A stretch of 64,000 nt of DNA from Mycobacteroides abscessus ATCC 19977 (GTDB lineage: Bacteria > Actinomycetota > Actinomycetes > Mycobacteriales > Mycobacteriaceae), in assembly GCF_000069185.1 (NCBI RefSeq), contig NC_010397.1:1612001-1676000 (forward strand), read 5' to 3'. Shown piece by piece: positions 1 to 64,000 of this stretch. Position 1 is the first letter of the stretch. Each line of letters opens with the position of its first letter. Under the pieces are notes generated by a model. That model saw only the letters and a list, made by a program, of their open reading frames with translations, made no database searches and had not been told where the DNA came from. The position numbers and the translations under genes are program-made.

Positions 1-580
1 GAGCTTCGGTGTCAAGGAGTCGAACCCCTACAACAAGCTGTTCGAGGAGCGCATCATCTTCCTCGGCGTGCAGGTCGACGACGCCTCGGCCAACGACATC
101 ATGGCCCAGCTGCTGGTGCTGGAGTCGCTGGATCCCGACCGCGAGATCACCATGTACATCAACTCCCCGGGTGGCTCGTTCACCTCGTTGATGGCGATCT
201 ACGACACCATGCAGTACGTCCGCTCCGACATCCGCACCGTGGTGCTGGGTCAGGCCGCGTCCGCGGCTGCGGTGCTGCTCGCTGCCGGCACCCCGGGCAA
301 GCGGATGGCTCTGCCGAACGCACGCGTGCTCATCCACCAGCCCGCACTGTCCGGTGTCATCCAGGGGCAGTTCACCGACCTGGAGATCCAGGCCGCCGAG
401 ATCGAGCGCATGCGCGTGCTGCAGGAGACCACGCTGGCCCGCCACACCGGCAGGCCGGCCGAGGAAATCCGCAAGGACACCGACCGCGACAAGATCTTCA
501 CGGCCGAGGAGGCCAAGGAGTACGGGATCATCGATGTCGTGCTGGAGTACCGCAAGCTCTCCGCTCAGACAGCTTCGTAG
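1..580 (+). CDS. clpP2: ATP-dependent Clp protease proteolytic subunit 2 (5' truncated by window)
   Basis: Serine peptidase subunit of the ClpP1P2 barrel, which degrades unfolded or tagged proteins handed over by ClpX or ClpC1 in the cytoplasm. The reading frame is open from base 2, so the N-terminus lies outside the window and 192 codons are visible. The catalytic triad can be seen: Ser in GQAASAAA (codon at about 260), His in LIHQP, and Asp in KDTDRD. The IYINSPGG-type handle region (here MYINSPGG) is present. It is followed 241 bp later by clpX on the same strand, the usual mycobacterial arrangement. It is called ClpP2 rather than ClpP1 because of its position directly before clpX and the FGVKESNPYNKLFEER start; the clpP1 partner should lie just upstream. 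Confidence 0.95.
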   Translation, partial: SFGVKESNPYNKLFEERIIFLGVQVDDASANDIMAQLLVLESLDPDREITMYINSPGGSFTSLMAIYDTMQYVRSDIRTVVLGQAASAAAVLLAAGTPGKRMALPNARVLIHQPALSGVIQGQFTDLEIQAAEIERMRVLQETTLARHTGRPAEEIRKDTDRDKIFTAEEAKEYGIIDVVLEYRKLSAQTAS

Positions 581-821
581 CTGCCGGACGCGAGCCCGGA
601 TAACAGTTGCAACACACCGGTCTCCGGTGCGCGTCATCCGGGGCTGCAGTCGGTGTGAGGCGATATGTTCTCCAGCACGGCAGCGCGTAAATGCCGTCGG
701 TGCGATTCGCTTTATCGGTCGCGGTGCGGCCGATATTGCGGGTAGCGTCGGGACCAACAGGTCAGAGGACGTGTTGACACCACGATCCACCACCGCGTGA
801 CAGGAAGTAGGACTGGCCACC

Positions 822-2102
822 ATGGCACGTATCGGAGACGGCGGCGACCTGCTGAAATGCTCGTTCTGCGGAAAGAGCCAGAAGCAGGTCAAGAAGCTCA
901 TCGCCGGCCCCGGCGTGTACATCTGCGATGAATGCATCGACCTCTGCAACGAGATCATCGAAGAGGAGTTGGCCGACGCCGACGACGTCAAGCTTGATGA
1001 ACTGCCCAAGCCCGCAGAGATCCGCGACTTCCTGGAGAACTACGTCATCGGCCAGGACACCGCGAAGAAGACGCTGGCTGTCGCCGTCTACAACCACTAC
1101 AAGCGCATCCAGGCCGGGGACAAGGCTCGCGACGCCCGCGGCGAGACCGTTGAACTGGCCAAGTCCAATATCTTGATGCTCGGCCCGACCGGCTGCGGCA
1201 AGACCTACCTGGCGCAGACGCTCGCCAAGATGCTCAACGTGCCGTTCGCGATCGCAGATGCCACCGCGCTGACCGAGGCCGGATATGTCGGCGAGGATGT
1301 GGAGAACATTCTCCTCAAGCTGATTCAGGCCGCCGACTACGACGTGAAGCGTGCCGAGACCGGCATCATCTACATCGACGAGGTCGACAAGATCGCCCGC
1401 AAGAGCGAGAACCCGTCCATCACCCGCGATGTCTCCGGTGAGGGCGTACAGCAGGCGTTGCTGAAGATCCTGGAAGGCACGCAGGCCTCGGTGCCCCCGC
1501 AGGGTGGCCGCAAGCACCCGCATCAGGAGTTCATCCAGATCGACACCACCAACGTGCTCTTCATCGTGGCGGGCGCATTCGCAGGCCTGGAGAAGATCGT
1601 TTCGGATCGTGTCGGCAAGCGCGGCCTGGGCTTCGGCGCCGAGGTCAAGTCCAAGGCCGACATCGACACCACCGACCACTTCGCAGAGGTCATGCCCGAG
1701 GATCTGATCAAGTTCGGGCTCATCCCCGAGTTCATCGGCCGTCTGCCGATCGTCGCCTCGGTGACCAACCTTGATCGCGAGTCGCTCATCAAGATTCTGT
1801 CCGAGCCGAAGAACGCGTTGGTGAAGCAGTACACCCGCCTCTTCGAGATGGACGGGGTCGAGCTGGAATTCAGCCAGGACGCGCTGGAGGCCATCGCCGA
1901 TCAGGCCATCCACCGTGGCACCGGTGCCCGCGGTCTGCGCGCCATCATGGAGGAAGTCTTGCAGCCGGTGATGTACGACATCCCGAGCCGCGACGATGTC
2001 GCCAAGGTCGTTGTGACCGGAGAGACCGTGATCGACAACGTGCTGCCGACGATCGTTCCGCGTAAGCCCTCGCGCACCGAGCGGCGCGACAAGTCCGCGT
2101 AG
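822..2102 (+). CDS. clpX: ATP-dependent Clp protease ATP-binding subunit ClpX
   Basis: AAA+ unfoldase that recognises substrates, unfolds them and feeds them into ClpP1P2. The 426-residue length matches the family. The N-terminal zinc-binding domain has Cys13, Cys16, Cys35 and Cys38. Walker A is GPTGCGKT (about 121-128), Walker B is IIYIDEVDK, the pore loop is GYVGED, and sensor/arginine-finger motifs follow around EFIGRLP. The IGF-like ClpP-docking loop region is represented by the segment near GKRGLGFG. The ATG at 822 gives the standard [13 protein letters not shown] start. The 241-bp space after clpP2 suggests its own promoter. A TTGACA hexamer lies at 774-779, but I see no well-spaced -10, so I do not call a promoter. 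Confidence 0.98.
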
Positions 2103-2108
2103 GTCCTC

Positions 2109-2732
2109 GTGCAGAGCGCCATGGAGCTGGCGCGGGCCGAGCGTATCGACCTCGCCGACTTTCTGGCCGGATTGACCGCCGAGCAGTGGGATGCGCCCTC
2201 GTTGTGCACCCAATGGCGGGTGCGTGACGTGGTCACGCACATGATCGGGTACGAAGATCTGAGCCGTGCCGAGTTCTACTCCCGAGTGGCCAAGGCAGGT
2301 TTCAACCCCAACAAGGCCAATGCCAACCGCGTTGCCGAATTGGCCGGCCGCACGCCGCAGGAGTTGCTGGCGATGGTGCGTGCCGCCCAAACGCCGGGCG
2401 TGCTCACATCAGGGTTCGGCGGCCGGATCGCCTTGCTGGACGGCATCATCCATCAACAAGACATCCGGCGCCCGCTGGGGATGCCGCGTCAGATTCCCGG
2501 CGACCGGTTGACCGTGGCCATGGATTTCGCGCGGTGGGCACCACCGGTGCGCGGAGCGCTCCGGGCGCGTGGGGTGCGGCTGGTGGCCACCGACCTCGAC
2601 TGGTCACGGGGGAGCGGACCCGAGGTCACCGGGCCGGCGGAGGCCCTGCTGATGGCGATGGCTGCCCGTCCCTGTGCGCTTGCCGAGCTTGAGGGGCCTG
2701 GTAAATCTACCCTGGCGCAACATATTTCGTAG
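2109..2732 (+). CDS. maleylpyruvate isomerase-like / DinB-fold protein (TIGR03083 type)
   Basis: A 207-residue protein of the actinobacterial mycothiol-dependent-enzyme superfamily (DinB-like four-helix fold). The N-terminal LTAEQWDAPSLCTQWRVRDV segment followed by VTHMIGYE is typical: the family has a helix carrying a metal-binding His. A second His pair sits in IHQQDIR (about residue 118). Only six bases separate it from clpX, so it is likely co-transcribed. The GTG start at 2109 is used; an ATG four codons later (2121) is equally possible. Substrate is unknown; members include maleylpyruvate isomerases and thiol transferases, but many have no assigned reaction. Confidence 0.8.
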   Translation: MQSAMELARAERIDLADFLAGLTAEQWDAPSLCTQWRVRDVVTHMIGYEDLSRAEFYSRVAKAGFNPNKANANRVAELAGRTPQELLAMVRAAQTPGVLTSGFGGRIALLDGIIHQQDIRRPLGMPRQIPGDRLTVAMDFARWAPPVRGALRARGVRLVATDLDWSRGSGPEVTGPAEALLMAMAARPCALAELEGPGKSTLAQHIS

Positions 2733-2746
2733 CTGCTCGTAAGCTG

Positions 2747-3292
2747 GTGATGATGTCCACCGAGTTCCTGAGCCAACCGACGCTAGAGGGGCCAACGCTC
2801 ACCCTGCGCCCGTTGGGAGAAGACGACCTTGAGCCGCTGTACCGTGCCGCCAACGATCCGCTGATCTGGGCACAACACCCCAGCTCGGACCGTTACGAGC
2901 GGCCGGTCTTCGAGAAGTGGTTCGCGGAGGCTCTTGCCGCCAAATCTCTTGTCATCATCGATCACTCGACAGGGGAGATGATCGGGTCTTCGCGTTTTTA
3001 CGAGTGGGATCCGGACAAGCGCGAGGTGGCGATCGGATACACCTTCATCACCCGTGAGTACTGGGGTGGCACCGTCAACGCCGAGCTCAAGACGCTCATG
3101 TTGGATTATGCGTTCATCAACGCCGACCTGGTGTGGTTCCACGTGGCCGCCGCTAATCTCAGATCGCAGAAGGCGCTCGCCAAGATTGGCGCTCACGAGC
3201 ACCATCGCCAAAAGCGCGAGATCAACGGTGCCCTGGAGGACTACGTGTATTTCACCATCACCGCGACCGACTGGCGGGACGCCTCCGACTGA
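2747..3292 (+). CDS. GNAT family N-acetyltransferase
   Basis: A 181-residue protein with the layout of the RimJ/RimL-type GNAT family: LTLRPLGEDDLEPLYRAA at the start, a central beta-strand/alpha segment with IGYTFITREYWGG where acetyl-CoA-binding is expected, and the RSQKALAKIGA motif that contacts CoA in this subfamily. It would transfer an acetyl group to an amine; the target (protein N-terminus, antibiotic or metabolite) cannot be told from sequence. Starts are stacked (GTG 2747, ATG 2750, ATG 2753). It is the last gene of the clpX-side strand before a convergent small gene. Confidence 0.85.
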   Translation: MMMSTEFLSQPTLEGPTLTLRPLGEDDLEPLYRAANDPLIWAQHPSSDRYERPVFEKWFAEALAAKSLVIIDHSTGEMIGSSRFYEWDPDKREVAIGYTFITREYWGGTVNAELKTLMLDYAFINADLVWFHVAAANLRSQKALAKIGAHEHHRQKREINGALEDYVYFTITATDWRDASD

Positions 3293-3339
3293 GCGCGACG
3301 CTCGCCGGTTAGCGGAGCGCCGCGCCCGTCAGGGACCGA

Positions 3340-3567
3340 TCAGTGCGCGGCGGGGTCTTCGTCGGGGTCGGTGATGTGCCGAGAACGGTCCTGCTCGGCG
3401 CGCTGGGCCGCTTCACGCATCTCGAAGGCGTCCGTGGCGATCTCACCGATCTGCCTGGTGACGTCGACCACCGCATTGGTGATGATCTTGGCGATCTCAC
3501 CGACATGCTCGGCGGCGGACGACACGACCTCTTGGGCCAGGTCCTTGTTGCGTTCGAACTTGCTCAC
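3340..3567 (-). CDS. small conserved hypothetical protein (helical)
   Basis: About 75 residues beginning MSKFERNKDLAQEVV. It is mostly amphipathic helix with regularly spaced Val/Ile, then a charged Asp/Glu-rich tail. There is no signal peptide or membrane segment. I chose the GTG at 3567 because AGGGGA (reverse strand, 3577-3572) then lies a few bases upstream; the GTG immediately before it (3570) is too close. It sits 13 bp downstream of the desaturase stop on the same strand, so it may be the last gene of that operon. Function unknown; coding status is supported by codon usage and the Shine-Dalgarno, not by a recognised domain. Confidence 0.6.
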   Translation of the reverse strand: MSKFERNKDLAQEVVSSAAEHVGEIAKIITNAVVDVTRQIGEIATDAFEMREAAQRAEQDRSRHITDPDEDPAAH

Positions 3568-3580
3568 CACGTCCCCTAAC

Positions 3581-4792
3581 TTACGCGTCCACCAGCTCGC
3601 CGGCGCCGCTGGCCGGGGACATCACGTTGCCGCGCTCGTCAACGACGATGACCTCGGGCTCCGGGGTGGTGGCCGCTTCCTTGTGCTTGTTCCGTTCGAT
3701 GTGGACCACGAGCTGGTCATCACCGCGGAACCAGCCGTTGGGCAGCGACAGGCGGGCGATCTTCTTCCAGGTCGATGAGAGCTGGGCGAACAAGCCGCCC
3801 GTGTTGTAGGGCAGACCGTACTTCTGGCACAGCTCGCGCACCTCGGTGGCCATCTCCGGGTAGCGGTTCGCCGGCAGATCGGGGAACAAATGGTGCTCGA
3901 TCTGGTGGGACAGGTTGCCGCTCATGATGTGAAAGAGCCTGCCGCCCTCGATGTTCGCCGAGCCGAGCAACTGCCGCAGATACCATTCGCCCCGCGTCTC
4001 GTTGGCGGTTTCCTCCTTGGAGAAGGTCTGGGTGCCGGACGGGAAGTGCCCGCAGAAGATGATCGAGAACGTCCACAGATTGCGCACGAAGTTGGCAGAC
4101 ATGTTGCCCAGGAAGGTGATCGGGAACAGCGGCCCGGTGAGCGCGGGGAAGATCACGTAGTCCTTGAGAACTTGTTTACTGGCCTTACGCCACATGCCTT
4201 TGATCAGCGGTTTGAGGTCGTACCACTTGCGCTTGCCCCTTACGATGTTCTCGGCCTCGAGCTCGTGCACCATGACGCCCCACTCGAAGAACACCATCAG
4301 CGCGGTTGCCCAGGCCAGATTGCCCAGGTAGTAGGGGTTCCACTTCTGTTCGGGTGCCATGCGCAGGATGCCGTAACCCACGTCGCGGTCCATGTCGACG
4401 ATGTTGGTGTAGGTGTGGTGCATGTAGTTGTGCGAGTGCCGCCACTGGTCGGCGGGGCACACCGTGTCCCATTCGAACTCGCGTGAGTTGAGGCCCTTTT
4501 CGCGCATCCAGTCGTACTGGCCGTGCATTACATTGTGGCCGATCTCCATGTTGTCCAGGATCTTGGAGACGGACAGGGCGCCCACGGCGGCGAGCCACAC
4601 CGGCGGGATGAATCCCAAGTACATCAGGGCCCGCCCGGCGACCTCGCAGCCGCGCTGTGTCTTGATGATCGAGTAGATGTACTCGCGGTCGCGATCGCCC
4701 AAGTCGGCGACGATACGGTCGCGCAATTCATCGAGGTCCTTGCCCAGCGCTTCGATATCCGCTGCGCTGATGGTGATTTCGTTGCTGGTCAT
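3581..4792 (-). CDS. desA3: acyl-CoA desaturase, DesA3-like (membrane di-iron)
   Basis: Integral-membrane di-iron fatty-acyl desaturase of 403 residues, like the stearoyl-CoA delta-9 desaturase Rv3229c of M. tuberculosis. All three histidine boxes are present: HNVMH (86-90), HSHNYMHH (about 119-126) and HQIEHH (about 301-306). Hydrophobic helices lie between boxes 1 and 3. It inserts a double bond in acyl-CoA, making oleate-type chains for membrane phospholipids. The reductase encoded immediately upstream (17 bp away, same strand) supplies electrons. Expression is probably controlled by the divergent FabR/DesT-like regulator. The symbol follows resemblance to M. tuberculosis desA3; orthology itself was not tested. 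Confidence 0.92.
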   Translation of the reverse strand: MTSNEITISAADIEALGKDLDELRDRIVADLGDRDREYIYSIIKTQRGCEVAGRALMYLGFIPPVWLAAVGALSVSKILDNMEIGHNVMHGQYDWMREKGLNSREFEWDTVCPADQWRHSHNYMHHTYTNIVDMDRDVGYGILRMAPEQKWNPYYLGNLAWATALMVFFEWGVMVHELEAENIVRGKRKWYDLKPLIKGMWRKASKQVLKDYVIFPALTGPLFPITFLGNMSANFVRNLWTFSIIFCGHFPSGTQTFSKEETANETRGEWYLRQLLGSANIEGGRLFHIMSGNLSHQIEHHLFPDLPANRYPEMATEVRELCQKYGLPYNTGGLFAQLSSTWKKIARLSLPNGWFRGDDQLVVHIERNKHKEAATTPEPEVIVVDERGNVMSPASGAGELVDA

Positions 4793-4809
4793 CGTCTATC
4801 TCCTGGGGT

Positions 4810-5901
4810 CTAGAGGTTGATCGAGACGTCACCGACGGGCGCGGTGATGCAGAGCTGGATATGTTGATCGGGATCGTCGTTCTCATCGCCGGTGCGCAGG
4901 TTGCGGGTGCACCCGGATGTCTTCACCGCGGTGCAGGCGAAGCAGATTCCCATCCGGCAGCCGAATTCGGGCTGCAGGCCGGCCGCCTCGGCCTGTTCGA
5001 GGATCGGTCGTCCGTCGTTCTCGGCGGTGATGCCCGATGTCGCGAAGCGCAGCACGCCCCCGGCCTCGCCGGTGTTGCCCGCGGTGGCGAGGGTGAATTC
5101 CTCGGTGTGCAGACGGTCGGAGAGTCCGCGTTCGGCGTATAGCGCGCTGACCGCCTCGTGCAATGACGGCGGCCCGCACAGGAAGGTCTGCGCGTCGGCA
5201 TGCCAGGGTGCGACGGCCTGCAGCTGTTCGGCGCTGAAGTGTTGCCCGCCGTCGCGGGTGTACTCCACCCGCACCGTCACCGACGGCACCTCCCCGAGAG
5301 CGGCCAGTTCACCGGCGTAGGCGTTATCCGCGGCAGTCGGCGCGTAGTAGAGCACGGCGAGCTGTCCCGGGTAGCCATTGCCGACGAGTGTTCTTGCCAT
5401 TGAGAGCACGGGTGTAATCCCACTTCCGGCTGCGATCAGGAGCGTGCGGATGGGCCGGGGTGCGGGTAGGACGAACGTGCCCGCGGCGGGGGTGATGCTG
5501 TACACGTCCCCCACGGCGGCGTGCTTGTAAAGGTAGTTCGAGACGAGACCATCGGGACGGCGCGCGATGGTCAGCTCGATGATCTCCCTGGCGTCGTCGG
5601 CACAGGACGGGGAGAAGCAGCGGACGTGCCGCACACCGTCGATCACGACGCCCAGTTGTACGAACTGACCTGCGTGAAAGCCTTTGAACTGGTGTGTTGT
5701 GCGCAACGTCAGGGTCACCGACCGGGTGGTACGGCGCTGCACGCGGATAACGCGGGCGCGAGCCTCTTCCCAGGTGATCATCGGGTCGACCAGCTCGAGG
5801 TAGCGGTCAACGGCGTGCGGGGTCAGGGCGGCTGTCAGCAGCCTGCCCAGCGACGAGTCGGGGGTGAGGATGCGCCGGGTGGCTTTAGTTAGAAATGTCA
5901 T
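4810..5901 (-). CDS. ferredoxin-NAD(P)H reductase / oxidoreductase partner of the desaturase
   Basis: A 363-residue three-domain electron-transfer protein. An FAD-binding barrel comes first (HAGQFVQLGV), then an NAD(P)H-binding domain with GSGITPVLSM, then a C-terminal plant-type [2Fe-2S] ferredoxin domain with CRMGICFAC and a distal QLC. It matches the M. tuberculosis Rv3230c type, which passes electrons from NADPH to DesA3. The start is set at the ATG at 5901, preceded by GGAGGGAG (reverse of 5907-5914); a longer frame to 5970 would run over the regulatory region. It is co-directional with and just upstream of the desaturase. Confidence 0.92.
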   Translation of the reverse strand: MTFLTKATRRILTPDSSLGRLLTAALTPHAVDRYLELVDPMITWEEARARVIRVQRRTTRSVTLTLRTTHQFKGFHAGQFVQLGVVIDGVRHVRCFSPSCADDAREIIELTIARRPDGLVSNYLYKHAAVGDVYSITPAAGTFVLPAPRPIRTLLIAAGSGITPVLSMARTLVGNGYPGQLAVLYYAPTAADNAYAGELAALGEVPSVTVRVEYTRDGGQHFSAEQLQAVAPWHADAQTFLCGPPSLHEAVSALYAERGLSDRLHTEEFTLATAGNTGEAGGVLRFATSGITAENDGRPILEQAEAAGLQPEFGCRMGICFACTAVKTSGCTRNLRTGDENDDPDQHIQLCITAPVGDVSINL

Positions 5902-5918
5902 TCGAACTCCCTCCGTTA

Positions 5919-5936
5919 GGTTAACGAATGTACACT
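5919..5936. promoter_or_regulatory. candidate operator of the FabR/DesT-like repressor
   Basis: On the minus strand this 18-mer reads AGTGTACATTCGTTAACC. It resembles the Pseudomonas DesT box as I remember it (AGTGAACGCTTGTTGACT), about 12 of 18 positions. It lies 18 bp upstream of the reductase ATG and about 80 bp upstream of the TetR gene, where a repressor site would be expected. Its own dyad symmetry is imperfect. The match relies on memory of the Pseudomonas motif. Confidence 0.4.
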
Positions 5937-6014
5937 GAAATTGTGAACCAATATGCCCCCACTCAGTCAAGCCGTAATCACCGTGTCGGTCATCACAGCG
6001 ATACAGTGATCGTC

Positions 6015-6668
6015 ATGACCAGTCACCGCGAGCGGGGAGCGCGTGCGGGTGCGTCCTCGCGCCGGGATTCGGTCCGGGGTGAGCAGAAACTGCGCACCCG
6101 CACCGCTCTGATGGAGGCCGCCCTCGAGCTCTCACGTACACAGGCGTTCTCGGGACTGAGCCTGCGTGATGTCGCCCGCGGTGCGGGCATTTCACCGACG
6201 GCGTTCTATCGACACTTCTCCTCCCTGGACGACCTGGGCGTGGCGCTGGCCGAGGAGGGCATGCGCATTGCCCGCGGAATCGCACGAGAGATACGCCGTC
6301 GTGAACCGGCGACGTTGGCGGAGTCGATGCGCATCCTGGCCGAGCAGGTTCAGGAAAACCCGGATCAGCTGCGGTTTGTTGTCACCGAGCGGTACACCGC
6401 CCCCACGGAGGTGCGGCGAGCAGTGAACATCGAGATGCGGCTGCTGGCAGGCGAGCTGGCGATTGACCTGGCCCGACGCGATCAGATGCGGTTATGGGAT
6501 TCCGCCGACCTGACGACGGCGGCGAACCTCATCCTGTCGATCGCCGCCAACGCGGTGGCCGAGTTGGTTCAGCCCGACACCGACACCACCGAGGTGGTCG
6601 ACAGCGCTTCCAACGCGTTGACGATGGCGTTCGTCGGTCTACAGAACTGGAAACCGGCACAGCGCTAG
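6015..6668 (+). CDS. TetR-family regulator, FabR/DesT-like
   Basis: A 217-residue one-component regulator. The helix-turn-helix reads LSLRDVARGAGISPTAFYRHF, and the following DLGVALAEEG and RFVVTERYTAPTEVR segments closely parallel E. coli FabR ([42 protein letters not shown]). FabR and Pseudomonas DesT sense the saturated/unsaturated acyl-CoA ratio and repress desaturase or fabA/fabB genes. The divergent arrangement next to a desaturase-reductase operon is the same as desT-desCB in Pseudomonas, which supports this role here. The start is the ATG at 6015 (MTSHRERG); the frame runs open to 5928 but that would overlap the control region. Ligand and operator are inferred. Confidence 0.88.
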   Translation: MTSHRERGARAGASSRRDSVRGEQKLRTRTALMEAALELSRTQAFSGLSLRDVARGAGISPTAFYRHFSSLDDLGVALAEEGMRIARGIAREIRRREPATLAESMRILAEQVQENPDQLRFVVTERYTAPTEVRRAVNIEMRLLAGELAIDLARRDQMRLWDSADLTTAANLILSIAANAVAELVQPDTDTTEVVDSASNALTMAFVGLQNWKPAQR

Positions 6669-6826
6669 CCGCGAGGCTCCGATTCGCCCAGTCGTTGATG
6701 TAGCCGATCGCGGATCTCTTCGACGGTGTACGCCTCACGTTTGCGTTGATCGCGGGCGACCAGCACGCCTCCGGCGGCCACTCCGACGGCTCCGGCGAGC
6801 CCGACCCACTTCCAGATGTTGGCCAT
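6665..6826 (-). CDS. 53-residue small membrane protein
   Basis: Begins MANIWKWVGLAGAVG, with one membrane-spanning segment over residues 4-23, a basic RDQRKR stop-transfer stretch, then a helical tail containing YTVEEIRDRLHQRL. The start codon is at 6826-6824 and the stop at 6667-6665, overlapping the last bases of the tetR gene on the other strand. Single-spanning peptides with this layout occur in many actinobacteria. It is divergent from the permuted-papain-like gene with 22 bp between the two start codons, so the two probably share a control region. Function unknown. Confidence 0.65.
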   Translation of the reverse strand: MANIWKWVGLAGAVGVAAGGVLVARDQRKREAYTVEEIRDRLHQRLGESEPRG

Positions 6827-6848
6827 CGGTCCAGGCTACGGTGCCAAC

Positions 6849-7556
6849 ATGACCGAGCAAGCGAGTGTGTCGATCGAGGAGGCGCTCGACGCGACACGGA
6901 CCGGCGATATTTGGGTGTTCCGCGGGCGCTCGGGCCCGGACCGGCTGATCCAGACGTTGTCGAACAGCCCGGTCAACCATGTCGGTATGACGTTGGCCAT
7001 CGATGATCTGCCGCCACTGATGTGGCACGCGGAACTGGGCAACAAGCTCACCGATGTGTGGACGGGCGACAACCATCGGGGCGTGCAATTACACGATGCC
7101 CGCGAGGCGATCGAGCGCTGGGCACACGTGTATGGGCAGCGGTGCTGGCTGCGCCAGCTCAGCCCGCGGGTGAGCCGTGAGCAGGAGGACATCGCGCTGC
7201 GTGTGGTGGCGCGCATGGACGGCACGCCGTTTCCAGCGACCGCGCGGTTGACGGGCCGCTGGATGCGCGGCCGGCTGCCGACGGTCAGTGACCTCACGCG
7301 TGGACTTCCCTTCGTGCACAAGAAGGTTCGCGAGGCGGCCGAGCGCGATATCCAGAAGAAGCGGCAGGCCGGGCTGGAGACCGCGTTTTGTGCCGAGACG
7401 GTGGCGATCACCCTGGAGGAGATGGGGTTGCTCGTCACCGAGAAGCGTTCGAACTACTTCGATCCGGGATCGTTCTGGAGCGGTGACAATCTGCCGTTGG
7501 CGCCCGGTTATTCATTGAGCAGGGAAATCGCTGTCGACGTGCCGGCGGCTAGCTGA
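6849..7556 (+). CDS. permuted papain-like (NlpC/P60-superfamily, YiiX/C92-type) hydrolase
   Basis: A 235-residue protein in which His comes before Cys, as in circularly permuted papain-fold enzymes. The DIWVFRG segment, the [10 protein letters not shown] motif (candidate catalytic His about residue 50) and the late AFCAETVAI motif (candidate nucleophile Cys about residue 180) form the expected pattern. Such enzymes act as amidases or on lipids and peptides; the substrate here is unknown. There is no signal peptide, so it is presumably cytoplasmic. The ATG at 6849 ([11 protein letters not shown]) is chosen over an upstream in-frame start at 6816 that would overlap the divergent small gene. Confidence 0.65.
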
Positions 7557-8370
7557 CTCGATCCGCTCGGGTGTAGATGTTCATGCTGTCCTCTCGCAGG
7601 AATGCCACCAGCGTCATCCCCGATTGTGCCGCGAGATCCACAGCCAGGGACGAGGGCGCCGACACCGCGGCCAGAATGGGAATGCCTGCCATGGTTGCCT
7701 TCTGGGCGAGTTCGAAGGAGGCGCGCCCACTCACCAGCAGCACAGTCCCGGTCAGTGGCACCTTGTCGTTTTCGAGTGCCCACCCGATGACCTTGTCCAC
7801 CGCGTTGTGCCGGCCGATGTCCTCGCGCACCGCCAGCACGGTCCCATCCAGGGTGAACAGCGCGGCCGCATGTAGCCCGCCGGTCGTCGCGAAAACCTTT
7901 TGTCTCGAGCGAAGTTTGTCCGGCAGGCCGGCCAGCGTGTTCGATCCGATGGTGGACGGGTCGTCACCGGGGGAGAAACGGCTGATGGTTCGCACCGCGT
8001 CCAGCGAACCCTTGCCGCACACACCGCACGAGGACGTGGTGTAGAAGTTCCGCGTCACCGTGGGGTCCGGCGCGGCCACGCCCGGGGCGAGAGCGACGTC
8101 CAGAACGTTGTAGGTGTTCAGGCCATCGGGTCCCTCGCCCTGGCAGTACCGCACGGTGAGCAGGTCGTCGCGGCTGGCAATGACCCCCTCGGTGAGCAGG
8201 AAGCCTTGAGTGAGTTCGACATCGGAGCCGGGAGTGCGCATGGTGACGGCCACCGCCTGCCCGTTCACCCGAATTTCCAGGGGTTCCTCGACCACGAGTG
8301 TCTCGCTGCGGTCGCCACGCCCCACGCCCTCGATGCGCCGGACCTTGCGCCTGTCGGTGACCCTACCCAC
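7549..8370 (-). CDS. fdhD: formate dehydrogenase accessory sulfurtransferase FdhD
   Basis: A 273-residue protein that carries sulfur from a cysteine desulfurase to the molybdenum-bis-MGD cofactor before it is put into formate-dehydrogenase-type enzymes. The loop [10 protein letters not shown] holds the two catalytic cysteines, and [11 protein letters not shown] with the [13 protein letters not shown] segment (cofactor-binding) is typical. The start is a GTG at 8370, overlapping the end of fdhF by eight bases, so the two are translationally coupled. The 3' end overlaps the convergent hydrolase gene by eight bases. In M. tuberculosis the same pair (Rv2899c-Rv2900c) is far from korAB. Confidence 0.95.
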
Positions 8371-10753
8371 GGGCGACCAATCGGATCACGACGGCCTTGG
8401 ACACCGGAGTGTTGGATCTTTCCGCGACATGATCAAGGGGGACAAGCGGATTGGTTTCCGGATAATACGCGGCGGCATTGCCGCGCGGGGTGGAATAGGG
8501 TACGACAAGAAAGTCCTCGGCCCGGCGTTCCTCGAGTGTGCCGTCGGACCCCGGGTATTCGGACACCAGATCAACCCGCGAGCCCTCAGACAACCCAAAT
8601 GCCGTCAGGTCTTCCGGGTTGACGAAGACCACGCGCCGACCCCCCTTCACGCCGCGATAGCGGTCGTCTAACCCGTAAATGGTCGTGTTGTATTGATCGT
8701 GACTGCGTAACGTCTGCAGTACCAGACGCCCTTCGGGCACCGGCACCCACTCCAGCGGTGCGGCGGAGAAGTTGGCCTTACCCGTGTGGGTGGGGAACTG
8801 GCGATCGTCACGTGGCGGGTGTGGCAGCGCAAAGCCGTCCGGCCGGCGCACCTTGGCGTTGTAGTCGGCACATCCGGGTACCACCCGTGAGATCGCGTCG
8901 CGAATGGTGTCGTAGTCGTCGGCGAAACGTTCCCAGGGCACGGGATGCGCGGGTCCCAGGATTGTCCGGGCCAGCTCGCACACGATGGCGACCTCGCTGC
9001 GCAGCAGCGTGCTCGGCGGGTGCAGACTGCCGCGTGAAAGATGCACCATGGACATCGAATCCTCAACGGAAACAAGCTGTTTACCCGACTTCTGGATGTC
9101 TTTGTCGGTGCGTCCGAGAGTGGGCAGGATGAGTGCGGTGCGACCGTTCACCAGGTGGCTGCGGTTGAGCTTGGTGGAGATCTGCACGGTGAGGGAGCAG
9201 TTGCGCAGCGCGGCCTCGGTGACGGCGGTATCGGGCGTCGCCGAGGCGAAGTTGCCGCCCATCCCGATGAAGACACCGACCTTGCCGTCCCGCATGGCCC
9301 GGATCGCGTCGACAGTGTCGAACCCGTGCTTGCGGGGCGTGGAGATTCCGAACTCGGAATCCAATGCGGCCAAAAATGATTCGGGCATCTTCTCCCAAAT
9401 ACCCATGGTGCGGTCGCCCTGGACGTTCGAGTGGCCGCGCACCGGGCACACCCCGGCACCGGGCTTGCCGATCATGCCGCGCATCAACAGCAGGTTCGTC
9501 GCCTCGCCGATGGTGGCCACCGCGTGCCGGTGCTGGGTAAGCCCCATTGCCCAGCAGAAAATGGTGCGCTGTGAATTGGCCAGCATGTCGGCCACGGTCC
9601 GGAGCTGGTCCATATCGATACCCGTTGCCCGGGTGACGGTTTCCCAGTCGACGGCGCGTGTGCGCTCGGCCCATTCTTCGTAACCCGCACAGTGTTTTTC
9701 GATGAATCGCCGGTCGACGATGCGCCCCGGGCTGGCGTCTTCGGCCTCCAGTAGCAGTCTGCCGAGCCCTGCGAACAATGCCATGTCGCCGCCGAGGCGG
9801 ATCTGCACGAACTCGTCGGCAATCGCCACACCATGGCCGACGACGCCGTGGACCTTTTGCGGATCCTTGAATCTGAGTAGGCCCGCTTCGGGCAGCGGAT
9901 TGACGGCAATGATCTTGGCGCCGTTGGCTTTCGCCTTTTCCAGTACGGACAGCATGCGGGGATGGTTGGTGCCGGGGTTCTGGCCCGCGATGAGGATTAC
10001 GTCGGCGTGCTCAACATCGGGCACCGACACCGAGCCCTTGCCGATACCGATCGAGTCCGTCAGTGCCGTGCCGGACGATTCGTGGCACATGTTGGAACAG
10101 TCGGGCAGGTTGTTGGTGCCCAGGCTGCGGACCAGCAGCTGGTAGCAGAATGCGGCCTCGTTACTGGTACGGCCCGAGGTATAGAAAACCAACCGATCGG
10201 GGTCGTCGGCCGCCCTGATCTCGTCGGCGATGAGCGCATAGGCGTCGTCCCAGTCGATAGGGCGGTAGTGCGCTTCACCCGGGCGCAGCACCATCGGGTG
10301 GGTTAAGCGGCCTTGCTGGCTGAGCCAGTATTCGGGTGCCTGCCGAAGTTCCTCGACGGAGTGTTCTGCGAAGAACGCGGGGGTGACGGTGCGTGTGGTG
10401 GCCTCCTCGGCGACGGCCTTGGCTCCGTTTTCGCAGAACTCAGCGAGTTTGCGGTGGCCGGGGGTCTCCGGCCAGGCGCAACCGGGGCAATCAAAGCCGT
10501 GACGCTGATTCAGCTTGGTCAGTGTCGCGGCGGTGCGTAGCGGTCCCATTTGTTCGATACCGCGTTGCAGGGAAACCCCGACCGCCGTCAGTCCCGCCGC
10601 CACGCTCTTGGCCCCGGTAACGGCGATATCGGCCTCGGCGTCTCCGCTGGGTTCGGCCTGCCCGTCGTGATGGGCTGTCGGTATCCGGTGCCCGGTCATG
10701 GTTCTCATTCTGGACCTGTGGTGCCATTCGGGCGCCACAACCCCTGCTGACAT
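8363..10753 (-). CDS. fdhF: FdhF/YdeP-family molybdopterin oxidoreductase (formate dehydrogenase-like alpha subunit)
   Basis: A 796-residue molybdenum oxidoreductase. It has Cys89, Cys92 and Cys107 near the N-terminus (possible Fe-S ligands), the [10 protein letters not shown] segment carrying the probable Mo-ligand Cys, MGD-binding stretches such as [10 protein letters not shown] and [13 protein letters not shown], and a C-terminal molydopterin-dinucleotide domain ([13 protein letters not shown]). This is the group containing E. coli YdeP and M. tuberculosis Rv2900c. Formate as substrate is a family annotation and not proven. No Fe-S beta or cytochrome gene is adjacent. The start is uncertain: ATG 10753 is used; ATGs at 10708 and 10699 are possible. 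Confidence 0.88.
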
Positions 10754-11026
10754 TTCCGCGGTGGACGGTGCGGGGGAGTAACCAAGCAGATGCTTGGCTG
10801 ATCCTTGTGATTTGCCTCACGTCTACCGGCGGGTAGCGCGGTAACGGCACTGGCCAGGCAGCGGGAATAGCTCGACAGGTGTCAAGTTTTGCACCTGAGG
10901 GTATGCCCTGGTCAAGGTCAGCGGTGTGAAAGTGCAATAATCGGTACCGAGAGTGACAGAAAACTCTGCTGAATGGTGGCGTACGTACCGTCACCGCCAG
11001 AGTTCGTCGTGAAAGGTAGGTCACCG

Positions 11027-12934
11027 GTGGGCGACGGAGCCGTATCGGAGAAGCTGGAAAAAGTCGTCATCCGGTTTGCTGGAGACTCTGGCGACGGTAT
11101 GCAGCTCACCGGAGACCGATTCACCTCCGAGGCTGCGATCTTCGGCAACGACCTCGCAACCCAGCCGAATTACCCTGCCGAGATCCGCGCCCCTCAGGGC
11201 ACGCTGCCCGGTGTCTCCTCTTTCCAGATTCAGATTGCCGACTACGACATCCTCACCGCGGGCGACCGGCCCGATGTGTTGGTGGCGATGAACCCGGCGG
11301 CGCTGAAGGCGAACATCGGCGACCTGCCGCGCGGCGGCATGGTGATCGCCAACTCCGACGAATTCACCAAGCGCAACCTCGCCAAGGTCGGCTACCAGTC
11401 GGATCCGCTGGAGCATGACGATATGTCCGACTACGTGGTCTATCAGGTGCCGATGACCACCCTGGCGCTCGGCGCGGTCGAGCCTGCCGGTGTCTCCAAG
11501 AAGGACGGCGCGCGTACCAAGAACATGTTTGCGCTGGGGCTGCTGTCCTGGATGTACCACCGCCCGCTGGAGGGCACAGAGCAGTTCCTGCGCGAGAAAT
11601 TCGCGAAGAAACCCGACGTGGCCGAGGCCAACATCCTGGCCTTCCGGGCGGGCTGGAACTACGGCGAGACCACCGAGGCATTCGGAACCACCTATGAGGT
11701 GGCCAAGGCGTCACTGCCCGCCGGCGAATACCGACAGGTCTCCGGTAACACCGCGATGGCGTACGGCGTTGTCGCGGCGGGCCGGCTCGCGAACACCAAG
11801 GTGGTGCTCGGCACGTATCCGATCACCCCGGCCTCGGACATCCTGCACGAGCTGAGCAAGTACAAGAACTTCGATGTACTGACCTTCCAGGCCGAAGACG
11901 AGATCGCCGGAATTGGTGCGGCCCTTGGTGCTTCGTTCGGAGGTGCCCTGGGTGTCACGAGCACCTCGGGGCCCGGCGTGGCGCTCAAGAGTGAGGCCGT
12001 GGGCCTGGCGGTGATGACAGAGCTGCCGCTGCTGGTCATCGATGTGCAGCGCGGTGGGCCGTCGACAGGCCTACCCACCAAGACCGAGCAGGCCGACCTG
12101 TTGCAGGCCCTGTACGGCCGCAACGGCGAGTCCCCCATCGCGGTGCTGGCCCCTCGTTCGCCCTCGGACTGCTTCGACATCGCCATCGAGGCCGTGCGGA
12201 TCGCACTGACCTACCGGACTCCGGTGATGATCCTGTCGGACGGCGCGATCGCCAACGGCTCCGAGCCGTGGGCAATCCCGGATATCGCAAGCTATCCGGC
12301 AATCCAGCACACCTTCGCCTCTCCTGACCAGGATTTCGCACCTTACAACCGTGATCCGGAGACGCTGGCTCGTCAGTTCGCCGTTCCCGGAACCCCGGGT
12401 CTGGAGCACCGCATCGGTGGTCTGGAGAAGGCCAACGGCTCGGGCAATATCTCCTATGACCCGGCCAACCACGACCTCATGGTGCGGTTGCGCCAGCTCA
12501 AGATCGACGGAATCACGGTGCCGGACTTGGAGGTTGACGATCCGACCGGTGACGCTCAGCTCCTCATGATCGGCTGGGGCAGTTCGTACGGCCCGATCGG
12601 TGAGGCGTGCCGGCGTGCCCGTCGTAAGGGACTCAAGGTTGCCCACGCGCATCTACGACATCTCAACCCCTTCCCGCAGAATCTGGGTGAGGTGCTCCGC
12701 AAGTACCCCAAGGTGGTGGCGCCGGAGATGAACATGGGCCAGTTGTCACTGCTGCTGCGCGGCAAGTATCTGGTGGATGTGCAATCGGTGACGAAGGTGC
12801 AGGGTATGGCCTTCCTCGCCGACGAGGTCGAAGAAATCATCGATGCGGCCCTGGACGGGTCGCTCGCCGAAAAGGAAAGTCAGAAGGCTGTTCTCGCGCG
12901 TGAATCCGCGGTGGCCGTAGGGGATCGAGCATGA
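11027..12934 (+). CDS. korA: 2-oxoglutarate:ferredoxin oxidoreductase, alpha (fused gamma-alpha) subunit
   Basis: Subunit of the CoA- and ferredoxin-dependent 2-oxoglutarate oxidoreductase that converts 2-oxoglutarate to succinyl-CoA. The gamma domain comes first (VIRFAGDSGDGMQ, residues about 15-26), followed by the alpha domain (NTAMAYGVVAAGR, then FQAEDEIAGIGAALGASFGG and STSGPG). The length of 635 residues matches mycobacterial KorA. I prefer the GTG at 11027 because GGTAGG lies six bases upstream; an in-frame GTG at 10973 would lengthen the protein by 18 non-conserved residues. It overlaps korB by four bases. Confidence 0.95.
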   Translation: MGDGAVSEKLEKVVIRFAGDSGDGMQLTGDRFTSEAAIFGNDLATQPNYPAEIRAPQGTLPGVSSFQIQIADYDILTAGDRPDVLVAMNPAALKANIGDLPRGGMVIANSDEFTKRNLAKVGYQSDPLEHDDMSDYVVYQVPMTTLALGAVEPAGVSKKDGARTKNMFALGLLSWMYHRPLEGTEQFLREKFAKKPDVAEANILAFRAGWNYGETTEAFGTTYEVAKASLPAGEYRQVSGNTAMAYGVVAAGRLANTKVVLGTYPITPASDILHELSKYKNFDVLTFQAEDEIAGIGAALGASFGGALGVTSTSGPGVALKSEAVGLAVMTELPLLVIDVQRGGPSTGLPTKTEQADLLQALYGRNGESPIAVLAPRSPSDCFDIAIEAVRIALTYRTPVMILSDGAIANGSEPWAIPDIASYPAIQHTFASPDQDFAPYNRDPETLARQFAVPGTPGLEHRIGGLEKANGSGNISYDPANHDLMVRLRQLKIDGITVPDLEVDDPTGDAQLLMIGWGSSYGPIGEACRRARRKGLKVAHAHLRHLNPFPQNLGEVLRKYPKVVAPEMNMGQLSLLLRGKYLVDVQSVTKVQGMAFLADEVEEIIDAALDGSLAEKESQKAVLARESAVAVGDRA

Positions 12935-14037
12935 CCGACTTGTTGAACGAAGCCAGCACCGCGAACGGAACCGGCAGCCTGAACGGACTGGAGCTTGGCC
13001 TGACCGCAAATGCTCTGGTGCCGACCACCGATGAGGAGCAGAAGGCGAAGGACTTCACCTCCGATCAGGAGGTGCGCTGGTGCCCGGGCTGCGGTGACTA
13101 CGTCATCCTCAACACCATCCGTGGCTTCCTGCCCGAGCTTGGCCTCAAGCGCGAGAACATCGTGTTCATCAGCGGTATCGGCTGCTCCAGCAGGTTCCCG
13201 TACTACTTGGACACCTATGGCATGCACTCGATTCACGGGCGTGCCCCGGCCATCGCGACCGGTCTGGCATTGGCTCGTGAGGACCTGTCGGTGTGGGTGG
13301 TGACCGGTGACGGCGACGCGCTGTCGATCGGTGGTAACCACCTGATCCACACCTTGCGCCGCAACGTGAACCTGACCATCCTGCTGTTCAACAACCGGAT
13401 CTACGGTCTCACCAAGGGGCAGTATTCGCCGACCTCGGAGACGGGCAAGGTCACCAAGTCCACGCCGATGGGCTCGTTGGATTACCCGTTCAACCCGGTG
13501 TCGCTGGCCCTGGGCGCCGAGGCCACTTTCGTTGGGCGAGCGCTGGACTCGGATAAGAAGGGTCTGTCCGAGGTGCTGCGCGCGGCTGCCGCGCATCGTG
13601 GGGCGGCGCTGGTCGAAATTCTGCAGGACTGCCCGATCTTCAATGACGGGTCGTTCGATCTGCTGCGCAAGGAAGGCGCCGAGCAGCGCGTCATCAATGT
13701 GCGTCACGGCGAGCCGATCACCTTCGGGGCCGAGGGTGAACTCTGCGTCATCCGTTCAGGTTTCGGCCTTGAGGTGGCCAAGACCGCGGACGTGAAGGTG
13801 GAGGACATCGTGGTGCACGACGCGCATTCGGATGATCCGGCCTATGCCTTTGCATTGTCACGGCTGTCCGAGCAGGACTTGGAGCACACCGTGATGGGCG
13901 TTTTCCGTAGCGTGCAGCGCCCCACCTATGACGATCTGGCTCGTGAGCAGCTGACTGCTGCTGCCGCGGCCAAGCCGAGCGACACCGCCGCATTACAGGC
14001 GCTGTTGACCGGTCGCGATACCTGGACCGTCAGCTAG
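12931..14037 (+). CDS. korB: 2-oxoglutarate:ferredoxin oxidoreductase, beta subunit
   Basis: Thiamine-diphosphate-binding partner of KorA, 368 residues. It contains CPGCGDYV (Cys51, Cys54; cluster region), GIGCSSR, and the TPP motif from VTGDGDALSIGGNH to LFNNRIYGLTKGQ. It does not carry an extra ferredoxin domain. The ATG overlaps the korA stop (ATGA), so both subunits are made from one message. In M. tuberculosis KorAB provides an alternative to the 2-oxoglutarate dehydrogenase complex and is oxygen-tolerant; the same role is likely here. Confidence 0.95.
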   Translation: MTDLLNEASTANGTGSLNGLELGLTANALVPTTDEEQKAKDFTSDQEVRWCPGCGDYVILNTIRGFLPELGLKRENIVFISGIGCSSRFPYYLDTYGMHSIHGRAPAIATGLALAREDLSVWVVTGDGDALSIGGNHLIHTLRRNVNLTILLFNNRIYGLTKGQYSPTSETGKVTKSTPMGSLDYPFNPVSLALGAEATFVGRALDSDKKGLSEVLRAAAAHRGAALVEILQDCPIFNDGSFDLLRKEGAEQRVINVRHGEPITFGAEGELCVIRSGFGLEVAKTADVKVEDIVVHDAHSDDPAYAFALSRLSEQDLEHTVMGVFRSVQRPTYDDLAREQLTAAAAAKPSDTAALQALLTGRDTWTVS

Positions 14038-14233
14038 GCACGCATGCTGCCGGGCAATGGTGCCGGCGGCACGCGGTTCGGTCTCTTCGTCGTCCTGCGC
14101 TTGCGGCGGCTGGATTTCTCTTCGCGCGCGATATGCGGTTGCTCTCGTAAGATGCAATGACGTTGACGTTGCGGGCCGGTCAAACTGGCGTGGGAACGCA
14201 ACCTTCATGCCCGAGATGTGAGGTGAGAAGGCC

Positions 14234-14542
14234 GTGAGACAGTCGCTGATTGCGGTACTGGCAGCAGTGGCGGCGGTCGCTGTCTCGTTGGGCGGGGCGG
14301 TGGTCGCGGCGGCCGCTCCCGGCGCCGGCAATGCCAACGACGTCATCAACGAGCTCAAGGCCAACGGCTATCGGGTGATCATCACCAAGAGCGGGGCCGG
14401 AGATATGAGCAAGTGCACGGTCACCTCGGTGGAGAAGCAGTCTCCGGTGACGGATGTGGGTGCCGGGCGCGATGCCCAGAACTATCCCACCACCGTTCCG
14501 GTGACCTCGCGCAAGATCGCCGTGGTCGCGCTGCGCTGCTGA
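14234..14542 (+). CDS. small secreted protein (conserved mycobacterial)
   Basis: A 102-residue precursor. The N-terminus MRQSLIAVLAAVAAVAV is a Sec signal with likely cleavage after VVAAAAP or nearby. The mature part starts GNANDVINELKANGYRVII, has two cysteines (in SKCTVTS and at the C-terminal ALRC), and is likely disulfide-bonded. The start is the GTG at 14234 with GAGGTGAGAAGG upstream. Small exported proteins with this ELKANGYRV pattern are frequent in mycobacteria; none is functionally assigned to my knowledge. It lies 196 bp after korB and before a long AT-rich non-coding region. Confidence 0.8.
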   Translation: MRQSLIAVLAAVAAVAVSLGGAVVAAAAPGAGNANDVINELKANGYRVIITKSGAGDMSKCTVTSVEKQSPVTDVGAGRDAQNYPTTVPVTSRKIAVVALRC

Positions 14543-14756
14543 TCAACACTCGGTCGGGCGGTGAAATGGCTTCTCCGCCAAGGCCTTTCCGCATATTGCG
14601 CAAAATTGGTGAATGTGACCCTTTTTTGGGTGAAACAATTGTGCCGCAATTGATAAATGGCAAATAGTGTTGCTCCTGATAAAAGAGTGAATATAGTGAA
14701 TTTGTCAATGTGCCACGCCGCATGTTGTTGAAGTTCCTATTGTGACCCAAGTGATT

Positions 14757-14772
14757 TGCCGCCATGGTGGCA
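14757..14772. promoter_or_regulatory. 16-bp palindrome, possible operator
   Basis: TGCCGCCATGGTGGCA is its own reverse complement apart from one position pair, which would still pair as G-T. It sits 430 bp upstream of the rpf start inside the AT-rich region. It may be a dimeric-regulator site; no regulator is recognised. Confidence 0.4.
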
Positions 14773-14991
14773 CGGCTCACAAAATCGACGTGATCTGACT
14801 CACTAAGGCCAGGTGGGGGCGACTCTAAGAGAACCTGAGAATTTCCTAAGCGACCTGCGGTTAGTCGCTGAAGATTGGCTCTGTAATTGTTTTGTTATTG
14901 GTTTGGTATCCGCGTGTCGCGAGATGACTTTCGCAGAATGGTTCCGTACGGTCCGATCGTCAACAAATTGGAGCAAAGCTCCCAACCGTGA

Positions 14992-15534
<543 letters not shown>

Positions 15535-15561
15535 ACCCAGGGAAACACAGAACCACCTCCG

Positions 15562-15602
15562 ACACGCCACCAGGAGCGGATCCCCGCATCTTGGTGGCGT
15601 GT
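15562..15602 (+). terminator. inverted repeat after rpf (likely terminator)
   Basis: Perfect 11-bp arms ACACGCCACCA (15562-15572) and TGGTGGCGTGT (15592-15602) with a 19-base loop, 28 bp after the rpf stop and before mobA. There is no U-tract, as is common for mycobacterial terminators. Confidence 0.55.
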
Positions 15603-15627
15603 TGGCATATGTGCGTACCTTTCTTGC

Positions 15628-16194
15628 ATGAACCAACTCGCGGCGGTGGTACTCACCGGCGGGGCATCGCGGCGCATGGGGCGCGACAAGGCGACTCTTC
15701 GCTGGTGCGGGGAGACTCTGGCGGGGCGCGTCGTGCGGACGGTGGGCTCACGCTGTGCGCCGGTGATTGTGGTGTGCGCCCCCCATCAGGACGTCGGCGA
15801 TGTGCGGGCCATCGTGATCGAGGATCTGTGGCCGGGGCAGGGGCCGCTGGTGGCGATGGGGCAGGGACTGCGGGCTGCCGCAGAAAGGGGAGCGGGTCGG
15901 GCCTTCGTCTGCGCAGTCGACATGCCTCTGGTTGCCCCGGCTCTGATTGACGAGCTTGCGGCGGGCGGCGATCGCATCGTGCTCGCCACCGCGGGCGGCC
16001 GGGACCACTATCTGGCCGCCGTCTATGACGTAGGCCTATGCGAGACCATTGATGAATTGACCACGGCCGGCGAGCGCCGCCTCGGCACGCTCGTCGAGCG
16101 CGTTGGTGCCCAACGAATTTCGATATCCGAGCCGAAATGGATCGTGAACGTGAACACAGCGGCCGACCTGGCGGCGTTGCCACCCTTACCCTGA
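15628..16194 (+). CDS. mobA: molybdenum cofactor guanylyltransferase MobA
   Basis: Transfers GMP from GTP to molybdopterin to give Mo-MGD, the cofactor form used by enzymes of the FdhF/DMSO-reductase family. The 188-residue protein has the nucleotidyltransferase loop VLTGGASRRMGRDK (about 8-21), with the Lys that binds the phosphate, and the metal-binding segment CAVDMPLV. It lies 5 kb from fdhF, a likely client. In M. tuberculosis mobA (Rv2453c) sits at the same place beside korAB. Confidence 0.93.
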   Translation: MNQLAAVVLTGGASRRMGRDKATLRWCGETLAGRVVRTVGSRCAPVIVVCAPHQDVGDVRAIVIEDLWPGQGPLVAMGQGLRAAAERGAGRAFVCAVDMPLVAPALIDELAAGGDRIVLATAGGRDHYLAAVYDVGLCETIDELTTAGERRLGTLVERVGAQRISISEPKWIVNVNTAADLAALPPLP

Positions 16195-16199
16195 CAGTC

Positions 16200-17456
16200 G
16201 TGTCACATTCACATACCCATTCCCACGCTCATCATGGCCTGGGGCCGAAAGGAACCGCGCCCTTCGATTCCACTGCGGCCCGGATAGTGGTGGGCTTGCT
16301 CGCCGCAATGGGTATCGCTGTTCTCGTTGGGTTGGTTGCCCTGTGGCCCGAGCATCGCACGGTGGATATTCCGCTGCCGTACCAAAATGCTCATGGCGGA
16401 GCGGTAACCACCGAATCGGGCACCGTGCTGGCGACACGCCTCGGGGAATGCGGCAGCCCGTCGACAGGGCAGGTGCTCACCGCCGACCCCGCGGCGGGGC
16501 AGACGCCGGATTCGGCATGTGCGCTCGACCTCATCGCCATCACCTCCGGCCCCAATTCCGGCGCCAAGACCCAACTTGAGTTCACCGCAGGCGGTGGGCA
16601 GCCGACTCTTGCTGCCGGAGAACACATCCGGATCACCAGGCAGGTCGATGCTCAGGGCGCGACCAGTTACAGCTTCTACGACTACGAGCGGACCTGGCCG
16701 CTGATCGCGGTTGCCGCGGCCTTCGCGATCGTCATCTGCCTGGTGGCGCGCTGGCGCGGATTGCGTGCCTTGGTCGGTATCCTGGTGGCCTTCTTGGTGC
16801 TTGCCGTCTTCCTGCTTCCGGCATTACGCGATGGCGGCCCGGCATTACCGCTGGCCCTGATCGCGTCGGCGGCGATTCTCTTTGTGGTCATCTATCTGGC
16901 GCACGGCGTGAGCATGCGCACCAGCGCGGCGCTACTGGGCACCCTCACCGCGATGCTGCTCGCGGCGGGGCTGTCGTGGGCCGTCATCGAATTGACTCAT
17001 CTGACCGGCCTGTCGGATGAGCAGAACAATGAAGTCGCCGCGTATATGGGCGGGGTTTCTATCTCCGGGCTGCTGCTTGCCGGATTCATCATCGGGTCGC
17101 TCGGTGTTCTCAACGACGTCACGGTCACCCAGGCGTCAACGGTCTACGAGCTCGCCGAATTGGGCGACGGCTCCAGCCGCAGGGATATATTCCTGGGTGC
17201 CATGCGGGTGGGGCGCGATCACATCGCCAGCACGGTCTACACCCTCGTCCTTGCGTACGCCGGAAACTCACTACCCCTCATGCTGCTGTTCAGCGTCGCC
17301 AATCGGTCCCTGGGCGACGTGCTGACCAGCGAGGGTGTGGCGATCGAGATCGCCCGGTCCGCGGTGGGCGGTATCGCGCTGGTGCTGTCGGTGCCGTTGA
17401 CCACCGCTATCGCGGCGGCCCTGGCGACGCCGGGCAAGGTGCGCACGGGGGCCTAA
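16200..17456 (+). CDS. YibE/F-family multi-spanning membrane protein with His-rich N-terminus
   Basis: A 418-residue integral membrane protein. The N-terminus begins with SHSHTHSHAHH, six His in eleven residues, suggesting metal binding on the cytoplasmic side. One membrane segment follows (about 35-55), then an extracytoplasmic domain of about 100 residues with Cys in GECGS and DSACALD, then about seven hydrophobic helices. The stretch GSLGVLNDVTVTQASTVYEL with LGDGSSRRDIFLGAMRVGRDHI is the YibE/F signature. The start is the GTG at 16200, five bases after mobA. The biological role of the family is not established. Its stop overlaps the convergent VOC gene by four bases. Confidence 0.85.
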   Translation: MSHSHTHSHAHHGLGPKGTAPFDSTAARIVVGLLAAMGIAVLVGLVALWPEHRTVDIPLPYQNAHGGAVTTESGTVLATRLGECGSPSTGQVLTADPAAGQTPDSACALDLIAITSGPNSGAKTQLEFTAGGGQPTLAAGEHIRITRQVDAQGATSYSFYDYERTWPLIAVAAAFAIVICLVARWRGLRALVGILVAFLVLAVFLLPALRDGGPALPLALIASAAILFVVIYLAHGVSMRTSAALLGTLTAMLLAAGLSWAVIELTHLTGLSDEQNNEVAAYMGGVSISGLLLAGFIIGSLGVLNDVTVTQASTVYELAELGDGSSRRDIFLGAMRVGRDHIASTVYTLVLAYAGNSLPLMLLFSVANRSLGDVLTSEGVAIEIARSAVGGIALVLSVPLTTAIAAALATPGKVRTGA

Positions 17457-18148
17457 CCGAAGGCGCAGAACTCGTTGCCGTCTGGATCGATGAGCACCGT
17501 CCAGCGGATGTCGGTGTCGGGACCGCGCAGAGCCCGAGCGCCCTCGCGTACCAACTCGGCGGCATCGCCGTGCACATCCCAGTGCCAGCGGTTCTTGACC
17601 ACGCGCGCGTCGGCAACCCGGACGAATTTCCAGATCAGATCGCCCCAACCGGCCGCCTCGCGCAACCAGCGCAGGGTTCCGTCGGGGCCGGGGGCGAGTG
17701 TGCCGCCGACGCGGTCGTGCCACCAGCGCGCTATTTCGGCAGGTTTGTCGCTATCGGTGCAGAGCGCGAAGAGCCTTGCCGGTGTATCGCTTTCGAGATT
17801 TGGGTCGAGGAAGACGCAGAACTCGTTGCCCTCGATGTCCGCCATCACCACCCGGTCCGGCTCGTGTTCTTCCAGCAGTGTTGCGCCCAGTGCGACGAGG
17901 TCGGCTACGGCGCGGGTGTATACATCGAAATGCACGCGGTTCTTGACGCCCTTGGCCTCCGGCACGCGATTGACCCAGATGTCGACGGCCTTGCCGCGCC
18001 GAATGAACGCCTCCCCGGCGTCGTCGACATCGACCTCACCCCCGATGGCGGCGGCCCAAAATTTGGCGACGGGCACCGGCGACGTTGCGTCGATGCAGAA
18101 ATCCTTGAGGCTGGCACTGGCCGCGGGATGGGATCCGAGATCAGACAC
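17453..18148 (-). CDS. two-domain glyoxalase/VOC-like protein
   Basis: A 231-residue protein made of two related vicinal-oxygen-chelate halves. Each half shows a PVAKFWAAAIGG/PAEIARWWHDRVGG helix and a strand ending in DPDGNEFCAFG or DIEGNEFCVFL. The reaction cannot be predicted; VOC proteins include lyases, dioxygenases and resistance proteins, and this GNEFC subgroup is common and uncharacterised in actinobacteria. It runs in the same direction as, and nine bases downstream of, a flavin monooxygenase, so the two may act on the same substrate. Confidence 0.8.
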   Translation of the reverse strand: MSDLGSHPAASASLKDFCIDATSPVPVAKFWAAAIGGEVDVDDAGEAFIRRGKAVDIWVNRVPEAKGVKNRVHFDVYTRAVADLVALGATLLEEHEPDRVVMADIEGNEFCVFLDPNLESDTPARLFALCTDSDKPAEIARWWHDRVGGTLAPGPDGTLRWLREAAGWGDLIWKFVRVADARVVKNRWHWDVHGDAAELVREGARALRGPDTDIRWTVLIDPDGNEFCAFG

Positions 18149-18157
18149 AAAGGAATC

Positions 18158-19312
18158 CTAGGGGCGAACCGCGAGATTACCGGCCTCATATCCGGCAATG
18201 CTGCTCAGCTGCCGCCAGAAGACCGAGGCTGGTATCCGGGCCGAGGCCCGGGTCAACAGTCCGCCTACCACCGCGGGCCGGGCGAACGTCACATTGCCGA
18301 TGTGGCGGCTCCGGCTCACCACAGCGCGGGTGCGCGACCTGCGACGGCGCGCATATTCACGGAAAGCGCTTGGCAGAGATGAACGTTCAGATATCGCGAC
18401 GCTGAGTACCGCGGCGTCCTCCAGGGATTGGCAGCCGCCCTGTCCCAAGTGTGGGCGCATGGGATGCGCCGCGTCGCCCACCAGCACCACCCTTCCGCCG
18501 GCGACCCGCCGTAGGCGACCGCGGTCATAGACATCGCCGCGCAGCACCGAGGACTCTCTGCTTTGGCGCAGCAGGCGCGGGATCGGGTCCGCCCAGTTAC
18601 CGAACTTCCGTGCCAGGTACTCGATTTCGCCGTCGGGGGCGCGTTGCGCTTCCAGGGATCGTTCACCGGCGAACCAGTAGGTGCGACCGAGAGACAGCGG
18701 CAGGTGCCCGAATTCGATTCCCGGTCCCACAGTGAGGCCGGCCAGCTCATCCGGAATGGAGATATCGGCGATACCGCGCCAGGCGGTGTAGCCGGAGTAG
18801 CGGAACGCGAGGGGTCCGTTCAGATATTGCGCGACGAGCGAACCGATCCCGTCGGCACCGATCACCGCGGCGGCCGTGAGCGATTGGCCATCGGCCAGCT
18901 CGACGGAGGTGCCGTGCAGGCCGTCCCGAACATTGCTTACCCGGGCGCCGTAGCGGACGGTCCCCGGCGTCAGCCGGTTCGCCAGAATCGCCAGGAGTTG
19001 ATTGCGGTCGGTGACCGCGACAGGCTCGCCCACGGCCTCGGTGAACTTTCCGCTGGGAGGCTCCCGCAGAATTCGCCCGTCGTACCAGCGCATGGTTCCG
19101 GCCTCGACCCGTGCGCTTGCGGCACGCACGTCCTCGCCGATACCAAGCGCATCGCACGCTGCTAATGCGTTGGGCCACAGGGTAATCGCGTAGCCGGCGG
19201 AGGTTCCGTCACGGTCGTCGACAACCACGACATCACGCCCGGACTGTTGTATCGCGACTGCGGTGGCAAGACCGGCAATCCCGGCGCCAACCACGACGAT
19301 GTGGTCGCTCAT
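18158..19312 (-). CDS. FAD-dependent monooxygenase (salicylate hydroxylase type)
   Basis: A 384-residue class A flavoprotein monooxygenase. The dinucleotide fold is VVGAGIAGLATA near the N-terminus with an acidic VVDDRD strand end. The second FAD motif LVGDAAHPMRPHLGQGG comes at about residue 280, and the intermediate GADGIGS (DG motif binding FAD/NAD(P)H) is at about 155. It hydroxylates an aromatic or related substrate using NAD(P)H and oxygen; the actual substrate is unknown. Probably co-transcribed with the VOC gene downstream. Confidence 0.87.
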   Translation of the reverse strand: MSDHIVVVGAGIAGLATAVAIQQSGRDVVVVDDRDGTSAGYAITLWPNALAACDALGIGEDVRAASARVEAGTMRWYDGRILREPPSGKFTEAVGEPVAVTDRNQLLAILANRLTPGTVRYGARVSNVRDGLHGTSVELADGQSLTAAAVIGADGIGSLVAQYLNGPLAFRYSGYTAWRGIADISIPDELAGLTVGPGIEFGHLPLSLGRTYWFAGERSLEAQRAPDGEIEYLARKFGNWADPIPRLLRQSRESSVLRGDVYDRGRLRRVAGGRVVLVGDAAHPMRPHLGQGGCQSLEDAAVLSVAISERSSLPSAFREYARRRRSRTRAVVSRSRHIGNVTFARPAVVGGLLTRASARIPASVFWRQLSSIAGYEAGNLAVRP

Positions 19313-19439
19313 AGCTTGACGTTATGGGTGGACCCCACAGCGGTAAAGGGTCTGGGGTTGTGATGTTCGGCATTCGTTCACTCGGGGCTGATCTGCTTGG
19401 CTAAGGTTCACCAAACCCCAGAAATCTAGGAGGAGACCC

Positions 19440-20054
19440 ATGGCCACACTCGACGAGCTGCTCAACGAGATCCCCACCGATCAGATCGCAGCGAAGCTCG
19501 GGGTCGACAACGAGACGGCCGACAAGGCGATCAAGTCCGTGGTCCCGCTATTGGTGGGTGGGCTGCAGGCCAACGCCGATGACCCGGATAAGGCCGCCGA
19601 TTTGCAGGCCAATGTCAACAGTGCCCCCAGTACGCTCCTTGACGGTGGCGTGAATGTTGATGACGTCGACCAGCAGGCGGGCAACGCGGTGGTTGCTTCG
19701 CTGTTCGGCGACAACAACGCGGACGATGTGGCCGCGAAGCTGGCGGGTGCCGGCGCGGGGAACAGCGACCTGATCAAGCAGCTGCTACCGATCCTGACCC
19801 CGATCGTGCTGGCGTTTGTTGCCAAGAAGCTCACCGGCGGCGGTGCGGCGGCCGCGCCTGCCGAGGCGCCCGCGGCCAGCGGTGGCGGCATCGGCGACAT
19901 CCTCGGCAACATCCTGGGCAGTGCGGTCGGTGGCGGGGCAGCCGCGGGCGGAAACAACCCGCTCGGCAGCATCCTGGGCAGCGTACTCGGCAGCAAGGGC
20001 GGCAGCGACGCCCTCGGCAGCATCCTCGGCGGGCTGCTCGGCGGCAAGAAGTAG
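19440..20054 (+). CDS. DUF937 family protein
   Basis: A 204-residue protein starting ATLDELLNEIPTDQIAAKLGVDNETADKAI, with the ...VVPLLVGGLQANA segment of DUF937. The C-terminal half is a low-complexity Gly/Ala/Ser region built on repeats such as LGSILGSVLGS and LGGLLGGKK. GGAG lies just before the ATG. No catalytic residues are evident and the family role is unknown; the E. coli member YidB is small and cytoplasmic. Confidence 0.82.
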   Translation: MATLDELLNEIPTDQIAAKLGVDNETADKAIKSVVPLLVGGLQANADDPDKAADLQANVNSAPSTLLDGGVNVDDVDQQAGNAVVASLFGDNNADDVAAKLAGAGAGNSDLIKQLLPILTPIVLAFVAKKLTGGGAAAAPAEAPAASGGGIGDILGNILGSAVGGGAAAGGNNPLGSILGSVLGSKGGSDALGSILGGLLGGKK

Positions 20055-20071
20055 TCACCCAGTCTCAATCG

Positions 20072-20104
20072 GAACGGCCCGGCGCCCCAGGGCCCGGGTC
20101 GTTC
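20072..20104 (+). terminator. hairpin after the DUF937 gene
   Basis: GAACGGCCCGG (20072-20082) pairs with CCGGGTCGTTC (20094-20104) over 11 positions with one G-T pair, 18 bp after the stop. It is GC-rich and without a U-run; likely a transcription terminator between this gene and valS. Confidence 0.55.
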
Positions 20105-20222
20105 TGTCATACGGCGTCCCGCCCGCCCGGATGGACTGCACCACCTCCATGCGGGCAGCCGCGTCGATCGCCTAAAACGCCCGTGAAAATCCGACTGGAC
20201 CGGCAACCCTAGAATCTGATGG

Positions 20223-22862
20223 GTGACCCAAACCCCTGATACGAACGCCGCCAGCTCCCTACCCACCTCATGGGATCCGGGTGCGGTAGAGGCGGAGCTC
20301 TACCAGGGCTGGGTCGACGCCGGATACTTCACCGCCGACCCGTCCAGCGACAAGCCCGGCTACTCGATCGTGCTGCCGCCCCCGAATGTGACCGGCAGCC
20401 TGCACATGGGCCACGCGCTGGATCACACGCTGATGGACGCGCTGACGCGCCGCAAACGGATGCAGGGCTACGAGGTGCTGTGGCTGCCCGGTATGGACCA
20501 TGCCGGTATCGCCACCCAGAGCGTGGTGGAGAAACAGCTTGCCGCTGACGGGAAGACCAAAGAGGACTTCGGTCGCGAGCTGTTCATCGAGAAGGTGTGG
20601 GACTGGAAACGCGAGTCCGGCGGCACCATCGGCGGGCAGATGCGCCGTCTTGGTGACGGTGTGGACTGGAGCCGCGACCGATTCACCATGGACGAGGGCC
20701 TGTCCCGCGCCGTGCGCACCATCTTCAAGAAGCTGTTCGACGCCGGACTGATCTACCGGGCGGAACGACTGGTCAACTGGTCGCCCGAACTGAAGACCGC
20801 GATCTCGGATCTGGAGGTCAAGTACGAAGAAGTCGAGGGCGAACTGGTCTCGTTCCGGTACGGCTCTCTCAACGACAACGAGCCGCATCTGGTGGTGGCG
20901 ACCACCCGCCTGGAGACGATGCTCGGTGATACCGCCATCGCGGTACACCCCGATGACGAGCGGTACCGGCACCTGATCGGTACCGAGCTGGCGCACCCGT
21001 TCCAGGACCGCAGCATCCCGATCGTCGCCGACAACCATGTCGATCCGGAATTCGGCACCGGTGCGGTCAAGGTCACACCCGCGCACGACCCGAACGACTT
21101 CGAGATCGGGCTGCGGCATAACCTGCCGATGCCGACCATCATGGACGTTCACGGCCGGATCTGTGACAGCGGAACGCAATTCGATGGCATGGACCGATTC
21201 GAAGCACGTGTCAAGGTGCGCGAGGCGTTGGCCGAGCAGGGCCGCATCGTCGCCGAGAAACGTCCCTATCTGCACAGCGTGGGGCATTCCGAGCGTTCCG
21301 GTGAACCCATTGAGCCGCGCCTGTCCATGCAGTGGTGGGTCAAGGTCGAGTCGCTGGCCCGAAAAGCAGGAGACGCCGTCCGTTCCGGTGACACCGTGAT
21401 TCATCCGGCCAGCCTGGAGCCGCGCTGGTTCGCCTGGGTCGACGACATGCACGACTGGTGCATCTCTCGTCAGCTGTGGTGGGGCCACCGCATCCCGATC
21501 TGGCACGGCCCGGGCGGCGAGATCGTGTGCCTGGGACCCGACGAGGCCGCCCCCGAGGGCTACGAGCAGGACCCTGACGTGCTCGACACCTGGTTCTCCT
21601 CGGCGCTGTGGCCGTTCTCCACCATGGGTTGGCCCGAGGCCACCCCGGAGCTGGAGAAGTTCTATCCCACAAGCGTTCTCGTCACCGGATATGACATCCT
21701 GTTCTTCTGGGTGGCGCGGATGATGATGTTCGGCACCTTCGTGGCCGATGGCCCCGCACTGCATGGCGGCAAGGTGCCCTTCGACAACGTCTTCCTGCAC
21801 GGTCTGATTCGCGATCAGTTCGGTCAGAAGATGAGCAAGTCCAAGGGCAACGGCATCGATCCGCTGGACTGGGTCGAGATGTTCGGCGCGGACGCGCTGC
21901 GCTTCACCCTGGCCCGCGGAGCCAGCCCCGGCGGTGACCTGTCCATCGGCGAGGACGCGGCCCGCGCCTCTCGTAACTTCACTACGAAGTTGTTCAACGC
22001 CACCCGTTTTGCGTTGATGAATGGTGCCGCGCTCGGTGAGCTGCCCGATGTCGCCGAGCTGACCGACGCCGACCGGTGGATCCTGGGCCGCCTCGAACAG
22101 GTGCGGGCCGAGGTGGACGGCGCACTGGACCGGTACGAGTTCAGCGTGGCTTGTGAGGGGCTGTATCACTTCGCGTGGGACGAGTTCTGTGACTGGTACC
22201 TGGAATTGGCCAAGGTGCAGATGGTCGACCGTGCCGAGAGCACCCGCGTTGTACTCGCCACGGTGTTGGACACGCTGCTGCGGTTGCTGCATCCGGTGAT
22301 CCCCTTTGTGACCGAGGTGCTGTGGAAGTCCGTCACCGGCGGTGAGTCGGTGGTCATCGCCGCCTGGCCCACCGGCTCGGGTATCGAGCTCGATGGCACT
22401 GCCGCACAGCGCATTGCCGACATGCAGAAACTGGTGACCGAGGTCCGCCGATTCCGTAGCGATCAGGGTCTGGGGGACCGGCAGAAGGTCGCGGCCCGGC
22501 TTTCCGGCGTTGGCGAGGCCGGGCTGGACGACCAACTCGCCGCCGTGACGTCGTTGGCCTGGCTGACCCCGGCCGAGGAGGGCTTCAGCCCGACGGCCTC
22601 GGTGGAGGTCCGGTTGTCCGGCGCCACCGTGACCGTCGAGGTCGACACCTCTGGCACCGTGGACGTCGAAGCCGAGCGCCGGCGGCTGGAGAAGGACCTT
22701 GCCGCCGCGCGCAAGGAACTGGACGGCACCACAAGCAAATTGGGTAACGATGCGTTCTTGGCCAAGGCCCCGGAGGCGGTCGTGGAGAAGATTCGGGTTC
22801 GCCAGCAGGTGGCTACCGAGGAAGTCGAGCGGATCACCGCCCGTTTGGCGGCGCTGGCGTGA
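20223..22862 (+). CDS. valS: valyl-tRNA synthetase
   Basis: Class I aminoacyl-tRNA synthetase charging tRNA-Val, 879 residues. The signature [14 protein letters not shown] contains the HIGH motif as HMGH (about 61-64), and KMSKS is at about 536-540. The editing CP1 domain lies between, with [15 protein letters not shown]. The C-terminal 70 residues, [20 protein letters not shown] onwards, form the tRNA-binding coiled coil. The start is GTG at 20223. It overlaps folC by four bases and heads the valS-folC-DUF4233-ndk operon. Confidence 0.98.
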
Positions 22863-24295
22863 GTGAACCACTGAGTTCGGAGCCTTCACCCGACGAGATC
22901 GCGGCTCTGCTGCAGATCGAGTATCTACTCGACCAACGCTGGCCCGAAACCAAGATCGAACCGTCAACCGATCGCATCGTGGCCCTCATGGAATTGCTGG
23001 GCTCGCCTCAGCGCGCGTATCCGTGCATCCATGTTGCGGGTACCAACGGCAAGACCTCGGTGACCAGGATGATCGACGCGCTCTTGACGGCACTGCACCG
23101 GCGCACCGGCCGCACCACCAGCCCGCATCTGCAGTCCGCGGTGGAGCGCATTGCCATTGACGGACAACCGATCTCGCCAGCGAAGTACGTGGAGATCTAC
23201 TCCGAGATCGAACCGTTCGTGGAGCTGGTGGACAAGCAGTCGCAGGAGCAGGGCGGACCCGCGATGAGCAAGTTCGAAGTGCTGGTCGCCATGGCTTTCG
23301 TGGCGTTCGCCGACGCGCCCGTCGATATCGCCGTGGTGGAGGTCGGGCTTGGTGGGCGCTGGGATGCCACCAACATCATCGACGCCCCGGTCGCCGTCGT
23401 CACCCCCATAGGCATCGACCACGTCGAGTTCCTCGGACCAGACCTGGCCTCGATCGCGAATGAGAAGGCCGGAATTATCAAGCGGCACAAGCTTGACGCG
23501 ATGACCGGTGAAGCCGGCGCCGATACGGTCGCGGTGATCGCCCAGCAGCAGCCGGAGGCGATGGAAGTGCTGCTGCGTCAAACGGTGGAAGCCGACGCGG
23601 CCGTCGCACGCGAGGGTTCGGAGTTCGCGGTGTTGTCCCGGCAGGTGGCGGTCGGCGGCCAGCTCCTGGAATTGCAAGGTCTGGGCGGGGTGTACCCGGA
23701 GATCTTCCTGCCGCTGCACGGTGAGCATCAGGCACACAACGCGGCGGTGGCACTCGCGGCAGTCGAGGCGTTCTTCGGGGCGGGGGCCGATCGTCAGCTC
23801 GACATCGAGGCGATTCGCTCGGGTTTCGCCTCGGTGATCATCCCGGGACGCTTGGAGCGGGTGCGTAGTGCTCCCGCGGTATTCCTGGACGCCGCCCACA
23901 ATCCGCATGGGGCCGCCGCACTGGCCGAGACCCTGCAATCGGAGTTCGACTTCCGACGTCTGGTCGGCGTCATCAGCGTGATGGGCGACAAGGATGTCGC
24001 GGGAATTCTGGGCGCACTGGAACCCGCATTCGACGAGATCGTGGTGACGCACAACGGATCTCCCCGCGCGATGGAGACGGACGCGCTGGCGGGTATCGCC
24101 CTGGAGATCTTCGGTGAGGATCGCGTCGTGGTGGCGCCGACATTGCTCGATGCGGTCGAGACGGCCACCGCGATGGTGGAGGAGGCCGCCGAGGACGGGG
24201 GAGCGGAGGGCTTCTCCGGCACCGGCATCGTGATCACCGGATCGGTCGTCACCGCGGGTGCCGCACGGACCCTGTTCGGAAAGGATCCGCAATGA
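22859..24295 (+). CDS. folC: bifunctional folylpolyglutamate/dihydrofolate synthase
   Basis: Adds glutamate to dihydropteroate and folates, keeping them in the cell. The 478-residue protein has the P-loop [15 protein letters not shown], the Mur-ligase-type segment [22 protein letters not shown], and the C-terminal domain with [14 protein letters not shown]. The GTG start overlaps the valS stop (GTGA), and the stop overlaps the next ATG, both signs of translational coupling. Confidence 0.97.
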
Positions 24296-24729
24296 GTGAT
24301 CCCGAGGACGGCATCGAACCCCGCGCGGACCAGAATGTCGCCGGCGCGGCTCCGCCAGATCCCTGGCGGAGTTTCCGCGGCGTGATGGCGGGCACGCTCA
24401 TCTTGGAGACGATCGTGGTGCTGCTGGCCATCCCGGTGGTGAAGATGGTGGGCGGGGGACTTTCCCCGCTATCGCTGAGCTACCTCATCGGGGTCGTCGT
24501 CGCCCTGGTTCTGCTGTGCGGTATGCAGGGCCGGCCGTGGGCGCTACAGGCCAATCTGGCACTGCAGCTGGTCCTCGTCGCCGGGTTCTTGGTGAACGCC
24601 GCGGTCGGCTTTGTCGGACTGTTGTTTCTCGGCGTCTGGCTGCTCATCTGGTACATGCGCAACCAGGTCCGCGACCGTCAGAGCCGCGGCGAGCTGCCGG
24701 GTCAGCAGGGCAGCGCTACCGACCAGTAG
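24292..24729 (+). CDS. DUF4233 membrane protein (Rv2446c-like)
   Basis: A 145-residue protein with a hydrophilic N-terminal 25 residues, then four hydrophobic segments (about 29-50, 58-78, 84-102, 105-122) and a charged tail [12 protein letters not shown]. It is always found between folC and ndk in mycobacteria as far as I recall. The ATG overlaps the folC stop by four bases. Function unknown. Confidence 0.85.
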
Positions 24730-24739
24730 GCTGTCGCCC

Positions 24740-25150
24740 GTGACTGAGCGGACTCTGGTTTTGATCAAGCCCGATGGTGTGCGACGGGGACTTGTCGGTG
24801 AGGTGTTGAATCGGATCGAGCGCAAGGGCCTGACACTGGCCGCGCTCGAGCTGAAGAACGTCGATGACGCGACGGCCCGGGCCCATTACGCCGAGCACGC
24901 GGAGAAGCCGTTCTTCGGCTCGCTGCTGGAGTTCATCACCTCGGGTCCGCTCGTGGCGGCAGTGCTGGAAGGTCCGCGTGCTATCGCCGCGTTCCGCCAG
25001 ATCGCCGGCGGCACCGATCCGGTGGAGAAGGCGGCGACCGGCAGCATCCGCGGCGACTTCGCCCTGGAGACCCAGGAGAACCTGGTGCACGGTTCCGACT
25101 CGCCCGAGTCCGCTGCGCGTGAGATCGCGCTGTGGTTCCCTGCGCTCTGA
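24740..25150 (+). CDS. ndk: nucleoside diphosphate kinase
   Basis: Transfers the gamma phosphate from ATP to NDPs through a phospho-His. The 136-residue length equals M. tuberculosis NdkA. It starts [16 protein letters not shown]; the catalytic His lies in [13 protein letters not shown] (family NxxHGSD). The start is the GTG at 24740, ten bases after the DUF4233 gene; a longer open frame from 24611 overlaps that gene and is not used. It is the last gene of the valS operon, followed by a very long hairpin. Confidence 0.97.
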
Positions 25151-25569
25151 CCCAATCGATCTGATCTGAAACCCACGAGTGTGCGGTTTGCGTCGGTTCC
25201 TCCGGGAATCTCGACGTAAACCGCACACTCGATTACGTATATGGGTCGCCTGATGGAGCCCATTTGTGTCTTGGTCCCCGCTACCTGATTCGTATGGGAT
25301 ACTGACTGTGGGTCACGGCACATGCGGCCACAACCGGCCAGCCACCGACCCGAATGACGACACGGCGAGCGCGGTTGCCCGATCGGACTACACCGCAGCA
25401 CGTCAAGCCATCATTCCAGCCAGGCACCGGGTGGGTTCGGAACTGCGGTATAGCAGCGACGGATCGCTCGGAGCGAGACCACCACAAACCCGGACCTACC
25501 CGGGTACATAGAGAGAAAGCCCTCGCGTGGCCGCGTCTAAAGACGCGCCCGGGGGCTTGAGGAGAATAA
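25151..25569. other. 419-bp non-coding region between ndk and rne
   Basis: Contains the strong inverted repeat at 25176-25231 and, after it, about 340 bp that should hold the rne promoter and a long 5' untranslated leader. A TTGGTC at 25271 and A/T-rich TATGGGATACTG at 25293-25304 are possible promoter parts, but the spacing is not ideal. No convincing gene is present. A purine-rich GAGGAG precedes the rne GTG. Confidence 0.6.
25176..25231 (+). terminator. 20-bp stem hairpin after ndk
   Basis: CGAGTGTGCGGTTT (25176-25189) and AAACCGCACACTCG (25218-25231) are perfectly complementary. The stem continues inward through a G-T pair and CGTCG/CGACG, giving 20 bp, and the 16-base loop can form another four pairs (TTCC/GGAA). 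It begins 25 bp after the ndk stop. It has no U-tract. The CGAGTGT end recurs in the rpsT terminator at 51695. Confidence 0.6.
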
Positions 25570-28449
25570 GTGGCCGACTATGAGCTACCAGAAGACCTAC
25601 ACACCAGCGCTCCAGAAGGGGAACACGCCGCGCTAACGCCGGACACCCCGCCTGCCCCAGCTGAGCAGGGAGAACTTCCCGAGAAGCTGAGGGTGCATTC
25701 CCTGGCGCGCGTTCTGGGAACCTCGACACGCCGCGTGCTCGACGCGCTGTCCAACCTGGACGGGCGCGCCCGCAGCCCGCACTCCAATGTCGACAAGCAG
25801 GACGCGGCCAAGGTGCGTGAGGTGCTTGCCAATGAGGCGGAGGCGGCTCCCGTAGTCGCCGAGACACCGGCCCCGGTGGCTGCCGAGGAAGCGCCCGCCG
25901 TCGTCACCGGCGACTCGGCCGATTCGGCAGAAGACCCCGACAACCCGCCGACCACGCCCATCCTCATCGCCGAGGCGACGGTCATCGAGGCCGCCGCGGT
26001 GCCGGTGCCGGCAGCCGCTGCTCCTACCGCATACGACTACGGGCCACTGTTCGTGGCCCCACAGGCTCCCGAGCCCCAGGAACGGCCCGCGCCCGTCCGT
26101 ACCGAGAAGGCCGAGGACGTCGACGAGGACGCCGGTGAGACGGACGATTCCGACGCCGATGGGGAGGGCGATGGCGATCGTCCGGCACGTCGCCGGCGGC
26201 GGGGACGCCGTGGCCGTGGCCGTGGACGCGGCGAACAGGGCGGTGGCGAAGGCTCCGACGACTCCGGTGACGATGCGGCAGCCGAGGGTGGCGAGGCCGC
26301 CGAGGGCGATGACGCCGCCGACGGTACCGGGGACGATTCGCCGGCGCCCGACGGTGACGAATCGAATGCCGAGGACGGTGACACTCCCGAGGGTGCCAGT
26401 CGCCGCCGGCGCCGGAGACGTCGTCGCAAGGCCGGAAGCGGTGACGACGGGGATGGCCCGTCGGATGACGATCCGCCGAACACCGTTGTGCACGAGCGCA
26501 AGCCGCGTGCCGAGCGGGGCGACGAGATTCAGGGGATTTCCGGTTCCACCCGCCTGGAGGCCAAGCGCCAGCGCCGCCGCGACGGCCGCGACGCCGGACG
26601 GCGCCGGCCCCCGATCCTGACCGAGGCCGAGTTCCTGGCCCGGCGCGAGGCCGTCGACCGGGTGATGGTGGTGCGGGACAAGACCCGTTCCGAGCCCCCG
26701 CACGAGGGCGCCCGCTATACGCAGATCGCTGTTCTCGAGGACGGTGTGCTCGTCGAGCACTTCGTGACGTCGGCGGCCTCCGCGTCGCTGGTGGGCAACA
26801 TCTACCTCGGCGTTGTACAGAACGTGCTGCCGTCCATGGAGGCGGCATTCGTCGACATCGGCCGCGGCCGCAACGGTGTGTTGTACGCCGGTGAGGTCAA
26901 TTGGGACGCCGCCGGTCTCGGCGGCTCCAACCGCAAGATCGAGCAGGCCCTCAAATCCGGTGACTACGTGCTGGTTCAGGTCAGCAAGGACCCGGTGGGA
27001 CACAAGGGCGCACGGCTCACCACCCAGATCTCGCTGGCGGGCCGCTACCTCGTGTACGTGCCAGGTGCGTCGTCAACCGGCATCAGCCGCAAGTTGCCCG
27101 ATACCGAACGTCAGCGCCTCAAGGAGATCCTGCGGGACATCGTGCCGGCGGACGCCGGTGTCATCATCCGCACCGCCTCGGAAGGTGTGCGGGAAGAGGA
27201 CATACGCGCCGATGTGCAGCGGTTGCAGGAACAGTGGCAGGGCATCGAACAGAGTGCCACGGACCTCACCTCCAAAGCGTCCGGCGCTGCCGTGGCGCTG
27301 TATGAAGAACCCGACGTGCTGGTCAAGGTGGTTCGTGACCTGTTCAACGAGGACTTCTCCAAGCTCATCATCGAGGGTGACGCCGCGTGGGACACCATCG
27401 ATGACTATGTGAAAACGGTTGCCCCCGATCTTCTTTCGAGGATTGAGCGGTACGAGAGTGGTGAGGGTCCGGACGTGTTCGCGGTGCACCGCATCGACGA
27501 GCAGCTGGCCAAGGCACTGGATCGCAAGGTGTGGCTGCCCTCGGGGGGAACCCTCGTGATCGATCGCACCGAGGCAATGACGGTTGTCGACGTCAACACC
27601 GGGAAGTTCACCGGAGCCGGCGGCAACCTGGAAGAAACCGTCACCCGCAATAACCTGGAAGCTGCCGAGGAGATCGTGCGGCAATTGCGTCTGCGCGACG
27701 TCGGCGGCATCGTGGTCATCGATTTCATCGACATGGTGCTCGAATCCAACCGCGACTTGGTGCTGCGGCGTCTCACCGAGGCGCTGGGCCGCGACCGCAC
27801 CCGTCACCAGGTGTCCGAGGTGACGTCGCTGGGATTGGTGCAGCTGACTCGCAAGAAGCTGGGTACCGGGTTGATCGAGGCGTTCTCGTCCACCTGCACG
27901 CACTGCGCGGGCAGGGGAATCGTGCTGCACGTCGACCCCGTCGACAATGCGAGCAACGCGTCCTCCCCGGCCAAGAAGGCCGAAACCGGACGCCGGGCCA
28001 AACGGTCCCGCAAGGGTAAGACCGACGATGTGGTGGTTGCACGCACACCCTCGCACCCCCAGGGCGAGCATCCGATGTTCAAGGCGATGGCGGCGGCCAA
28101 TGGCCACCACGAAGATGATGAAGACGCGGACGTGAACGAGGATGCGCTGGACGACGACGCGCTCGAGGAGGTCGAGGAGGTCGAGGAGATTGTCGAGACC
28201 ATCCAGAGCGCCGAGACGCCAGACAACGTACCGGACCAGGACGAACCCGAGCACGAGCCGGCGTCGGCGGGCAGCAATGCCGCGTCGGAGCCGTGGGCCG
28301 AAGGTGCACCCGAGGCCGCTGCCACCGAGCCCGGGACGGCAGAGCCCGAGGCTCCGGCAGCGACGCCCGAGCCCGCTGCCGCGGCGCCCACCAGGCCCCG
28401 GCGCAGGCGTTCAGCGGCCCGTGCCGCGGGGCCTCCGGTAGAGCACTAG
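25570..28449 (+). CDS. rne: ribonuclease E/G
   Basis: Endoribonuclease for rRNA and mRNA processing, 959 residues. The catalytic core is central: an S1 domain (about 397-480, NIYLGVVQNVLPSMEAAFVD), 5'-sensor and RNase H-like parts, metal-binding Asp in VDVNTGKF (about 670) and in VVIDFIDM (about 716), and the zinc-link cysteines in CTHCAGRG (about 774). It is flanked by long disordered arms: an N-terminal arm of about 350 residues with acidic runs and two Arg-rich blocks (RRRRGRRGRGRGR, RRRRRRRR), and an acidic Ala/Pro-rich C-terminal arm. This layout, with an extended N-terminus, is typical of actinobacterial RNase E. GTG start. Confidence 0.96.
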   Translation: MADYELPEDLHTSAPEGEHAALTPDTPPAPAEQGELPEKLRVHSLARVLGTSTRRVLDALSNLDGRARSPHSNVDKQDAAKVREVLANEAEAAPVVAETPAPVAAEEAPAVVTGDSADSAEDPDNPPTTPILIAEATVIEAAAVPVPAAAAPTAYDYGPLFVAPQAPEPQERPAPVRTEKAEDVDEDAGETDDSDADGEGDGDRPARRRRRGRRGRGRGRGEQGGGEGSDDSGDDAAAEGGEAAEGDDAADGTGDDSPAPDGDESNAEDGDTPEGASRRRRRRRRRKAGSGDDGDGPSDDDPPNTVVHERKPRAERGDEIQGISGSTRLEAKRQRRRDGRDAGRRRPPILTEAEFLARREAVDRVMVVRDKTRSEPPHEGARYTQIAVLEDGVLVEHFVTSAASASLVGNIYLGVVQNVLPSMEAAFVDIGRGRNGVLYAGEVNWDAAGLGGSNRKIEQALKSGDYVLVQVSKDPVGHKGARLTTQISLAGRYLVYVPGASSTGISRKLPDTERQRLKEILRDIVPADAGVIIRTASEGVREEDIRADVQRLQEQWQGIEQSATDLTSKASGAAVALYEEPDVLVKVVRDLFNEDFSKLIIEGDAAWDTIDDYVKTVAPDLLSRIERYESGEGPDVFAVHRIDEQLAKALDRKVWLPSGGTLVIDRTEAMTVVDVNTGKFTGAGGNLEETVTRNNLEAAEEIVRQLRLRDVGGIVVIDFIDMVLESNRDLVLRRLTEALGRDRTRHQVSEVTSLGLVQLTRKKLGTGLIEAFSSTCTHCAGRGIVLHVDPVDNASNASSPAKKAETGRRAKRSRKGKTDDVVVARTPSHPQGEHPMFKAMAAANGHHEDDEDADVNEDALDDDALEEVEEVEEIVETIQSAETPDNVPDQDEPEHEPASAGSNAASEPWAEGAPEAAATEPGTAEPEAPAATPEPAAAAPTRPRRRRSAARAAGPPVEH

Positions 28450-28458
28450 GTCGCGCGT

Positions 28459-28791
28459 TTATCGCTCCTGGCAGCGTTCCCGGAAATCGCCAAGTGGTCG
28501 ACGAATCTCGTGCAGATCGGCCTTGACTTGCGGATTTTCCTCTAGGTACTGCTGGGCACGTTGGCGTACCTGATCCTTGGGGAGGCCCTTGAGGCCGGTG
28601 AAGAAGTCGTTGACGTCCGGATGCGTGAACAGGTACGACGACGTGGCGGCGGAAACGCCGGTCGCGACGCCCGCCAGGTCAGCGGCCGTGCAGTTGGGCG
28701 GGGGATCGGCCGCGGCCATGAGGGGTCCGGCCAGCGACGCGGCGACCGCGCATAGCCCCGCGGTCAACTTGTGCGCGACACGTGCTGTCAT
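28459..28791 (-). CDS. secreted haemophore-type haem-binding protein (Rv0203-like)
   Basis: A 110-residue precursor with signal peptide MTARVAHKLTAGLCAVAASL... cleaved near LMAAADP. The mature helical part contains CTAADLAGVATGVSAATSSYLFTHPDVNDFFTGL and ends in FRERC. The two cysteines bracket the domain. This pattern is that of the mycobacterial haemophore family including Rv0203, where a Tyr and His near the middle bind haem; here SSYLFTHPD offers both. The ATG at 28791 is used; the frame is open upstream to 29100 but overlaps another gene. It is convergent with rne, nine bases apart. Confidence 0.78.
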   Translation of the reverse strand: MTARVAHKLTAGLCAVAASLAGPLMAAADPPPNCTAADLAGVATGVSAATSSYLFTHPDVNDFFTGLKGLPKDQVRQRAQQYLEENPQVKADLHEIRRPLGDFRERCQER

Positions 28792-28837
28792 GATGACTCC
28801 TCTGTTTTCGAATTCGTCAGCGCGATAACGATATTGG

Positions 28838-29191
28838 TCAGCGTGGCCGGACGATGCTGCCTCCGCCTCCGCCTCCGCCGCCGGGGCGGCCGGGACGCCC
28901 GAAATCGGGCGGCGGTGACGGATTGACGGTGGGCGGGGGCGGTGATTCGTGATCGGACCCCAAGATGATGTCCATCTCCCAGTTGTCGCAGGACCAGTCG
29001 CTCTCGCAGGGGTAGGGGACGTATGGCGTCGAGGACGTCGTGCTTCCGCCGCCACGCACGTCACCCTGGGCGCACAAGGTGGTCCCGTTCGCGTTGACAC
29101 AATCGGCCGCGGCGGTCGGCGCGACGATGACGCCGAGCGCCGAGAGGGGGATCACCACGCCGGCCGAGAGGTAACACCGCATCGTTCGCAT
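28838..29191 (-). CDS. secreted Pro/Gly-rich hypothetical protein
   Basis: A 117-residue precursor with a signal peptide (MRTMRCYLSAGVVIPLSALG to about APTAAAD). The mature N-terminus has the cysteines DCVNANGTTLC and YPCESDWSC and the motif AQGDVRGG; the C-terminus is low-complexity Pro/Gly, with a run of eight Gly. Proteins starting with ADCVN-NGTTLCAQGDVRG recur in mycobacteria and are unassigned. It lies 46 bp upstream of the haemophore-like gene on the same strand, so both could be co-expressed. Confidence 0.7.
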   Translation of the reverse strand: MRTMRCYLSAGVVIPLSALGVIVAPTAAADCVNANGTTLCAQGDVRGGGSTTSSTPYVPYPCESDWSCDNWEMDIILGSDHESPPPPTVNPSPPPDFGRPGRPGGGGGGGGSIVRPR

Positions 29192-29515
29192 AGCCGCACC
29201 TTCGCGCTCGGGGGCCGATCGCCCGTCCGATCTGTACGGTTATCAGCGGCGGCCCGGGCTCGGTGAGGGCAGTTTAGTTCCGATCACACCCCTGCCGAGC
29301 GTGATTGGGGCCTTGGCATCGTCGGCCGCAGGGGTGCCGGTTTGACCCTTAGCCCGCTGGTCACGTACCCTTAGGACCTTAAGAAGACCGTCGCGAGGCT
29401 TCCGGCCCGCGGCATGCGGCCCAGCGGAACAACCGAGCGGGCCCACCCACGATCCAGACGCGTCAACCGACCTGGTTGCGCGCGTCCGAACAGCAGAGCA
29501 GAGGTAGACGCAACG
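29192..29515 (+). other. 324-bp region with the rplU promoter and leader
   Basis: Separates the divergent secreted-protein gene from rplU. It holds a good SigA-type promoter at 29342-29371 and then about 138 nt of leader rich in GC stems such as CCGCGGCATGCGG near 29407-29419. No gene is seen in it. Confidence 0.6.
29342..29371 (+). promoter_or_regulatory. SigA-type promoter of rplU-rpmA
   Basis: The -35 TTGACC (29342-29347) and -10 TACCCT (29366-29371) are separated by 18 bp, close to the mycobacterial housekeeping consensus TTGACA-N17/18-TANNNT. The start point is expected near 29378. Confidence 0.6.
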
Positions 29516-29827
29516 ATGGCGACCTACGCAATCGTCAAGACTGGTGGCAAGCAGTACAAGGTTGCCGTCGGTGACCTGGTGAAGGTCGAGAAGATCGACT
29601 CGGAGCCCGGCTCCTCGGTGCAGCTGCCCGTTGCCCTGGTCGTGGACGGCGCCACCGTCACCACCGATGCCGACAAGCTGGCCAAGGTCGCAGTGACCGG
29701 TGAGATCGTCGAGCACACCAAGGGCCCGAAGATCCGCATCCACAAGTTCAAGAACAAGACCGGCTACCACAAGCGGCAGGGTCACCGTCAGCGGTTGACC
29801 GTGCTCAAGGTCACCGGAATCAAGTAG
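29516..29827 (+). CDS. rplU: 50S ribosomal protein L21
   Basis: Ribosomal protein of the large subunit, 103 residues. It starts [16 protein letters not shown], the family hallmark, and ends with the basic segment [17 protein letters not shown], which binds 23S rRNA. The ATG at 29516 has GAGG upstream; the open frame extending to 29414 is not needed. It is followed 13 bp later by rpmA in the conserved L21-L27-obg order. Confidence 0.98.
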
Positions 29828-29840
29828 GAGCGTCTGACAC

Positions 29841-30098
29841 ATGGCACACAAGAAGGGCGCGTCCAGCTCGCGCAACGGTCGTGATTCCGCCGCACAGCGG
29901 CTCGGCGTCAAGCGGTTCGGTGGCCAGGTCGTCAAGGCCGGCGAGATCCTGGTTCGCCAGCGCGGCACCCACTTCCACCCCGGCGTCAACGTCGGTCGTG
30001 GCGGCGACGACACCCTGTTTGCGACCTCGGCGGGCACCGTCGAGTTCGGCGCCCGGCGTGGTCGCCGGGTCGTCAACATCCTCCCGGTCGACGCTTAA
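29841..30098 (+). CDS. rpmA: 50S ribosomal protein L27
   Basis: An 85-residue large-subunit protein whose N-terminal tail reaches the peptidyl-transferase centre. It begins [27 protein letters not shown], including the conserved SSRNGRDS. There is no Firmicute-like N-terminal extension needing cleavage. GGAG lies upstream, and an inverted repeat follows before obg. Confidence 0.98.
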
Positions 30099-30103
30099 TT
30101 TGT

Positions 30104-30137
30104 TGTTCAGTGTCCGGCCTTGACCGAACACTGAACA
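30104..30137 (+). terminator. hairpin between rpmA and obg
   Basis: TGTTCAGTGT (30104-30113) and ACACTGAACA (30128-30137) form a perfect 10-bp stem with a 14-base loop, six bases after the rpmA stop and ending 17 bp before the obg ATG. Because the obg ribosome-binding site AAGGAGG follows immediately, it may be an attenuator or processing site, not a full stop. Confidence 0.5.
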
Positions 30138-30154
30138 GTTGAAGGAGGCTCCAA

Positions 30155-31603
30155 ATGCCTCGTTTTGTTGATCGCGTTGTCATCCACGCCAAGGCAGGTA
30201 CCGGCGGTCACGGCTGCGCTTCGGTGCACCGCGAAAAGTTCAAGCCCCTTGGCGGGCCCGACGGGGGTAACGGCGGACGCGGCGGCAGCGTGATCCTCGA
30301 AGTAGACCCGCAGGTACATACCCTGCTGGACTTCCACTTCCATCCGCACCTACAGGCGCCCAACGGTACCCAGGGCATGGGGGGCCACCGCAACGGCGCC
30401 AACGGTGATGATCTGATCCTCAAGGTGCCCGACGGTACCGTCGTGCTCGACGATGACGGCCGCATCCTCGCCGATTTGGTCGGCGCGGGGGCGCGTTTTG
30501 ATGCCGCCGCCGGTGGCCGGGGCGGACTGGGCAACGCGGCGTTGGCATCCCGCGCGCGCAAGGCACCCGGTTTTGCCTTGCTCGGCGAGGCCGGAGCCGA
30601 AGTAGACCTCACTCTCGAACTGAAAACTGTCGCCGATGTGGGGCTGGTCGGTTTTCCCTCGGCAGGGAAATCCTCTCTGGTCTCGGTGCTTTCGGCCGCC
30701 AAGCCGAAGATCGCCGACTATCCGTTCACGACATTGGTGCCCAATCTCGGGGTGGTGACCACGGGCGAGAACTCCTTCGTGATGGCCGATGTGCCCGGAC
30801 TTATTCCCGGCGCCGCCGAAGGGCGCGGACTGGGGCTGGAATTTCTGCGCCATATCGAGCGCTGCGCCGTGCTGGTCCACGTTGTCGACTGTGCGACGCT
30901 CGAACCCGGCCGTGACCCGGTCTCCGATATCGACGCACTGGAAAATGAGTTGGCGCGGTACCAACCCACGTTGCAAGACGACTCCGTGCTCGGCGACCTG
31001 GCCGACCGGCCGCGTGCGGTGGTGCTCAACAAGGTGGACGTACCCGAGGCCGACGAGCTTGCCGACTTTGTCACCGAAGAGGTTTCCCAGCGTGGCTGGC
31101 CCGTCTTCAAGGTGTCCACGCTGACCCGGGACGGACTGCGGCCGTTGACTTTCGCGCTGTGGGAGATGATCGTGGCGGCCCGCGCGGCCCGCCCCGAACC
31201 CGTGAAGACCCGCCCGGTGATTCGGCCCATTCCCGTCGATGAGAGCGGGTTCACCGTTTCTGCGGACCCGCAGAATCCGGGTGGCTTTGTGGTGCGTGGT
31301 GTGCGCCCCGAGCGCTGGATTCGACAGACCAACTTCGAAAACGACGAAGCCGTGGGCTATTTGGGCGATCGATTGGCACGTCTGGGTGTCGAAGACGAGC
31401 TGCTCAAACTCGGGGCGGAGCCCGGCTGTGCGGTCACCATCGGCGATATGACATTCGACTGGGAGCCGCAGACGCCGGCGGGTGTCGACGTGACCATGAG
31501 CGGACGCGGTACCGACGCGCGCATCGACAAGACAGATCGGGTGGGTGCGGCCGAGCGCCGCCAGGCCAGGCGAGTGCGACGTGGGCAGGTGGAGCCGGAG
31601 TGA
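30155..31603 (+). CDS. obg: GTPase Obg/CgtA
   Basis: Ribosome-associated essential GTPase with roles in 50S assembly and stress response. The 482-residue protein has the glycine-rich Obg fold at the N-terminus ([12 protein letters not shown]), the G domain with GFPSAGKSS (G1), DVPGLI (G3) and NKVD (G4), and the C-terminal OCT domain (about 340-430), with a basic tail. A strong AAGGAGG precedes the ATG. The stop overlaps the proB GTG. Confidence 0.97.
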
Positions 31604-32706
31604 ATCCAGGTGCGCAGGCGCGTGAGGCCATTCGCTCGGCGCGCACCGTCGTGGTGAAGGTCGGCACCGCCGCACTCACCGATGAGACGGGGACCTTCAG
31701 TGCCGACCGCATGGAATACCTCGTCGAGGTCATCGAAGGCCGGATGAAGGCTGGATCCGATGTGGTGATCGTGTCCTCCGGGGCGATCGCGGCGGGCATG
31801 GTTCCGCTCGGATTGACCAAGCGCCCAACGGATCTGGCGACCAAGCAGGCGGCGGCCAGCGCTGGTCAAGTGGCCCTTATCGGCGCCTGGAGTGCGGCCT
31901 TCGCGCGTTATGAGCGCACCGTGGGCCAGGTGCTGCTGACCGCCCACGACATCTCGATGCGCGTGCACCACACCAACGCGCAGCGCACCCTCGACAGACT
32001 CACCGCATTGCACGCGGTTGCCATCGTGAATGAGAACGACACCGTGGCTACCAACGAGATTCGTTTCGGAGACAATGACCGCCTCTCGGCGCTTGTCGCG
32101 CATTTGGTGGGCGCCGATGCGCTGGTGTTGCTCTCCGACATCGATGGACTCTACGATTCAGACCCCCGAAAGGGGAACGCGCGCTTCATTTCTGAGGTGA
32201 GCGGCCCCGAGGACCTGGCCGACGTGATCGCCGGCCCTGGCGGTTCGCGTGGTACTGGAGGAATGGCCTCCAAGCTCTCCTCGGCGCTGCTGGCTTCCGA
32301 CGCCGGTGTGCCGGTGCTCTTGGCCTCGGCGACAGAGGCGGCGGCGGCACTGGGAGACGGCTCTTGCGGAACCGTTTTCGCCGCGCGGCCGCAACGCATG
32401 TCCGCCCGCAAGTTCTGGGTGCGTTACGCCGCCGAGGCCACCGGTTCACTGACGCTGGACGCCGGCGCGGTACGCGCGGTCGTGGCGTCCCGGCGTTCGT
32501 TGCTGCCTGCCGGTATCACCGGGGTGTCCGGACGCTTCCACGGGGGCGATGTCGTTGAGCTCCGCGACGCGGACGGCACCATGGTCGGCCGGGGTGTCGT
32601 CGCCTATGACGTAGCTGAATTGGCGACCATGCTGGGCCGCTCCACCAACGAACTCCCCGAGGATCTACGGCGCCCCGCCGTGCACGCCGACGACCTCGTC
32701 ACCTGA
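31600..32706 (+). CDS. proB: glutamate 5-kinase
   Basis: First step of proline synthesis: phosphorylates glutamate to gamma-glutamyl phosphate for ProA. The 368-residue protein has the amino-acid-kinase domain ([48 protein letters not shown]) followed by a C-terminal PUA domain (about 280-360). The GTG start overlaps the obg stop by four bases. In M. tuberculosis nadE follows; here three secreted proteins follow, and proA is 3.1 kb further on. Confidence 0.97.
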
Positions 32707-32751
32707 GCGGTTCACGCATTTGCTCGAAAGAGTGGCACATCGCAACGGCGC

Positions 32752-32761
32752 CTGATAGAAA
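32752..32761 (+). promoter_or_regulatory. CTGATAGAAA element upstream of a secreted-protein gene
   Basis: The 10-mer CTGATAGAAA lies 57 bp before the ATG at 32819 and recurs at 33604-33613, 40 bp before the ATG of the second related gene. It could contain a -10 hexamer (TAGAAA/GATAGA) or a shared regulator site. Confidence 0.35.
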
Positions 32762-32818
32762 CGTTCAGCTAGTTTCCAGCTTGGGGGTGTGCCCTGGGCT
32801 TCGTGTGGGAGGGTTCAG

Positions 32819-33460
32819 ATGACAGGCCGGATTACGGGGATTGTCAGCGCCTTGGTGGGCGCGGTAGCACTGGTGCTGGGACTGTTCGGCTCGATGGCAG
32901 TGGCCACCGCCTCGCCGGATACCGCCGAAGCGCAAATCAAGGGCCTGATCGCCGGTCAGCTGAGCGCACTGCAGGCCGTCGACGCCGTCGCGTACGGCGC
33001 CACCTACTGCGCCGACTACCGCGACAAGGTGGAATCCGACCACAGCCAGATGTTCACACCGCCGGATGCCACGCGGCTTGCGGGCGCCAACTCCAAGAAG
33101 CTGCGCGCCAAGATCAAAGAGGTCTTCCCGCTGGCATCCAGTGATGCGGTCGAGTCCTTTGTGCAGGCGGTCGCCGACGAAGATCAGGGCGCGGTGGACG
33201 CCGCCTGGCACCAGCTGTGGGCGAGCTCGTTCGCGAAGCTGTCGTATCGGGTGAAGAGCGTCGACGTCACCGGCGACAATGCCGAGGCCGTGGTCGCCGT
33301 TCGGGTTGGCGGCAAGAGCAGCAGCCAGCGCTGGGAGTTGGTGCGCGAGGACCAGGAGTGGAAGGACTGCACCGCGCCGCCGGAGCAGGACACCATCGAG
33401 GGCATTGTCGGCGGCCAGGGCCGCCAGGGTCTGCTGGACGCTCCCCTGACAGGGGAGTAG
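32819..33460 (+). CDS. secreted or membrane-anchored hypothetical protein, first of three related
   Basis: A 213-residue protein with an N-terminal hydrophobic segment (about 6-33) that may be a signal peptide ending AVATA or an anchor. The outer domain contains ATYCADYRDK and ends with WELVREDQEWKDCTAP, so a Cys-Cys bond between the ends is likely. The fold is likely NTF2-like (helices then beta-sheet with YRVKSVDVTGDNAEAVVAVRV). The same CxxYRD-like and final WxxC pattern occurs in the next two genes. The ATG at 32819 has GGGAGGG upstream. Function unknown. Confidence 0.72.
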   Translation: MTGRITGIVSALVGAVALVLGLFGSMAVATASPDTAEAQIKGLIAGQLSALQAVDAVAYGATYCADYRDKVESDHSQMFTPPDATRLAGANSKKLRAKIKEVFPLASSDAVESFVQAVADEDQGAVDAAWHQLWASSFAKLSYRVKSVDVTGDNAEAVVAVRVGGKSSSQRWELVREDQEWKDCTAPPEQDTIEGIVGGQGRQGLLDAPLTGE

Positions 33461-33503
33461 TCCGCCGGTACCGGTTCTTTGGACCGCGTATGACTGGCGA
33501 TGT

Positions 33504-33536
33504 CCTCTCGACCGTTTGGCCCTCTCGACCGTTTGG
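33504..33536. repeat. two tandem 16-bp direct repeats
   Basis: CCTCTCGACCGTTTGG occurs at 33504-33519 and again at 33521-33536, separated by one base (period 17). It lies in the 193-bp space between two related secreted-protein genes. It could be a duplication or a regulator-binding array. Confidence 0.8.
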
Positions 33537-33603
33537 TGAACGCGATTTCCGCACGGCGCCGACTGGTAGGTTTGCTCGGTGAGGGTGCACGAGCTGATCT
33601 GGA

Positions 33604-33613
33604 CTGATAGAAA
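33604..33613 (+). promoter_or_regulatory. second CTGATAGAAA element
   Basis: Exact copy of the 10-mer found at 32752-32761, at a similar distance upstream of the lipoprotein ATG at 33654. It is a candidate shared promoter or operator element. Confidence 0.35.
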
Positions 33614-33653
33614 TTAGCTCGGAGGTAAGTGATCTATACGAGCGAGGGTAGTC

Positions 33654-34271
33654 ATGGTTTGCCGGAGATGGGCTGCAGCGGTGCTGGTGGGGGCCCTGTT
33701 GCTGGGCGGTGTGGGTTGTACACGAACCGTCGAGGGTGACGGTCAGCCCAACGCCGAAGCGCTAGCTGCCGTGCATGACGAGAAGCAGATCAACGACCTG
33801 GTGCAGCAGCAAAACACCTACGCCGGAAATTTTGACTTCGCCAAACTCGCCGAGACCAAGTGCGCCAAGTATCGGGACGCCACGGCCCAGGGCGGACCGC
33901 CCATCCCCGCGATGAACGAGATCGTGCCCCCGGAGATCGCCACCACCCCGGGTGCCGGCGACGCGCTGCGCGGGTTGTTGGCCCAGAAGTTCCCCACGGT
34001 GCCACCCGATGTCATCAGTGCCGTGGTGGACAGCCTCGTCAATCAGGACGAGCCGGCGTATCAGGCCGCGATGCGCAACCTGCTGAAGTCGCTCATCGTG
34101 GTGAAGGCCGAGGTGCAGGACATCGAGATCAAGGGCGATCAGGCCACCGCGGAGCTGACGGTCACCACCACAACCGGCGACAAGCCGCCCAAACGTGAGC
34201 AGCAGACCGTCAAGTTCGTCAAGGAGAACGGCAAGTGGCTGGACTGCAATCCGCCGGGCGCCGGTAGCTAG
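33654..34271 (+). CDS. lipoprotein, second of three related secreted proteins
   Basis: A 205-residue precursor. The signal MVCRRWAAAVLVGALLLGGVGC ends in a lipobox-like GVGC, although the -3 position is Gly, not Leu. The mature part has ETKCAKYRDATA, the same CxxYRD motif as the flanking genes, a helical middle, then a strand-rich end closing with VKFVKENGKWLDCNPPG. A Cys pair at matching positions argues for one disulfide. Probably an NTF2-like exported protein of mycobacterial type; no ligand known. Confidence 0.74.
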   Translation: MVCRRWAAAVLVGALLLGGVGCTRTVEGDGQPNAEALAAVHDEKQINDLVQQQNTYAGNFDFAKLAETKCAKYRDATAQGGPPIPAMNEIVPPEIATTPGAGDALRGLLAQKFPTVPPDVISAVVDSLVNQDEPAYQAAMRNLLKSLIVVKAEVQDIEIKGDQATAELTVTTTTGDKPPKREQQTVKFVKENGKWLDCNPPGAGS

Positions 34272-34342
34272 CCGGACGTAACGGACACCGCATCCCACGG
34301 CGATAACGTCGTGTGAGGTATCGCAGCCCAGGGGAGGGAACC

Positions 34343-34885
34343 ATGAAGCGCATGCTCGCCGCCACGGCGCTCACCGCCGCACTGACGGCTCTGGGCACCC
34401 CCGCGGTCCATGCGGCGCCGAACCGTGAGGCGGTGACCGAACACGTGCGCGCCTGGGAAAAGGCGTACAACGATGTCGACACCAACAAGATCGGCGACTT
34501 GACCTGCGACAAATACCGCGACCGCGAGACCGCGAACAATGAGTCGCGGATTCCCACCTGGGACGACTTCGTCAAACCCAGGGACCTGTACGCCAAGTTT
34601 CCCAAGCTCACCCAGGAAACGCTTGATCAGCTACTCGATGCCGCCAAGCGCAAGGACGCCGCAGCCTTTCGGCAGGCGTCGGTTCAGGTGGTGCGTGAGA
34701 ACGCGCATCTGACGGTCACCAATATCGACAAGATCAACGTCATCGAGGCCAAGAACGCGACGGTCACGGTGACCACCTCATCGGTGTGGGGCAACGATTC
34801 GCCCAAGACCACCACCTCCGATTGGTATCTGACCTACGAGCGTGACGCCTGGCGTTACTGCAACCCGGTGATCACCGTTCGCTGA
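34343..34885 (+). CDS. secreted protein, third of three related
   Basis: A 180-residue precursor with signal peptide MKRMLAATALTAALTALGTP and likely cleavage after VHAAP. The mature domain shows DLTCDKYRDRETA near the start, and ends SDWYLTYERDAWRYCNPVI, matching the CxxYRD and terminal W-C layout of the two preceding genes. The ATG at 34343 has AGGGGAGGG upstream; an in-frame start ten codons earlier would place residues before the signal. Convergent with the ribokinase gene, one base between stops. Function unknown. Confidence 0.75.
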   Translation: MKRMLAATALTAALTALGTPAVHAAPNREAVTEHVRAWEKAYNDVDTNKIGDLTCDKYRDRETANNESRIPTWDDFVKPRDLYAKFPKLTQETLDQLLDAAKRKDAAAFRQASVQVVRENAHLTVTNIDKINVIEAKNATVTVTTSSVWGNDSPKTTTSDWYLTYERDAWRYCNPVITVR

Positions 34886-34886
34886 C

Positions 34887-35753
34887 TCAGGACCCCTTGA
34901 GCGACAGCTCGATCCTGGCGCCGGTCGGCGCGCAGTTTCCGGCTCCCGCGCGCAGCGTGGCCAGCGCCCCGGCCACATTCGCACGCCGGAGGGCAGTCTC
35001 GGCACCCTGGGGCCACCAGGCGGCCAGCACCCCGGCGAAAACGTCACCGGCGCCGGTGGTGTCCAGCGGTCGCACCGGGTAGGACGGCACCGTGATCTGC
35101 CCTTGCGGACTGCGGTACCGAGAACCCTCGTCGCCGAGGGTGGTCACCAGATGGCGCGACGGGTACAGCCAGGACCGCGCCTCGGTTTCGTTGACGACGA
35201 CCACGCTCGCCCGAAAGGCCAGCTCCGCTAGGTCGGGGGAGCGCTCGGGTACGGGAGAAGCGTTGAGCACGAATTGCTTTCCGGCCTCGGCGGCCCAGCG
35301 GGCCGCGGTCAGCGCCACTCGCACCGGAATTTCCAACTGGCACAGCAGCACGTCGTGCGAGCAGATGATGTCCTTGTGCACCTTCTCGTCCAGGGTGAAG
35401 GTGGTATTGGCCCCGGGCGCCACCACAATGCAGTTCTCACCGGAGTCCTCCACGGTGATGGTGGCCATTCCGCTGGGGCCGTCGACCTCGACCAGGCCGT
35501 CCAGACCAACGTTGTTGTCCGCCAGGTGAGATCGCAGCATCGGCGCCGCGCCATCGGAGCCCACCGCGCCGATGAACTGCACCGAGGCGCCCGCACGTGC
35601 GGCTGCCACGGCCTGATTGGCGCCCTTGCCTCCCGGAGCGGGCATGGCCGATGTCGCCAGCACCGTTGCTCCAGGGGCGGGAAGCTCCTCTACCCGCAAC
35701 GTCAGATCCATGTTGACGCTACCGAGGACGCATACCGTGGCTAACTCAGTCAC
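34887..35753 (-). CDS. rbsK: ribokinase (PfkB family)
   Basis: Phosphorylates D-ribose or a related sugar. The 288-residue protein has the PfkB signature 1 (GGKGANQAVAAARAG, about 39-53) and signature 2 with the catalytic Asp, DTTGAGDVFAG (about 233-243). Other ribokinase landmarks include NMDLTLRVEELPAPG at the start and NASPVPE in the middle. There is no ribose transporter or regulator next to it. M. tuberculosis has RbsK (Rv2436) in the same neighbourhood. Confidence 0.9.
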   Translation of the reverse strand: MTELATVCVLGSVNMDLTLRVEELPAPGATVLATSAMPAPGGKGANQAVAAARAGASVQFIGAVGSDGAAPMLRSHLADNNVGLDGLVEVDGPSGMATITVEDSGENCIVVAPGANTTFTLDEKVHKDIICSHDVLLCQLEIPVRVALTAARWAAEAGKQFVLNASPVPERSPDLAELAFRASVVVVNETEARSWLYPSRHLVTTLGDEGSRYRSPQGQITVPSYPVRPLDTTGAGDVFAGVLAAWWPQGAETALRRANVAGALATLRAGAGNCAPTGARIELSLKGS

Positions 35754-35809
35754 CCGCCTAGGTTAGTCCTGGCGCAGCTACATTCCGGGCACCCGGATAC
35801 CCTGACACG

Positions 35810-37138
35810 ATGAGCGTTTCAACCAACGAGTTGGCTCCTGGAGCCGCGGGGTCGGCGGCGTCCGCTCCGGTGACCGAAGCGCCTGCGACAGCGGACCTGC
35901 GCGCGGGCGTTCATGACGCCGCTCGCCGGGCGCGTGTGGCCGCCCGCGACCTGGCCCGTCTGACAGCCGATGCGAAGAATTCCGCACTGCTCGCGGCCGC
36001 CGACGCGATCGTGGCGTCCACCGATTCGATCATCGCGGCCAATGCCGACGATCTGCGGCGCGCGCGGGACGCCGGCATCGGCGAGGCCATGCTCGATCGA
36101 TTGGCCCTGGACACGGCCCGGGTGGCCGGTATCGCCGACGGTTTGCGTCAGGTCGCGGGTCTGCCCGATCCGGTCGGCGAGATACTGCGTGGCTCCACCC
36201 GTCCCAATGGGCTGCGATTGCGCCAGATCAGGGTGCCGCTCGGGGTGGTCGGCATGGTGTACGAGGGGCGCCCGAACGTCACGGTGGACGCATTCGGGTT
36301 GACCCTCAAGTCGGGCAACGCGGTGCTGCTCCGCGGCAGTTCCTCGGCGGCAACCTCCAACACCGAGCTCGTGCGGGTGCTGCGCAGCTCACTGGTCGCC
36401 AGTGGCTTGCCCGCCGACACGGTCCAACTGCTCGACAGCCGGGACCGGGTGACCGTGACTCACCTCATCCAGGCGCGCGGGCTCGTTGACGTGGTGATCC
36501 CGCGCGGTGGGGCCGGCCTCATCGACGCCGTGGTGCGTGACGCGCAGGTACCCACCATCGAAACCGGGGTGGGCAACTGCCACGTGTACGTGCACGCCGA
36601 TGCCGACCTTGCGCTGGCTGAGCGGATTCTGTTGAACTCCAAGACCCGTCGGCCCAGTGTGTGTAATGCCGCGGAGACGCTGTTGATCGACCGGGCCATA
36701 GCGGAGGTCGCCGTCCCGCAGCTGGTCGGCGCCTTGCAGGCGGCCGGAGTGACCGTGCATGCCGATCTTCCCGTGCCGGGCGTGGTGCCGGTGACCGAGG
36801 ATGACTTCGGCACCGAATACCTGTCGTTGGACATCGCGGTCGCGCTGGTTGATGGTCTCGACGCGGCGATCGAGCACATCGACCGGTACTCCAGTGGGCA
36901 CACCGACGCCATCGTCACCACGAACCTCAGTGCGGCCCAGGAATTCACCGATCGTGTGGACAGCGCCGCCGTGATGGTCAACGCCTCCACCGCGTTCACC
37001 GACGGCGAGCAGTTCGGATTCGGTGCCGAGATCGGAATCTCCACCCAGAAGTTGCATGCCCGTGGTCCCATGGGGCTGCCCGAACTGACCACCACCAAGT
37101 GGATCGTCCTCGGCGACGGTCAGATCCGTCCCGCCTAA
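35810..37138 (+). CDS. proA: gamma-glutamyl phosphate reductase
   Basis: Second step of proline synthesis: NADPH-dependent reduction of gamma-glutamyl phosphate to the semialdehyde. The 442-residue protein belongs to the aldehyde dehydrogenase superfamily, with catalytic Cys in [13 protein letters not shown] (about residue 284), [25 protein letters not shown] for cofactor binding, and the C-terminal [22 protein letters not shown]. The N-terminal 25 residues are Ala/Pro-rich and may be extra. It is divergent from rbsK. Confidence 0.97.
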
Positions 37139-37151
37139 CACCTGGAGTACC

Positions 37152-38057
37152 GTGTCTGACCCTCTTCGCCCGAGTGGCTCATCGCAGTCCCGAACCCAGA
37201 CCGCGCCGCTGTTCACGAGCATCGACGATGTCACCACACGTTTGGCCGAGACCGGTTACCTCGCCGACACGGCCACGGCCACAGCGGTATTCCTCGCAGA
37301 TCGGCTGGGGAAGCCGCTACTGGTGGAGGGCCCGGCGGGTGTGGGCAAGACCGAGCTGGCCAGGGCGGTGGCGCACACCACCGGTTCGGGCCTGGTACGG
37401 CTGCAGTGCTATGAGGGTGTCGACGAGGCGCGCGCGCTCTACGAGTGGAATCACGCCAAGCAGATCCTGCGTATTCAGGCCGGATCCGGTGATTGGGACG
37501 AGACGAAAACCGACGTCTTCGCCGAGGAGTTCCTGCTGTCGCGGCCGTTGCTGACGGCGATCCGTCGCGAGGACCCCACGGTGCTCCTCATCGACGAGAC
37601 CGACAAGGCCGACATCGAGATCGAGGGCCTGCTGCTGGAGGTGCTCAGCGACTTCGCGGTCACCATTCCCGAACTCGGGACCATCGCGGCGAGCCGAAAG
37701 CCCTTCGTACTGTTGACCTCCAACGCCACTCGCGAGCTGTCCGAAGCGCTCAAGCGGCGCTGCCTTTTCCTGCACATCGACTTTCCCGATGCCGAGCTGG
37801 AACGCCGAATCCTGCTCAAGCGCGTCCCCGAGCTGCCCGCGTCATTGGCCGAGGAACTGGTGCGGATCATCGGCGTGCTGCGCAACATGCAACTCAAGAA
37901 GGTTCCCTCGGTCGCCGAGACCATCGACTGGGGCCGCACCATCTTGGCGCTCGGACTGGACACCCTGGACGATGCCGTCATCGCCTCGACACTCGGTGTG
38001 GTGCTCAAACATCATTCCGACCAGCAGCGTGCCGCAGGAGAGCTGAGGCTGAACTGA
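37152..38057 (+). CDS. MoxR-type AAA+ ATPase
   Basis: A 301-residue MoxR-family ATPase, chaperone-like, acting with VWA-domain partners to mature or remodel protein complexes. Walker A is GPAGVGKTEL (about 57-66), Walker B VLLIDETDKAD, sensor 1 FVLLTSNATRELSEALKRRC. It starts 13 bp after proA at a GTG and is followed 31 bp later by the VWA gene. This pairing equals Rv2426c-Rv2425c of M. tuberculosis. The client protein is unknown. Confidence 0.92.
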   Translation: MSDPLRPSGSSQSRTQTAPLFTSIDDVTTRLAETGYLADTATATAVFLADRLGKPLLVEGPAGVGKTELARAVAHTTGSGLVRLQCYEGVDEARALYEWNHAKQILRIQAGSGDWDETKTDVFAEEFLLSRPLLTAIRREDPTVLLIDETDKADIEIEGLLLEVLSDFAVTIPELGTIAASRKPFVLLTSNATRELSEALKRRCLFLHIDFPDAELERRILLKRVPELPASLAEELVRIIGVLRNMQLKKVPSVAETIDWGRTILALGLDTLDDAVIASTLGVVLKHHSDQQRAAGELRLN

Positions 38058-38088
38058 TGAGCACTCGCGCGACGAAGAGACGGCGCTA

Positions 38089-39510
38089 ATGCCTCCGCGT
38101 AAGCCTCCGAAGGCGGTGTTGCCCCTGGCACCGCACGGTCTGCCGGGTCATCTGGTCGGATTCGTGGAAGCGCTACGCGAACAAGGTATTTCGGTGGGGC
38201 CGTCGGAGACCGTGGATGCGGGCCGGGTGATGACGGTGCTGGGACTGCAGAGCCGCTCCGAACTGCGGGAGGGATTGGCCTGCGCGGTGTTACGGCGTGC
38301 CGATCATCGGCCCACCTTCGATGTGCTGTTCGATCTGTGGTTCCCGCCCGCGCTCGGTGCGCGCTTCGTCGAGGTGGGTGAAGAGGGCATCGATATCGAC
38401 GACATCGAGCAGGTGCGCGACGAGCTGGTGGACCTGCTGGCCTCCGATGCCGGAGACCTACCGCTGAATTCGTTGATCGCCCAGATCGTGGAGGCATATG
38501 GGAAGTACAACTCCACCCGCGGCACCTCGTATTCGGCCTACCAGGCCATGAAGTCGCTGTCCCTGGATCAGATCGAGGCCAAGCTGCTGACCGGTCTGCT
38601 CGGTGGTGGAGACGAGGACTCCCCGGTCTCGCCTACGGACCAGGCGGTTGCGAAAGCGATTGCCAAGGAGCGTATCTCGAAAGTTAGGCAGCTTGTCGAG
38701 GCGGAGACCAAACGCCGTACCGCCGAACAGCTGGGCCGTGAACGCGTGACCGCGTACGGCGTGCCACAACTGGCCGAAAACGTCGAGTTCCTGCGCGCCT
38801 CGGGGGAGCAGTTGCGCAACATGCGCCGAGTGGTGCATCCGCTGGCGCGGATGTTGGCCAGTCGGCTCGCTGCCCGGCGCCGGCGTGCGCACACCGGCCA
38901 GATCGATCTGCGTCGCACCCTGCGCAAGTCCATGTCCACCGGTGGTGTGCCGATCGACGTCGTGCAGAAAAAGCCCCGGCCCGCGCGCCCCGAGCTGGTG
39001 GTGCTTTGTGACGTGTCAGGTTCGGTGGCCGGTTTCTCGCATTTCACCCTGTTGTTGGTCAATGCGCTGCGTCAGCAGTTCTCGCGGGTGCGCGTCTTTG
39101 CGTTCATCGACACCACCGACGAGGTGACTCATCTCTTCACGCCAGATACCGACCTGGCTGAGGCCATTGTGCGGATCACCCGGGAAGCGCAGGTGTTCAC
39201 CGGCGACGGGCACAGCGACTACGGGCATGCGTTCAAGACGTTTGTCGAGAAGTTCCCCACGGTGCTGTCCCCGCGCAGCGCGCTGCTCATCCTGGGGGAT
39301 GGGCGCACCAACTATCGCAACCCCGCGGTTGAGGTGCTGTCGTCGATGGTGTCCTCCAGCCGTCATGCGCACTGGCTCAATCCCGAACCAAAGAACCACT
39401 GGGGAACGGGCGATTCGGCGGCCAAGCGGTACCAGGATGCCATCACCATGCACGAGTGCCGGTCTGCCAAGCAGCTGGCCGCGGTGATCGACAATCTGCT
39501 GCCGGTTTAG
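38089..39510 (+). CDS. VWA domain protein, CoxE-like
   Basis: A 473-residue protein. The N-terminal two thirds are helical with an ARRRRAHTGQIDLRRTLRKS stretch. The C-terminal von Willebrand A domain has a complete MIDAS (LCDVSGSVAG, DxSxS, about residue 305) with further metal ligands around GDGHSDYG. CoxE-like proteins of carbon monoxide dehydrogenase clusters work with a MoxR ATPase (CoxD) in metal-centre assembly; no CO dehydrogenase genes are in this window, so the target here is unknown. Confidence 0.9.
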   Translation: MPPRKPPKAVLPLAPHGLPGHLVGFVEALREQGISVGPSETVDAGRVMTVLGLQSRSELREGLACAVLRRADHRPTFDVLFDLWFPPALGARFVEVGEEGIDIDDIEQVRDELVDLLASDAGDLPLNSLIAQIVEAYGKYNSTRGTSYSAYQAMKSLSLDQIEAKLLTGLLGGGDEDSPVSPTDQAVAKAIAKERISKVRQLVEAETKRRTAEQLGRERVTAYGVPQLAENVEFLRASGEQLRNMRRVVHPLARMLASRLAARRRRAHTGQIDLRRTLRKSMSTGGVPIDVVQKKPRPARPELVVLCDVSGSVAGFSHFTLLLVNALRQQFSRVRVFAFIDTTDEVTHLFTPDTDLAEAIVRITREAQVFTGDGHSDYGHAFKTFVEKFPTVLSPRSALLILGDGRTNYRNPAVEVLSSMVSSSRHAHWLNPEPKNHWGTGDSAAKRYQDAITMHECRSAKQLAAVIDNLLPV

Positions 39511-39611
39511 CGCTCGCGGCGGGTCGGGGCTGAAACAGATGTCGTGCGTGCCCGGCTATGAGCGACAACCGTCGCGGCCTCACCCGGATCACTCCAGTAA
39601 GCTGGCAATTC

Positions 39612-40247
39612 GTGCAATCTGAGCGACGCAGACTTGGGGTGATGGGTGGAACCTTCGATCCCATCCACAACGGTCACTTGGTTGCCGCCAGCGAGGTCGC
39701 CGATCGGTTCGCACTCGACGAGGTCATCTTCGTGCCGACGGGGCAGCCGTGGCAGAAGCAGGGACGCAAGGTCAGCCCCGCCGAGCACCGCTATCTGATG
39801 ACCGTGATCGCCACCGCGTCGAATCCGCGATTCACCGTCAGCCGCGCCGATATAGATCGCGGCGGCGCGACCTATACCGTGGACACCCTCACCGATCTGC
39901 GGACCGCCCACCCGGATGCCGACCTGTACTTCATCACCGGGGCGGATGCACTGGCATCGATCTTGTCGTGGGAGAACTGGGAGCAGCTGTTCACGCTGGC
40001 CAAGTTCATCGGGGTCAGCCGACCCGGGTACGAACTGAGCTCCGATCACATCGCCCATGCCGAACTCCCGCCCGACGGGTTGTCACTTGTCGAGGTGCCC
40101 GCGCTCGCCATCTCGTCGACCGACTGCCGGATTCGGGCGGGCCAGGCACGGCCGATCTGGTACCTGGTGCCCGACGGTGTCGTGCAGTACGTCGCAAAAC
40201 ACCGCCTTTACAGCGGAAACAAAGGAAATCAAGGAGGCCTCGCATGA
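39612..40247 (+). CDS. nadD: nicotinate-nucleotide adenylyltransferase
   Basis: Makes deamido-NAD from nicotinate mononucleotide and ATP. The protein has the nucleotidyltransferase HxGH motif in [17 protein letters not shown] and the later [11 protein letters not shown] corresponding to the SSTxIR motif. The GTG at 39612 (then [14 protein letters not shown]) is chosen because it matches the usual length, about 211 residues; the ATG at 39642 and an upstream ATG at 39558 are alternatives. The stop overlaps the next ATG (ATGA). Confidence 0.95.
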
Positions 40248-40657
40248 CCGCCGTCGCAGAAGCCGTCGAGCTGGCCACACTGGCCGCCCAGGCCGCCGCA
40301 TCCAAGCTCGCCAGCGATGTCGTCGTCATCGATGTGTCCGAGCAGCTGGTCATCACCGACTGCTTCGTCATCGCGTCGGCGTCCAACGAGCGTCAGGTGA
40401 ACGCGATTGTCGACCAGGTCGAAGAGGTGTTGCGCCGGGCCGGGCACAAACCCGTGCGCCGCGAAGGCGGCCGAGAGGGACGCTGGACGCTGCTGGACTA
40501 CGTGGACGTCGTAGTGCACGTGCAGCATGAGGAAGAGCGTAATTACTATGCGCTGGAACGCCTTTGGCGTGACTGCCCGACCATTCCGGTCGACCTGGAC
40601 GCGCTGCCCGCCGAGTACTCCACCGACGCACCGGCCGACGCGGAGGAAGGCGCATGA
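40244..40657 (+). CDS. rsfS: ribosomal silencing factor RsfS
   Basis: Binds L14 on the 50S subunit and blocks subunit joining under poor nutrition. The 137-residue protein has [30 protein letters not shown] and the conserved [37 protein letters not shown] precedes the ATG, which overlaps the nadD stop. Its stop overlaps the gpgP ATG. The nadD-rsfS-gpgP order is conserved in mycobacteria. Confidence 0.96.
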
Positions 40658-41319
40658 TCCGGCGGTTGGTGCTGCTGCGACACGGACAGACAACCTTCAA
40701 CGCCGACAGCCGCATGCAGGGACAACTCGACACGGGGCTGTCGGATCTGGGCCGGGCTCAGGCCGTGGCCGCCGCCGAGGTGCTGGCCAAGCGGTTGCCG
40801 TTGGCGATCGTTTCCTCGGATCTGCAACGTGCCTATGACACCGCGACGGCGCTGGCCGACCGCTGCCACGTCGGGGTTTCCGTCGACGAGCGCCTACGGG
40901 AAACACATTTGGGTGACTGGCAGGGATTGACACACCACGAGGTGGACGCCATCGCCCCCGGCGCCCGGGCCGCCTGGCGCGACGACGCGACGCTGGCGCC
41001 GCACGGGGGAGAGAGCCGGATCGACGTGGCCAATCGCAGCGTGCCGCTGGTGGCAGAACTCGTTGACTCGGTGACAGAGTGGGGAACCGATGAGCGCGAT
41101 CATCCGGTGGTGCTGGTTGCGCATGGCGGGCTGATCGCCGCACTCACCGCCGCGTTGCTGCGGCTGGACGTGAGCAATTGGCCAGTGCTCGGCGGGATGG
41201 GTAACGCGAGTTGGGTTCAGTTGGGCGGACATTCGGCCGACGGGGCGGGATTCGATGACATCCGGTGGCGCCTGGATGTGTGGAATGCCTCGGCACAGGT
41301 GACCAATGACGTCCTCTGA
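40654..41319 (+). CDS. gpgP: glucosyl-3-phosphoglycerate phosphatase (histidine phosphatase family)
   Basis: A 221-residue phosphatase of the phosphoglycerate-mutase fold. [10 protein letters not shown] contains the phospho-accepting His (about residue 10), followed by [30 protein letters not shown], the acid/base [12 protein letters not shown] and the second His in [11 protein letters not shown]. The sequence closely resembles Rv2419c (GpgP), which dephosphorylates glucosyl-3-phosphoglycerate to glucosylglycerate in methylglucose lipopolysaccharide synthesis. It overlaps octT by 14 bases. Confidence 0.93.
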
Positions 41320-42049
41320 CGGTAGCGCCGAGCGCAAGACGCTGCTGGTCTTCGCGGACTCGCTGTCCTACTACGGACCCACCGGCGGACTGGCCGCCAG
41401 TGACCCCAGGATTTGGCCCAATATCGTTGCCAAGAAACTTGATTGGGATCTGGAGTTGATCGCGCGGATCGGCTGGACCTGTCGGGACGTGTGGTGGGCA
41501 GCAATACAGGACCCGCGCGCTTGGGCGGCGGTACCCACAGCGGGTGCGGTGATCTTCGCGACCGGAGGCATGGACTCGCTCCCGTCTCCGCTACCTACGG
41601 CGCTGCGCGAATCCATTCGGCTGATCCGGCCCGCCAAGCTGCGCAGCTGGGTCCGAGAGGGTTACGGCTGGTTGCAGCCCCGACTGTCGCCGATCGCGCG
41701 CGTTGCGCTGCCGCCCAAGCTCACCGTGGAATATCTCGAAAAGACACGTGGTGCACTCGATTTCAACCGCCCGGGGCTACCCATGGTCGCATCGCTGCCG
41801 TCGGTGCACATCGCCGAGTCCTATGGGCGCGTGCATTCCGGCCGGGAAGCGACCGCGTCGGCCATCGCGGCTTGGGCGTCCGAGCACAAGATTCCCGTGG
41901 TGGATCTGAAGCAGGGCGTCGGTGAGGAAGTGTTCTCGGGCCGGGCCAATCCGGACGGAATCCACTGGAACTTCGTGGCTCACGAGCGCGTTGCCGAATT
42001 GATGATTGACGCACTGCAGTCTGTGCTGCCTGAGCTCAAGGCCAGGTGA
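41306..42049 (+). CDS. octT: SGNH-fold octanoyltransferase of methylglucose lipopolysaccharide (OctT-like)
   Basis: A 247-residue SGNH-hydrolase-fold protein beginning with a hydrophilic tail and then [16 protein letters not shown], where FADSLS replaces GDS and holds the candidate nucleophile Ser. The GGMD segment gives block III, and the C-terminal [13 protein letters not shown] gives the DxxH block. It is the positional and sequence counterpart of Rv2418c, reported as the transferase that octanoylates early glucosylglycerate intermediates. The ATG lies inside the end of gpgP, so the two are coupled. Confidence 0.85.
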
Positions 42050-42052
42050 ACC

Positions 42053-42889
42053 ATGCCGGTTGTCGTGGTGACGGATTCGGGAGCGCGACTGCAACCGCAA
42101 GACGCCGAGATGCTGGGCATCCGGTTGGTGCCCCTGCACGTACTGACCGGTGAGCAGGACCTGCGCGATGGAGTGGACCCCATCCCCGCCGCGGTGTACG
42201 AGAAGGGCCGTGCCACCACCGCGGGGGCCTCGCCGGCCGAGCTGACCGAGGTGTACCGGCAGGCGCTCATCGACAGCGGTGGCGACGGGGTGGTTGCGGT
42301 CCACCTGTCGGGCAGGTTGTCGAGCACGTTCGAGGCCGCCGAGCAGGCGGCGCGTGAGTGCGGCGAGCGGGTGCACGTTGTCGATTCGCAGTCTGCGGCC
42401 ATGGGAAGCGGCTTTGTCGCGCTGGCTGCCGCGCGGGCTGCTGCCGCCGGAGCAGACCTGAGTGCGGCGTATCAAGCCGCACGGGATGCGGTGGGGCGTA
42501 GTCGCTGCGTCATGGTGGTGCACAAGCTGGATCACCTGCGGCGCAGCGGACGCATCAGCGCCACTTCGTCCTGGCTCGGTACGGCGCTTGCTCTCAAGCC
42601 GGTGTTGCAGATCGACGAAGAAGGCAAGCTGGTTCTTGCCCAGCGCGTACGCACCGCGACCAAGGCGATCGGCGCGATGGTCGACAACATCGTCGAGTTT
42701 GTCGGTGAGCGCCGGGTCTCGGTGACGATCCATCACGTGGATAACACCGAGACCGCCGAGAAGGTGAATGAACTGGTGTGCTCGCGGCTCGTGACCGCAC
42801 ATGAGCCGGTGATCTCGGAGATGGGACCGGTGCTGGCGGTGCATGTGGGCCCCGGCGCCGTGGGAGTGTGCGCCGAACCGGTGGACTGA
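42053..42889 (+). CDS. DegV family fatty-acid-binding protein
   Basis: A 278-residue DegV-type protein: VVVTDSGARLQPQ at the start, HLSGRLSSTFEAAEQAA (the Ser/Thr loop binding the carboxylate), VDSQSAAMGSGFVALAAA, and KLDHLRRSGRISATSSWLGTALALKPVL. Relatives deliver fatty acids to a kinase partner (FakB in Firmicutes). Position next to the octanoyltransferase may hint at acyl handling, but that is inference. In M. tuberculosis eis follows; here it does not. Confidence 0.92.
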   Translation: MPVVVVTDSGARLQPQDAEMLGIRLVPLHVLTGEQDLRDGVDPIPAAVYEKGRATTAGASPAELTEVYRQALIDSGGDGVVAVHLSGRLSSTFEAAEQAARECGERVHVVDSQSAAMGSGFVALAAARAAAAGADLSAAYQAARDAVGRSRCVMVVHKLDHLRRSGRISATSSWLGTALALKPVLQIDEEGKLVLAQRVRTATKAIGAMVDNIVEFVGERRVSVTIHHVDNTETAEKVNELVCSRLVTAHEPVISEMGPVLAVHVGPGAVGVCAEPVD

Positions 42890-42973
42890 CCGGGTCTGTC
42901 CACAATCTCGTGTTGATCCACAATTGCCGATCTCACGCTGGTCCGGGGCGGTGCCGTTTTCTAGCGTCAAGAC

Positions 42974-43807
42974 ATGGAACCCGAGCTGTTACACCGGCGT
43001 CTGGCACCCGCCGGGCGCGAGTTCGACGACGATGACGACGACGACGACGATGACGAGGACGATGACGAGGACGAGGACCTCGCGAGGGCGGCCGCCGGGT
43101 CTGAGCCGGAGTCGGCTTTACGTTGGCTCCCCGACTCGCTGACTGCGGGCGGCACGCGGGGCTGGCTGGAGTCGGTCCGCACCGACCCGGGCCGTGCCGG
43201 TGTCGTCGCCTTGGGTGCGATTGGCGTGTTGGCGGTGCTGGTCACCGTCTTCACCGTGATGCGCCAGCCGCCCGCCCCCGTCAGCGCGAATCTTCCTCCG
43301 GTACAACCGGTATCATCCAGCTCGGTGTCGGCGCCGAGTTCCTTGGTCATCAGCGTGGTCGGCCTGGTCAAGCGTCCTGGCTTGGTCACGTTGGCCACCG
43401 GTGCACGAGTAGCCGACGCGGTCACGGCGGCAGGGGGAGCTGTCGACGGTGCCGACGTGATCACCCTGAACATGGCGAGGCCAGTCGCTGACGGTGATCA
43501 AATCGTGGTCGGCCTGGCTCCGGTGCCGGGGCAGCCCGTGGGGATGGCAAGTTCGATTGTCGCGGCCGGACAGACGCCGGCCGGGAGCACAGGCAGCAAG
43601 GGGCCGGGCGCGCCCGGCCGGGTAAATCTGAACACGGCAACAGAATCCGAGCTCGATGCGCTGCCGGGCGTAGGGCCGGTCATGGCGGCGTCGATCGTGC
43701 GGTGGCGATCCGAGCACGGGAAGTTCACCAGCATCGACCAGCTCGCGGAGGTGGACGGGATCGGTCCCTCGCGGCTGGACAAGTTGCGCGATTTCGTGGT
43801 GTTGTGA
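42974..43807 (+). CDS. comEA: ComEA-like DNA-binding protein
   Basis: A 277-residue membrane protein. Residues about 16-37 are almost only Asp and Glu (encoded by a GAC/GAT triplet run). One membrane helix lies at about 75-95 (VALGAIGVLAVLVTVFTVM), then an SLBB/Gly-rich beta-grasp part (about 120-180), a Pro/Gly linker, and the helix-hairpin-helix pair NLNTATESELDALPGVGPVMAASIV and EVDGIGPSRLDKLRDFV. In competent bacteria ComEA binds incoming DNA outside the membrane. The GTG of comEC overlaps its stop. Confidence 0.9.
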   Translation: MEPELLHRRLAPAGREFDDDDDDDDDDEDDDEDEDLARAAAGSEPESALRWLPDSLTAGGTRGWLESVRTDPGRAGVVALGAIGVLAVLVTVFTVMRQPPAPVSANLPPVQPVSSSSVSAPSSLVISVVGLVKRPGLVTLATGARVADAVTAAGGAVDGADVITLNMARPVADGDQIVVGLAPVPGQPVGMASSIVAAGQTPAGSTGSKGPGAPGRVNLNTATESELDALPGVGPVMAASIVRWRSEHGKFTSIDQLAEVDGIGPSRLDKLRDFVVL

Positions 43808-45321
43808 CGTCGGCGGGTGCTGATGAGCCAGTACTGGATCTCCGGTTGGTGCCGCCCGCGCTCGCCGCCTGGGCTGCAACTGCTACTGGAATTCTCTGGC
43901 CGACAGGCTATTTCACGGCAGCGGCGTTGGGCATAGGCGCGATCTGGGTGCGGCTGAGCCGGCGTCGATGGAACGGGGCGGTTGCCGCCGCGGTGGCGAG
44001 CATCCTCATCGCGGGGATGGGATTCTCGGTGGCTGCCGCGATACGGCACCATGGGGTGCAGAACCATCCCCTGCGATCCCGGGTGGGGCAGATCGTCACG
44101 GCGCAGCTGCGGGTGACCGACGATCCGAGGAGCGTCACGGGCGGTCGCGCGATGATGCGCGCCGACCTGGTCGGTTTGGGTGATCCGGTGCAGGGGATGA
44201 CAGGTGCGGTGCTGGTTTTCGGATCCTCCTCTCTGCTGGGCCGGGTCGCGGTCGGTGACACGGTGCGGGCGCGCGCGGCCGTTGCCCGCCCCGGTCGCCG
44301 TGACTTGACGGTGGCAACGCTCACTGTGGTGGCGGAGCCCTCGATCTTCGGGCATTCGCCGATTCATGGTGTGGCCAACGGTATTCGTGATCGTTTTGTC
44401 GACGTTTCTCGAAACGCGCTGCCGGCCGGCGAGGCCGCGCTACTACCGGGCCTGGTGCTGGGGGACACCAGCGCGCTCGACGCGCAGACGGTGGCGATGT
44501 TTCGTACGTCCGGGCTCACGCATCTGATGGCGGTCTCGGGGGCCAACGTATCCATCGTGTGCGGGGCGGTGCTGCTGCTGGGCCGGCTGATCGGCCTGCG
44601 GACCTCGGTGGTGTTGGCGGGGTTGGTGCTTGTGGGCTTCGTCATTCTGGTGCGGCCATCGCCGAGCGTACTGCGAGCCGCGGTGATGGGTGCGATCGGT
44701 CTGCTGGGCGTGCTGACGGCACGCCGCCGTCAAGCCATACCTGCCTTGGCCGCAACAATTTTGGTCCTCCTCGCGGTATCGCCGGGGCTGGCCGTCGACA
44801 TCGGCTTCGCGTTGTCGGTGGTGGCCACCGCGGCTCTGGTGGTGTTGGCGCCGCGCTGGTCGATGCGCCTGACGGCGCGGGGCTGGCCCAAGCCGCTGGC
44901 CGATGCGCTGTGCGTCGCGGTCGCCGCCCAGCTGGTGACCGCGCCTGTGATCGCGGCGATCTCGGGCAGCGTAAGCATGGCCTCGATAGCGGCCAATGTG
45001 CTCGCGGGGCTGGTGATCGTGCCCATTACCGTGCTCGGTACCGCGGCCGCGGCTCTCACGGTCGTCTCACCGCAGGTGGCCGGGCTGCTGGCGAGGTTTT
45101 GCGGGCCCGAATTGTGGTGGCTGCTGCGGGTCGCCGATTACGCGTCCGCAGGTGGTACAACAGCGATTCCGGTGCCCGCCGGCGTGCTCGGCTTCGCTGT
45201 TGTAGCTGTGCTGCTTGGTATTGCGGTGTGGTTGTGGCGCCGGCGGTGGTTCCGTGGGCTTGTCTGGACCGGGGTGCTGTGTGCGCTTGCGCTGATGATT
45301 TCGGCGAGAGTGGTGAGCTAG
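43804..45321 (+). CDS. comEC: ComEC/Rec2-like membrane protein
   Basis: A 505-residue multi-spanning protein. It has the N-terminal DUF4131-like region with a small outer beta domain, then the Competence domain: LLPGLVLGDTSALDAQTVAMFRTSGLTHLMAVSGANVSIV. About ten helices are visible. The C-terminal metallo-beta-lactamase domain of full ComEC is absent, as in M. tuberculosis Rv2414c. It would form the channel for single-stranded DNA. The start is the GTG at 43804, overlapping comEA by four bases. Confidence 0.9.
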   Translation: MTSAGADEPVLDLRLVPPALAAWAATATGILWPTGYFTAAALGIGAIWVRLSRRRWNGAVAAAVASILIAGMGFSVAAAIRHHGVQNHPLRSRVGQIVTAQLRVTDDPRSVTGGRAMMRADLVGLGDPVQGMTGAVLVFGSSSLLGRVAVGDTVRARAAVARPGRRDLTVATLTVVAEPSIFGHSPIHGVANGIRDRFVDVSRNALPAGEAALLPGLVLGDTSALDAQTVAMFRTSGLTHLMAVSGANVSIVCGAVLLLGRLIGLRTSVVLAGLVLVGFVILVRPSPSVLRAAVMGAIGLLGVLTARRRQAIPALAATILVLLAVSPGLAVDIGFALSVVATAALVVLAPRWSMRLTARGWPKPLADALCVAVAAQLVTAPVIAAISGSVSMASIAANVLAGLVIVPITVLGTAAAALTVVSPQVAGLLARFCGPELWWLLRVADYASAGGTTAIPVPAGVLGFAVVAVLLGIAVWLWRRRWFRGLVWTGVLCALALMISARVVS

Positions 45322-45326
45322 CCGGG

Positions 45327-46745
45327 CTACACCCCGGACAGGGTGAGTTGGCGCTGAGGCGCGGGCGCCGTGGAAGTTTCATGACGGCGCCAGCAGTGGC
45401 GAAGCACGCGCAGCACGAACGTGGGCCGCCTCATCGACCGCGGTGCGTCCTGCATGTTGTTGACCCGCAATATCGTTTCGGTGATGGCGATGTCGTTTCG
45501 CGCCGCCATCAGCATCTTCGCGGACCACCATGCCATCAGATTCCACTTGACTCGTTGTCCGAAGGTCGCGCTGTCGGGGGCCGAGCTGTGAAGTGGTGCC
45601 GTCATTCTGTTGTGTTCCCACGCCGTGCTGATGCGCTTGCCGACCGTTTGAAAATACCGGCGGGCGAGGTCCGCGTCACCCTCGAACAGGCAGTCTCGCA
45701 ATGCCGCCGCCTCGAGGAGCGCCATCGTCATACCCTGGCCCCTGATGGGGTCCAGGCTGCAGACGGCATCGCCGATGACCAGTAGTCCCTCCGGGAACCC
45801 GTCCATCTCGTCGTATCGCCGCCACACGGCATCGCGGTACCAGAAGTTGTGGACTGCGCCCACCGGTTCCGCCGACCGTAGCGTCTCCACGACCGCGTGG
45901 GGCACGAATTGCTCTGCGAGGGTTATCATTTCAGCGAACGTGGTGGGCGGCTCGTCCAGGTTGAACTGGCCCAGAGTCATCATGACCGTATCGTTCTCGC
46001 AGCGGGCGATAGCCCCGCCGAAGGGGCGACCGGGCGCGGCGTTGAGAAAGGTGAGCTTGTCCAGGTCGGTGTCCTCGGAAACGTGTAGCAACTGGCTCGC
46101 GTACGTCACCGGCGACGCCACGCGAGTCTCGGCTGGCCGGGCAAAACCGAGCCGGTCCAGGAATGTCTGCGTGCGTGGGGTGCGGCCGGTCGCATCCACC
46201 ACCAGATCGCAGATGAGTGTTGTCACCAGACCGGTGGAGCGCCGCGCCACCCGCACGCCGGTAATGCGGTGCTCGGCGGTCATGGGTTCGATGACATCGT
46301 GCCCATCCAGGAACTTGACATTTCCCAATCGCTGAACACGTTGTCGTACATGGAATTCCAGGAATGGGCGGGTGGTGAGATACAGCTTGAATGTTTCCGG
46401 ATCGCTGAACTTTTTCGTGCGATTGAACATCTCGTGAGTGCCGAGCAGCATCCTGATGCGCGACAGGTCGCCCTCATCGCAGACCGTGGCGCCATCCGTG
46501 CGGAGGTCGTCGAGGATTCCGGGGAACAACTGTTCCAGCCCCTGTGTCCCAGCGGCCATGAACATATGGATGTGGTGTCCCTGCGGTACCCCGCTACGCG
46601 CAGCGGCAACCTTGTGCAGTTCGTCACGCTCGACCACCGTGACCGATGCGTACGACTCGGATAGCACTCTGGCTGCCAGCAGCCCCGCCATCCCGGCGCC
46701 AAGGACTACCGCGTGATCTCTGTGGTCCCGAACGTGAGGTGTCAT
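45327..46745 (-). CDS. FAD-dependent oxidoreductase (halogenase/monooxygenase-like)
   Basis: A 472-residue flavoprotein. The N-terminal VVLGAGMAGLLAARVL binds ADP, followed by VVERDELHKVAAARSGVPQGHHIH, which is typical of a group of actinobacterial monooxygenases related to FAD halogenases and geranylgeranyl reductases. The second motif LVIGDAVCSLDPIRGQGM is at about residue 310. The substrate is unknown. It lies between comEC (convergent, five bases apart) and the four-gene membrane operon, in the block that interrupts the usual comEC-holA adjacency. Three TCTAAG repeats lie just upstream. Confidence 0.83.
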   Translation of the reverse strand: MTPHVRDHRDHAVVLGAGMAGLLAARVLSESYASVTVVERDELHKVAAARSGVPQGHHIHMFMAAGTQGLEQLFPGILDDLRTDGATVCDEGDLSRIRMLLGTHEMFNRTKKFSDPETFKLYLTTRPFLEFHVRQRVQRLGNVKFLDGHDVIEPMTAEHRITGVRVARRSTGLVTTLICDLVVDATGRTPRTQTFLDRLGFARPAETRVASPVTYASQLLHVSEDTDLDKLTFLNAAPGRPFGGAIARCENDTVMMTLGQFNLDEPPTTFAEMITLAEQFVPHAVVETLRSAEPVGAVHNFWYRDAVWRRYDEMDGFPEGLLVIGDAVCSLDPIRGQGMTMALLEAAALRDCLFEGDADLARRYFQTVGKRISTAWEHNRMTAPLHSSAPDSATFGQRVKWNLMAWWSAKMLMAARNDIAITETILRVNNMQDAPRSMRRPTFVLRVLRHCWRRHETSTAPAPQRQLTLSGV

Positions 46746-46775
46746 CGCTGATCCTTTCGTCCCGATGCACCCTAC

Positions 46776-46813
46776 CCTTAGATATCCCTTATTTTCTTAG
46801 AATTACCTTAGAT
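46776..46813 (-). promoter_or_regulatory. three CTTAGA/TCTAAG repeats in an AT-rich promoter region
   Basis: CCTTAGAT at 46776-46783, TCTTAGAA at 46795-46802 and CCTTAGAT at 46806-46813 form direct repeats 19 and 11 bp apart, 31-68 bp upstream of the flavoprotein ATG. The stretch is unusually rich in A/T. It is likely the promoter with operator copies. Confidence 0.45.
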
Positions 46814-46832
46814 TCGGATTACTTTTGAGTGG

Positions 46833-48158
46833 TCAGCCGCCGAAGAGCAGGTACAGCCCGGTGAAGGTGTAACCGACCATTACCAGCATCATCGCCAGCT
46901 GCCCGGTCACCTGATGCTGCTTGGGCAGCACCTTCAGCGCCTGGTCATGCGCCGCGACCACCCCCGCGATGTGGCCCGCCAACACGAACCCCACCTTGAG
47001 TGTCGCCAGCACGGATGGGTGCATGGACAGGGCATACGAGACATCGACATCGGCCAGCCACCCGCGCCCGAGCGGATCCGCGAGCCGCAGCACGGTCTGC
47101 TGTCCGCGCTCCACCAGATAGGTCAGATAGTGCGCGAATATGTAGCCGATCACGATGGGGATCAAGGAGTGCGCCAACAGCCCTGGCAGATTCCGTCGGG
47201 TGGCGCGGTCCACGCCGCCGGTGGCGCGCGCCGCGAGGCAGAACGTTGTCGCGACCACGATCACGAAGACCGTCAGCCCGGCGGTGCGGATGGCCACCGA
47301 TGCCACCGTCGATCCTTGGGCAAGCGCATCGACGAGTCCGCGCCACTCCGGCATCGCCGAGAAACTGTCGAACGCGGTGGAACCGAGCAACACCGCGAGC
47401 ACCGCCACCATGCCCGGCCGTATCGGCAGCGACGGTAGATGATCGAACGGATTGCCGTACGCGATAAGGCCATCGGTGTTGCGCCGCAAGGGCGACAGCC
47501 GCGAGGCCACCATGCTGTACACCTCGAACGGATCGGCCTGCGCGCACCAGCGTGTGCCGCAGGCCAGTGCGCCCGCCATGGTGACGCATAGATACCCCAG
47601 CAGCCAGATCTTCACCGCGCCAAGAGATCCTGGATCAGCGCTGGCTAGCTCCAGCCAGACGAACAGGTACAGTCCTGCGGCAGCGGGCCAATAGCCCCAG
47701 CGTCGCGGGTATGCCACGGGGGGCGGCCGCCGCGCCAGCGGCAGCAGACGGTACGCGGCACGCACGGGTGACAACACCCGCCATACCGGCCCGCACAGCA
47801 GCGACGCCGCCACCACGCCCACCCAGAGCAGAACATAGAAGACTCCCGGCAATGCGTTCCTGCCGTCCTGTGGGCCGAGCACTGCGGCGACGGTGATCCA
47901 TGCGGTCGCGGCCAGTACGACTGCGGTGACCGCCCCGCGCGCGGCAGGTGCGTCGACAATCGCGGTAACCCAGCAGGGCAGTGGTCGCCCCGTTCGGTTC
48001 GTGTCGAATCGGGGCTTCCTCCATGCCAGCGCCACTACCGCAAAGGTGAACGTGAGCGCCCACGCCGCGCCGATCAGTGCGTAGGTGTACGGGATCGGAA
48101 GATCGGCCGAGCCGCCCAGCCCATGGGCCAGAACGGTCGTCGTCCGATCGCCCGTCAT
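46833..48158 (-). CDS. about ten-helix membrane protein with AHGxGG-DLPIP N-terminus
   Basis: A 441-residue integral membrane protein. The outer N-terminus reads LAHGLGGSADLPIP (10-23), the hallmark of an uncharacterised family sometimes labelled fenitrothion hydrolase in databases, a name I do not trust as a function. About ten hydrophobic helices follow, with conserved-looking HYLTYLVERGQ and a late AGHIAGVVAAHDQALKVL helix containing two His. It overlaps the lipoprotein gene by four bases, so the two are coupled. Role unknown; the partner lipoprotein and His residues suggest metal or electron-related work at the membrane. Confidence 0.7.
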   Translation of the reverse strand: MTGDRTTTVLAHGLGGSADLPIPYTYALIGAAWALTFTFAVVALAWRKPRFDTNRTGRPLPCWVTAIVDAPAARGAVTAVVLAATAWITVAAVLGPQDGRNALPGVFYVLLWVGVVAASLLCGPVWRVLSPVRAAYRLLPLARRPPPVAYPRRWGYWPAAAGLYLFVWLELASADPGSLGAVKIWLLGYLCVTMAGALACGTRWCAQADPFEVYSMVASRLSPLRRNTDGLIAYGNPFDHLPSLPIRPGMVAVLAVLLGSTAFDSFSAMPEWRGLVDALAQGSTVASVAIRTAGLTVFVIVVATTFCLAARATGGVDRATRRNLPGLLAHSLIPIVIGYIFAHYLTYLVERGQQTVLRLADPLGRGWLADVDVSYALSMHPSVLATLKVGFVLAGHIAGVVAAHDQALKVLPKQHQVTGQLAMMLVMVGYTFTGLYLLFGG

Positions 48159-48523
48159 GGCTGCACGGTGATGGTGGCGACGGTCTTCTTCAGTTTGTGC
48201 AGTTCCACGTCGACCTTCCCGGGCACATTCACGGTGAACTGGAATGTCTGGCCGCTCTTCGGTTCGATGTCAAAGCTGTGATCGGGGGTGGAGTGCACGT
48301 GCAGCTCATCGGCGGCGTCGCTATCCACGTGTACCACGATGGGCTCGGAGACCCGCGCGGACAACGCGGCGTTGGTCGGTGTGACGACCCCGCCCCTGAT
48401 ACTGATGTCGACCGCCAGCGCAGGGGGCGGCGTGCCGGATTCGGTGGTGGGGGTCTCCCTGGACGTGCCGCAGCCGCTGCAGAGCAAGACGGCAGCGGTC
48501 ATCGTGGCGAGGGCTCTGATCAT
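48155..48523 (-). CDS. cupredoxin-like lipoprotein
   Basis: A 122-residue lipoprotein precursor. The signal MIRALATMTAAVLLCSGC ends in a lipobox with Cys18 as lipid anchor. The mature part is a small beta-sandwich: DISIRGGVVTPTN, EPIVVHVDSDAADELHVHSTPDHSF, FQFTVNVPGKVDVELHKL. Several His (HVH, DHS, ELH) may bind metal, but no Cys or Met lies where type-1 copper ligands are expected. It resembles the small cupredoxin-fold proteins regularly found beside the AHGxGG family. The stop overlaps the next gene; 12 bp separate it from the 52-residue gene upstream. Confidence 0.72.
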   Translation of the reverse strand: MIRALATMTAAVLLCSGCGTSRETPTTESGTPPPALAVDISIRGGVVTPTNAALSARVSEPIVVHVDSDAADELHVHSTPDHSFDIEPKSGQTFQFTVNVPGKVDVELHKLKKTVATITVQP

Positions 48524-48535
48524 CCTCGGTTCCTC

Positions 48536-48694
48536 CTAGTCGCGGTTTTCTTCCTCATTGGCCTGATCGTCTTCGTTGCCCCGTCGGCGGTCCCGCATGG
48601 CAACCCAGATGACCACGCCAGCCACCACTACCGCTGGTGCGAACGCGGGCAGTGCCAGTAGTAGGGAGTGGTCGGCCAGATGCTCGACGGTCAT
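48536..48694 (-). CDS. 52-residue small membrane protein
   Basis: Begins MTVEHLADHSLLLALPAFAPA, with a single membrane segment (about 9-29) ending in the basic MRDRRRG and an acidic tail NEDDQANEEENRD. The ATG (48694-48692) overlaps the stop of the large membrane protein (ATGA) and the stop lies 12 bp before the lipoprotein ATG, so the gene sits tightly inside the operon, which argues that it is real. It may be a small accessory subunit, as in cytochrome-type complexes. Function unknown. Confidence 0.65.
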   Translation of the reverse strand: MTVEHLADHSLLLALPAFAPAVVVAGVVIWVAMRDRRRGNEDDQANEEENRD

Positions 48695-50544
48695 TTGCCG
48701 TGCGGCACCGGCTCCTTGGGGCCCGGCGTTGGCAATGTGTCACTGTCACTGCGTGATTCGGTGCCGTTGATGCGTCCGGCGCCCCAGCTCAACACTGCGA
48801 TCAGTACCAGGGTGCAGAACAGCACCACCAGCGACGCCGCCTCGAACAGCCAGGACGGATGGTTCTGATTGCGTTCGCGCTGCAGGATCGACAGTTCCTG
48901 AGTGAACGGCCTTGTGCTTGACGCCAACGCGGGTGTCTCTTGCGCCCCGATGCCGGGATCCGCGGGCAGGAAGATCGGGACACCGGTCATGGTGGTGCCG
49001 TCTTGTACGCGCAGCAGGGTCTTCCACGAGCCGTATACCGGGATCGGCTGAGTCGAGCGGTAGTGGCCTTCACTGATCTTCCGCAGCGTGTCGATCGCCA
49101 GACCGTGATCATTGGCCAAGCCGCCCTGCCAGGACAAGATGGTGACCCACTCGGGATCATCGCTGATGAGGTCGTGCGGATTGATCACCACATCCGCGGA
49201 CACCATCCGCCTACCACCGTCATTGGACAGGTCATTCAAGGTAATTGTGGCGGTGGCACGCTCGGGTACTTCGGTGCGCAGGCCATTGGCGACCGCCGCG
49301 CCCAGGATCAGTACCGTGAGGACCACCGCGGTGATGCTCACGGGCCGGGCGGGCAGCTTCTGGCCGATGAGCACCATGCCCAGCAGCGCCCCACAGATGC
49401 CCATGGCGATCGCGGCCGGTACCGCCATCGCAAGTGCCTCCGGCCACATGCTCACGGGCCACGGGTAACGGTAGACGGCGCCGATCCAGAGCGATTCCAG
49501 CCACAGACCTGCGGTGCCCACGCCCAGGCCCGCGAGCGCACCGAAGAGTATGGGGCGCTTGATGAGTGGTGTCAGCGCGATGAGCTCGACCACCAGCGCC
49601 GGCCCGAGGTAGAGGGCGAACCAGCTGGTCGGTCCGCCGAGGATCGGCCCCGCGAGCAAGGCGACGGCCGCACGCAGAACAATGGCGAGCAGGGCGCCGA
49701 TGATTGCTGCGCCACGCCCCATCACAATTCGCGCGCACACCGCGGCGAACGCCGCGGCCGCGGCGATCATCATGGGTTGCTGTACCAGTCTGAACTGTTC
49801 AACCCCGAAGTCGTATTCGATCTGGAACACCGAAAGCCCAATGAACAAGCCGCCAAACGATAAGTAGCGCAAGAACTTCACAAATCGTGTGTCATCGTCG
49901 GCACTGAAGCCGATGGCTCGTCGGCCCTCGTATTCGAGGATCAGTACCGAGACCAGGGATAGCCCGGCGCCGCCGATCAGCATCAGGTGGGTGGGGCCCC
50001 AGAGCGTGACGTCCTGGCCGAAGATGCGATGCCAGATGTCATCTAGTGGAAACCCGATCAATGCATACAGGCCGCACATGGCCATTAGCAGTCCGCCGAC
50101 CGGTGCATACCAGGTGCGGGTGATGCGCACCGCCGCCGATCCGGGCTTGTCGTAGGGCAGGACCATCGCCAGCGTGCCGGCGATGAACAGTAAGAACAGC
50201 CCGAACAGGATGAAGTAATGGGCGGGATTGGCTAGCGGGCCCGCGTCGCGGCCCTTGCCGATGTGCAGACTGACATCCCAGATGAAGCCGAACAGCGCGG
50301 CGACGATCGTGGTGACGAACAGACAGATCTGGAGTGCGACCCAGGGCGGCCGGTTGAACTTGTTGCCCACTTTGTCCGCGAGGCTCTGTAGCCAGGTGAT
50401 CCGTCGCTGACGGTGTAGATAGCCGATCCACAACAGACCCACCGAGACGATCGTGGCAGCCACAGACATTCCGATCACCTGGTCGAGCGCCGCTCCACCG
50501 CCCTCATTGGCGGCTGCGATGATGCGCACAGAGTGTGTTGTCAT
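48691..50544 (-). CDS. large multi-spanning membrane protein with YtkA/FixH-like outer domain
   Basis: A 617-residue protein, first gene of the operon. Residues 1-430 contain about eleven or twelve hydrophobic helices with motifs such as FIWDVSLHIGKGRDAGPL, PAHYFILFG and WGPTHLMLIGG, in which His residues within helices could bind a metal or haem. Then comes an outer domain of about 150 residues (EWVTILSWQGG, GHYRSTQPIPVYGSWKTLLRV) like YtkA/FixH domains, and one last helix. The start is the ATG at 50544; the open frame to 50715 would reach into holA. Function not known. Confidence 0.72.
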   Translation of the reverse strand: MTTHSVRIIAAANEGGGAALDQVIGMSVAATIVSVGLLWIGYLHRQRRITWLQSLADKVGNKFNRPPWVALQICLFVTTIVAALFGFIWDVSLHIGKGRDAGPLANPAHYFILFGLFLLFIAGTLAMVLPYDKPGSAAVRITRTWYAPVGGLLMAMCGLYALIGFPLDDIWHRIFGQDVTLWGPTHLMLIGGAGLSLVSVLILEYEGRRAIGFSADDDTRFVKFLRYLSFGGLFIGLSVFQIEYDFGVEQFRLVQQPMMIAAAAAFAAVCARIVMGRGAAIIGALLAIVLRAAVALLAGPILGGPTSWFALYLGPALVVELIALTPLIKRPILFGALAGLGVGTAGLWLESLWIGAVYRYPWPVSMWPEALAMAVPAAIAMGICGALLGMVLIGQKLPARPVSITAVVLTVLILGAAVANGLRTEVPERATATITLNDLSNDGGRRMVSADVVINPHDLISDDPEWVTILSWQGGLANDHGLAIDTLRKISEGHYRSTQPIPVYGSWKTLLRVQDGTTMTGVPIFLPADPGIGAQETPALASSTRPFTQELSILQRERNQNHPSWLFEAASLVVLFCTLVLIAVLSWGAGRINGTESRSDSDTLPTPGPKEPVPHGK

Positions 50545-50635
50545 GGGCTCGCCATCCTGTCGGTTGAGTAGGGGGCAACCGGTGGTGCTGGCGGGCAATA
50601 TTTCCAGAATTCGTCCGCTCAAACAGAGGTACGTG

Positions 50636-50655
50636 TCAATCGACCACTCAATCGA
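50636..50655. repeat. TCAATCGA direct repeat in the holA/operon divergent region
   Basis: TCAATCGA at 50636-50643 and 50648-50655, period 12, lies between the divergent starts of holA (50698) and the membrane operon (50544). It could serve as a regulator site. Confidence 0.45.
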
Positions 50656-50697
50656 TATCGGACTCTGGCTGTCCGCGGGGCATGGGACGATCATCGG

Positions 50698-51648
50698 GTG
50701 ACCGATGCGCTGCACCTCATCCTGGGAGACGAAGAATTACTGGTCGAGCGTGCGGTGACCTCGGTACTGCACGCAGTCAGGGGTAAAGCAGGAGCCGATA
50801 TTCCGGTCAATCGGCTGCGCGCGGGTCAGGTGGACGTTGCCGAACTCGCCGAATTACTGAGCCCGTCGTTGTTCGCCGACGAAAGGGTCATCGTCATCGA
50901 GGCGGCTGCCGAGGCCGGTAAGGATGCTGTCACTCTCATCGAGCAGGCGGCCACCGATCTGCCGCCCGGAACCTTTCTGCTCGTCCAGCATTCGGGCGGC
51001 GGTCGTGCGAAGGCGTTGGCCACCACGCTGCAGAACCTGGGCGCCTCGGTCCACAACTGCGCACGCATCACCAAGGCCGCTGAGCGGGCGGACTTCGTGC
51101 ACAAGGAGTTTCGTCGCCTGGGGCAGAAGGTGGACGCCGACGTGGTGGCCATCGTGATCGACGCCGTCGGCTCGGACATCCGCGAATTGGCGGCCGCTTG
51201 TTCGCAGTTGGTCTCCGATACCGATGGCAGTGTCGACGGGGCCGCGGTGCGCCGATACCACTCCGGGCGCGCCGAGGTGTCCGGATTCGATATCGCCGAC
51301 AAGGCGGTGACGGGTGACATCGCGGGCTCGACGGAGACGCTGCGCTGGGCGATGCAGCGAGGTGTGCCGCATGTGCTACTGGCCGATGCGCTCGCCGAGG
51401 CGGTCCACACCATCGCGCGGGTGGGCCCCATCAAGCAGAACGCGTACGCCGCGGCCTCCGAGCTCGGTATGCCGCCGTGGCGCATCGAGAAGGCTCAGAA
51501 GCAAGCACGCCGCTGGACGCGTGACGCGGTGGCGGAGGCGATGCGGGTGGTGGCCGCCCTCAATGCCGATGTGAAGGGCGTGGCGGCCGATGCGGATTAT
51601 GCGCTGGAATCGGCAGTGCGCCGGGTGGCCGAATTGGTGAGCACCTAG
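50698..51648 (+). CDS. holA: DNA polymerase III delta subunit
   Basis: Clamp-loader subunit that opens the beta clamp. The 316-residue protein begins [16 protein letters not shown], includes [21 protein letters not shown] and the C-terminal helical domain with [15 protein letters not shown]. In M. tuberculosis it follows comEC directly; here 5.4 kb separates them. The start is the GTG at 50698. Confidence 0.93.
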
Positions 51649-51694
51649 CCCGGTGTGTACCTAGCCGGTTGCGAATGGGGCCGAGGGCACGAAA

Positions 51695-51732
51695 AACGCC
51701 GAGTGTGCGCGGAAGCGCTGACACTCGGCGTT
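51695..51732 (-). terminator. intrinsic terminator of rpsT (also serves holA)
   Basis: AACGCCGAGTGT (51695-51706) and ACACTCGGCGTT (51721-51732) form a 12-bp stem with a 14-base loop. On the minus strand the stem runs into TTTTT, a classical U-tract, so it is a proper intrinsic terminator for rpsT; on the plus strand it lies 46 bp after holA. Confidence 0.8.
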
Positions 51733-51745
51733 GATCAGGAAAGGA

Positions 51746-52006
51746 TCAGAGCTTGTTCAGAGCCAGGGCGAGCGCCGACTTCTTGTTGGCGGCCTGGTTC
51801 TTGTGGATGACGCCCTTGGTGACGGCCTTGTCCAGCTTGCGGCTGGTGGAAACGAGCAGCTCGCCCGCCTTCTCCTTATCGCCCTCGGCGATCGCCTCAC
51901 GCAGGCCGCGGATGGCCGTACGCAGCGACGACTTGGTCGCCTGGTTGCGCAACCGGGCACGCTCGTTGGTGCGGATGCGCTTTTCCTGCGACTTGATATT
52001 GGCCAC
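51746..52006 (-). CDS. rpsT: 30S ribosomal protein S20
   Basis: An 86-residue basic small-subunit protein. It starts [22 protein letters not shown] and carries the conserved [20 protein letters not shown] that binds 16S rRNA. Stand-alone gene, convergent with holA, as in other mycobacteria. Confidence 0.98.
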
Positions 52007-52232
52007 GCGTCTAAGTCCTTCGGTAATTCGTCTGGTGGGGCGGCAGGCCCGGCATCATTGGACCCGGGGCAGCTGAGCAGCGCCGCAGGGGAAGAGACTA
52101 CCAGGAGGACGGCCAAAACCTGAAACCGGAGGCACAGCGCACAACGCGAGATGTCGACCAGGTGGCCAGCAAGTATCGGCGATACCCGCGCACGCACTGC
52201 CGAATCCGGCAAGTTGGTGCAGCATAGGCAAG

Positions 52233-53918
52233 GTGAGCCTGCGAACAGTGATGCCGAACTCGGGGCGCCCGGCACGCACGGCGGCAACGCCACGGCTAAC
52301 CCGGCGCGACGATCAGATATTCGGCGGATACCGCGAACTGGTGTCCGAGAAGGGGTCCTATTCCAAGGCCTTCGACGAGATGTTCGATGCCGACGGCAAC
52401 GTGCGCGGCCCGTACAAGGGCATCTATGCCGAGCTCGCGCCCACCGACGCCGCCGACCTGGCAGCGCGGGCCGACGCCCTGGGCAGGGCGTTCATCGATC
52501 AGGGCATCACCTTCTCGTTGTCGGGTCAAGAACGTCCGTTTCCGCTGGACCTGGTGCCGCGCGTCATCGCCGCCGCGGAATGGTCCCGGTTGGAGCGGGG
52601 CATCGCCCAGCGGGTCCGGGCCCTGGAGATGTATCTGGCCGACATCTACGGAGACCAGGAGATCCTGCGCGATGAGGTGATTCCGCGGCGGCTGGTAACG
52701 TCCTGTGAGCACTTCCATCGCGAGGCCGCGGGGATCAATCCGCCCAACGGTGTACGGATACATGTCGCGGGCATCGATCTGGTCCGTGACGCTCAGGGCA
52801 CCTTCCGGGTGCTGGAGGACAACCTGCGGTCGCCCTCCGGGGTCTCCTACGTGATGGAGAACCGGCGCACCATGGCGCGGGTCTTCCCGGACCTGTTTGC
52901 CACGCACCGGGTGCGGGCGGTGGATGACTATTCCTCGCATCTGCTGCGGGCATTGCGCAAATCGGCGGCCACCAATGAGGCCGACCCCACGGTGGTGGTT
53001 CTCACACCGGGTGTTGCCAACTCTGCCTACTTCGAGCACTCACTGCTGGCTCGCCAGATGGGCGTGGAACTCGTCGAGGGGCGCGATCTGTTCTGCCGCG
53101 ACAACCAGGTCTACATGCGCACCACCGAGGGTGAGCGCCAGGTCGACGTGATCTACCGCCGCATCGATGACACCTACCTGGATCCCATGCAGTTCCGTCC
53201 CGATTCGGTGCTCGGAGTCGCGGGCCTGCTCAACGCCGCGCGCGCCGGGAACGTGGTGATCTCCAGCGCGGTGGGCAATGGGGTGGGTGACGACAAGCTC
53301 GTCTACACCTATGTCCCGACCATCATCGAGTACTACCTGGGCGAGAAACCCATTGTGGCCAACGTGGACACGTTCCGATGTTGGCTCGACGAGGAACGCG
53401 AGGAGGTGCTGGATCGTCTCGAGCACCTCGTCATCAAGCCCGTCGAGGGCTCCGGCGGATACGGCATCGTTTTCGGGCCGGACGCATCGGAGAAGGAGCG
53501 TGCCGCGATCGCCAAGAAGATCAAGGCCGATCCGCGCGGCTGGGTGGCTCAGCCGGTCGTGCAGTTGTCCACGGTGCCCACCAAGATCGACGACCAGTTG
53601 GTGCCGCGGCACGTGGATCTGCGTCCCTTCGCCGTCAACGACGGTGATGACGTGTGGGTACTGCCCGGAGGGCTGACCCGGGTGGCGCTGCCGGAAGGCT
53701 CGCTGGTGGTGAACTCCAGCCAGGGCGGCGGTTCCAAGGACACCTGGGTGCTGGCATCGCGGGCATCGGTGGCAGAGCGCGAGCTGGCGGGCGCCGAGCT
53801 GGTGTCCGAACTACCGCAGGCCGCCGAGGTCGAACAGGGGCCCGAGGTCGCCACGGCGGGGTTGCAGCAGCATCATGTGCAGCAACAACAGCAACAGCAA
53901 CAGGGCCGGTGGCGCTGA
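52233..53918 (+). CDS. circularly permuted ATP-grasp protein (DUF404/DUF407) with poly-Gln tail
   Basis: A 561-residue predicted peptide ligase of the CP-ATP-grasp type, equivalent to Rv2411c. It has FGGYRELVSEKGSYSKAFDEM and GPYKGIYAEL at the N-terminus, the core RVLEDNLRSPSGVSYVMENR, and KPVEGSGGYGIVFGPDA plus GWVAQPVVQLSTVPT of the ATP-grasp part. The last 20 residues are dominated by Gln (codons CAG/CAA at 53865-53902), not expected in this family. Iyer and Aravind predicted that this enzyme with alpha-E and transglutaminase partners makes or modifies peptides. It overlaps the alpha-E gene by one base. GTG start. Confidence 0.88.
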   Translation: MSLRTVMPNSGRPARTAATPRLTRRDDQIFGGYRELVSEKGSYSKAFDEMFDADGNVRGPYKGIYAELAPTDAADLAARADALGRAFIDQGITFSLSGQERPFPLDLVPRVIAAAEWSRLERGIAQRVRALEMYLADIYGDQEILRDEVIPRRLVTSCEHFHREAAGINPPNGVRIHVAGIDLVRDAQGTFRVLEDNLRSPSGVSYVMENRRTMARVFPDLFATHRVRAVDDYSSHLLRALRKSAATNEADPTVVVLTPGVANSAYFEHSLLARQMGVELVEGRDLFCRDNQVYMRTTEGERQVDVIYRRIDDTYLDPMQFRPDSVLGVAGLLNAARAGNVVISSAVGNGVGDDKLVYTYVPTIIEYYLGEKPIVANVDTFRCWLDEEREEVLDRLEHLVIKPVEGSGGYGIVFGPDASEKERAAIAKKIKADPRGWVAQPVVQLSTVPTKIDDQLVPRHVDLRPFAVNDGDDVWVLPGGLTRVALPEGSLVVNSSQGGGSKDTWVLASRASVAERELAGAELVSELPQAAEVEQGPEVATAGLQQHHVQQQQQQQQGRWR

Positions 53919-54895
53919 TGCTGGCCCGAAACGCGGAATCGCTGTACTGGATCGGTCGCTACGTCGAACGTGCCGATGACACCGCGCGCATCCTCGATGT
54001 CACGGTGCATCAACTGCTGGAGGACGCGAGCGTGGACCCCGATCATGCTTCCCGGGTGCTGTTGCGGGTTCTGGGGATCGAGGCGCCGGACACCGTGCTC
54101 GATGTGTGGTCGCTGACCGAGCTCGTCGCATTCAGCAGGGGAGTGCAGGGCGGTTCGATCGTGGACTCGATCTCCGCGGCCCGTGAAAACGCGAGGGGCG
54201 CACGCGAAGTGACCTCCACGGAAATGTGGGAGTGCCTCAATACGACGTTCAATGCGCTGCCGGATCGCGAGCGTGCTGCTCGCCGGCTGGGCCCGCACGA
54301 GTTTTTCACCTACGTGGAGGGGCGTGCCGCGCAGTTCGCGGGGCTTGCCGATTCCACCCTCAGCCGCGATGACGGCTACCGGTTCCTGGTGCTCGGCAGG
54401 TCCATCGAGCGGGTGGACATGACGGTGCGGCTGCTGCTTTCACGTGTCGGTGACCGCGCCTCGTCACCGGCCTGGGTGACGCTGCTGCGCAGCGCGGGCG
54501 CGCACGACACCTACCTGCGCACGTATCGCGGCGTGCTGGACGCCAATCGGGTGGTGGAGTTCATGCTGCTGGACCGGTTGTTTCCGCGCTCGGTGTTCCA
54601 CTCGTTGCGGCAGGCCGAACAGAGCCTGGACGAGCTGGATCACCGGCCGCACAGCCGGGTTGGGGCGCGCGCCGAGGCGCAGCGGCTGCTGGGCCGCGCC
54701 CGCAGCGAGTTGGAGTTCATGAGACCGGGTGTGCTGCTGGAGGATCTACCGACCCGGCTGGCCGGGTTGCAGCAGACGTGCCGCGAGCTCGGTGAAGCGG
54801 TGGCGCTGCAGTACTTCCACGCCGCACCGTGGGTGGCCTGGTCCGATGCCGGAGGAAGACACGACGTGGATCCCATCGAGGAGGGGGAAATCTGA
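53918..54895 (+). CDS. alpha-E domain protein
   Basis: A 325-residue all-helical protein starting MLARNAESLYWIGRYVERADDTARIL, the hallmark of the alpha-E family (Rv2410c-like). Other typical stretches are DDGYRFLVLGRSIERVDMTVRLL and LLDRLFPRSVFHSLRQAE. No catalytic motif is known; in this gene trio it is thought to work with the ATP-grasp ligase. The ATG shares one base with the upstream stop and its stop shares one base with the transglutaminase ATG. Confidence 0.88.
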   Translation: MLARNAESLYWIGRYVERADDTARILDVTVHQLLEDASVDPDHASRVLLRVLGIEAPDTVLDVWSLTELVAFSRGVQGGSIVDSISAARENARGAREVTSTEMWECLNTTFNALPDRERAARRLGPHEFFTYVEGRAAQFAGLADSTLSRDDGYRFLVLGRSIERVDMTVRLLLSRVGDRASSPAWVTLLRSAGAHDTYLRTYRGVLDANRVVEFMLLDRLFPRSVFHSLRQAEQSLDELDHRPHSRVGARAEAQRLLGRARSELEFMRPGVLLEDLPTRLAGLQQTCRELGEAVALQYFHAAPWVAWSDAGGRHDVDPIEEGEI

Positions 54896-55734
54896 TGTGG
54901 CGCCTGCGCATCATGCATGCCACCGGGTATGCGTACAAGACGCCGGTGACCGCCTCCTATAACGAGGCGCGGTTGACGCCGCGCAGTGACGGCCGGCAGA
55001 ACGTGATCCTGAATCGGGTGGAGACCGTCCCGGCCACCCGGTCGTACCGGTATGTGGACTATTGGGGTACTGCCGTCACGACCTTCGATCTCCACGCCCC
55101 GCACACCGAACTCGAGGTGACCGGTCTGTCGGTGGTCGAGACCGACGTCGCCGAGAAGCCCGAGGAGGTCGTGGACTGGGACGAGGTGCACACCACGGCG
55201 GTGGTCGATCGATTCGATGAATACCTGTCGCCCACCGCGTATGTGCCGCAGAGCAAGAAGGTGCAATCTGTGGGCAAGAGGATCGCCAAGGATGTCAGCC
55301 CCGCGGAGGCCATCATCGCCGCGTCGAAATGGGTGCACTCGGAGCTGGACTACATGCCGGGCACCACGGGCGTGCACTCCTCGGCGCTGGATGCGCTGCG
55401 AGAAAGCAAGGGGGTCTGCCAGGACTATGCGCATCTGACGCTGGTGCTGCTGCGCAGTATGGGCGTCCCGGCTCGCTACGTGTCGGGCTATCTGCATCCG
55501 AAACGGGACGCGGCAGTGGGGGAAACCGTGGATGGGCAGAGCCATGCCTGGATCCAGGGCTGGGCCGGCGGTTGGTGGGACTACGACCCCACCAACGACA
55601 GCGAGATCAACGAGCAGTACGTCACCGTCGGCGTCGGGCGGGACTATTCGGACGTTAGTCCTCTCAAAGGCATCTATTCGGGCGGTGGCTCGACCGATCT
55701 GGACGTTGTCGTCGAGGTGACGCGACTCGCCTAA
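54895..55734 (+). CDS. transglutaminase-like cysteine protease (predicted)
   Basis: A 279-residue protein with an N-terminal beta domain (HATGYAYKTPVTASYNEARLTPR) and a transglutaminase core. The triad is visible: Cys in SKGVCQDYAHL, His in GQSHAWIQG and Asp in WWDYDPTND. It is the Rv2409c counterpart and the third gene of the CP-ATP-grasp cluster. It may cleave the peptide that the ligase builds, or transfer it; the actual reaction is untested. No signal peptide. Confidence 0.9.
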   Translation: MWRLRIMHATGYAYKTPVTASYNEARLTPRSDGRQNVILNRVETVPATRSYRYVDYWGTAVTTFDLHAPHTELEVTGLSVVETDVAEKPEEVVDWDEVHTTAVVDRFDEYLSPTAYVPQSKKVQSVGKRIAKDVSPAEAIIAASKWVHSELDYMPGTTGVHSSALDALRESKGVCQDYAHLTLVLLRSMGVPARYVSGYLHPKRDAAVGETVDGQSHAWIQGWAGGWWDYDPTNDSEINEQYVTVGVGRDYSDVSPLKGIYSGGGSTDLDVVVEVTRLA

Positions 55735-55797
55735 ACGGCGCAGAAATAGCCGGTTATTGCACAGGTGTCTGGCAAGAAGAGTAATAATGCGTAGACC

Positions 55798-56445
55798 ATG
55801 GTGACCAAACAAGCTACCGGGCTATACGGCGGACGAACGGCAGACGAGCGCCGTGCAGAGCGGCGGCGACGCCTGCTCGAGGCGGGGCTAGAGGTGATGG
55901 CCAGCTCGGGCTGGGCAGCGACAACGGTCCGCGAGATCTGCAAGACCGCCGGACTGAACACTCGTTACTTCTACGAGTGCTTCGACGGTCTCGACGAGCT
56001 ACTCGTCGCGGTCTTCGACTGGATCATCGAGGACAGCATCGCCACGGCAGGTTCGGCCATGGCTGCTGCCGACAAGGACTCGCGCTCGCAGGTGCACGCC
56101 GGCGTTGTCGGTGCGGTCACCGCGTTGACCGCCGACCCCCGGCGCGCCCGTGTGATCGCCACCGAGGCCATGGGCAGCCAGCGGCTCACCCGTCGCCGGA
56201 TGCGGTTGACGCACTACATGGCGCTGATGCTGGGTGCGGCGCGCGCCGAGTTCGACCCGGAGGCCGATCCCAACTACACCGCGGTTCAGGCCGAGGCCCT
56301 GGCCGCGGGTGTAGCCGGCACCGTCCTGGCGTGGCTCGACGGCCGGCTGCGGCTTGAACGCGAAGAGCTGGCCGAATACACCGCGCAGTTCGTCGATCAA
56401 GCGATGTTCACGCCGCTGCCGGTACACAACTCCGTCGAGCACTGA
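55798..56445 (+). CDS. TetR-family transcriptional regulator
   Basis: A 215-residue regulator with the helix-turn-helix WAATTVREICKTAGLNTRYFYECF (read in two parts: ATTVREICKTAG and LNTRYFYECF). The C-terminal domain contains ARVIATEAMGSQRLTRRRM. It follows the transglutaminase gene by 63 bp with AT-rich sequence (GTAATAATG) in between that could hold its promoter. The target genes are not evident; the amidoligase cluster upstream and the PemK-like gene downstream are both possible. Confidence 0.85.
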   Translation: MVTKQATGLYGGRTADERRAERRRRLLEAGLEVMASSGWAATTVREICKTAGLNTRYFYECFDGLDELLVAVFDWIIEDSIATAGSAMAAADKDSRSQVHAGVVGAVTALTADPRRARVIATEAMGSQRLTRRRMRLTHYMALMLGAARAEFDPEADPNYTAVQAEALAAGVAGTVLAWLDGRLRLEREELAEYTAQFVDQAMFTPLPVHNSVEH

Positions 56446-56473
56446 GCACGCTGGGGCTTCACGGGCCTCCCGC

Positions 56474-57073
56474 TCAGCTCCAGGAGAATTGGGCGCGCAG
56501 ACGCGCCGCGACCACGTTGAATCGCTCCACGTCCAGAATCGCGCCCTCGCGGCGGATGCCCTCTTCGGGTACGTCCAGCACCCGGTCGAGGCGCACCCAG
56601 CTGGGCCGCCCGTCGTAATCCCAGCTGCCGCTGCCCAGCGCCACCCAGTCCGGATCGCTGTCAAGACGTTCCCGGCTCGAGAGCATCAGGCCCAGCAGCA
56701 GTGCGCCATCGCGCCCCACCACCAGCACGGGGCGGTCCTTGCCCTGTGCGGGGTCATCCTCGTAGACCACCCAGGTCCATACGATCTCGCCGGGATCGGC
56801 GCGCCCATCCAAGTCGGGGGAGTACTCGATGCGGCGGGCCCGGTGGGCGGTGGGCACGCTGCGGTTGGTCACCGGACGGCCCGGGATGGCGGTCTGCTGC
56901 TCCGGTTCGACGACGCCGATCGCTTCCAGCCCGAGCTGAAGCCCGCGCTGGACGAATTCCGAGCCCTGCAGTTGCCGCAGCACCTTCGGGCCTTCGCGGA
57001 ACACGACTTGTTCCAGAGTGTTCACCGCGATCTTCCCGAGCTTGCGCCCGAGCGTCTGCCACTGTGACGCCAT
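56474..57073 (-). CDS. PemK/MazF-like fold protein (Rv2405-type)
   Basis: A 199-residue protein. The N-terminal 70 residues are helical (LGRKLGKIAVNTLEQVVF). The C-terminal part, from about residue 80, looks like a PemK/MazF barrel: IEYSPDLDGRADPGEIVWTWVVYED..., DRPVLVVGRDG, and LGSGSWDYDGRPSWVRLDRVLDVPEEGI. An equivalent gene (Rv2405) precedes lepA in M. tuberculosis. No antitoxin gene is adjacent, and the long N-terminus is unlike typical MazF toxins, so endoribonuclease activity is doubtful. Confidence 0.75.
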   Translation of the reverse strand: MASQWQTLGRKLGKIAVNTLEQVVFREGPKVLRQLQGSEFVQRGLQLGLEAIGVVEPEQQTAIPGRPVTNRSVPTAHRARRIEYSPDLDGRADPGEIVWTWVVYEDDPAQGKDRPVLVVGRDGALLLGLMLSSRERLDSDPDWVALGSGSWDYDGRPSWVRLDRVLDVPEEGIRREGAILDVERFNVVAARLRAQFSWS

Positions 57074-57150
57074 GGTGCGAGCATACTGACCGGTAGTCCC
57101 TCACGACGTGCGTGTCAGAAGCATGCCGCGCGGCATGGGAGCATGGTGCC

Positions 57151-59004
57151 GTGCCAAGTTTTGCCGACACGACGTTCACGGATCCGGCGCTGATTCGTAA
57201 CTTCTGCATCATCGCCCACATCGACCACGGGAAGTCGACCCTGGCCGACCGGATGCTGCAGCTGACCGGTGTGGTCGACGAGCGTTCCATGCGCGCGCAG
57301 TACCTGGATCGCATGGATATCGAGCGTGAGCGCGGCATCACCATCAAGGCACAGAACGTGCGGCTGCCGTGGCAGCTCAATGGCCAGGACCATGTGCTAC
57401 ACCTGATCGACACCCCCGGGCACGTCGACTTCACCTACGAGGTGTCGCGCGCCCTGGAGGCGTGCGAGGGGGCAGTGCTGCTGGTCGACGCCGCGCAGGG
57501 CATCGAAGCGCAGACGCTGGCCAACCTGTACCTGGCGCTGGACAAGGACCTGACGATCATCCCGGTCCTGAACAAGATCGACCTGCCCGCGGCCGATCCG
57601 GAGCGTTACGCCGAGGAGATCGCGCACATCATCGGCTGCGAGCCCTCCGATGTGCTGCGGGTGTCCGGTAAGACCGGGGAGGGCGTCGCGGCGCTGCTCG
57701 ACGAGGTGGTGCGGCTCATCCCAGCGCCGCAAGGTGATCCGGATGCGCCGGCGCGGGCGATGATCTTCGACTCGGTCTACGACATCTACCGCGGTGTGGT
57801 CACCTACGTGCGCGTCGTGGACGGCAAGATCACTCCGCGCGAGAAGATCGCGATGATGTCGACGGGCGCCACCCACGAACTGCTGGAAGTGGGCATCGTC
57901 TCGCCGGAGCCCAAACCCTCCGCGGGACTCGGGGTCGGCGAGGTGGGCTACCTGATCACCGGCGTGAAGGATGTGCGCCAGTCGAAGGTCGGTGACACCG
58001 TCACCGCCGCGCGCAACGGCGCCAAGGAGCCGCTGACCGGCTACCGCGAACCCAAGCCGATGGTCTATTCCGGGCTGTACCCGGTGGACGGATCCGACTA
58101 CCCGAACCTGCGCGAGGCGCTGGACAAACTCCAGCTCAACGACGCCGCGCTCACCTACGAGCCGGAGACCTCGGTGGCGCTGGGCTTCGGATTCCGTTGT
58201 GGCTTCCTGGGATTGCTGCACATGGAGATCACCCGTGAGCGCCTCGAACGCGAGTTCAACCTCGACCTCATCTCGACGGCTCCCAACGTGGTGTACCGGG
58301 TGATTACCGAAGGAATGACGGCCGATGATCCAGGGATGATGGTGACCAATCCGTCCATCTGGCCCGAGGGCAAGATCCGGTCGGTGTTCGAGCCGGTGGT
58401 CAAGACGACGGTGATCGCGCCGAGTGAATTCATCGGTTCGATCATGGAGCTGTGCCAATCGCGGCGCGGCGAGCTCGGCGGCATGGACTACCTGTCACCC
58501 GAACGCGTCGAGCTGCGCTACACGATGCCGTTGGGCGAGATCATCTTCGACTTCTTCGACTCGTTGAAGTCGCGTACGCGCGGCTACGCCAGCCTGGATT
58601 ACGAGGAGGCCGGCGAGCAGGAGGCCGATCTGGTCAAGGTCGACATCCTGCTGCAGGGCGAGGCGGTCGACGCGTTCAGCGCCATCGTCCACAAGGACGG
58701 GGCCTCGGCCTATGGCAACAAGATGACCGTCAAGCTCAAGGAACTCATCCCGCGCCAGCAGTTCGAGGTGCCGGTGCAGGCCGCTGTCGGATCGAGAATC
58801 ATTGCGCGCGAGAATATTCGGGCCATCCGTAAGGATGTGCTCTCCAAGTGCTACGGCGGTGATATCACCCGTAAGCGCAAGCTGCTCGAGAAGCAGAAGG
58901 AGGGCAAGAAGCGCATGAAGACCATCGGTCGCGTCGAGGTGCCGCAGGAGGCGTTTGTGGCGGCACTGTCCACCGAGTCGACGGCGGACAAACCGAAGAA
59001 GTAG
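57151..59004 (+). CDS. lepA: elongation factor 4 (LepA)
   Basis: Ribosomal back-translocase/ribosome-biogenesis GTPase, 617 residues. G motifs: [23 protein letters not shown]. The domain order is G, II, III, V and the LepA-specific C-terminal domain ([22 protein letters not shown]). The start is set at the GTG at 57151 (then PSFADTTF); the frame is open to a GTG at 57112. It is divergent from the PemK-like gene and followed by a large inverted repeat. Confidence 0.96.
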
Positions 59005-59033
59005 CGGTACCTCCCGAACAAGCGCGGTACCAC

Positions 59034-59094
59034 CGCGAGCATGCTCAAATACCCCGTTTCAGATCGATTTCAGGCACATTTGAGCATGTTCGCG
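59034..59094 (+). terminator. 17-bp stem inverted repeat after lepA
   Basis: GCGAGCATGCTCAAAT (59035-59050) and ATTTGAGCATGTTCGC (59078-59093) pair with a single G-T, plus one flanking C-G pair; the loop is 27 bases. It starts 30 bp after the lepA stop. There is no clear U-tract. It is a likely terminator or processing structure and resembles in size the hairpin after ndk. Confidence 0.55.
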
Positions 59095-59162
59095 CCGGAG
59101 GTGTGCTCGGCATACCGACCCACCCGGGTGGGAAAACTCATCGCGTCGATACGCTGGGTCGC

Positions 59163-60161
59163 ATGAGTACCGTGCTTGCCGGGCTTCGTCTTCCAGTGGT
59201 TGGTGCCCCGATGGCAGGCGGCATCACCGTCCCCGCATTGGCGCGTGGGGTGAGCGCGGCGGGGGGATTCGGCCTGCTGCCCGCCGGATACCGCACCATC
59301 ACACAGCTGGAGCAGGATCGCGAGGCCATGGGGGAGTTGCCCTTCGGCTTCAATGTATTCGTGCCCACCCCGGATCAGGGCGCCGATCTGAGGGAGTACC
59401 TGGACAAGCTGAAGGTCTGGGCCGACAAGCTTGAGGTCGCTCCCGGCGATCCCGTCTGGCACGACGACGCGTACGCCGACAAGATCGAGTATCTGGTGGC
59501 CAATCCGGTACCGGTGGTGTCCTTTACCTTTGGCGTGCCCACCGCGCCGGACGCGCACCGGCTGCGCGAGGCCGGATCGGAGGTCTGGATCACCGTCACC
59601 AGTGCAGCGGAGGCCAAGATCGCCGAGGGCATCGGTGCCGATGCGCTGGTTGTGCAGGGCCCGGAGGCGGGTGGGCATCGCAGCAGTTTCGACGCGGGTG
59701 CCCCGGACGAGCCGTTATTGGATCTGATCGCGAGCGTTCGGTCGGTGACCGCGCTGCCGGTCGTCGCCGCCGGCGGAATCATGGACGGCGCCGATATCGC
59801 CCGGGTGCTCGCCGCGGGTGCCGCGGCCGCCCAGTTGGGCACCGCGCTGGTGGTGACCGACGAGTCGGGGGCCAAACAGGTCTATAAGGATGCCCTGCTG
59901 CAGCCGGCCGATACCGTAGTCACCCGGGTCTTCTCCGGCCGGCCCGCACGCAGTATCTCCAACGCGTTTCAGCGCGACATGGAAGCGGTTGCCCCGGTGA
60001 GCTTCCCGGCCCTGAACTCCGCCACCAAGGAACTACGGGCCAGCGGTGATCCGGATGTCATGTCGTTGTGGGCCGGTACCGAACACCACCGCGCCCGCGC
60101 GCTTCCGGTGGCCGAACTGATGGCCACGCTGGCCACTGAACTGAGCGCGGCTCAAGGATAG
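59163..60161 (+). CDS. nitronate monooxygenase (2-nitropropane dioxygenase family)
   Basis: A 332-residue FMN enzyme with a TIM-barrel fold. It starts with GLRLPVVGAPMAGGITVPAL and has the conserved QGPEAGGHRSSF (the candidate catalytic His region), VVAAGGIMDGADIARVLAAGAAAAQLGT phosphate-binding segment and ARSISNAF. It oxidises alkyl nitronates such as propionate-3-nitronate. The ATG at 59163 is chosen over an upstream start at 59103, which would lie just after the inverted repeat. Confidence 0.9.
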   Translation: MSTVLAGLRLPVVGAPMAGGITVPALARGVSAAGGFGLLPAGYRTITQLEQDREAMGELPFGFNVFVPTPDQGADLREYLDKLKVWADKLEVAPGDPVWHDDAYADKIEYLVANPVPVVSFTFGVPTAPDAHRLREAGSEVWITVTSAAEAKIAEGIGADALVVQGPEAGGHRSSFDAGAPDEPLLDLIASVRSVTALPVVAAGGIMDGADIARVLAAGAAAAQLGTALVVTDESGAKQVYKDALLQPADTVVTRVFSGRPARSISNAFQRDMEAVAPVSFPALNSATKELRASGDPDVMSLWAGTEHHRARALPVAELMATLATELSAAQG

Positions 60162-60167
60162 GTGGGT

Positions 60168-60350
60168 ATGAAACCAGCCACTCTCATCTGGACGGTGCTC
60201 GTTGCCGCGTTCCTGTTGATCGGCCTCGATCTGGTCATCTACCTGGCGGGCCCGCGCAGCGGAGGTTCCACCGGTGTTCTCGTGTCGCTCTTGGTATTCA
60301 ATCTGCTGCTCTTCGGTGGACTCGGCATCTACCTGCGTGGGCGGCGTTAA
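60168..60350 (+). CDS. 60-residue membrane protein with two helices
   Basis: MKPATLIWTVLVAAFLLIGLD... has two hydrophobic segments (about 5-25 and 36-56) joined by PRSGGST and ends in RGRR. It begins six bases after the nitronate monooxygenase stop (ATG 60168; GTG 60162 also possible), so it is in the same transcript. No recognised family; the positive C-terminus suggests both ends are cytoplasmic. Confidence 0.65.
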   Translation: MKPATLIWTVLVAAFLLIGLDLVIYLAGPRSGGSTGVLVSLLVFNLLLFGGLGIYLRGRR

Positions 60351-60389
60351 ATAGCGGGTGCGTAGCCAGGTCGCACCTACGATGGTCGG

Positions 60390-62360
60390 ATGGTGTCATC
60401 CCTTGATCCCGAACTGTCGTTGGAAGGGCTACTTTCCAGTCAGTCTCCTGTTCAGCGGCGCGGGCCCTTCCCGCCGATTGCCGACTACGCGTTTCTCTCG
60501 GATTGGGAGAACACCTGCCTGATCGCCTCCAACGGGTCGGTGGAATGGATGTGCGTACCGCGGCCGGATTCTCCGAGCATCTTCGGGGCTGTCCTCGACC
60601 GCGGGGCGGGCCATTTCCGGATCGCGCCCTACGGGCATAATGTGCCGGCCGCGCGCCGCTACTTGCCGGGCAGCCTGATGGTGGAAACCACGTGGCAGAC
60701 CAAGACCGGGTGGCTCACCGTCCGTGACGCGCTGGTGCTGGGGCCCTGGCACGATGTCGATTCCCGTTCAAAAACGCATAAGCGCACCCCGACCGACTGG
60801 GATGCCGAGCACATCCTGCTGCGCACGGTGCGCTGTGTCAGCGGGACAGTCGAGGTGCTCATGAACTGCGAGCCTGCCTTCGACTATCACCGTGAGGGGG
60901 CCGTCTGGGAGTACTCCGGCGATGGATACGGCGAGGCGATATGTCGGGCTGCCAAGAACCCCGACGCCAATCCGACGCTGAAGCTCACCACGAATCTGCG
61001 GCTGGGACTGGAAGGCCGGGAAGCGCGCGCCCGCACCCGGCTCACCGAGGGCGATAACGTGTTCGTCGCGCTGAGCTGGTCCAAACACCCTGTGCCGCAG
61101 ACATATGCGGAGGCGGCCGACAAGATGTGGAAGACCGCCGAGGCCTGGCGGCAATGGATCAACATCGGCGAATTCCCCGACCATCCGTGGCGCTCGTACC
61201 TACAGAGCAGCGCTTTGGTGCTCAAGGGACTGGCCTATTCACCCACCGGAGCGCTGCTGGCGGCCTCGACCACTTCGCTGCCGGAAACTCCTGGGGGAGT
61301 GCGTAACTGGGATTACCGCTACTCCTGGGTGCGGGACTCGACCTTCGCACTGTGGGGCCTGTACACCCTCGGCCTGGATCGTGAGGCGGACGATTTCTTC
61401 TCGTTCATCGCCGACGCGTCCGGTGCGAACAACGGCGAGAAACATCCCTTGCAGGTCATGTATGGCGTGGGCGGCGAACGCACGCTCACCGAGGGTGAGC
61501 TGCCGCATATGTCCGGGTACGACGGCGCCCGGCCGGTCCGGATAGGCAATGGCGCATTCGACCAGATTCAGCACGATATCTGGGGAACCATGCTCGATTC
61601 GGTGTACGTGCACGCCAAGTCGCGCGAGCAGATTCCCGCGACGTTGTGGCCGATTCTGAAGAACCAGGCCGAAGAGGCGGCACGGCACTGGCGTGAACCC
61701 GACCGTGGCATCTGGGAGGTGCGTGGCGAGCCGCAACATTTCACCTCATCCAAGATCATGTGTTGGGTCGCGATGGACCGAGGTGCCAAACTCGCCGAGA
61801 TGCACGGTGAGAAGAGCTATGCCCAGCAGTGGCGTGCCGTCGCCGATGAGATCAAGGAAGACATCCTTGAGCACGGCGTCGATGAACGGGGTGTGTTGGT
61901 ACAGCGTTATGGCTCAACAGCTTTGGATGCCTCGCTGCTGCTCGCGGTGCTGAACCGTTTTCTGCCGTCCGACGATCCGCGGATCCGGGCGACGGTGCTG
62001 GCGATCGCCGATGAGCTGACCCATGACGGCCTGGTGCTGCGCTATCGGGTGGAGGAAACCGATGACGGGCTCTCGGGTGAGGAGGGCACCTTCACCATTT
62101 GCTCGTTCTGGTTGGTCTCGGCCCTGGTCGAGATCGGGGAGGTGCGCCGCGCGCGGCACCTTTGTGAGCGACTGCTTTCCTTCGCAAGTCCACTACAGCT
62201 CTACGCCGAGGAGATCGACCCGGCCACCGGGCGTCACCTGGGCAACTTCCCGCAAGCGTTCACCCATCTGGCGTTGATCAATGCAGTCGTCCACGTCATC
62301 CGGGCCGAAGAGGAGGCAGACGTGAGCGGAACATTCCAACCCGCCAACGCGCCGACATGA
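60390..62360 (+). CDS. treH: GH15-family trehalase
   Basis: Glucoamylase-fold glycosidase (GH15) hydrolysing trehalose to two glucoses; the equivalent of Rv2402. The 656-residue protein has the N-terminal beta-sandwich (PIADYAFLSDWENTCLIASNGSVEWMCVPR, here cited as the segments ADYAFLSDWE and SVEWMCVPR), then the (alpha/alpha)6 barrel with VRNWDYRYSWVRDS, the general acid Glu in WEVRGEPQHFTSSK and the base Glu in SGEEGTFTICSFWL. It overlaps the lipoprotein gene downstream by four bases. Confidence 0.88.
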   Translation: MVSSLDPELSLEGLLSSQSPVQRRGPFPPIADYAFLSDWENTCLIASNGSVEWMCVPRPDSPSIFGAVLDRGAGHFRIAPYGHNVPAARRYLPGSLMVETTWQTKTGWLTVRDALVLGPWHDVDSRSKTHKRTPTDWDAEHILLRTVRCVSGTVEVLMNCEPAFDYHREGAVWEYSGDGYGEAICRAAKNPDANPTLKLTTNLRLGLEGREARARTRLTEGDNVFVALSWSKHPVPQTYAEAADKMWKTAEAWRQWINIGEFPDHPWRSYLQSSALVLKGLAYSPTGALLAASTTSLPETPGGVRNWDYRYSWVRDSTFALWGLYTLGLDREADDFFSFIADASGANNGEKHPLQVMYGVGGERTLTEGELPHMSGYDGARPVRIGNGAFDQIQHDIWGTMLDSVYVHAKSREQIPATLWPILKNQAEEAARHWREPDRGIWEVRGEPQHFTSSKIMCWVAMDRGAKLAEMHGEKSYAQQWRAVADEIKEDILEHGVDERGVLVQRYGSTALDASLLLAVLNRFLPSDDPRIRATVLAIADELTHDGLVLRYRVEETDDGLSGEEGTFTICSFWLVSALVEIGEVRRARHLCERLLSFASPLQLYAEEIDPATGRHLGNFPQAFTHLALINAVVHVIRAEEEADVSGTFQPANAPT

Positions 62361-63157
62361 CGGTCCGGAGCGGTGCCGCCGCCGTCGCGGTGGTGATGTG
62401 TGTGATCGTGGGCGGCTGCGGCCGCACCGACGATCAGGCGCAGCATACGACCGCGGCGTCCGGTTCCTCTTCGGGGGCAACGCCGCCGGGTTCGTCGACA
62501 AACTCCGCCCCGGCCGGGCCGGCACCGGGTACCGCGCCGCCTGCCTTCGGGTACACCCCCGAATTGGTGGCGGCGAAGGGGGCGGACGGGACGGTCACCT
62601 ATGACGTGCATCTGCCTCAACTGTCCGGCGGCGTGGATGCCGTACGCGATCGGTTCAACGACGGCACCCGCGCCGCGTTGCGGGATCTGATCGAGAACCT
62701 GCCCGGACCGAGCAGGGACCTGACGGTGTCCATCAACGACGGGGACGTGGGGCCCGGCCCCGAGACCACGCGCGTCGCCCTCATCGGGCCGCATGTGGTG
62801 GCAGGCATCCAGGTATACCTCTGGTACGCGGGCGGTGCCGCTCATCCCAATGTGTCGGTTTCGACGACGGTGGTCAACGGCGATACCGCGCAACCCATCA
62901 CCTATGACGATCTGTTCCCCAACCAATACGCGGCGATGGCACGGTTACGGGAGGTGTTGCCCGGTCTGGATCCGACCGGGCGGGTGCGCCCGGACAGCAT
63001 CAATGTGCGACTCGAGCAATGGCTACCCGCACCGACCGGCCTGCGGTTCTATGTTCCGGTCTCACATGCCGCCGGCGATTTTGTTCCGATCACCGTGCCA
63101 TGGGAGAAGATTACTGATCTGGTCGATCCCACGGTCGTGCCGGTGCTGCGTCAGTAA
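62357..63157 (+). CDS. DUF3298/MPT64-like lipoprotein, first paralogue
   Basis: A 266-residue lipoprotein: signal MTVRSGAAAVAVVMCVIVGGC with lipobox VGGC, then a Ser/Pro/Gly linker of about 45 residues, then a domain with GYTPELVAAKGADGTVTYDVHLPQLSGG and a C-terminal SHAAGDFVPITVPWEKITDLVDP. This is the DUF3298 (RsiV/MPT64) type. The ATG overlaps the trehalase stop. By position it may correspond to LppR of M. tuberculosis (Rv2403c). Role unknown; lipid-anchored on the outer face. Confidence 0.78.
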   Translation: MTVRSGAAAVAVVMCVIVGGCGRTDDQAQHTTAASGSSSGATPPGSSTNSAPAGPAPGTAPPAFGYTPELVAAKGADGTVTYDVHLPQLSGGVDAVRDRFNDGTRAALRDLIENLPGPSRDLTVSINDGDVGPGPETTRVALIGPHVVAGIQVYLWYAGGAAHPNVSVSTTVVNGDTAQPITYDDLFPNQYAAMARLREVLPGLDPTGRVRPDSINVRLEQWLPAPTGLRFYVPVSHAAGDFVPITVPWEKITDLVDPTVVPVLRQ

Positions 63158-63172
63158 TGGGGGTAATCGCTT

Positions 63173-63961
63173 GTGAAGATCGGTCTCGTCTCGGCGCTTT
63201 TAGTGACGTGTGAGCTTGTCGCCGGGTGTCTGGAGCCGCCGCCGCAACCCGCTCAGCCCTCGGTCACCCCGCCCTCCGCCAGTCCGATGCCATCGAAACC
63301 GGCGGTGGCGCTTACCCCTGCCCAGGCGCCACCCACCGCGACACCGGCATTCGGGTTCAGCCCCATGCTGGATCAGGTGAGCGGCAAGCAGGGGAAGGTC
63401 GAGTACAAGGTCAAACTGCCCCAGGTCACCGGCGATAAGGCCGCGGCCCGCGACCGATTCAACGAGGGCATGCGCACCGCGCTGGACGATACGGTGCGCG
63501 GGTTGGACGATGCCAAGCTCACCAAGCCGGCAACGATTGGGGACGGGCAGCTGCAGGCGCAGGAGTCGAGTCGGGTCTCATTCATCGGCCCCCATGTGTT
63601 GACGGGGGTGGCGGTGTTCCTGACGAATAGTGGTGGCCCGTACCCGAGTCATCGGGTGGCAACCATCACCATCAATACCGATACGGCACAACCGATCATG
63701 TTCGGAGAGGTATTTGCCGATCAGGAGGCCGCCCGGGAACGGCTGCGCGCACTGGCCCTGGAACTCGGCGCCCCGGATCGCATCAAGGCGGCCGGGGACA
63801 TGAAATCGGAGCAGTTCCTGCACTGGGTTCCGGTTCCCAAGGGATTGACGTTCTATATCTCCGTTCCGCACGCCGCCGGAGACTATGTGCCGGTCACGGT
63901 GCCGTGGGCGAAGATTCGTGATCAGGTGGTCCCCGCCATGGTGCCCGTCCTCAGTCAATAG
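63173..63961 (+). CDS. DUF3298/MPT64-like lipoprotein, second paralogue
   Basis: A 262-residue lipoprotein with lipobox LVAGC in MKIGLVSALLVTCELVAGC, a Pro-rich linker (about 22-60), and the same domain as its neighbour: GFSPMLDQVSGKQGKVEYKVKLPQVTG, RFNEGMRTAL, FIGPHVLTGVAVFL, and PHAAGDYVPVTVPWAKIRD. The two genes are 15 bp apart and clearly came from one duplication. GTG start at 63173. It ends 39 bp before the window edge, so more members could follow. Confidence 0.78.
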   Translation: MKIGLVSALLVTCELVAGCLEPPPQPAQPSVTPPSASPMPSKPAVALTPAQAPPTATPAFGFSPMLDQVSGKQGKVEYKVKLPQVTGDKAAARDRFNEGMRTALDDTVRGLDDAKLTKPATIGDGQLQAQESSRVSFIGPHVLTGVAVFLTNSGGPYPSHRVATITINTDTAQPIMFGEVFADQEAARERLRALALELGAPDRIKAAGDMKSEQFLHWVPVPKGLTFYISVPHAAGDYVPVTVPWAKIRDQVVPAMVPVLSQ

Positions 63962-64000
63962 GGGAGCGGCGGGCGAAATCGGGTGCGTGCTCGGGCAGTG

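Follow-up and report, generated by a model that had tools for sequence, protein, structure and literature searches.

A mycobacterial membrane gene set combines a distant PmoC/AmoC homologue with a putative copper-delivery pair

Introduction

PmoC and AmoC are the copper-site subunits of the methane- and ammonia-oxidising enzymes. In an excerpt of PMC12576850, the CuC ligands of PmoC are given as D156, H160 and H173 and the CuD ligands as N227, H231 and H245, and the authors argue that pMMO has its active site at CuD. Proteobacterial pmo and amo operons carry accessory genes for CopC, CopD and PCuAC, according to the excerpted part of PMC6189053. The origin of PmoC, the question of which copper site is essential and the copper supply to CuMMOs are debated.

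Here, we describe four genes in a 64,000-nucleotide stretch of the Mycobacteroides abscessus ATCC 19977 chromosome (the window). Profile comparison indicates that one of the products, M617, is a hitherto unrecognised distant homologue of PmoC/AmoC, which is a new result.

Results

Four closely spaced genes form an unnamed membrane operon

Reading of the window gave four ORFs on the minus strand that are joined, in the order of the set, by a 4-bp ATGA overlap, a 12-bp gap and a second 4-bp ATGA overlap. The ORF coordinates confirmed this layout, which a sequence-only reading of the same DNA had reported:

48691..50544, minus strand: M617, 617 aa; distant homologue of PmoC/AmoC over about the first 260 residues, as judged by profiles, with a C-terminal part whose end comprises a probable outer domain and the final helix
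48536..48694, minus strand: peptide, 52 aa, single-helix; an LADH tail recurs in its relatives, as does a PAFAP stretch
48155..48523, minus strand: lipoprotein, 122 aa, cupredoxin-fold, with an invariant H75-x-H77
46833..48158, minus strand: AHG protein, 441 aa, polytopic membrane protein; its relatives occur in plasmid clusters with CuMMO genes, in haloarchaea and in Proteobacteria

No product of the set scored above the cut-off of any Pfam or NCBIfam family, and neither an Rfam nor a tRNA scan found anything in the window. A PHROGs scan of M617, the lipoprotein and the AHG protein (the peptide was left out) gave nothing informative. One weak NCBIfam match in the set was to an Rv1678-type family (E 0.0082); a literature search on this family was without result.

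The set was compared with 80 loci, the top-scoring ones among 234 retrieved with the AHG protein and hence close relatives. Loci of M. vaccae and M. chlorophenolicum were among those retrieved. Their gene order is the same. M617 is present in 79, the lipoprotein in 80 and a complete AHG ORF in 79, the two gaps (L004, L077) being cut by contig ends, and the 4-bp overlap of the lipoprotein and AHG genes recurs in 62 of 79 loci with script-chosen starts. The peptide was found in place in 69 of the 80 by tblastn and in seven more by a small-ORF script; it is absent from its place in L071, L080 and L081, and L004 is cut. At L080, a peptide match lies ahead of M617. The window set is flanked by comEC and holA, both confirmed by Pfam; the interruption of a comEC-holA adjacency seen in the sequence-only reading thus stands as to the flanks, except that a gene for an FAD-dependent oxidoreductase (45327-46745) also lies between them. 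Within the DNA around the 80 loci, such neighbours occur at L002 alone, and this position is therefore not a property of the set.

Across the phylum, the AHG protein was found in 50 of 296 genomes with a single-protein query and M617 in 35 with a profile search. Both occur in 14 genomes and are adjacent in eight of these, while 21 of the 35 genomes carrying M617 lack the AHG protein. In a genus sample of 148 genomes, 111 carry the AHG protein, 104 M617 and 103 (about 70%) both. Rare co-occurrence, which the sequence-only reading had named as an outcome that would refute it, was thus found outside close relatives and not within the genus. As the parts are mostly apart beyond close relatives, the idea of an apparently complete membrane complex could not be upheld.

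M617 carries two Asp-His-His sets in register with PmoC/AmoC ligands

A hydropathy scan predicted 12 helices in M617. Two Asp-His-His sets and one further region stand out:

50218..50277, minus strand: site 1, D90-x3-H94-x14-H109, which aligns with the CuC ligands D156, H160 and H173 of PmoC
49987..50043, minus strand: site 2, D168-x3-H172-x13-H186, which aligns with the CuD ligands N227, H231 and H245 of PmoC, Asp replacing Asn
48865..49272, minus strand: segment around residues 425-560, lying between the final two predicted helices; it may form an outer domain of YtkA/FixH type

Both sets are invariant in 57 family members, in 21 wide members and in the 10 widest members. For CuC, the ligand residues are invariant across the family and the spacing is exact in short members, the window protein having two residues more; for CuD, the spacing and both histidines are retained and Asn is changed to Asp. 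The sites lie 71-74 residues apart in PmoC; a short member has a distance of 72 and the window protein one of 78, and the distance varies within the family, up to 87 in a paralogue of the genome.

The earliest hhalign comparisons of M617 with PmoC (P 0.006, then 0.003) were suggestive only, and wider members were therefore collected. As a motif-chosen region had biased an earlier hhalign test, we relied on a 29-member family without motif trimming. This family aligned with PmoC at P 2.5e-6 and a score of 48.4, a value attained by none of 200 column-shuffled PmoC controls (best 25.8), and gave P 0.19, 0.77 and 0.71 against PmoA, PmoB and the AHG protein, respectively. Profile A6, made from 10 diverse family members, among them the window protein and another paralogue from its genome, was aligned with 10 PmoC sequences at P 3.3e-6. 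Searched against the PDB (177,635 sequences), it yielded nine matches at E<=10, all nine AmoC/PmoC (best 1.7e-4), and the three alignments shown span both sites. The link to PmoC rests on A6, which was composed after some plasmid members had been seen to score with PmoC; PDB searches with the long-form-dominated profiles A1 and A4 or with one short member alone retrieved no AmoC/PmoC. The hhalign probability of the family against PmoC is 84-89%, not near 100, and identity, at 16-19% across 97-119 columns, is low, the alignment continuing through both helices between the sites.

Single-sequence and Pfam comparisons gave fainter signals of the same kind. One family member had Pfam AmoC as its sole match (E 0.0054, under the cut-off), and 2 of 10 members matched PF04896 below its cut-off of 26.7, with 16.6 bits at best. 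No protein of the M. abscessus genome exceeded this cut-off in a search that was positive in three other genomes. A short member retrieved M617 of the window from the genome at E 9.2e-14. The two-site pattern, chosen after the M617 and PmoC families had been seen, occurs in 115 of 8847 locus ORFs, namely 105 of the M617 family, 10 PmoC and no others, and in none in three shuffles. Scans of viral contigs revealed no relatives of PmoC or M617.

The C-terminal region had been described as a YtkA/FixH-like outer domain. FixH matches occurred in 10 of 57 family members, the best at E 0.11 and below the Pfam cut-off, and the window region alone gave no YtkA/FixH match in Pfam, which leaves the assignment a tentative one. 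A separate YtkA-like gene (E 4.4e-4, under the Pfam cut-off) adjoins the M617 paralogue.

The lipoprotein and the AHG protein carry invariant histidines

The lipoprotein profile matched CuA/cupredoxin domains in the PDB, cytochrome oxidase subunit 2 being best at 2.1e-6, along with some unrelated matches on the signal/linker part. Cupredoxin_1 was recognised in 6 of 14 members and not in the window member alone, and its cupredoxin fold is assigned from the profile relation to cupredoxin/CuA domains. The type-1 copper set (Cys, two His and Met) is absent, and across the 14 members H75 and H77 are the sole invariant candidate ligands:

48293..48301, minus strand: lipoprotein H-V-H motif (H75-x-H77), invariant in 14 of 14 members

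For the AHG protein, the hydropathy scan gave nine helices, and its description as a ten-helix protein is approximate. It has histidines inside or beside predicted helices. Among its members, four positions compare as follows:

48123..48125, minus strand: H12 in the N-terminal tail, present in 52 of 52 aligned actinobacterial members, not invariant in the wide set
47130..47132, minus strand: H343, invariant
46971..46973, minus strand: H396, invariant
46947..46949, minus strand: H404, invariant

Among 18 wide members, at least one of which (Variovorax) was read from an annotated start without the tail, H343, H396 and H404 are invariant but H12 is not, so that AHGxGG is no constant feature of the family. 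An N-terminal histidine exposed by cleavage is a feature of PmoB and CopC. We considered A-HG as the mark of such a cleavage and rejected it, as no signal peptide precedes it in the window protein; it suits some distant members with signal peptides, as judged by eye. By hhalign, the AHG protein is unrelated to PmoA, PmoB and PmoC (P 0.53, 0.43 and 0.23); it has no relative in the PDB and no Pfam family, including CopD (PF05425), and the CopD of the genome is encoded elsewhere. Neither the lipoprotein nor the AHG protein matched CopC, CopD or PCuAC in Pfam.

Relatives of the set occur near CuMMO and copper genes

Among 72,556 plasmid records, 10 carry PmoC. In all four actinobacterial plasmids among these, an AHG gene lies near the pmoCAB-type genes and is preceded by the lipoprotein gene. 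Of 58 records with AHG, 12 loci were read, and eight adjoin CuMMO or copper genes: the four pmoCAB-type plasmids, M. vanbaalenii JOB5, M. gallinarum (CopC), Sulfitobacter (PCuAC) and Haloferax (heavy-metal ATPase). The other four show no evident copper neighbour. The JOB5 plasmid is the only one with M617, and a CopC gene lies immediately upstream of it. Short PmoC-like members occur in seven records, six of which were read; five have copper or metal genes nearby (heavy-metal ATPase, multicopper oxidase, cupredoxin, a metal-sensing or CopY-type regulator), and one has no evident copper neighbour.

On chromosomes, Pfam placed AHG next to SCO1 in one genome (G121) and next to CopC in another (G001). 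A single-sequence tblastn search of the flanks of the 80 mycobacterial loci found no relative of CopC, CopY, CtaG, CsoR, multicopper oxidase or PCuAC; apart from one weak match to a P-type ATPase, its matches were mostly shadow frames belonging to a single gene downstream. With no copper genes found in the flanks by this search, the chromosomal set does not lie in a copper island. Two of the three genomes with Pfam AmoC lack AHG (G013, 86% complete; G042, 99%). At the window locus, the neighbours are comEC, the FAD oxidoreductase gene and holA, in place of the C, A and B subunit genes that make up a CuMMO operon. A Pfam search for PmoB gave no match in the M. abscessus genome, nor did it give one in any control genome.

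Discussion

Since relatives of the AHG and lipoprotein genes stand in genuine copper-oxidase clusters and a PmoC cousin lies alongside, the set probably encodes a membrane system that handles or uses copper. The description as an unnamed, metal-related membrane operon, whose cupredoxin-fold lipoprotein lacks a full type-1 site, is supported. Of the previously proposed metal or haem dependence, the metal is supported and is most likely copper; nothing found in the present analyses pointed to haem. Our preferred explanation, which we consider reasonably probable, is an extracytoplasmic copper system made of a PmoC-derived copper membrane protein, M617, and a copper-delivery pair. M617 would hold copper in both of its Asp-His-His sites, which lie at outer helix ends in a topology judged by eye from charges, and would have an outer domain of its own. 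The lipoprotein with its H-x-H cupredoxin fold and the AHG protein with three invariant membrane histidines and a histidine tail may capture and deliver copper, filling by analogy the role of CopC, CopD and PCuAC in proteobacterial pmo operons. The pair would load M617, which might pass the copper on, store it or use it.

Alternatively, M617 may itself activate oxygen as a PmoC-only membrane oxidase or monooxygenase for a small or lipid substrate, with the outer domain partly replacing PmoB and the AHG pair acting as maturation factors. This appears possible though doubtful. It would fit the retention of both PmoC ligand sets, including CuD, which the excerpt of PMC12576850 argues to be the pMMO active site, the occurrence of M617 without AHG in 21 of 35 genomes, and the company that AHG and the lipoprotein keep with genuine CuMMO genes. 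It is countered by the missing PmoA/PmoB partner alongside, to which the genome PmoB search adds a negative that had no working control, by the aspartate in place of the CuD asparagine and by plasmid neighbours that mostly handle copper rather than serve catabolism. We therefore rank copper handling by M617 somewhat above substrate oxidation.

We regard it as improbable that the two-site motif arose by convergence in a metal-binding membrane protein that shares no descent with PmoC. The low identity, the failure of long-form profiles and of the lone short member to find PmoC in the PDB, and the variable site-to-site spacing would agree with convergence; the alignment across two inter-site helices, the similar spacing in PmoC, the short member and the window protein, and the exclusive retrieval of AmoC/PmoC by A6 argue against it. 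Asp-His-His sets are able to bind metals other than copper, and the AHG histidines lie in or adjoining predicted helices. Nevertheless, a transporter or redox enzyme for zinc, iron or haem is very unlikely given the copper genes around plasmid relatives of M617 and AHG and the CuMMO association. The label fenitrothion hydrolase for the AHG protein, already judged not credible in the sequence-only reading, can be dismissed, as no search returned such an annotation, the phrase led in the literature to titles on insect gut microbes with the gene name fedA not found with it, and 8 of the 12 AHG plasmid loci read point to copper instead.

Speculatively, actinobacteria, including about 70% of the sampled mycobacterial genomes, might carry an unrecognised deep PmoC branch without PmoA/PmoB, namely a copper membrane oxidase of the PmoC-only kind that the AHG-lipoprotein pair would assemble. 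This pair might also be the factor, missing so far, that loads copper into actinobacterial hydrocarbon monooxygenases. The pair is a concrete candidate for this loading. With both ligand sets invariant and no PmoA/PmoB beside it, a homologue in culturable environmental mycobacteria could allow the sites to be studied alone, and a testable function is offered for a gene set that 103 of the 148 genomes sampled in the genus (about 70%) carry.

Compared with known systems, M617 resembles PmoC/AmoC (PF04896) in that profiles recognise the relation and that its two sets of Asp/Asn-x3-His-x(12-14)-His keep their order, each placed between a pair of helices. It differs in the Asp for Asn of the second set, the first loop, which is longer by two residues in the window protein, its long C-terminal part, the absence of PmoA/PmoB beside it and a score under the PF04896 cut-off. 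The possible outer domain recalls YtkA/FixH (PF13115, PF05751), with scores below the Pfam cut-offs. Like the CopC/CopD/PCuAC accessory genes, as the excerpt of PMC6189053 presents them, the window pair places an exported copper-type protein and a polytopic membrane protein next to a gene of PmoC type, yet it has no Pfam match to any of them, and the AHG protein is without a Pfam or PDB relative. The actinobacterial hydrocarbon monooxygenase clusters of M. chubuense NBB4, M. dioxanotrophicus and Rhodococcus ZPP and WAY2 likewise contain AHG with the lipoprotein gene ahead, annotated in the ZPP and WAY2 records as a short 75-aa piece; these clusters carry annotated subunits C, A and B together with catabolic genes, whereas the window set has M617 instead.

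Organization and distribution of the four-gene set

The genes under study lie in a 5.09-Mb genome as follows:

46833-50544, minus strand: four-gene set of overlapping or nearly touching genes, encoding M617 (a 617-aa membrane protein), a 52-aa peptide, a lipoprotein (122 aa) and AHG (a 441-aa polytopic AHGxGG protein)
45327-46745, minus strand: gene for an FAD-dependent oxidoreductase that separates the set from comEC; it is co-directional with the set and lies 87 bp downstream of it

The gene overlaps and near contacts described in the sequence-only reading are exact. The claim that the set interrupts a comEC-holA adjacency held in so far as both genes were confirmed, but they are seen beside the set in only one locus (L002) of the 80 sampled. 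These were the top 80 of the 234 loci that the AHG search recovered; in this sample the FAD-dependent oxidoreductase gene, too, is seen beside the set in L002 only. The lipoprotein was present in all 80, and M617 and a complete AHG reading frame in 79 each, both absences being due to contig ends; the peptide was recovered at its expected position in 76 (69 with tblastn, seven more with a small-ORF script). The closest locus among those found belongs to Mycobacterium sp. D16R12.

Co-occurrence was broad within the genus, where AHG was detected in 111, M617 in 104 and both in 103 of 148 genomes, fragments included, but limited in the phylum. There, 50 of 296 genomes matched AHG (single-protein query) and 35 matched M617 (profile); 14 had both, adjacent in eight. 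The operon thus joins two modules that can occur apart, M617 on the one hand and lipoprotein plus AHG on the other, and their pairing is a feature at the level of the lineage. AHG or M617 matches in five genomes of the genus survey (G348, G365, G367, G380 and G382) were fragments or had inner stops, which suggests either that the set is decaying there or that the assemblies contain errors.

M617 is related to PmoC

No curated family names M617. Its sequence contains WDVSLHIGKGRDAGPLANPAH and DDIWHRIFGQDVTLWGPTH, and six residues, D90/H94/H109 (site 1) and D168/H172/H186 (site 2), are invariant in 57 relatives. Fetched sequences of PmoC, subunit C of the copper membrane monooxygenases (CuMMO), contain DGSWHQTAVRDTALTPSH and NEWGHSLWITEEIFAVPFH, which match the ligands of CuC (Asp156, His160, His173) and CuD (Asn227, His231, His245), respectively, as given in an excerpt of PMC12576850; part of another paper gives the C-site as one aspartate and two histidines (PMC9038741). 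The spacing is D-x3-H-x12-H and N-x3-H-x13-H in PmoC and D-x3-H-x12-H and D-x3-H-x13-H in short M617-family members, whereas the first loop of the window M617 is two residues longer. The sites are 71-74 residues apart in the PmoC set, 72 in the short member L154, 78 in the window M617 and 87 in L198 and in S389, a second paralogue of the same genome.

Early hhalign comparisons of M617 with PmoC were weak (P 0.006, then 0.003). Two-way profile searches were run with reversed sequences and 858 decoy ORFs as background: for a distant M617 profile, the four top-scoring sequences from outside the family were PmoC proteins, and the best non-PmoC match of the PmoC profile was L154, all with low scores. 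Wider family members were then found, comprising short forms from other Actinobacteria, S389 and plasmid-borne forms. A family of 29 sequences, not motif-trimmed, aligned to ten PmoC with both sites in register (P 2.5e-6, score 48.4), while 200 column-shuffled PmoC profiles scored at most 25.8 and PmoA, PmoB and AHG gave P 0.19, 0.77 and 0.71. With a motif-trimmed version, 39 other families of the same loci scored no higher than 18.9 against PmoC. The hhalign probabilities for the M617 family against PmoC were 84-89%.

The most telling evidence for homology came from A6, a diverse ten-member alignment including the window M617 and composed after some plasmid members were seen to score with PmoC. 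A6 aligned to the ten PmoC at P 3.3e-6, and among 177,635 distinct PDB sequences its nine matches at E<=10 were all AmoC/PmoC chains (best E-values 1.7e-4, 6.5e-4 and 0.0012). PDB searches with the long-form-dominated profiles A1 and A4, or with L154 alone, found no PmoC, which, like the after-the-fact composition of A6 and the hhalign probabilities, counts against homology. Pfam AmoC was matched by two of ten family members, in one as the sole match (E 0.0054, under cut-off). A two-site pattern, written after the families had been seen, occurred in 115 of 8847 ORFs (105 M617 and 10 PmoC) and in none of three shuffles. As L154 finds M617 in the host genome at E 9.2e-14, the window protein can, on sequence similarity, safely be placed in the same family as the short members.

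The paralogue S389 lies outside the window:

L197:3713-6829 (G000:C2): run containing the 389-aa PmoC-like S389, ~2 kb past the right end of the window

This run has three genes, the others encoding a YtkA-like protein (PF13115, E 4.4e-4, under cut-off) and a Met/His-rich 516-aa exported protein that has no Pfam match.

Predicted properties of the partner proteins

A PDB search with the lipoprotein profile returned CuA domains of cytochrome oxidases (best 2.1e-6); nitrite reductases and other cupredoxins scored more weakly, and some unrelated matches fell on the signal and linker part. Since H75 and H77 are its only invariant candidate ligands, the lipoprotein is a cupredoxin-fold protein that carries an H-x-H site and is not of type 1, in agreement with the earlier proposal. 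For AHG, neither Pfam nor the PDB contains a relative. Its H12, H343, H396 and H404 are invariant in 52 actinobacterial members, and the last three remain so in 18 wider members, haloarchaea included. By eye, some distant members appear to have a signal peptide whose final A precedes HG, a feature that the window AHG lacks. The peptide comprises one helix and a conserved LADH tail.

Haloarchaeal AHG genes (L168:7228-8882, L169:7497-9151) are paired not with the lipoprotein but with a small membrane protein with a zinc-finger-like start (by eye). Actinobacterial hydrocarbon monooxygenase clusters carry a small gene whose peptide starts with a LAHGG-type tail, like AHG:

L163:7139-7354: small gene after pmoB
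L164:14652-14948: small gene after pmoB
L165:897-1154: small gene after pmoB

Copper context and proposed function

Among 72,556 plasmid records, tblastn found AHG in 58 and PmoC in ten. All four actinobacterial PmoC plasmids (M. chubuense NBB4, M. dioxanotrophicus, Rhodococcus ZPP and WAY2) carry AHG preceded by the lipoprotein gene, ~1 to 10 kb from pmoC and, in M. dioxanotrophicus, ~1 kb upstream; none of the six proteobacterial ones was among the AHG matches listed (40 of 58). Three genome bins matched Pfam AmoC; AHG was found in G028 but not in G013 and G042, so the tie is not absolute.

CuMMO or copper genes lie near AHG in eight of 12 plasmid loci read (of 58 records). AHG is near CopC and a metal-sensing regulator in M. 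gallinarum, and adjoins PCuAC in Sulfitobacter and a heavy-metal P-type ATPase in Haloferax; the Pseudonocardia, Haladaptatus, Variovorax and M. rufum loci read had no evident copper neighbour. M617 itself was found on one plasmid only, that of M. vanbaalenii JOB5. There the gene directly upstream of M617 encodes CopC, the region also includes genes for CtaG, oxidase subunits and a CopY-type regulator, and AHG plus lipoprotein lie ~8 kb away. The short paralogue is found in seven plasmid records; five of the six read have heavy-metal ATPase, multicopper oxidase, cupredoxin, HMA, YHS or CopY-type neighbours, and the Rubrobacter stretch has none of these. On chromosomes, AHG adjoins SCO1 in G121 and CopC in G001, and tblastn revealed no copper neighbours of the mycobacterial set.

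DUF5134 membrane proteins are encoded near short PmoC-like genes on two Streptomyces plasmids (L204:10270-11133, L205:7576-8448). Three actinobacterial bins (L132, L133 and L134, family f20) carry pmoC, with Pfam-confirmed pmoA in L132; their PmoC is 35-39% identical to actinobacterial plasmid PmoC types.

We rank copper handling first and consider it reasonably probable, in a wording that leaves catalysis open. That M617 is a substrate-oxidising enzyme, our second choice, seems rather unlikely: the active-site argument for CuD and the strict conservation of the M617 ligands speak for it, but the neighbours of plasmid relatives are mostly copper-handling genes and neither PmoA nor PmoB was found beside M617. 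Under copper handling, the lipoprotein and AHG would capture copper outside the membrane and pass it to M617, which would hold it in two Asp-His-His sites at the outer helix ends; its outer domain may shuttle copper.

In open-access literature, searched by title or abstract start, the matches listed describe neither a PmoC homologue of M617's kind nor an AHG-family function. Part of a paper on CuMMO history speaks of xmoCAB operons in 66 genomes (PMC6215863). Proteobacterial pmo operons contain CopC, CopD and PCuAC, according to an excerpt of PMC6189053, and the proposed hand-over from lipoprotein and AHG to M617 would parallel these proteins.
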